This document shows positions 1 to 20,956 of a stretch of 20,956 nt of DNA, one piece after another. The notes beneath the pieces are model-generated. The model saw only the letters and a program-made list of their open reading frames with translations. It did no database searches and had not been told where the DNA came from. Location of the stretch: IMG/VR virus record IMGVR_UViG_3300042564_000609, positions 1-20,956 of that record. One strand, written 5' to 3'. The stretch is from a virus. Positions within the stretch are counted from its first letter, which is position 1, and every line of letters starts with the position of its first letter. Position numbers and translations under genes: made by a program.

Positions 1-1
1 A

Positions 2-1153
2 ATATATGGATATTCTCAAACGATCATCCAGACATTCACTGACCCCTGTACGAAACTTACTACTGTTTTTAATATCCCTATCACTGGCAGCACTACTGTT
101 GTGTTTTATAATAAGTATAGGACTTTTACTTCTGCTGATGTTAGTTCTGGGGTTTTCCAGACGTGGATTAACCAAGTTTACGAGGAATATAGAAAACTTT
201 CTCCTTGCTCTGTGGCTCAGACTGCTGCCACTGCTACTCAAGTTACAGCATCTGCTGTATCTACTGCAGTGAGTGCTGCAGCATCAAGTGCTGCTTCCTC
301 AGCTAGTTCTTCAGCTGCAAGCTCTGCTGCTTCTAGTGCTAGTAGTTCTGCTTCTAGTAGTAGTTCAGAGAGCTCAAGTTCCTCAGAATCAAGCAGTTCT
401 GAAAGCTCATCAGGGGAATCCAAATCAGAATCTAAATCTGAAAGTAAGGGGGGAGGGGGTAAATCCTCTTCTAAATCTGGAGGTAAAGCTCAAGCAAAGG
501 TTAATCCTATACTATTCAATTCTGATTTTACAGGAGGACAAAGTTTAGATAGGTCTATAAACATCATTGCTACAGGAGGTATATCACAAAGCTCTATGGC
601 AGGTGATATGTCTTGGGGACTTACAGGAATGGTCTGGAGCAACTTAAAACAATTTGCCCTATCAGGCAGATACACCAAGATGAATTTTGATGGTGGTAAA
701 CTACAGAGCTTAAATAACTACGGTGTTACTGTTGCTTATGCATTTGGTAGCATGTTTGGTTTTGCAACCTATGCCTACATCTATCCTATGGGTAAATGGG
801 GTGTTACAGGAGCTAACCTTACAGTGAGTGTTAACAACTCTGAATATGCAGAGGGAAAGAAGCAATACAACATAACACATTCGTTGTTACTGTTCTATAC
901 TAAACCTTTCCCTATTAACAGAAGAATTACAATTAGCCCAGACTTGTACATATCTGGAAGTCCAGTTACTTATGCTACTAAACAAAAAGAATTCTTAGTA
1001 AGTGAAGACATGGGATTTCTAACAGGTGCTAGTGTGGACTACTCTATAACAAAAAGATTCAAGGTGAACCTTGGAATAAGAACAAGTTTGAGTACCAATC
1101 CTGATCAACCTGCACTGTTCTTTGCAGTGGTGGGAAGTAAGGTGAATTTATAA
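2..1153 (+). CDS. Virion structural protein, 3' part, with Ser/Ala linker and barrel-like C-terminus
   Basis: The frame is open to the left edge, so the gene starts outside the window; the first in-frame ATG (101) is probably internal. Three parts are visible. A short N-terminal remnant ends around an SPC motif. A low-complexity linker (about 218-487) passes from Thr/Ala through Ala/Ser and Ser/Glu to Ser/Lys/Gly. A C-terminal stretch of about 215 residues has alternating hydrophobic residues and many Gly, Tyr, Phe and Trp, for example YGVTVAYAFGSMFGFATYAY and the ending ALFFAVVGSKVNL. That pattern resembles outer-membrane beta-strands, although the last residue is Leu rather than the usual Phe. 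Serine in the linker uses AGT, AGC, TCT, TCA and TCC, so the repeat is kept at protein level. The collagen-like fibre gene follows. A tail or surface-adhesion role is inferred; no family was recognised with certainty. Confidence 0.7.
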   Translation: MYGYSQTIIQTFTDPCTKLTTVFNIPITGSTTVVFYNKYRTFTSADVSSGVFQTWINQVYEEYRKLSPCSVAQTAATATQVTASAVSTAVSAAASSAASSASSSAASSAASSASSSASSSSSESSSSSESSSSESSSGESKSESKSESKGGGGKSSSKSGGKAQAKVNPILFNSDFTGGQSLDRSINIIATGGISQSSMAGDMSWGLTGMVWSNLKQFALSGRYTKMNFDGGKLQSLNNYGVTVAYAFGSMFGFATYAYIYPMGKWGVTGANLTVSVNNSEYAEGKKQYNITHSLLLFYTKPFPINRRITISPDLYISGSPVTYATKQKEFLVSEDMGFLTGASVDYSITKRFKVNLGIRTSLSTNPDQPALFFAVVGSKVNL

Positions 1154-1209
1154 TCAAATTGATTAGAATCATTTTAATTAATTTGGTTATTGTAAATTAT
1201 TGATACTCA

Positions 1210-1239
1210 TTGGTTATAGTAAAAAACAACATATCTTTG
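1210..1239 (+). promoter_or_regulatory. Bacteroidota-type promoter for the fibre gene
   Basis: TTG (1210-1212) is followed after 19 bases by TATCTTTG (1232-1239), which matches the Bacteroidota -33/-7 pattern TTG...TAnnTTTG. It lies in the 107-base gap before the collagen-like gene, and its -7 box ends 21 bases before that ATG. The promoter at 4771-4801 has the same TTGGT and ACATATCTTTG elements. Confidence 0.7.
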
Positions 1240-1260
1240 AACATTATTTAATTATTCACA

Positions 1261-2214
1261 ATGCCTACATTTGTAAAGCCAGGATTTTGGAGAGAACTTT
1301 GTAACCCATGCGATGGTTACGAGGGCTGGCTTAATCTAGATAATCTTATTGAAAGCATTTCTGGTGGTGGAACAGTGGGTCCTCAAGGTCCTGTTGGTCC
1401 TCAGGGTCCACAAGGGGTACAAGGTCCACAGGGTATTCAGGGTGAAACTGGTGCAGCTCTAACTGTACTTGGTTCTTATCCTGACTTAGCTGCGTTTGAA
1501 GCAGGTGCTGGTGGAAGTCCTGGTACTCCAGGTACAGCATGGATAATTGAATCAGATGGTTCTTTATATGTTTGGAATACAGCAACTAATGCTTGGGAAG
1601 ATGTAGGTGATCTACAAGGACCACAAGGACCTCAAGGTATTCAAGGCCCTCAAGGAGAGCAAGGTATACAGGGAGTACAAGGTATCCAAGGTCCAGTAGG
1701 TATGCCTGGTCTATTTGCTCAAACAGCTAACAGTACTCCTGTTACTAACACAACAGTAGAAACAACATTAGTTAACGGTGGTGTAGGTACATTATCTGTA
1801 CCAGCTAACGGATTCAATGTTGGTGATAGCTTTAGAGCAATTGTTGGTGGTGTTATTAACGCTACAAATAATCAAACTATAAGAGTTAGAGTGAAAGCAG
1901 GATCTATTGTTCTTTTAGACAGTGGTTTTCAAAACCTTGGAAGCAGTGTTACAAACGATGTGTTTTCTCTAAACGTTGATTTTACAATTAGACAAATTGG
2001 AACTGCTGGTGTAGCATCTATTGTATCATTAGGTAGTTTTCATTACACAAAAACAAATAATGCTTCTGTTCAAGGATTTGCATTTAACACAGTGAATAAC
2101 ACAACATTTAGTACAACAATTTCTAATACATTAAATGTCACAGTTGAATGGGGTGCTGCTAGTACAAGCAACAGTATTTACAGTGATATATTTATACTAA
2201 ACAAAACATATTAA
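1261..2214 (+). CDS. Collagen-like tail fibre or appendage protein
   Basis: This 317-residue protein has two Gly-X-Y stretches, at about residues 40-64 and 119-150, built mostly from GPQ and GIQ triplets. They flank a small non-collagen segment (about 65-118) containing SDGSLYVWNTATNAWEDVG, a pattern often seen in phage fibre proteins next to collagen repeats. The N-terminus has a Cys pair (LCNPCDGY). Residues 151-317 are rich in Thr, Asn, Ser and Val and look like a beta-sheet head domain. Phage collagen repeats form trimeric shafts, so a trimeric fibre with a receptor-binding tip is the likely role. The gene has its own promoter and follows the barrel-tailed structural protein. Fibre is likely; host receptor binding is inferred. 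Confidence 0.85.
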   Translation: MPTFVKPGFWRELCNPCDGYEGWLNLDNLIESISGGGTVGPQGPVGPQGPQGVQGPQGIQGETGAALTVLGSYPDLAAFEAGAGGSPGTPGTAWIIESDGSLYVWNTATNAWEDVGDLQGPQGPQGIQGPQGEQGIQGVQGIQGPVGMPGLFAQTANSTPVTNTTVETTLVNGGVGTLSVPANGFNVGDSFRAIVGGVINATNNQTIRVRVKAGSIVLLDSGFQNLGSSVTNDVFSLNVDFTIRQIGTAGVASIVSLGSFHYTKTNNASVQGFAFNTVNNTTFSTTISNTLNVTVEWGAASTSNSIYSDIFILNKTY

Positions 2215-2216
2215 TC

Positions 2217-2366
2217 ATGGCAATACCAGCAAGACCCATAGGGCAAGGACCAGAAGCAGAATTATTGTGGAACATTTCTAAACAATTAGAACAACTAATT
2301 GGACAAGTGGGTGCTGTAGTTAGAAACACAGAAACTACAACCACCACCACCACTGCTACACCGTAA
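2217..2366 (+). CDS. 49-residue protein with poly-threonine C-terminus
   Basis: The start lies two bases after the stop of the fibre gene. The protein begins MAIPARPIGQGPEAELLW, continues with a predicted helix (SKQLEQLIGQVGAVV), and ends in a run of seven Thr followed by ATP. The Thr run uses ACT, ACA and ACC. The same Thr tail with a following A-x-P occurs in the genes at 3427 and 3886, although the N-terminal parts are unrelated here. I do not recognise a family. The position among virion genes suggests a small virion accessory protein. Confidence 0.65.
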   Translation: MAIPARPIGQGPEAELLWNISKQLEQLIGQVGAVVRNTETTTTTTTATP

Positions 2367-2394
2367 ATAAAAAACAAACCAACAAACTACATAT

Positions 2395-3411
2395 ATGAAG
2401 GATCTTAGATTCCTTTGCTCGCAACCCGATGATACCTATTACACATGGCAGGTACATTTATGGATAGAGAGCTTAAGAAAAATTGGACATTCAGACAAAG
2501 CAATTGTGCTTATATTCATTCCTAGTTATAGGGAAAAGAATACCAAATGGCAGCAAGTGATAGACCTCTATCCAGAAGCTGAATTTGTATTCTACAAAGA
2601 TGAGCACAAGATTAGCAACATGTTAGGAGTTTACATTCCTGTGTTGCGTCCTTATTGTTTGAAAAGATATTTTGAAGAAAATCCAGGGATGAAGGATAAA
2701 GCTGTTATGTATTGTGATTCAGACGTAGTGTTTACAGAGAATTTCAATGTAGATGCTTATCTGGATGATGATATAAACTATGTATCTGATACAAACAGTT
2801 ATATCAATGCTTCATATTTTGATAGTAAGATAAAGGATGTAAAGCCTGAAAAGCTTGAGTTGTATAAGACTAGAGACATTCTAGCTGAAACAGCAGAACT
2901 TACAGGCATAACTAGAGAGATAGCTGAGGCTAACAATGAGCATTCAGGAGGAGCACAATACCTATTAAAGAACATCGATAGTGATTTCTGGGATAAGGTG
3001 TTGCAAGACTGTTTGGTAATTAGAACACATTTACTAAACATAAATAGAGAATTCTTCGAGAATGAAAATAAAGGCTTTCAAAGTTGGTGTGCTGATATGT
3101 GGGCTGTTCTCTGGGCTATTTGGTATAGGAATCAAGAAGCGAAGATTATTCCTGAAATGGATTTTGCTTGGTCTTCTGATCCAATTCAGAAACTAGAGAG
3201 AACAGGACTCTTACATAACGCAGGAATTGTTGGTGATCAAGCCAATGGGTATCCTGCTTTCTATAAAGGAAAGTATCACACAGGACAAGATCCTTTCAAT
3301 GATCCTCATTTACAGACAGTTATGAATAATGAACAGAGTCAGAAGTATTGCACTCACTATTATACATCACAACTGATGGAACTAAAAGAAAAATACAATT
3401 TATTATATTAA
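2395..3411 (+). CDS. Glycosyltransferase-like protein (GT-A fold, DxD)
   Basis: This 338-residue protein has the layout of a GT-A glycosyltransferase. An N-terminal nucleotide-binding half contains strands such as AIVLIFIPSY and EFVFYK. It is followed by VMYCDSDVVFTENF with the metal-binding DSD at 108-110. The C-terminal half has conserved-looking acceptor-side motifs (NEHSGGAQYLL, FQSWCADMWAVLWA). There is no signal peptide or membrane segment, so it would act in the cytoplasm on an activated sugar. It sits between two genes for poly-Thr proteins, which makes virion-protein glycosylation an attractive inference, but the acceptor is unknown. The leader is AAAAAACAAACCAACAAAC, with no Shine-Dalgarno sequence. 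The DxD call is firm; the specific family is not. Confidence 0.75.
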   Translation: MKDLRFLCSQPDDTYYTWQVHLWIESLRKIGHSDKAIVLIFIPSYREKNTKWQQVIDLYPEAEFVFYKDEHKISNMLGVYIPVLRPYCLKRYFEENPGMKDKAVMYCDSDVVFTENFNVDAYLDDDINYVSDTNSYINASYFDSKIKDVKPEKLELYKTRDILAETAELTGITREIAEANNEHSGGAQYLLKNIDSDFWDKVLQDCLVIRTHLLNINREFFENENKGFQSWCADMWAVLWAIWYRNQEAKIIPEMDFAWSSDPIQKLERTGLLHNAGIVGDQANGYPAFYKGKYHTGQDPFNDPHLQTVMNNEQSQKYCTHYYTSQLMELKEKYNLLY

Positions 3412-3426
3412 CAAAAAACGATTATT

Positions 3427-3867
3427 ATGAGTAATAAGAGAGACTTAAAAGCCTTTGTTCGCTTCGATGGAAGTGGAAGAATCGTTGCTGGTAGCTTAAT
3501 CCTTAGAAAAAACAAACCTAAGGTGGGTAAATGGCATGAAATTCAAGCATACGAATGTTGTAACTATGTACCTACAACAACCACAACTTCAACAACCACT
3601 GCATATCCTGGTTTATATTATAATGCAGACAGTGGGTCTCAAGCAGCTTGTAACCAAGCAGGTGCGTATAGCCTACCTCTAACATTTGTTTTAGAAGATG
3701 CTTGTTCTGGCGGTACATTTACATTAGCTGTAGGAACTTGGAGTAGTTACGGAATTCCAACAAATGGTTCAAGTATTTATGTTAACATTGGTACTGGAAA
3801 CGTTGTTCAATTAATACCTACTGGTACTACAGCATCTAGTAATGAAGGATGTATATCTTGTGCATAA
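3427..3867 (+). CDS. Modular protein: small N-domain, poly-Thr hinge, Cys-containing C-domain
   Basis: Residues 1-45 align without gaps to the product of the gene at 3886 (27 of 45 identical), including RFDGSGR, KPKVG, W36 and a CC pair at 44-45. A Thr/Ser hinge (about 50-58) ends in AYPG. Unlike the paralogue, it then carries an extra domain of about 84 residues (62-146) with Cys75, Cys93, Cys142 and Cys145 and a beta-rich, Gly/Ser/Thr-rich composition. I do not recognise the C-domain. The layout suggests a conserved anchoring domain, a flexible stalk and an exposed, exchangeable head. A virion decoration role is inferred from context. Confidence 0.75.
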   Translation: MSNKRDLKAFVRFDGSGRIVAGSLILRKNKPKVGKWHEIQAYECCNYVPTTTTTSTTTAYPGLYYNADSGSQAACNQAGAYSLPLTFVLEDACSGGTFTLAVGTWSSYGIPTNGSSIYVNIGTGNVVQLIPTGTTASSNEGCISCA

Positions 3868-3885
3868 TAAATAAAATAAATAAAA

Positions 3886-4062
3886 ATGGCAAATCAAAGT
3901 AAATTAAAAGCCTGGGTTAGATATGATGGCACAGGTAGAGTGATAGCAGGTGGTCCAATTCTACAAAGTTTTAAACCAAAGGTTGGTAACTGGGTAGAGA
4001 TTGATGCTAATGAATGTTGTCAACAAACAACAACCACAACAACAACCGCTGTCCCAGGATAG
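3886..4062 (+). CDS. 58-residue paralogue: N-domain plus poly-Thr tail only
   Basis: The start is preceded by an AT-rich leader (AAATAAAATAAATAAAA). The protein carries the same 45-residue domain as the upstream gene (WVRYDGTGR, KPKVGNW, CC at 44-45), then QQ, seven Thr and AVPG, and stops with TAG. It therefore ends where its paralogue continues into a C-terminal domain. No remnant of that domain is visible in the 15 bases before the next gene. It could be the basic form of the module, or a copy that lost its head domain. Confidence 0.75.
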   Translation: MANQSKLKAWVRYDGTGRVIAGGPILQSFKPKVGNWVEIDANECCQQTTTTTTTAVPG

Positions 4063-4077
4063 TAAAAACTAAATAAA

Positions 4078-4482
4078 ATGGCAAAATCATTATTCCCTGA
4101 TGAGATGATGAAATCAGGAGAGTTAAACTTAGAAACAATAGCTGGGAAGCTTACACATTTCCATGAGCAATTACATCTATTGCATTGGCAGACAAAGAGT
4201 TATGCTGAGCACCAAGCTCTAGGAGGATTGTATGATTATGTACATGATTTCAAAGATGGTCTTATAGAAAAGATTATGGGCTATACAGGCAAACGTCCTG
4301 GTGTGTTTAAAATAGAACCATTAAGTGCAGCAGATGCTACATCAGTTGTTACAGCGTTAATGGACTTTGCTAGTAACTTAAAAACATATGGTGAAACAAA
4401 TAGATTTCACGATGTATGTAACTTAGCAGATGCATTGTCTGGAGAAGCAGCAAAAACTAAATACTTATTAACCTTGTCTTAA
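4078..4482 (+). CDS. Dps/ferritin-like protein
   Basis: This 134-residue, mostly helical protein contains FHEQLHLLHWQTKSYAEH (28-45), followed by LYDYVHDFKDGLIEKIMGY (51-69). In Dps proteins the pattern LHxxHWxxKG...H...YD..D...E supplies the ferroxidase ligands. Here His33, His36, His45, Asp53, Asp57 and Glu64 lie in comparable places. I believe this matches the phage family annotated as DUF5856, but could not check. Iron or DNA binding is inferred from the resemblance. The protein is shorter than typical Dps (about 150-170 residues). It shares one base with the next gene (TAATG), so the two are probably translated together. Confidence 0.65.
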   Translation: MAKSLFPDEMMKSGELNLETIAGKLTHFHEQLHLLHWQTKSYAEHQALGGLYDYVHDFKDGLIEKIMGYTGKRPGVFKIEPLSAADATSVVTALMDFASNLKTYGETNRFHDVCNLADALSGEAAKTKYLLTLS

Positions 4483-4763
4483 TGCAAATTAACAAGAAAT
4501 TCTTTCCTGAGGTGATGCAAGATAACGAACTTGCTTATTTTGCTCACCTTCAGGGAATTATAGATTCTGTGGATGAGTTAGCCACATTAGAAATTACTAG
4601 GAATCCAAATTCCTACCACTTTAGACTAGCACCGTCTGTACCTAGGTATAATGACATGTTGCTAGAAGAGCTATTGAAGTTTCATAACCTCTTACAGATC
4701 CATTTAGATCTGTCTAAAAGTATAAAGAGTTCTGCCACAATAGTGTTTGATATCACCATGTAA
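4482..4763 (+). CDS. Protein of unknown function (93 residues)
   Basis: The start codon overlaps the stop of the Dps-like gene by one base. The sequence is acidic to neutral with helical segments (LAYFAHLQGIIDSVDELATL, LLEELLKFHNLLQIHLDL) around a short central loop with Asn, Pro and Arg, and it ends in a predicted strand (SSATIVFDITM). There are no Cys residues and no membrane segment. No family was recognised. The tight coupling suggests it works with, or is at least expressed with, the Dps-like protein. A promoter follows immediately, so this gene probably ends its transcription unit. Confidence 0.6.
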   Translation: MQINKKFFPEVMQDNELAYFAHLQGIIDSVDELATLEITRNPNSYHFRLAPSVPRYNDMLLEELLKFHNLLQIHLDLSKSIKSSATIVFDITM

Positions 4764-4770
4764 AATAAAT

Positions 4771-4801
4771 TTGGTAGATATTGCAGAAATACATATCTTT
4801 G
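4771..4801 (+). promoter_or_regulatory. Bacteroidota-type promoter for the small basic-protein genes
   Basis: TTG (4771-4773) is followed after 20 bases by TATCTTTG (4794-4801), 25 bases before the ATG at 4827. It shares TTGGT and ACATATCTTTG with the promoter at 1210-1239. It probably drives the gene train from 4827 to 8119, as no other strong match was seen in the short gaps there. Confidence 0.7.
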
Positions 4802-4826
4802 TCCATAAAACCAAAAATTATATAAT

Positions 4827-5114
4827 ATGTCACAAGAATTAGACGTAACCCCAGTTCAAGAAGAAGTAAATATTCAAGAACCTGTTCAAGAACCTGTAAA
4901 GTACGATCCTAACAAGAAATATACCTGGAATACAGATGATATTTTTGTTATCAATGGTGCTGAGTTTGGTGTAATCCTTAACTCACTACGTTCACAATTA
5001 GCTACAGAAGAAGCTGCTCGTATTTTATTAGCTAACAGAGCTAACAATACAATTGAGCAAGTGTTAGCTAGATCAGTAGAATCTGGTGTTATCAAAGAAG
5101 CTGAGAATCAATAG
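4827..5114 (+). CDS. Acidic protein of unknown function (95 residues)
   Basis: The N-terminal third is acidic and low in complexity, with the repeat QEPVQEPV. The rest reads as YTWNTDDIFVINGAEFGVIL followed by two amphipathic helices (LATEEAARILLANRAN, TIEQVLARSVESGVI). This ordered part resembles a small conserved phage protein, but I cannot name a family. It is the first gene after the promoter at 4771-4801. It is acidic, unlike the basic proteins that follow, so it could be a partner or chaperone for them; that is only a guess. Confidence 0.65.
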   Translation: MSQELDVTPVQEEVNIQEPVQEPVKYDPNKKYTWNTDDIFVINGAEFGVILNSLRSQLATEEAARILLANRANNTIEQVLARSVESGVIKEAENQ

Positions 5115-5117
5115 ATT

Positions 5118-5285
5118 ATGGCAAAAGAAATGATTAAACGCAAGGATGGTTCTGTCTCACAACGTGGGTTGTGGGACAACTTGAGAAGCAAAGCTGCTAA
5201 AAATAAAGCAACTGGTGCTAAACCTAAGGCTCCTAGTAAAGCCATGTTATCTCAGGAGAAAAAGATCAAAGCTAAAGGAAAATGA
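5118..5285 (+). CDS. 55-residue basic protein, conserved phage type
   Basis: The start lies three bases after the previous stop. The product begins MAKEMIKRKDGSVSQRGLWD and is strongly basic (about 16 Lys/Arg). It has no Cys, no signal peptide and no hydrophobic segment. The RKDGSxSQRGLWDN core is familiar to me from small proteins of unknown function in many tailed phages, but I cannot name a family. Its stop overlaps the start of the GIY-YIG gene (ATGA). It is the first of seven small basic proteins in this block. Confidence 0.65.
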   Translation: MAKEMIKRKDGSVSQRGLWDNLRSKAAKNKATGAKPKAPSKAMLSQEKKIKAKGK

Positions 5286-5905
5286 TATTAGCTATTAGTA
5301 GTGAAAATAAACAAAAATACTTTTCTGAAAAACAGAAAGGAGGAGTTGTTTATAAAATTACTAATGAAGTTGATGGTAAGTTTTATATAGGAAGTACAAA
5401 CAACCTGATAAAAAGGTATTATACTCATATTCATGATATACGTTCTAGTAAAAACACTTGTGTAAAACTAATTAGAGCAGTTAATAAACATGGAGAAGAG
5501 AACTTTAAGTTTGAGATTGTTTGTGAATGTCCAACTGATGAAATTCTCAAAACTGAACAAGGGTATATAGATAATTTAAAGCCACATTACAATGTTGCTA
5601 AAATTGCTGGAAGTAATCTTGGGATAAAGAGAACAGAGGAAGTGAAGCTTAGAAAATCAGTTTCTCAAAAGGAAAACTGGAAAAATGAAGCTTATAGGAC
5701 TAAACACCTAGAAAACTTATCAAATAACTGGAAAAGCGGAGCCTCTCATAAAATGGCTAAGCTTACAGAGGAACAAGTAATTGAAATTAAAAAACAATTG
5801 GCAAACGGTCTTCTTCCTAAACAAGTAGCAAATAAACTTGAACTAAGTTATTACTCTATAAAAGATATACATAGAGGTAAAACTTGGAAACATGTTATAA
5901 TTTAA
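5282..5905 (+). CDS. GIY-YIG homing endonuclease with C-terminal DNA-binding repeat
   Basis: The 207-residue product carries an N-terminal GIY-YIG nuclease domain. GVVYKITN (21-28) and FYIGSTNNLIKRY (34-46) contain the VY...YIG pair and Arg45, the catalytic arginine. Glu92 in TEQGYID is the expected metal ligand. The C-terminal part (about 160-207) has a helix-turn-helix-like unit (EEQVIEIKKQLANGLLPKQV) and ends HRGKTWKHV, typical of NUMOD-style target recognition in free-standing homing endonucleases. The gene starts inside the stop of the preceding gene and interrupts a series of small Lys-rich genes. That fits insertion of a selfish element into a conserved gene cluster. Confidence 0.9.
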   Translation: MILAISSENKQKYFSEKQKGGVVYKITNEVDGKFYIGSTNNLIKRYYTHIHDIRSSKNTCVKLIRAVNKHGEENFKFEIVCECPTDEILKTEQGYIDNLKPHYNVAKIAGSNLGIKRTEEVKLRKSVSQKENWKNEAYRTKHLENLSNNWKSGASHKMAKLTEEQVIEIKKQLANGLLPKQVANKLELSYYSIKDIHRGKTWKHVII

Positions 5906-5910
5906 GAGTA

Positions 5911-5991
5911 ATGGGCGAATATTGCTCCATACATGAAATAGCTCTTGAGGAAGGACAATGTCCTAAATGTCTAGAACAATCTAATATATAA
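5911..5991 (+). CDS. 26-residue microprotein with CxxH...CxxC zinc-ligand pattern
   Basis: This short frame lies in the gap between the endonuclease and the next basic gene. It reads MGEYCSIHEIALEEGQCPKC and then six more residues. Cys5, His8, Cys17 and Cys20 form a C-x2-H-x8-C-x2-C arrangement that could bind one zinc ion. It starts five bases after one stop and ends seven bases before the next start, so it fits the gene spacing of the block. Alternatively it could be a remnant of a longer zinc-ribbon protein cut by the endonuclease insertion. The small size keeps confidence modest. Confidence 0.5.
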   Translation: MGEYCSIHEIALEEGQCPKCLEQSNI

Positions 5992-5998
5992 ATAAGAT

Positions 5999-6496
5999 AT
6001 GGAAAAAGTTAAAAAAGCCCAAAAAGGTATTGCTCTTAGAAAAGGACAATACAAAAGACTTGGTAGAATAGCAGAAAGCAATCCTGAAAGAGCTGATAAA
6101 GTAGCTGATCGTATGAAGGAAAGAGCTACACGTTTTGAGCGTGGTAAAAGAGTTGCTCAGAGCAGTGGTTCTAAAGCTTCAAGCATTTTATCTAAAGCTA
6201 AAGACGGTAAATCATTCCCAGACTTAAACAAGGATGGTAAGATTACTAAAGCTGACATTCTTAAAGGACGTGGTGTTATTGCTAAGAAGGGTGCTAAAGT
6301 TAAGAAGGCTCAGGCTGGTTTAACTGCTTCTAATAAGCGTGTAGGACCTGTTGATCCTAAAGGTGCTTGGACTAAAGTTCAAGAAATGAACTTACCTCCT
6401 CGTAATGTTAAAACTTCTGTAAGCCTTAAAAAGGATAAAGAGTTAGGTGCTACAAAGATGATGAAGTCTGGTGGTAAAATGAAAAAGAAAAAATAA
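5999..6496 (+). CDS. Basic protein with KKAQxG motifs and EF-hand-like loop
   Basis: The product has 165 residues, about a fifth of them Lys. VKKAQKG occurs at 4-10 and VKKAQAG at 101-107. A calcium-loop-like sequence, DLNKDGKITKAD (75-86), has acidic or polar ligands at loop positions 1, 3, 5 and 12, as in EF-hands and dockerins. It is followed by ILKGRGV. The C-terminus is KSGGKMKKKK. The stretch around residues 30-55 is Arg-rich and predicted helical. FPDLNKDGKITKADILKG is, from memory, widespread in basic proteins of Bacteroidota phages, with no known function. The protein may bind DNA inside the virion; that is inferred only from charge and context. Its stop overlaps the next start (TAATG). 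Confidence 0.7.
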   Translation: MEKVKKAQKGIALRKGQYKRLGRIAESNPERADKVADRMKERATRFERGKRVAQSSGSKASSILSKAKDGKSFPDLNKDGKITKADILKGRGVIAKKGAKVKKAQAGLTASNKRVGPVDPKGAWTKVQEMNLPPRNVKTSVSLKKDKELGATKMMKSGGKMKKKK

Positions 6497-6657
6497 TGGC
6501 TACAGATAAAAAATGGATGCAGAAGGTATCTAAGTCTATTAAGGCTAGAGGTACAGAAGGTAAGTGCACTCCTATCACCAAACCTGGTTGTACAGGTAAG
6601 GCTAAAGCTCTTGCTAAGACATTTAAAAAGATAGCTGCAAAGCGTAAAGGTAAATAA
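6496..6657 (+). CDS. 53-residue Lys-rich protein
   Basis: The start overlaps the previous stop by one base and the stop lies one base before the next ATG, so the gene is tightly packed. The product begins MATDKKWMQKVSKSIKARGT, has two Cys (24 and 32) around a Pro/Gly turn, and ends with a Lys/Ala-rich helix (KALAKTFKKIAAKRKGK). It resembles small tryptophan-containing basic proteins seen in many phage genomes, but I cannot assign a family. It is one of the basic-protein train. Confidence 0.65.
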   Translation: MATDKKWMQKVSKSIKARGTEGKCTPITKPGCTGKAKALAKTFKKIAAKRKGK

Positions 6658-6658
6658 C

Positions 6659-7099
6659 ATGGCTAGAATTCCTAAAACAAAGGTATATAACCCACAGAAA
6701 GCAGAAGCTTATGTTGGTAAGGGGGTTCTAAAAGCTGGTGGTAAAATCACTCCTGTTCCTAATGGTCCTCTTGTTAAAAAGAAGGGAGAGTTTAAAGGCT
6801 CTACATTAAAAGACGGTGGTAAAGTTAGCCCAGCATGGCAAAGAAAAGAAGGTAAGAATCCTGAAGGTGGTTTAAACGCTAAGGGTGTAGCTTCTTATAG
6901 AAAAGCCAATCCAGGTAGCAAACTAAAGACAGCTGTTACAACAAAGCCTTCTAAACTCAAAGCTGGTTCTAAAGCAGCAAGTAGACGTAAGTCATTTTGC
7001 TCTAGAATGTCAGGCATGAAAAAGAAACTCACATCTGCTAAAACGGCTAATGACCCTAATAGTAGAATTAATAAATCACTTCGTAAATGGAACTGCTAA
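6659..7099 (+). CDS. DUF6321-like basic protein
   Basis: The 146-residue product is Lys/Gly-rich. Its central and C-terminal parts contain AWQRKEGKNPEGGLNAKGVA and SYRKANPGSKLK, then RRKSFCSRMSGMKK, and end RINKSLRKWNC. This combination is, to my knowledge, the hallmark of a short domain annotated as DUF6321 in many phages and large viruses. Its function is not established. The N-terminal third (to about residue 55) is a separate GGK-rich extension. Neighbours on both sides are also strongly basic. A virion or genome-condensation role is inferred from context only. Confidence 0.75.
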   Translation: MARIPKTKVYNPQKAEAYVGKGVLKAGGKITPVPNGPLVKKKGEFKGSTLKDGGKVSPAWQRKEGKNPEGGLNAKGVASYRKANPGSKLKTAVTTKPSKLKAGSKAASRRKSFCSRMSGMKKKLTSAKTANDPNSRINKSLRKWNC

Positions 7100-7100
7100 C

Positions 7101-7523
7101 ATGGCAAAGGTAAAAAAAGCACAAAAAGGAGACTCACTAACATATAGCACCACAGGTCGCTATGCTCCAAAACAAAAGGTTAGTATTGATACTGCTGGTT
7201 ACGCTAGTGGTAAAAAAGAATTTACAGCTAAAGCTGAGTTAAGTAAGAAACCTCGTACAGTTAGTAGAAAGGTAGTAGATAAAACTATCGGTGCCTTGAA
7301 ATCTGGTAAGCTTAAGAAAGCTCAGTGGGGATCTAGCGAAGGTGGTAAGTGTGGTATTAGCAGAGCTGCTGCTAAAGATGCTCGTAAGAGTGAGCGTGAG
7401 TATGCAAAACAAAGCAGACAAGCTGCACGTGAGGAAAAGCGTGAAGTGAAAGCTGCTGCAAAAGAAGCAAAACGTACTCCTAGCATGCGTAAAGGTGGTA
7501 AAGTTTCTAAAAAGAAAAAATAA
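7101..7523 (+). CDS. Lys/Ala-rich KKAQxG protein A
   Basis: I start the gene at ATG 7101. An in-frame ATG at 7050 would overlap the preceding gene by 50 bases, and only the downstream start gives the family N-terminus MAKVKKAQKG. The 140-residue product has VKKAQKG at 4-10 and LKKAQWG at 71-77, a helical Arg/Lys/Glu/Ala stretch at about 90-125 (QSRQAAREEKREVKAAAKEA), and the tail RKGGKVSKKKK. It is a paralogue of the next gene. The composition is reminiscent of histone H1 tails, which suggests but does not prove nucleic-acid binding. Confidence 0.75.
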   Translation: MAKVKKAQKGDSLTYSTTGRYAPKQKVSIDTAGYASGKKEFTAKAELSKKPRTVSRKVVDKTIGALKSGKLKKAQWGSSEGGKCGISRAAAKDARKSEREYAKQSRQAAREEKREVKAAAKEAKRTPSMRKGGKVSKKKK

Positions 7524-7541
7524 CAATTTAAACTTATAAAA

Positions 7542-7979
7542 ATGGCAACTGTTAAAAAAATTAAAAAAGCCCAAAGAGGTGGATGTCTTTCTACCACTGG
7601 AGCAAGTACAAGAATAAAAATGTACAAGCAAGCTGCTGGAGAAGGTAGTTCTGATCGTATGTATCGTAAAGAAGCAAGACAAGCTGCTCGTGCTGAACGT
7701 CAAGAAGCTAGAGCTGAAAAGAAAGCTGCTAAAGCTGCTCCTGCTAAATATGGTAAAGCTGTTAAAAAAGCACAGTCTGGTACAGCACTTACTGAAATGG
7801 GTAAGAAAACCACCAAAGCTGCTGTGAAAAAGCGTACTGATGATATGGCTAAGTCTTTAGACAAAGCTTCTGTTCTTGGTAAGAACTATATTGCACCTGG
7901 TGATTCAGCTAAGAAAAAAGCTGTTAAGAAACCTGTTCCTAAAAAGAAGATGGGTGGTAAATGTAAATATGGTTGCTAA
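7542..7979 (+). CDS. Lys/Ala-rich KKAQxG protein B
   Basis: This 145-residue paralogue of the preceding protein carries IKKAQRG at 7-13 and VKKAQSG at 74-80. Its helical Arg/Ala/Glu stretch (RKEARQAARAERQEARAEKK, 42-61) lies before the second motif, whereas in protein A it lies after, so the modules appear shuffled. The C-terminus is KKKMGGKCKYGC, with two Cys in place of the usual Lys run. The only Cys residues are Cys15 and the two at the end. The leader (AACAATTTAAACTTATAAAA) is A/T-rich without a Shine-Dalgarno sequence. A DNA-binding internal virion protein is the working guess. Confidence 0.75.
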   Translation: MATVKKIKKAQRGGCLSTTGASTRIKMYKQAAGEGSSDRMYRKEARQAARAERQEARAEKKAAKAAPAKYGKAVKKAQSGTALTEMGKKTTKAAVKKRTDDMAKSLDKASVLGKNYIAPGDSAKKKAVKKPVPKKKMGGKCKYGC

Positions 7980-8119
7980 TGAAATCAGGTAAACCACGTT
8001 TAGCTCCTAAGGTTAAGAATCCCAAGCCTAATAAGCCTTATATGAGGGAATCAGATAACACTAGAAATAAAGGTAAGAGCCCTATGGCTCCTATGACTGG
8101 TAAGAAATTATCAAAATAA
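7979..8119 (+). CDS. 46-residue basic Pro-rich protein
   Basis: The start overlaps the stop of protein B (TAATG). The product begins MKSGKPRLAPKVKNPKPNKP and ends SPMAPMTGKKLSK. It is basic, rich in Pro, Lys and Asn, and probably disordered. No family was recognised. It is the last + strand gene before the convergent junction. Confidence 0.55.
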   Translation: MKSGKPRLAPKVKNPKPNKPYMRESDNTRNKGKSPMAPMTGKKLSK

Positions 8120-8124
8120 TCTTC

Positions 8125-8164
8125 CCTATAGTCTCAGTATTATAGGTCTGCTACCAATGGTAGC
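8125..8164. other. Two tandem small hairpins between convergent genes
   Basis: CCTATA (8125-8130) pairs with TATAGG (8141-8146) across a 10-base loop. GCTACC (8150-8155) then pairs with GGTAGC (8159-8164) across three bases. They sit right after the last + strand stop and before a terminator. They could protect the 3' end of the late transcript or belong to a small RNA. The sequence alone does not decide. Confidence 0.45.
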
Positions 8165-8170
8165 TAAAAG

Positions 8171-8201
8171 AAAAGCCCCCCAGAAATGGAGGGCTTTTTT
8201 T
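8171..8201. terminator. Rho-independent terminator between convergent blocks
   Basis: AAAGCCCCCC (8172-8181) pairs with GGAGGGCTTT (8188-8197), with one mismatch and a short AGAAAT loop, followed by a T run to 8201. The A-rich left flank gives TTTTCTTTT on the other strand, so it can serve both the + block and the opposing methyltransferase gene. Confidence 0.85.
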
Positions 8202-8226
8202 ATGAGCAAAAAAACAAAGGGAGTTT

Positions 8227-8763
8227 CTATTTTTTAAGTCCCCAGAAATACAAATCTTGGGGCCACGTTTCTCTAGCAATAAATTCATGCTCAGAGAAAT
8301 GATTTTCCATATCTATCTCCTCACGAACATCTTGTTCTGTAAGATTCATGTAGTAGTCATTCTCAATCTCTGATGTAAATGGAGAGTCTTGAGGAGTGGT
8401 TCTTCTTGTACCATGCTCAGGTCTTCCTGTTGTAGCACAACTGAATAAGAATATTCCTCCTGGCTTAGTTAAATTGATACAGTTTTTAATTGTCTCTTTC
8501 CAAAATTCATCATGTTCAAAACATTCAGCTGATATAACAATATCAAATCCTTCAGCATCTTTAAACTCATGTCCTCTGGATACAACATCTACGTTTCTTC
8601 CTGCACCAATGTCTACACCAATATATTTATAGTCTGTAAATAGATAGTGGTTGTTTCCATTGATGTCCAATGAACCAATGTCTAACACTCTACAACCTTT
8701 AAACTTCTCAGGAAACTTATCCTTTACGTATGTCATAAAGGTTCTTTGTTCTGGATGTGCCAT
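8227..8763 (-). CDS. SAM-dependent methyltransferase
   Basis: This 178-residue class I methyltransferase has motif I, RVLDIGSLDINGNN (25-38), an acidic residue after the second strand (YIGVDIGAG), and FDIVISAECFEHDEFW as the motif IV region. LTKPGGIFLF is the family's usual strand-5 turn. The pattern is that of the Methyltransf_11 group, which acts on small molecules or sugars more often than on DNA; there is no DPPY/NPPY motif. It begins one base after the stop of the glycosyltransferase gene, so the two probably modify the same product, for example a sugar added to a virion part or surface glycan. The substrate is unknown. Confidence 0.8.
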   Translation of the reverse strand: MAHPEQRTFMTYVKDKFPEKFKGCRVLDIGSLDINGNNHYLFTDYKYIGVDIGAGRNVDVVSRGHEFKDAEGFDIVISAECFEHDEFWKETIKNCINLTKPGGIFLFSCATTGRPEHGTRRTTPQDSPFTSEIENDYYMNLTEQDVREEIDMENHFSEHEFIARETWPQDLYFWGLKK

Positions 8764-8764
8764 T

Positions 8765-9511
8765 TTATAATTTTAAATATCTTTTTAATAAATCTGTATA
8801 GTCCATCTTCCAATTAGGATTTAGTTTAACTTCTCCTGTAGGAATCCTTCCCATAGCCCTTTGTGATTCAATGTAAGCACTGTGTCTTTGTATAGCGTTA
8901 AGCTTTCCAGGATGGTCAGTACCCTCACCACTCATATGATAACCTCTACCTCCCCACATATAGAACCAACTTGCTTCTTCCTTAGGAGGTTTAGCAAATA
9001 GTCTTCCTCCATATGCATTAATAAGTTCTATGAATGTCATATCGTATCCAGCATTTTGAAGAGGATGTCCTCCTACAGCTTTCCATGCTGACTTTCTAAA
9101 CACAATACCAGAGTTTCCTATCCAACCAACTTGTTCAATACCTGTAATGTGACACAACACTCCTGTTTCCCAGTGAAGAATGTTCACCTTATCGGTCATG
9201 TATTTAGCTACATTCTTTAAATGGTGTGATAGAGCTACATCATCATCATCCCACTGACATATTATATCTCCCTGGCATAACTCTGTAGCAAAGTTTTCTT
9301 TCTCTCCTATGGTCTCAAACGTCTTAACTAGGTTAAATATCTTAACTTGAGGATGATCGTATACAAGAGTTTGTAATGGATAGTCATTAACTATTATAAG
9401 CTCACACTTATCTGCAGGGTAGTCCTGCTTGAGGAAAGATTCAATGCTCTCCTCAAGCGTAGACACCCTACCGTAAGTTATACATTTACATGATATAAAT
9501 GGATAGTCCAT
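8765..9511 (-). CDS. Family 2-like glycosyltransferase
   Basis: Starting at the ATG at 9511, one base after the GroES stop, gives 248 residues. An ATG at 9535 in the same frame would overlap groES. The N-terminus has the GT2 pattern: FISCKCITYGRVSTLEESIE, LKQDYP, then ELIIVNDY with an Asp at 43. ICQWDDDDVALSHHL (85-99) carries the DxD motif. GNSGIVFRKSAW is typical of the acceptor-side loop. There is no membrane segment. It uses a nucleotide sugar in the cytoplasm. Tight coupling to the methyltransferase suggests a two-step modification of a glycan or protein. Confidence 0.85.
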   Translation of the reverse strand: MDYPFISCKCITYGRVSTLEESIESFLKQDYPADKCELIIVNDYPLQTLVYDHPQVKIFNLVKTFETIGEKENFATELCQGDIICQWDDDDVALSHHLKNVAKYMTDKVNILHWETGVLCHITGIEQVGWIGNSGIVFRKSAWKAVGGHPLQNAGYDMTFIELINAYGGRLFAKPPKEEASWFYMWGGRGYHMSGEGTDHPGKLNAIQRHSAYIESQRAMGRIPTGEVKLNPNWKMDYTDLLKRYLKL

Positions 9512-9512
9512 A

Positions 9513-9800
9513 TTACCAGATTTGAATGATGTCAAATGGTGATACTAAAATAGCACGTTCATCCTTGTCATTGATTGGAACCAATGTAGCTTTGTTTAAA
9601 GCTGCTGGATCTACCAACACCCAATCTCCAACCTTGATTTCTGTAACAATAGTACCAACTTGTAACACCTTTAGTTTAGACATCTTGTTAAGCAATTCTC
9701 TTTGTAATGCTTCTTTAGTGTTTTCGTCTACAACAATCTTACTTTCCTCTTCTTGTGGAGGTAATTCTAATAATACTCTGTTTCCTAATAACTTTGCCAT
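9513..9800 (-). CDS. groES-like: GroES-like co-chaperonin
   Basis: The 95-residue product has the chaperonin-10 outline. It opens LLGNRVLLELPP. An extended mobile-loop region (about 15-40, EEESKIVVDENTKEALQREL) carries the hydrophobic triplet IVV, suited to GroEL binding. Then come VLQVGTIVTEIKVGDWVLVD, and finally the roof and last strand ERAILVSPFDIIQIW. No GroEL is present in the window. Phages such as T4 (gp31) encode only the co-chaperonin and use it with host GroEL to fold the capsid protein; the same role is inferred here. The length matches bacterial GroES (about 95-97). Confidence 0.85.
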   Translation of the reverse strand: MAKLLGNRVLLELPPQEEESKIVVDENTKEALQRELLNKMSKLKVLQVGTIVTEIKVGDWVLVDPAALNKATLVPINDKDERAILVSPFDIIQIW

Positions 9801-9802
9801 GA

Positions 9803-10066
9803 TTATTTGTTTAAATTGTGAAATCTTGTAATGTCTTCATCAAATAAGTTGATCTCTGTTTGGAATACATTACGCACTCTCTTTTGACCTACCACCTTAC
9901 CATTCTTAATTTCTGGTACATCCTCTGGACGCTCATGAATGTCATCAATTAAGACTAACACTTTGTTGTCTTCTATTTGAACTGATCTAATCACCTTATT
10001 CAGGTTAAAACTGTCGGTGTAAGTTTTGTCACCATCTTTTCTTGTGTAAAAGAATAAATTACTCAT
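9803..10066 (-). CDS. Protein of unknown function (87 residues)
   Basis: The product begins MSNLFFYTRKDGDKTYTDSF and is beta-rich, with alternating hydrophobic residues (IRSVQIEDNKVLVLIDDIHE), then a charged loop (NGKVVGQKRVRN) and FQTEINLFDEDITRF. No Cys and no membrane segment. It lies two bases upstream of groES and one base downstream of the next gene, so it is co-transcribed. It could be a small regulator or a partner of the replication proteins. No family was recognised. Confidence 0.65.
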   Translation of the reverse strand: MSNLFFYTRKDGDKTYTDSFNLNKVIRSVQIEDNKVLVLIDDIHERPEDVPEIKNGKVVGQKRVRNVFQTEINLFDEDITRFHNLNK

Positions 10067-10067
10067 A

Positions 10068-10331
10068 CTAATATTCGATTTCTGGTTGGTTTAATAATAT
10101 CATTCGTTGAACTAATATGTTTTCATATTTGTTCATAGTGTTTAATTGCTCTTCTAATAGCTCCTTATGCTCATAGTTCAATTCTTTAAAAGCAGGATTC
10201 ATTGTCATAAAAGTCTTTAACTTTTCAATCTTAGTTGATAGTTCAAGTCTTTCAATGTGAAGCTTACCTGATAAGCTTATTTCTTGTGGACCTGGTGTTT
10301 GTGGGACATCATCCCATGCTGTTGCAATCAT
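10068..10331 (-). CDS. Small coiled-coil phage protein (crAss001_48-like)
   Basis: The 87-residue product is mostly helical: LHIERLELSTKIEKLKTFM, then FKELNYEHKELLEEQLNTM, then YENILVQRMILL. This arrangement (two helices separated by an F-x-x-L step, with an EQL-x-x-M-x-x-Y-x-x-I-L heptad) is what I recall for the small family named after crAss001 gp48. The function is not known. The stop is TAG, and the leader AAACCAAAACAA is the A-rich type. It overlaps the upstream HExxH gene by four bases. Confidence 0.6.
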   Translation of the reverse strand: MIATAWDDVPQTPGPQEISLSGKLHIERLELSTKIEKLKTFMTMNPAFKELNYEHKELLEEQLNTMNKYENILVQRMILLNQPEIEY

Positions 10332-10777
10332 TTGTTTTGGTTTACTTGTTTATAAAATTGTTTTGTTAAGTATTGTAGCTGATAGGTGTATACTTCCTCA
10401 GTGTGCTCATTTAGCTCAATACCTGCCCATTTCATCATATCTATTGTTACATGGAGTAATTCATGTTGTACAACAGATGAGTCCTCAATATCTGAGAACC
10501 ATATAATAGGAGGTTTACCATCAGCTGTACCAAATGTTACAGCCCTAGCATCTAAGTCAGGAGATTTAAGACTACTATCAAAGTTGGTAGTTATATAATT
10601 AGCAGCAAATGCTGTATCCTCTGTAACAATGATTTGTACTTCTAGGTCAAATGTTCCAGCAGGTATTGTATATGCTTTGTAATTAGGCTTTGGAGCTTTC
10701 TCATCTGCCACCCATATAGATGTAGCTATCATGGCTACCAAGGATACACCTATTATTATTCCCTCAGCTAATCTCAT
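10328..10777 (-). CDS. Membrane-anchored HExxH metalloprotein
   Basis: Residues 5-23 (EGIIIGVSLVAMIATSIWV) form a hydrophobic segment after an Arg, fitting a signal anchor. The rest is probably periplasmic. QHELLHVTIDMMKW carries HELLH at 105-109, the zinc-binding and catalytic motif of zincin peptidases. EEVYTYQLQYLTKQF downstream offers Glu127 or Glu128 as the third ligand, a spacing common in short phage zincin-like proteins. A peptidase acting on the host envelope is possible, but the protein is small (149 residues) and the substrate is unknown. It overlaps the upstream HNH gene by 14 bases and shares its transcript. Confidence 0.7.
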   Translation of the reverse strand: MRLAEGIIIGVSLVAMIATSIWVADEKAPKPNYKAYTIPAGTFDLEVQIIVTEDTAFAANYITTNFDSSLKSPDLDARAVTFGTADGKPPIIWFSDIEDSSVVQHELLHVTIDMMKWAGIELNEHTEEVYTYQLQYLTKQFYKQVNQNK

Positions 10778-11189
10778 ACTTTTGTTTTAAATATTCACGT
10801 CTTTTATTCACTTCCTCAAACCTATAAATATCACTTTCCACTTGATCGTGTTCATTCAAAGTCAAAAGTATGATATTTTCTTCATCTAACGCAGCTTGAG
10901 GATATTTATTTTTTGGTAAAATGTGATGGAAGTATACTGAGAGGGGCTCCCCAACTAAGGGAAGCCCACTAATCTCAGATAAGTGTTGTCTTTTTTTCCA
11001 TATTTGTAAGAAAAACTGTTGCATTTCGGAAATTTGTCGAATTTCCTCATCTTTTTTGACACACATTTTATATGTATCTTTTATTAACTTTAAGGTTTTA
11101 GTACCTTTTGACATAGCTTTTCTAGGCTTATGTTGGAAACAATACTCTCCATCACAGTTTTTACCACATGTTTTACATTGTGCTTTCAT
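10764..11189 (-). CDS. HNH-like nuclease with N-terminal zinc ribbon
   Basis: The N-terminus CKTCGKNCDGEYCFQH (5-20) is a zinc-ribbon-like cluster. The middle, FFLQIWKKRQHLSEISG, and YFHHILPKNKYPQ with His88-His89, Asn105 in ENIILLTLNEH and His114 complete an HNH/ββα-metal nuclease core. It lacks the C-x2-C pairs that brace many HNH domains. The 141-residue size and position among replication genes suggest a recombination or repair nuclease rather than a homing enzyme; NinG-type proteins are a possible comparison. The gene starts two bases after the stop of the helix-turn-helix gene. Confidence 0.7.
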   Translation of the reverse strand: MKAQCKTCGKNCDGEYCFQHKPRKAMSKGTKTLKLIKDTYKMCVKKDEEIRQISEMQQFFLQIWKKRQHLSEISGLPLVGEPLSVYFHHILPKNKYPQAALDEENIILLTLNEHDQVESDIYRFEEVNKRREYLKQKYEIS

Positions 11190-11191
11190 AT

Positions 11192-11542
11192 TTATCTACA
11201 TCCTGCATAGTGATAAATGTTGCTTCTATCTCTCTTTATTAGCTCAGACGCATCTTTAACACAAAGATTATTACCTATAACAAATCTAGAGAAATCAACA
11301 ATTGCTGCTCTTTCTTTTCTAGTAGTGCTTCTGTTAAGTCTTACATTAGTATCTTTAACTATCTCAATATCTGCACCGTGTCTTTCAACACATTCTGAAA
11401 GAGCTTGCTCAAGTGTCTGTCCTTCATCTGCCATAAACTTTAAATCTTTCATTTCTGCAAAGTCTACCTCAAGTCTTTTTCCAAATGTTCTTTGGAACTC
11501 ACGTTGGTAACCTTTAATCACTGCTAATTCTCTTGGAGTCAT
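11192..11542 (-). CDS. Putative helix-turn-helix DNA-binding protein
   Basis: The 116-residue product ends with AIVDFSRFVIGNNLCVKDAS and ELIKRDRSNIYHYAG. This resembles the C-terminal DNA-binding helices of DnaA-like proteins, where a basic residue, Asp-x-Ser and an aromatic/His helix contact DNA. The N-terminal part is helical (RELAVIKGYQREFQRTFGKR). I infer a regulator or origin-binding accessory protein; there is no ATPase domain, so it is not DnaA. The leader is AACATAAAATTAAAACA. It lies between dUTPase and a nuclease in the recA transcript. Confidence 0.55.
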   Translation of the reverse strand: MTPRELAVIKGYQREFQRTFGKRLEVDFAEMKDLKFMADEGQTLEQALSECVERHGADIEIVKDTNVRLNRSTTRKERAAIVDFSRFVIGNNLCVKDASELIKRDRSNIYHYAGCR

Positions 11543-11557
11543 TGTTTTAATTTTATG

Positions 11558-12007
11558 TTATTTTAATCCTGTAGAACCAAATCCACCTTCACCTCTATTT
11601 GTATCTGATAGGGCTGCTACTTCTAAGAATGCGATGTTATACACCTCATCTAGATAGAACTGTGCCACTCTATCACCTACAGCATAAGGGAAGTCTTGTG
11701 CAGTTCCTCCACTTGATGTATTAAATTCTAATCGTGTAAACACACACATCCACTCTCCTCTATAATCAGAGTCAATAATACCTATAGAGTTGTTCATTAC
11801 CCAGTGGTGCTTAGTTAAATTACTACGAGGAACTAACACAGCTTTATAGCCTACAGGGATTTCTGTCTTAAACCCTAGACCAACAACAATTTTACCGTTA
11901 TCACTAGTAATACTGTGTGCATATACATCATAACATGCTGCATCTAAACTTCCTCTAGAAGGAACAATCGTGTTGTCAGAGATCTTTTTAAATTTCACTT
12001 GTAACAT
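11558..12007 (-). CDS. dut: dUTPase
   Basis: dUTP diphosphatase, which hydrolyses dUTP to dUMP and pyrophosphate and keeps uracil out of DNA. All five trimeric-dUTPase motifs are present: DAACYDVYA (22-30), PRSNLTKHH (60-68), NSIGIIDSDYRGEW (73-86), GDRVAQF (111-117) and RGEGGFGSTG (138-147). I start it at the ATG at 12007 (149 residues), which overlaps the recA end by 20 bases. A longer frame to 12067 would add a Lys/Leu-rich extension lying wholly within recA. The length is normal for the family. Confidence 0.95.
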   Translation of the reverse strand: MLQVKFKKISDNTIVPSRGSLDAACYDVYAHSITSDNGKIVVGLGFKTEIPVGYKAVLVPRSNLTKHHWVMNNSIGIIDSDYRGEWMCVFTRLEFNTSSGGTAQDFPYAVGDRVAQFYLDEVYNIAFLEVAALSDTNRGEGGFGSTGLK

Positions 12008-13022
12008 CTTCTTCAGTTTTAATTTCAGTTTGGTTAATTTTGTTAATAATGCTAGTCTTGATTTCATTGTAAAACTCTTCGTTGTCTAACAACATAGCTT
12101 TAAACTCTTCAAGATCATACTTTGTTTCATTGAATGTGAATGTCTTACCATACTTCCTACCAAGTTCAAACTCATTAAGAAGTTCCATAATCTCACCCAC
12201 CTTATCAATACCCTCACCATATACAATATCAAATGCATGTAGCTTATAAGGAGAACTCATCTTGTTCTTTACAGCTTTCACCTTGGTGATATTACCATAG
12301 TTTACATCACCTTCCTTAGCTAAGCTCTTGCTCACTTCTATTCTTACATCAGTGTAGAACTTCAATGCATGACCACCCTGAGTTGTTGTAGGGTTACCAA
12401 ACATAACACCAATCTTCTCACGATATTGACTTACGACAATAACACATACATTGTGTTGTGATAGAGCTCCTTTTAGTTTTGGATATGCATTGCTATTCAA
12501 TCTAGCTTTGTAACCGATAGTGCTATCACCTACATCACCATCTAATTGTTTCTTAGGAATTAATGAGCTATCTGAGTCAATGATAACAAGATCTACATCT
12601 CCTGTTTGAATCATTTCCATAGCAATGTTAAAGCCTTCCTCACCGCAGCTTGGTTGAGCAATTAACATCTTGGTAGTGTCTACACCTAGAGCTTGGAAGT
12701 ATTGCTTATCTACAGCATGCTCGCCATCTATATATAACACAGTGCCACCTTTCTTTTGACACTCTGCTACAGCATGACCACAAATTGTAGACTTACCTGA
12801 GCCTTCCCAGCCCATTAGTTCATACATCTTACCTTTTACAAATCCTCCAGTTCCTAAAGTGATATGATCAAAACCAATACTCCCTGTACTGATAATTTCA
12901 TATGCACCATCTGTTTTGCTTTCTAGTGTTAGGATTGTTCCTACACCATAAGCTTTGTTTAATTTCTCAAGGGCTTCTTGATATTTACTTTTGCCCTCTG
13001 AGCTTTCCTTTGCTTTTGCCAT
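11988..13022 (-). CDS. recA: RecA recombinase
   Basis: The 344-residue product is a full RecA: P-loop GWEGSGKST (71-79), the catalytic-region EHAVD (101-105), VIIDSDSSLIPKKQL as Walker B, loop L1 (LDGDVGDSTIGYKAR), the VVSQ sensor (196-199), and REKIGVMFGNPTTTQGGHAL with KFYTDVRIEV forming the L2 and dimer regions. It is closer to bacterial RecA than to T4 UvsX. It promotes strand exchange and recombination-dependent replication. The C-terminus is Lys/Glu/Thr-rich (INQTEIKTEEDVTSEI), like the acidic tail of RecA. It heads the - strand transcript after a terminator, and its start overlaps no neighbour. Confidence 0.95.
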   Translation of the reverse strand: MAKAKESSEGKSKYQEALEKLNKAYGVGTILTLESKTDGAYEIISTGSIGFDHITLGTGGFVKGKMYELMGWEGSGKSTICGHAVAECQKKGGTVLYIDGEHAVDKQYFQALGVDTTKMLIAQPSCGEEGFNIAMEMIQTGDVDLVIIDSDSSLIPKKQLDGDVGDSTIGYKARLNSNAYPKLKGALSQHNVCVIVVSQYREKIGVMFGNPTTTQGGHALKFYTDVRIEVSKSLAKEGDVNYGNITKVKAVKNKMSSPYKLHAFDIVYGEGIDKVGEIMELLNEFELGRKYGKTFTFNETKYDLEEFKAMLLDNEEFYNEIKTSIINKINQTEIKTEEDVTSEI

Positions 13023-13043
13023 AATTGTTGATTTTTATAGATA

Positions 13044-13051
13044 CAAATTTA
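13044..13051 (-). promoter_or_regulatory. Candidate -7 box for recA
   Basis: TAAATTTG on the - strand fits TAnnTTTG and lies about 21 bases before the recA ATG. The -33 TTG is missing; the position falls in the T-rich tail of the terminator just upstream. Weak on its own, but it is well placed. Confidence 0.4.
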
Positions 13052-13059
13052 CGAATAAC

Positions 13060-13110
13060 TTTACAAAATAAAAAATAAAAAAATAGCCCCTCTATAGAAA
13101 TAGAGAGGCT
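13060..13110 (-). terminator. Rho-independent terminator after the DUF5522-like gene
   Basis: AGCCTCTCTA (13110-13101 on the - strand) pairs with TAGAGGGGCT across a short loop with a single mismatch, followed by a T-rich tail of about 20 bases. It ends the ribonucleotide reductase / DUF5522 transcript and insulates recA. Confidence 0.8.
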
Positions 13111-13137
13111 TTCATAATCAAAACAGAACACAGAACA

Positions 13138-13317
13138 CTATATTTTTTTCTCTTCTTCTAGAAGAGTATTTCCTTTTTTTCTTGGTTTGGTATATGGGCA
13201 GTTCTTACACCCGTTTGCACAACATTCACCACGTTGGGTGAGGAACAGAGCTGTAAATACAACTCTATCCCCATCCAAGTAGTAATGTTTATCTTTTATA
13301 AATTCTTTCTTTTCCAT
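13138..13317 (-). CDS. DUF5522-like cysteine-rich small protein
   Basis: The 59-residue product contains YYLDGDRVVFTALFLTQRGE, followed by CCANGCKNCPY (32-42). This is the VFTxxxLxxRGxCCxxGCxxCPY signature I associate with DUF5522, a short family common in bacterial genomes with no assigned function. Four Cys in CC-x3-C-x2-C could bind zinc or an iron-sulphur cluster. Lys-rich residues follow, and it ends in an acidic tail (LLEEEKKI). It lies downstream of the class II ribonucleotide reductase, so a redox role with that enzyme is a possible inference. The gap to that gene is 96 bases. Confidence 0.75.
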   Translation of the reverse strand: MEKKEFIKDKHYYLDGDRVVFTALFLTQRGECCANGCKNCPYTKPRKKGNTLLEEEKKI

Positions 13318-13413
13318 TAAATTAATTATGCAATTTTAGGTTGGATTTATTATTAGGCTTTAACCACGTACAATCATTGCTGATAGGTAGCCATTCCTAA
13401 GATTGCAATAATT

Positions 13414-15351
13414 TTAGATATTGATTTCACATCCTCCTGGGCCACTACATGCAGCAATAGCACCAAAGTCTACAGTGTCATCTAATTCCATCACCTTTGT
13501 TAAGTCAATGGATTTTAATGATTTAATGCGGTTGTTGTATTCTTCTTCTGTGATGTCTTCAAAAGGAGCTTGAGAATAACTACCTCCAAAATAAGGCAGC
13601 ACTGACAAACCATTGTATACATCTCGATTGGTCCACATCCAATTACCTACAGCTTGCCATTCATTTAACCAGCCCTCTTTTGATAATGTAAATTGACTTC
13701 CTTTACCATCAGACATGTTAATAGAAGTGTATTTTCTATCATTATCAATAGAGATGGTAGCACTTACATTATGTGTGTTAGCACCATTGTTATGACCTGC
13801 TTTAACCCACTCTGTAGAGAACTTTTTAACACGTTCTAGTGTATCAAGTGCTGTCTCTGTACGTAGAATAGATCCTTCTGGAGCTGCAACAGGAATTCTT
13901 ACACACACTGTATCCTTAGGACGTAACACATCATCTTCACATAGTTCAGGATGGTTAATCTCTAAGTACATAGCAATGTCTTCATTCTTGTTAAATCTCA
14001 TTGTACGTAGATAGTGAGGAGCATGCCAAGCATGAATACCACTAGCTGTACCTAATACAAGGCTAGTTGTACCAGAAGGCTTAATACATGTAATACGAGC
14101 TGCTTCATTAGTACCAATAAGAGCTGATAGATCTCTGTTCATTGTCTTAGCTGTATTAGCCACTAGTTCTAGGTCATACTTCAAGATTTCTCCTGAACCA
14201 ATACCAGTCATACCAATACCCAATAGAGCATCTTTCTGTGTAGTCTTTTGCCAGATAGGACGTAAGTAATGGAAATCAAAGAATCCTGCTTGTAATGTAC
14301 CAAAGAATGCAGCAATTGCTACTCTCTCATTAAGATCATCTTGATCTTTAATATCAGATACATTCACTTCACATAGGTTACAGAATTGGAATGGACGTAA
14401 TCCAATTTCACAACAAGGATTAGTTCCCCAATCTAGGTCGTTAGACCAATAGATACCTGGTTCACCACTTCCTGATGCTTCAATTCTTTTCCATAGAGAC
14501 ATGAATTCTTCTTCACTCACCTCACCTCTTTTAAGGACAGCTGAGTTATTACTTCTACCACGCTGTTCATTAGTCTCCCACCAGTCACCATACTTACATG
14601 TAATCATTTCCTCATCATCATGGCTGAATAGGCTAATCATAGCACTTCTTCTAATACCACCTGCAAGAACACTATTAGCAATGTGACACATAATATCATG
14701 GCATTCTAGAGGAGATAGTTTACTACCATCTTCTTTACGCTCCATAATAGCATCTATGTGAGCTAATGCAATCTTTAATGGTTCTGGACCAGGTGCTTTA
14801 CCACCAGCTGTTACAAGTCTAGCTCCTTTCTCACGGATAGCTCTAAAGTCAAACTTAGGCTTTAAACCACCCTCAAAATAGAACTTCATTAACACCTTCA
14901 CAGCATCAGCCCATCCCATAATACTATCCTCAATAAGATAGTTCTTATGCTTATAAGACTCTTGTTTCTTAATAGCTGGTAATTGAGCTACATGGTGCTT
15001 CTGTACAGAAAAACCAACACCTGAACCACCTAATAATAAGAACATAGTCTCACTGAAGCTATACAGACTATCCACTGGCAGATAAGCACAGTTATATCCC
15101 CTAGCATTATTTACTTCCATAGCTGGACCAGCAAACTGAAGGGCTCTCATAGAAGGTAGCACCTTCTTATCTCTGATAAACTTCGCACTCTCTACAATAG
15201 CATCTTGTAATTTAGGATATTTCTTGATCATCATTGTTTGATATCTATCCACTATCTCATCCCAGGTTTCTCTTCTTTTGAGTTCTGGGACATACTTCGC
15301 ATATTTACTAAAAATCGTGATTTTACTCAACGCATCTAATCCTAAATCCAT
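13414..15351 (-). CDS. nrdJ: Class II (adenosylcobalamin-dependent) ribonucleotide reductase
   Basis: The 645-residue single-chain enzyme reduces ribonucleotides to deoxyribonucleotides, using adenosylcobalamin to make the thiyl radical. The finger-loop region reads TNPCCEIGLRPFQFCNLCEVN, containing the NPCxE radical cysteine and glutamate, plus a partner cysteine; the other redox cysteine is in RGYNCAYLPV. GGSGVGFSVQ and KPSGTTSLVLGTASGIHAWH are typical core motifs. The C-terminal CSGPGGC supplies the cysteine pair that re-reduces the active site. No small radical subunit gene is nearby, consistent with class II. I reject a start at 15426 because it would run through a terminator and promoter; the ATG at 15351 has the leader AAAACAAAACAAAAC. 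Confidence 0.93.
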   Translation of the reverse strand: MDLGLDALSKITIFSKYAKYVPELKRRETWDEIVDRYQTMMIKKYPKLQDAIVESAKFIRDKKVLPSMRALQFAGPAMEVNNARGYNCAYLPVDSLYSFSETMFLLLGGSGVGFSVQKHHVAQLPAIKKQESYKHKNYLIEDSIMGWADAVKVLMKFYFEGGLKPKFDFRAIREKGARLVTAGGKAPGPEPLKIALAHIDAIMERKEDGSKLSPLECHDIMCHIANSVLAGGIRRSAMISLFSHDDEEMITCKYGDWWETNEQRGRSNNSAVLKRGEVSEEEFMSLWKRIEASGSGEPGIYWSNDLDWGTNPCCEIGLRPFQFCNLCEVNVSDIKDQDDLNERVAIAAFFGTLQAGFFDFHYLRPIWQKTTQKDALLGIGMTGIGSGEILKYDLELVANTAKTMNRDLSALIGTNEAARITCIKPSGTTSLVLGTASGIHAWHAPHYLRTMRFNKNEDIAMYLEINHPELCEDDVLRPKDTVCVRIPVAAPEGSILRTETALDTLERVKKFSTEWVKAGHNNGANTHNVSATISIDNDRKYTSINMSDGKGSQFTLSKEGWLNEWQAVGNWMWTNRDVYNGLSVLPYFGGSYSQAPFEDITEEEYNNRIKSLKSIDLTKVMELDDTVDFGAIAACSGPGGCEINI

Positions 15352-15375
15352 GTTTTGTTTTGTTTTTAATTGGTT

Positions 15376-15405
15376 AAAAAAAGGGGGTTGCAAATGTACA
15401 ACCCC
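15376..15405 (-). terminator. Terminator whose loop is a promoter -7 box
   Basis: On the - strand, GGGGTTG (15405-15399) pairs with CAACCCC (15390-15384) across the eight-base loop TACATTTG, then C and seven T (15382-15376). It ends the transcript of the MazG-like gene at 15437. The opposite orientation also gives a stem followed by AG and five T, so it may work both ways. Confidence 0.75.
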
Positions 15406-15421
15406 AGTTTTTATAAACCAA
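15391..15421 (-). promoter_or_regulatory. Bacteroidota-type promoter for nrdJ
   Basis: TTG (15421-15419) and TACATTTG (15398-15391) on the - strand are separated by 20 bases, as in the two + strand promoters. The -7 box coincides exactly with the loop of the terminator hairpin. Transcripts would start in the 3' arm, so they would lack the 5' arm and escape termination. Confidence 0.65.
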
Positions 15422-15436
15422 GACATTTCAAAAATT

Positions 15437-15706
15437 CTACTTAACTAAATCTCTTATTTTCATTCCTAATTCAGCATCGTTTGGATGATTTCTAACTAAG
15501 TTAGTTAGTTCCTTATTCTGCTGCATTAGTTTCTCTAAATAAAGCGTGGCATCCATTAGTTCTTCCTGTAAATGCTGTAGAAAGTTGTCTTTATTATTAG
15601 TTTCTAATGTAGTACCATACTTGGCTTTTCCTAATTCACTACGCTTTGCGTATTTCATAAGAACATCCATCACTATCTCATCTGTTACAGTTGTTTGTTC
15701 ACTCAT
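15437..15706 (-). CDS. MazG-like all-alpha NTP pyrophosphatase-type protein
   Basis: The 89-residue helical product contains RSELGKAKYGTTLETN, followed by FLQHLQEELMDATLYLEKLM. Glu48, Glu49 and Asp52 form the EExxD motif that binds magnesium in the MazG/dUTPase-like all-alpha superfamily. Short proteins with KYGTTL...HLQEEL(M)DA are common in phages. They are presumed to bind or hydrolyse nucleotides, though many are untested. Only one EExxD motif is present and no second metal site is visible, so activity is uncertain. It lies just upstream of nrdJ in a block concerned with nucleotide supply. The start overlaps the previous stop by four bases. Confidence 0.7.
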   Translation of the reverse strand: MSEQTTVTDEIVMDVLMKYAKRSELGKAKYGTTLETNNKDNFLQHLQEELMDATLYLEKLMQQNKELTNLVRNHPNDAELGMKIRDLVK

Positions 15707-16065
15707 AATTTATTATTTAAGATTTCAAATGCTTTTTCAATAGCTATTCTTTCAGCTTCCTTTCTTGTAGGCTGTTCACCAGTGATGTCACCTATAGTGT
15801 ATTTGAATTCCATACCACCAACTAAGAAGTTAGGGGTGATTCCAACATATATTTTATTGGCATCAAATACATCAAATAGTCCTCTAGGCTGTGCATCAAT
15901 CATAACAGCCACCTTATCATTATCAATACCTGATTCACGAACATAATCCTTGAAGTTCTCTGGAAGATTTTCATCCTTTAGAGATTCTAACATTACATTC
16001 AGAAAGTATTGTTTGACAACAATAGCTGCTTTGTCATAGCTTTCTAATAATTCTAATCCTGTCAT
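15703..16065 (-). CDS. Protein of unknown function (120 residues)
   Basis: An N-terminal helix (MTGLELLESYDKAAIVVKQYF) leads to a charged middle, then a strand-rich segment (VAVMIDAQPRGLFDVFDANK, IYVGITPNFLVGGMEFKYTI), and a last helix, TRKEAERIAIEKAFEILNNK. The order of strands followed by a basic-acidic helix faintly recalls dsRNA-binding folds, but no signature is clear. It overlaps its neighbours by four bases at each end, so it is translationally coupled. Confidence 0.65.
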   Translation of the reverse strand: MTGLELLESYDKAAIVVKQYFLNVMLESLKDENLPENFKDYVRESGIDNDKVAVMIDAQPRGLFDVFDANKIYVGITPNFLVGGMEFKYTIGDITGEQPTRKEAERIAIEKAFEILNNKL

Positions 16066-16274
16066 AGCGATTTTGTTTTATTTAGTTCTTCATATTTGTT
16101 CTGCCACCAGTCCCTCTCGAAATCAAACTCTACACAATCTGTTGTATTTTCATTGTTTTTAATACAATCTTCGTATAGAATAGAATTCTTGAGAGCTTCC
16201 ATTTTACAGAACAGAATGGTATTTTCTATACCAAACTTGTTTACTAGTTCTTCTAACACTTCTTTGTTATACAT
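16062..16274 (-). CDS. Protein of unknown function (70 residues)
   Basis: The product begins MYNKEVLEELVNKFGIENTI, followed by LFCKMEALKNSILYEDCIKN and an acidic C-terminus with Trp-Trp (DFERDWWQNKYEEL). Cys residues at 23, 38 and 47 have no obvious metal spacing. The segment LYEDCIKNNEN resembles LYRDCVEV and QDCIQRNEN in the gene at 18106. No family was recognised. It overlaps both neighbours slightly. Confidence 0.6.
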   Translation of the reverse strand: MYNKEVLEELVNKFGIENTILFCKMEALKNSILYEDCIKNNENTTDCVEFDFERDWWQNKYEELNKTKSL

Positions 16275-16818
16275 GTTCTTTGATTTTATCTAGGTCAAGA
16301 ATTTCATTTTCTTCTATGAAAGCAGTCCATACCTCCATATCAGCATCAAGTTCCATACCAATCTTCTCTTCCCAAAACTTTCTCAAATCTTCTGTCTTAT
16401 TGAACACTCTATATTGAAGAGAGAGCTCATCTTTACTACGTCCAGATTTGTTAATTTTGATAATTTTAGGGAAAATCTGCTGGAATTTGCTAGAAGTTTG
16501 GGAATATTTGCCCTGTTTTATCAACTTTATGTCAGCTTCTATTCTAGGACTAAGTTGATAAACAACCACCACATACCCCTCTTCATAATCATAATCATCA
16601 ATGATTTGCTTTGTACGTTCATATTCACTGTCTAGAAACACTCTAAACTTATCTAGGTTATCAGGCTTAAACAACAAGTAGATAGAATTTTCATATTGAA
16701 CGTCTCTTCTGCTATCCTTGACATATCCATTAATAAACCCATTGTCCCCCAACCTTTCTTTTCCAATACTAAGCGTGGGGACAATGAATATACTAGTGAT
16801 GGTCTTTTTTATTTCCAT
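16267..16818 (-). CDS. Protein of unknown function (183 residues)
   Basis: The product is alpha/beta in appearance. Strands ITSIFIVPTLSI and YENSIYLLFKPDN are followed by a helix (DKFRVFLDSEYERTKQIIDD), a strand (EGYVVVVYQLS), a basic linker, and a charged helical end (EDLRKFWEEKIGMEL). There is no Cys, no membrane segment and no nuclease or ATPase motif. It starts two bases after the stop of the PD-(D/E)XK nuclease gene, so it is probably expressed with it; an accessory of that nuclease is possible. No family was recognised. Confidence 0.65.
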   Translation of the reverse strand: MEIKKTITSIFIVPTLSIGKERLGDNGFINGYVKDSRRDVQYENSIYLLFKPDNLDKFRVFLDSEYERTKQIIDDYDYEEGYVVVVYQLSPRIEADIKLIKQGKYSQTSSKFQQIFPKIIKINKSGRSKDELSLQYRVFNKTEDLRKFWEEKIGMELDADMEVWTAFIEENEILDLDKIKEHV

Positions 16819-16820
16819 TA

Positions 16821-17864
16821 CTATCCTAATTTTACTAATCCACTATTTAAATAATTCTCTCTTGAAATGTTCCATTTATCGTTCTTGATAGCCCATTTAA
16901 GGTCTTCGACAAGTTTCTTAACACCTGGATATTTCTTACCCTTGTGGTCAAATCCTTGTTCAGCATCTTGGAATGATTTATCATCCATAGTGAATACTAG
17001 TGGACATGCATAATTTGTGCTGTCACATACAATAAATCTAGGAGGTAATATCTCATATCCTACAGCTACTAGCTCATCAAACATGTGCTTTGCTGCAAAG
17101 AAATACAAATAGCCCTGTATGTAAGCTCTACGGTAGAGATAATACTCCTCATAGAAATTCTCTACAGACCATGTGCATTTAAGATCATACACCTGGATTG
17201 TCTTCTCTGTATGATCAACAATCACTTTATCCATCATGCTCTTGAACATATGTCCAAATACAACATATCCTTCCACTTGGAGCTGATTATATACATTGTA
17301 GCGTGCACTGTTAACTAGGTTTACAATTGATGCTGTAAAATCATTAGTCTTAAGCTCTTCTACAATCTTCTCTGCATTAGATATATCCTGTGTGGTAACA
17401 ACGGTTAAGCCCTTGCTTCTCACCTCACGGATTTCTTTGTAATAGATTTCTGCATCAGATCCTATGAATTTAGCAAGAACAGCATCAATCTTAATCTTAA
17501 ATCCAGAATCTACATATGCATCTTTCATGATGTCTTCCATCTCTCTTGTAACTACACCATCTTCATTTGTAGCTGCAGCTGTATGTCTATACAATGCTTC
17601 TACGAATTCTAGCATAAGATTGGTTGGTGCACTAGTAACAGTTGACATATAAAACCTGGTATCAAATAACTCAGGTTCCATAAGCAATGTTTCTACCACT
17701 CTACCAATAACTGATGCTGCTGTGTCTTTATCCTCTACCTTCTCATTTAGGACATACTTCTTGTGGTATTTCTTTCTGTCCGTGGAAAAGTCCTTCAAGC
17801 TTGAGGAACTGTCCATTGCTACAGCTCTATAAGCTGCTTCTGTTCTGTTTGGTCCTTGTATCAT
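16821..17864 (-). CDS. PD-(D/E)XK superfamily nuclease
   Basis: The 347-residue product has the core of RecB-like or lambda-exonuclease-like phage nucleases. GRVVETLLMEP (54-64) fits the first helix with its usual Gly and acidic residue. MMDKVIVDH (210-218) supplies Asp212. IQVYDLKCTW (223-232) gives the D-x-K at 227-229. YLYRRAYIQGYLYFFA (242-257) holds the Tyr/Gln motif after the second catalytic strand. The likely role is processing DNA ends for RecA-driven recombination. The ATG at 17864 overlaps the upstream gene by 38 bases; an alternative start at 17816 would avoid this, but the leader AAACAAACACTAA favours 17864. Confidence 0.8.
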   Translation of the reverse strand: MIQGPNRTEAAYRAVAMDSSSSLKDFSTDRKKYHKKYVLNEKVEDKDTAASVIGRVVETLLMEPELFDTRFYMSTVTSAPTNLMLEFVEALYRHTAAATNEDGVVTREMEDIMKDAYVDSGFKIKIDAVLAKFIGSDAEIYYKEIREVRSKGLTVVTTQDISNAEKIVEELKTNDFTASIVNLVNSARYNVYNQLQVEGYVVFGHMFKSMMDKVIVDHTEKTIQVYDLKCTWSVENFYEEYYLYRRAYIQGYLYFFAAKHMFDELVAVGYEILPPRFIVCDSTNYACPLVFTMDDKSFQDAEQGFDHKGKKYPGVKKLVEDLKWAIKNDKWNISRENYLNSGLVKLG

Positions 17865-18096
17865 TTAGTGTTTGTTTAAAAGATTCTATAATGTAAGGGT
17901 GCATTGCCCTCACTTCCCTTGGTACCCTCTGAAAGAACCATCTAACCTCTAGTTCATAAGGATCTCCCTTATCATCTACATTCTGTGGATGGATTAACCA
18001 GAAATAGTGCTTCTGTGAGTTATACGTAATATATCCCTCATGCCATATCTCTGTGAATGATGGTTCTTTATTGATTGTTATTTCTAAATTGCTCAT
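17827..18096 (-). CDS. Protein of unknown function (89 residues)
   Basis: The product starts MSNLEITINKEPSFTEIWHE and is beta-rich with many aromatics (YITYNSQKHYFWLIHPQN, LEVRWFFQRVPREVRAMHP), then ends in a helix. No Cys and no membrane segment. A small binding or inhibitor fold is possible, but no family was recognised. Its end overlaps the nuclease start by 38 bases; the leader is CTTTAAACTTAACAA. Confidence 0.65.
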   Translation of the reverse strand: MSNLEITINKEPSFTEIWHEGYITYNSQKHYFWLIHPQNVDDKGDPYELEVRWFFQRVPREVRAMHPYIIESFKQTLNDTRTKQNRSSL

Positions 18097-18105
18097 TTGT
18101 TAAGT

Positions 18106-18351
18106 TTAAAGTTCTACAGGATCTGGTTCCCAATAATAAGAACAAAGCTTATAATCCTTTCCTCCCATTTTACTAGGGAAGGTTTTAGAACTCTTACTAA
18201 CCATTTTATTAATTAATTCCTTAGGAGATAGAGTCATTATGTCCATGTTGTATTCAATTTTCATGTTTTCATTTCGTTGAATACAATCCTGAACATCATA
18301 GTCTCTAACTTCTACACAGTCTCTATAAAGTTTTTTAACTAGTCTTTTCAT
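18106..18351 (-). CDS. Protein of unknown function (81 residues)
   Basis: The product begins MKRLVKKLYRDCVEVRDYDV, followed by QDCIQRNENMKIEYNMD, a helix (LSPKELINKMVSKSSK) and a Trp/Pro-rich end (LCSYYWEPDPVEL). It shares a DC-containing pattern with the gene at 16062. No family was recognised. The start overlaps the HNH stop by four bases. Confidence 0.6.
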   Translation of the reverse strand: MKRLVKKLYRDCVEVRDYDVQDCIQRNENMKIEYNMDIMTLSPKELINKMVSKSSKTFPSKMGGKDYKLCSYYWEPDPVEL

Positions 18352-18749
18352 TTCTTTTCTAATTTTGTTTTTACATCATGACATTTCTCACATAGCACCT
18401 GTAGATTATCTAGTTCACAGAACAGACGTTCTACAAATCCTGCTAAGTCCTCTTTACAGTTGAGACTACCTGCAGGCTTAATGTGATCTACGTTAATTTG
18501 TTTCTCTGGAAACCATTCTTTACAGCTATTGCATTGATATTCAAACTTTTGTCTCTTACTGGGACCTTTATATGCCCTACGAGCTTTCATCTTGCATTCT
18601 GTAATAGGTTTCCACCATCTAGATTTCTGTCTCAAAGCACTTCTAATGAAGCTCCAGAAAGCTGATTCTGTCATAGTACCAGCATTTCTCATCTTTGGAC
18701 TTTTAGCTCTAGGTATTTTTGCTCTTCTCTTTGTTGCGTTCTTTTTCAT
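18348..18749 (-). CDS. HNH endonuclease with two CxxC braces
   Basis: The 133-residue product has a basic N-terminus, then MTESAFWSFIRSALRQKSRW. YQCNSCKEWFPEKQINVDHI carries the first CxxC (73-76) and the DH pair (88-89). CELDNLQVLCEKCHDVKTKL carries the HNH Asn (115), the second CxxC (120-123) and His124. All catalytic residues are therefore present. This form is common in phages, where it may be free-standing homing or packaging-linked; no terminase lies next to it here. It opens a - strand transcript after the rIIB-like gene. Confidence 0.9.
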   Translation of the reverse strand: MKKNATKRRAKIPRAKSPKMRNAGTMTESAFWSFIRSALRQKSRWWKPITECKMKARRAYKGPSKRQKFEYQCNSCKEWFPEKQINVDHIKPAGSLNCKEDLAGFVERLFCELDNLQVLCEKCHDVKTKLEKK

Positions 18750-18762
18750 AAGCTTAATATAA

Positions 18763-18797
18763 GACCAGGGATTTTAGCCCCTGGTCCTACAAAGTTA
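18763..18797 (-). promoter_or_regulatory. Hairpin and candidate -7 box between rIIB-like and HNH genes
   Basis: On the - strand TAACTTTG (18797-18790) fits TAnnTTTG and begins with the TAA stop of the rIIB-like gene. GACCAGGG (18786-18779) then pairs with CCCTGGTC (18770-18763) across an eight-base loop. No TTG is found at -33 and the T tail is weak (TTATATTAAG), so both promoter and terminator calls are tentative. Confidence 0.4.
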
Positions 18798-20405
18798 GTC
18801 AATATTTACGATTCTCTTAGAGATTTCTTGTCTTATTTCGTCAAGGTTCTTAACGATTTTAAGCACTTCTACAGCAGATAAAGCAGGGAGATTAAACTCA
18901 TACTTCTTAGCTTCTGCAATAAAGCCTTCTCTAGCTTTTGTACCTAAATTTTCCAATTCGCGAATTGCATAGCTCTCATCAAGCTCCATTGTATCAAAGT
19001 CTAGATCATGTAAGATTTCTGTTGCTTCTTCACGAGGAACAGTCATAATTGGTAAATACTCATAGCATCTACCTTTAGACTCACCAATACCCACAACCTT
19101 CATTGGATTGATAAGTACAAGTACAGATGTATCACCACAACCTACATAATGAATCTCATCAGATGTGAAGTGAAGACCTTCAGCACCACAATCATCAGTA
19201 TTCCATCTACACTGCTCCATAGGCATGTTCACTGGTCTACCAATTCTGATGTCAAATGTCTTTGTGTGAGCATCTGTAAATCTATTCTCTGCTCTATTAG
19301 GCAAATCAAGATAGAGGTCTGTTAAGTTACCAATTCTTTCACCATGGTTAACAGATGTCATTTCTTCATATTCACCAGCTCCATCACATTCTGGACATTC
19401 TATGTTTTCTTCCTCATTGTCTTCATCTGGAACAAACTTATAACCATCACAATAAGAACACTCAACCATTTCTGACTTATACAAAGCATCTCTGTGAACC
19501 ATTTTGTATTGACCATCATCTTGTAAGAATACAAAATAATCAGATGGGTTCTTTTTCCATACAGCTTTAGTTTTATTGTAAGCATTGCTAATGAATTGTA
19601 CAAGCTCTGTAGATCCATGTAATGTTACAACGTTACGTAATGCTACAAAGAATCCTTGTTTGGTAATACGGAAGCTATTCTTCTTTAGGAAGTTGTATAG
19701 CTTGTCAGCCACCTCAGCTCTAGGATTTAAGCAACACCACATAAAGAAACGCTTAAGAGATTGATACTCTTCGTCTTCTTGTATAAGTTCATTCACCTCA
19801 TCAATTTCTCTATCTGTTACATTATCCATAGAGTTGTAACTGTGAAGTCCAATGATGCGTAAGAACTCATCTACCATCAAAGGTGGGATGCTTCTGTTGA
19901 TTCCCTTGATATAGAGACTACCGTCTTTCATCTCAAAATCATCAAACTTAGCTAGATACTCAGCACCTTTCTGAATAGCCTTAGCTTTCTCATATGCAGC
20001 CTGTGCTTCCTGCTTCTCTTTTAGTATATCTGGAGAACCTACAAGGGTCAACAAACAAGCTTCTGTTTTACATTCTCTGGCATTATTAAAGTCTTCTGGT
20101 GTAGCTTTAGACTTAGTGATGATAGAACCATCGTTAAGCACCACTGTAAGTACATCATTCACAATCTTAATGTTGGAATAAGGCTTAGGTAAAATTGTAC
20201 TAGATGATGTACTGATTGTAGTGGACTGAAATGGAGACCACCTATCATAAGGTAGTACATAAGAGGAATAATCTGTAATAGTTTTCTCTTGGTCATCCAT
20301 TCTTTCTAATGTCTTCTCTAATTTTTTAACTTCAATCTCATGTTGTAATTCATCTAATTGCTTTTGTTTCTGGCTTTTGAACCAGCTTAAACTGAATAGT
20401 CCCAT
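18795..20405 (-). CDS. rIIB-like: rIIB-like protein with DnaJ-type zinc motif
   Basis: The 536-residue product shows the phage rIIB outline. A small domain IKIVNDVLTVVLNDGSIITK (79-98) resembles the rIIB N-terminus. The C-terminal region reads DIRIGRPVNMPMEQC, then EGLHFTS and VLVLINPMKVVGIG, typical of rIIB. Ahead of these, CSYC (316-319) and CPEC (337-340) with following DG/DGxG residues form a DnaJ-like zinc site. An N-terminal coiled-coil part (about 13-40) precedes the first domain and is an addition relative to T4 rIIB (312 residues). rIIB functions in lysis timing and exclusion responses in T4; here the role is inferred. The leader is AAAACAAAAAACAAAACACA. Confidence 0.75.
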   Translation of the reverse strand: MGLFSLSWFKSQKQKQLDELQHEIEVKKLEKTLERMDDQEKTITDYSSYVLPYDRWSPFQSTTISTSSSTILPKPYSNIKIVNDVLTVVLNDGSIITKSKATPEDFNNARECKTEACLLTLVGSPDILKEKQEAQAAYEKAKAIQKGAEYLAKFDDFEMKDGSLYIKGINRSIPPLMVDEFLRIIGLHSYNSMDNVTDREIDEVNELIQEDEEYQSLKRFFMWCCLNPRAEVADKLYNFLKKNSFRITKQGFFVALRNVVTLHGSTELVQFISNAYNKTKAVWKKNPSDYFVFLQDDGQYKMVHRDALYKSEMVECSYCDGYKFVPDEDNEEENIECPECDGAGEYEEMTSVNHGERIGNLTDLYLDLPNRAENRFTDAHTKTFDIRIGRPVNMPMEQCRWNTDDCGAEGLHFTSDEIHYVGCGDTSVLVLINPMKVVGIGESKGRCYEYLPIMTVPREEATEILHDLDFDTMELDESYAIRELENLGTKAREGFIAEAKKYEFNLPALSAVEVLKIVKNLDEIRQEISKRIVNID

Positions 20406-20439
20406 TGTGTTTTGTTTTTTGTTTTAAAATAAATGTATT

Positions 20440-20526
20440 AAAAAGAGAAATATATTGCTCATTTGGGGGAAAAATGCATGAAATTTTAGAAAAATTCATG
20501 CAAATGAGCAATATATTTCTCTTTTT
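20440..20526 (-). terminator. 25-bp perfect inverted repeat with nested hairpin
   Basis: A 25-base arm (20440-20464) is repeated in exact reverse complement at 20502-20526. Within it, GCATGAA (20476-20482) pairs with TTCATGC (20495-20501), leaving a one-sided bulge GGGGGAAAAAT. The - strand reading ends in CTCTTTTTAA, so it can terminate transcripts from the gene at the right edge. It lies 35 bases before the rIIB-like start, and its stem is far longer than an ordinary terminator. Confidence 0.75.
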
Positions 20527-20528
20527 TG

Positions 20529-20956
20529 TTATAAATTCTCTACCAACTGCTCTACAGAAGCTTCTGTTAACTCTTCTACTACCTCTTCATTGATACGAAT
20601 ATTGTAGTGTTTCCAGTCAATTCTATGTCCATGATACTTGAATAGATCACGGAATGCACTGATTATTGGAGAGTTATCATTATCATAGCTCTGTATTTTA
20701 TCAGACATAGCTTCGATGAATGGTAATCTTTCTAGAAGGTTCTTCACTTCCACATACTCATGATATATCTCCATATCAAATAAGTTGTGTGTTTGGGCTA
20801 CCTCTAGCATAGAATTGTAGATTGTGTCATTACCACCACAGTGATGCTCAATCTTGTAATCATTTAGTCTTTTCATCTTTTCATACAAATCTGTAGAGAT
20901 GAGACCAATTTTCTCTTTTCTAATAAACGATCTACTGAAGTTGTTGTGTAACTTTT
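20529..20956 (-). CDS. 3' part of an unknown gene, possibly rIIA-like
   Basis: The frame is open from 20529 to the right edge. TTG at 20888 or ATG at 20876 could be starts, but the upstream codons (HNNFSRSFIRKEKIGLIS...) contain no stop, so I read it as a truncated gene. The visible part is helical and acidic, with CGGNDTIYNSMLEVAQTHNL and EEVVEELTEASVEQLVENL at the end. In T4, rIIA lies directly upstream of rIIB, so this could be an rIIA C-terminus; no ATPase motif is in view to test that. It ends just before the long inverted repeat. Confidence 0.5.
   Translation of the reverse strand, partial: KLHNNFSRSFIRKEKIGLISTDLYEKMKRLNDYKIEHHCGGNDTIYNSMLEVAQTHNLFDMEIYHEYVEVKNLLERLPFIEAMSDKIQSYDNDNSPIISAFRDLFKYHGHRIDWKHYNIRINEEVVEELTEASVEQLVENL

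Follow-up and report, generated by a model that had tools for sequence, protein, structure and literature searches.

How can one short stretch of DNA, in a group of Bacteroidota-type phages, both end the transcript of one gene and begin that of the next? The question is raised by a 46-bp segment upstream of nrdJ in IMG/VR virus record IMGVR_UViG_3300042564_000609, all 20,956 bases of which were analysed and are called here the window. According to the original prediction, the eight-base loop of a terminator hairpin (15391-15398) is a perfect TAnnTTTG on the - strand, with TTG 20 bases upstream, and these coordinates were verified. We consider it likely that the segment is an intrinsic terminator and a housekeeping, sigma-A-type Bacteroidota promoter written over each other.

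Layout of the segment upstream of nrdJ

The gene downstream of the segment encodes adenosylcobalamin-dependent (class II) ribonucleotide reductase, which was assigned by its match to PHROGs phrog_367 (E 8e-117); the protein also matches the Pfam barrel domain, more weakly. The start codon is placed at 15351, not at the ORF-caller start 15426, because the ATG-GAT-TTA-GGA start there is kept in relatives. Named phages with a similar nrdJ all fall below 60% identity, and no cultured close relative was found among the named phages compared by this gene. The features are arranged as follows, in the direction of transcription.

15437-15706, - strand: co-directional gene of 89 amino acids upstream of nrdJ, whose transcript is the one the terminator would end
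15419-15421, - strand: -33 element TTG (TTGG), 20 bases 5' of the -7 box
15399-15405, - strand: 5' arm of the terminator hairpin, GGGGTTG, within the promoter spacer
15391-15398, - strand: -7 box TACATTTG, the nominal 8-base hairpin loop, assigned by the sigma-A consensus TAnnTTTG (PMC9723704)
15384-15390, - strand: 3' arm of the terminator hairpin, CAACCCC
15386, - strand: predicted +1 of the nrdJ mRNA, within the 3' arm, with A at 15388/15389 as the alternative start
15376-15383, - strand: C followed by a T7 tract, where the upstream transcript is predicted to end
15352-15386, - strand: A-rich nrdJ leader of 35 nt, unstructured in folding when the 5' arm is absent
13414-15351, - strand: nrdJ

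The -7 box perfectly matches that of the Bacteroidota sigma-A promoter. The hairpin with its T7 tract is GC-rich, and the stem-loop spans 15405-15384 on the - strand; RNA folding adds U.G and A-U pairs to the stem, which leaves a 4-nt CAUU loop and not one of 8. The segment resembles an intrinsic (Rho-independent) terminator in its GC-rich stem, its covarying arms, the T-tract directly after them and its position 3' of a co-directional gene. It differs from one in that the 5' arm is also the promoter spacer, and in that the loop and the start of the 3' arm carry the -7 box. With the Bacteroidota sigma-A (sigma-ABfr) promoter, TTG(-33)/TAnnTTTG(-7), it shares the exact -7 consensus, TTG 20 bases upstream and an A-rich leader, whereas the nrdJ spacer and start region lie in a GC-rich hairpin, the predicted +1 is C, and TTCG and TTTA variants of the box occur with matching changes in the stem.

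Two further properties of the region were noted. The distance from the stop codon of the 89-amino-acid gene to the stem is 31 nt in the window and 17-41 nt (median 25) in 50 relatives. In E. coli, a trailing ribosome represses a terminator when this distance is <27 nt (PMC4824070). The distance at nrdJ lies close to that limit, so termination may partly depend on translation of the upstream gene, by an analogy carried across phyla. Beyond the T-tract, AACCAA (15375-15370) is complementary to TTGGTT (15421-15416, - strand), as is often the case among the relatives, and the two might form outer arms of the hairpin; the corresponding pair in another lineage is TTGTT/AACAA. Pairing of this kind arose in 2 of 20000 permutations, a figure that ignores shared ancestry and draws on few lineages, and the complementarity in the leader may or may not matter.

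Recurrence and covariation among relatives

Scanning with NrdJ yielded 80 viral loci, to which a divergent relative, used as the query of a second scan, added more. The pattern TTG-N18..22-TAnnT[TC][TC][GA] was matched upstream of nrdJ at 103 loci, which represent 50 distinct gap sequences. The spacing between TTG and the box is exactly 20 in 49 of these 50, and the box ends with TTTG in 37, TTCG in 8 and TTTA in 5. Since this tally is conditional on the pattern, the relatives were recounted without it, on the 80 loci of the first scan less 2 that do not cover the gap. The element precedes nrdJ in some form in 76 of the 78 covered loci (68 in place by the pattern, 8 displaced or variant) and is absent from 2; many of the loci are closely related, so the 76 do not represent 76 independent cases.

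The 8 displaced or variant loci comprise four with an inserted HNH gene, one with TTG changed to TAG and three in which the hairpin surrounds TAATTTGC. In the last group (L067, L071 and L076) the hairpin is retained, and TAATTTGC agrees equally well with TAnnTTGY, the SM5 motif of Flavobacterium psychrophilum (PMC9723704), and with a shortened sigma-A box. At the loci with an inserted gene (L016, L024, L026 and L046), the HNH endonuclease gene lies between the element and nrdJ, and the element is found 5' of it, about 560-580 bases before nrdJ. The element thus behaves as a unit, as it precedes the HNH gene where that gene is directly upstream of nrdJ. Two of these loci (L016 and L024) keep the hairpin and the box with a T-tract degraded to TAAAATTT, which is not predicted under a pure terminator role. 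A clade whose nrdJ genes are more distant, at about 65% identity, lacks the element, which marks the boundary of its range. Four lineages without the element (L074, L201, L232 and L233) have in common, 40-60 bases or so 5' of nrdJ, a stretch with TATTTAT that may be a promoter of a different class.

The pairing of the arms was analysed with chimeras, in which gap sequences were cut inside the box and the 5' and 3' halves of different relatives were joined. The mean folding energy was -18.5 kcal/mol for native halves vs -10.7 kcal/mol for chimeras, and the native mean was reached by none of 20000 permutations; the test is conservative because chimeras of close relatives still fold well. Compared with dinucleotide shuffles, the native hairpins had a mean z of -5.8. 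Double changes were also counted within groups of sequences sharing one register of hairpin and box: 27 double-change cells vs 9.8 in shuffles in a group of 15 sequences, and 18 vs 4.6 in a group of 10 that includes the window. In both registers the covariation score exceeded all 500 shuffles (0/500) and dropped sharply when the partners were slid by one column.

The register of the hairpin relative to the box varies from 0 to 8, the loop from 3 to 11 bases, and the sequence of the stem is free. A T-tract follows the stem in 50 of 50 gap sequences, with 5 to 8 T in the best 8-mer. The box usually has its final bases in the 3' arm, and the TTCG and TTTA changes are sometimes matched in the 5' arm. 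The statement that the box is exactly the loop therefore holds in the subgroup of the window and fails elsewhere, where the hairpin is shifted by 0-8 bases and the box runs into the 3' arm. It was likewise proposed that loop and box are conserved together; what is kept is the box and the 20-base spacing, and the stem is re-made around them. The converse case, relatives keeping the stem and losing the loop sequence, was not found when the gap was compared, as the box stays while stems change. A register that slides while the TTG-to-box spacing is fixed points to two superimposed signals under separate constraints. It appears that evolution has retained the stop and start signals together, the box and its spacing being held and the stem re-made, and the fixed spacing, covarying stems and sliding register argue well for the terminator-plus-promoter reading.

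Chance, distribution and rival readings

The TAnnTTTG box alone is no commoner in the window than expected by chance (32 vs 27), and so a lone box proves nothing. Among 518 distinct terminator-like hairpins of the collected loci, the box overlaps the loop in 38, as against 2-12 for 12 letter-permuted decoys; the nrdJ site, recurring in different relatives, accounts for most of the 38. The full motif TTG-N19..21-TAnnTTTG was found 106 times in the non-coding DNA of 12 near-complete relatives, compared with 7-47 for 13 decoys. Hairpins of >=7 pairs enclose 46/106 of these promoters, a share no higher than the 49% obtained when the flanks are shuffled, and stable ones surround 16 of the 106 (vs 5.6%), half of the 16 being nrdJ. 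In the 12 phage genomes taken together, 17 terminator loops contain the box, many of them at nrdJ, vs 0-7 for decoys. The exact pattern of hairpin plus box was met in just 7 stretches across all genome contigs, several of which are plain Bacteroidota terminators. In two Bacteroidota MAGs (about 0.37 and 0.35 Mb scanned) and in the named phages crAss001, phi14:2, FCL-2 and MA9V-3 (three of them scanned in part), terminator loops were not enriched in the box, and superposition as a general design of the host was rejected. A scan with the E. coli sigma-70 consensus was set aside as irrelevant to a promoter of the Bacteroidota type.

The superposed layout is essentially confined to the nrdJ locus, plus one sporadic second locus (L039:1885, L046:1405, L047:1423 and L080:2582, with variants in L056, L072 and L081). 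There, a long terminator-like hairpin with a TTTTTATAA tail encloses TAnnTTTG, and the gene that directly follows encodes a protein with a basic stretch and the motif RNAGTMTESAFWSF at its N-terminus. At what is apparently the corresponding locus in the window (18749-18800, - strand), in L023:2224 and in L029:694, a TAACTTTG-like box (TAATTTTA in L029:694) is found just 5' of the hairpin; with the box a few bases before the hairpin, a transcript would begin in the 5' arm. The recA terminator (window 13110-13085, - strand) and its homologues have arms that vary yet remain paired, with a recurrent UUCU/GUCU loop, and a separate TAnnTTTG-like box follows tens of bases on. This tandem arrangement, found in the same phages, resembles that at nrdJ in ending one operon and restarting the next gene; the recA signals stand apart, whereas those at nrdJ are superimposed. 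A recurrent promoter at G005:26543, G006:60770, G011:70889, G003:24981 and G004:99801 carries an inverted repeat such as TAATAAATTTATTA in the interval from -33 to -7, with a G-run after it, and looks like an operator-controlled one. Two other TAnnTTTG boxes, at G007:91452 (-) and G007:66569 (+), lie within long stable hairpins that have no T-tract.

One alternative to the superposition is that the segment is a terminator only, with TAnnTTTG as a fortuitous product of an AT-rich loop and nrdJ expressed by read-through. The chance-level frequency of the box in the window and its lack of enrichment in terminator loops of two host genomes are consistent with this. Nevertheless, the almost invariant spacing of 20, the retention of the box while stems change, the rarity of decoy boxes in the same loops and the genome-wide enrichment of the full promoter motif in these phages make it improbable. 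A second possibility is that the hairpin is a structural element of the promoter, a cruciform or single-stranded hairpin of the coliphage N4 type that a phage polymerase recognizes, rather than a terminator. Hairpin and box do occur almost always together, and the weak T-tracts of L016 and L024 accompany an intact hairpin. One would, however, expect the register of a recognition hairpin to be constant, whereas the observed one slides by 8 bases with a variable loop and stem sequence; it is followed by a T-tract in every gap sequence, and a comparable hairpin is missing from most of the sites where these phages carry the promoter motif. We regard this reading as quite improbable. The palindrome might finally be an operator for a dimeric repressor, or part of a metabolite-sensing leader such as a B12 riboswitch, which would suit the B12 dependence of NrdJ and the cobalamin control that ribonucleotide reductase genes can be under; this is very improbable, given that the arms vary with compensation instead of being conserved as half-sites, that a gap of 85 nt is too short for a cobalamin riboswitch, and that no Rfam family matched the nrdJ element at gathering score (best chance-level matches, E 0.12-0.15).

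Predicted transcription and its meaning

The terminator-plus-promoter reading makes definite predictions on the ends of both transcripts. In Flavobacterium psychrophilum, the TAnnTTTG box occupies -12 to -5 (PMC9723704). When this published sigma-A geometry is applied, the predicted +1 falls within the 3' arm in all 50 relatives, in agreement with the earlier proposal that RNA started here lacks the 5' arm; with that arm untranscribed, the nrdJ mRNA would be unable to form the hairpin. The predicted +1 is C in 50/50. As C is a poor initiating base, the true start is perhaps 2-3 nt upstream, on A, and with either start the 5' arm is left out of the transcript. The leader has 30-36 nt, and its mean MFE in the 50 relatives is -2.0 kcal/mol, compared with -22.2 kcal/mol when the hairpin is included. 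The T-tract ends about 11 nt after +1, and the 3' ends of the upstream RNA are accordingly predicted to overlap the 5' ends of the nrdJ RNA by this length.

The transcript ends, the efficiency of termination, the strength of the promoter and the working of the element in the infected cell are thus read from DNA features, and the following course is proposed. RNA polymerase arriving from the upstream operon would transcribe the full hairpin and U-tract and stop at about 15376-15380. On the DNA, the holoenzyme would recognize TTG at -33 and TACATTTG at -7, with the 5' arm held in the spacer between them, and initiate at about 15386-15389, within the 3' arm. The resulting nrdJ mRNA, having no 5' arm, would form no terminator hairpin, so the polymerase would escape, and the leader of the mRNA, about 35 nt long and rich in A, would be open. 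In this way nrdJ would be uncoupled from the upstream operon at no cost in intergenic DNA.

A further step is conceivable, in which the segment acts as a reinitiation device. In single-molecule studies, E. coli polymerase that has terminated usually remains bound to the DNA and is able to start again close by (PMC6978380; PMC6978322). By analogy, a polymerase halted at the U-tract, about 10 bp from the nrdJ start, could be recycled directly into nrdJ, and initiation there would be partly fed by the upstream operon and track it, even as the RNA is cut. We consider this doubtful. The likeness lies in a polymerase kept on DNA after RNA release that restarts at a nearby promoter; the difference is that recycling was demonstrated for the E. 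coli enzyme, mostly in vitro, whereas at nrdJ geometry alone suggests it. The zero distance between terminator and promoter is interesting in the light of the E. coli data, but is no proof of recycling at nrdJ.

Terminators, promoters and the overlap of the two are not new as ideas. A partial literature search returned no description of a -7/-10 box held in an upstream terminator hairpin with covarying stems, which is weak evidence of novelty. What the locus offers is a single stretch of DNA carrying a stop at the level of RNA and a start at the level of DNA with a clear evolutionary record, clear because the two constraints can be separated: the stem is re-made around a box and a spacing that stay fixed. 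If the upstream and nrdJ transcripts really overlap at their ends by about 11 nt, ordinary RNA-seq would miscall the region as one read-through operon. The zero distance also makes the element a natural substrate for asking if post-termination recycling of polymerase matters in cells. It is also a warning that terminator-like hairpins overlapping promoters in compact phage genomes should not be dismissed.
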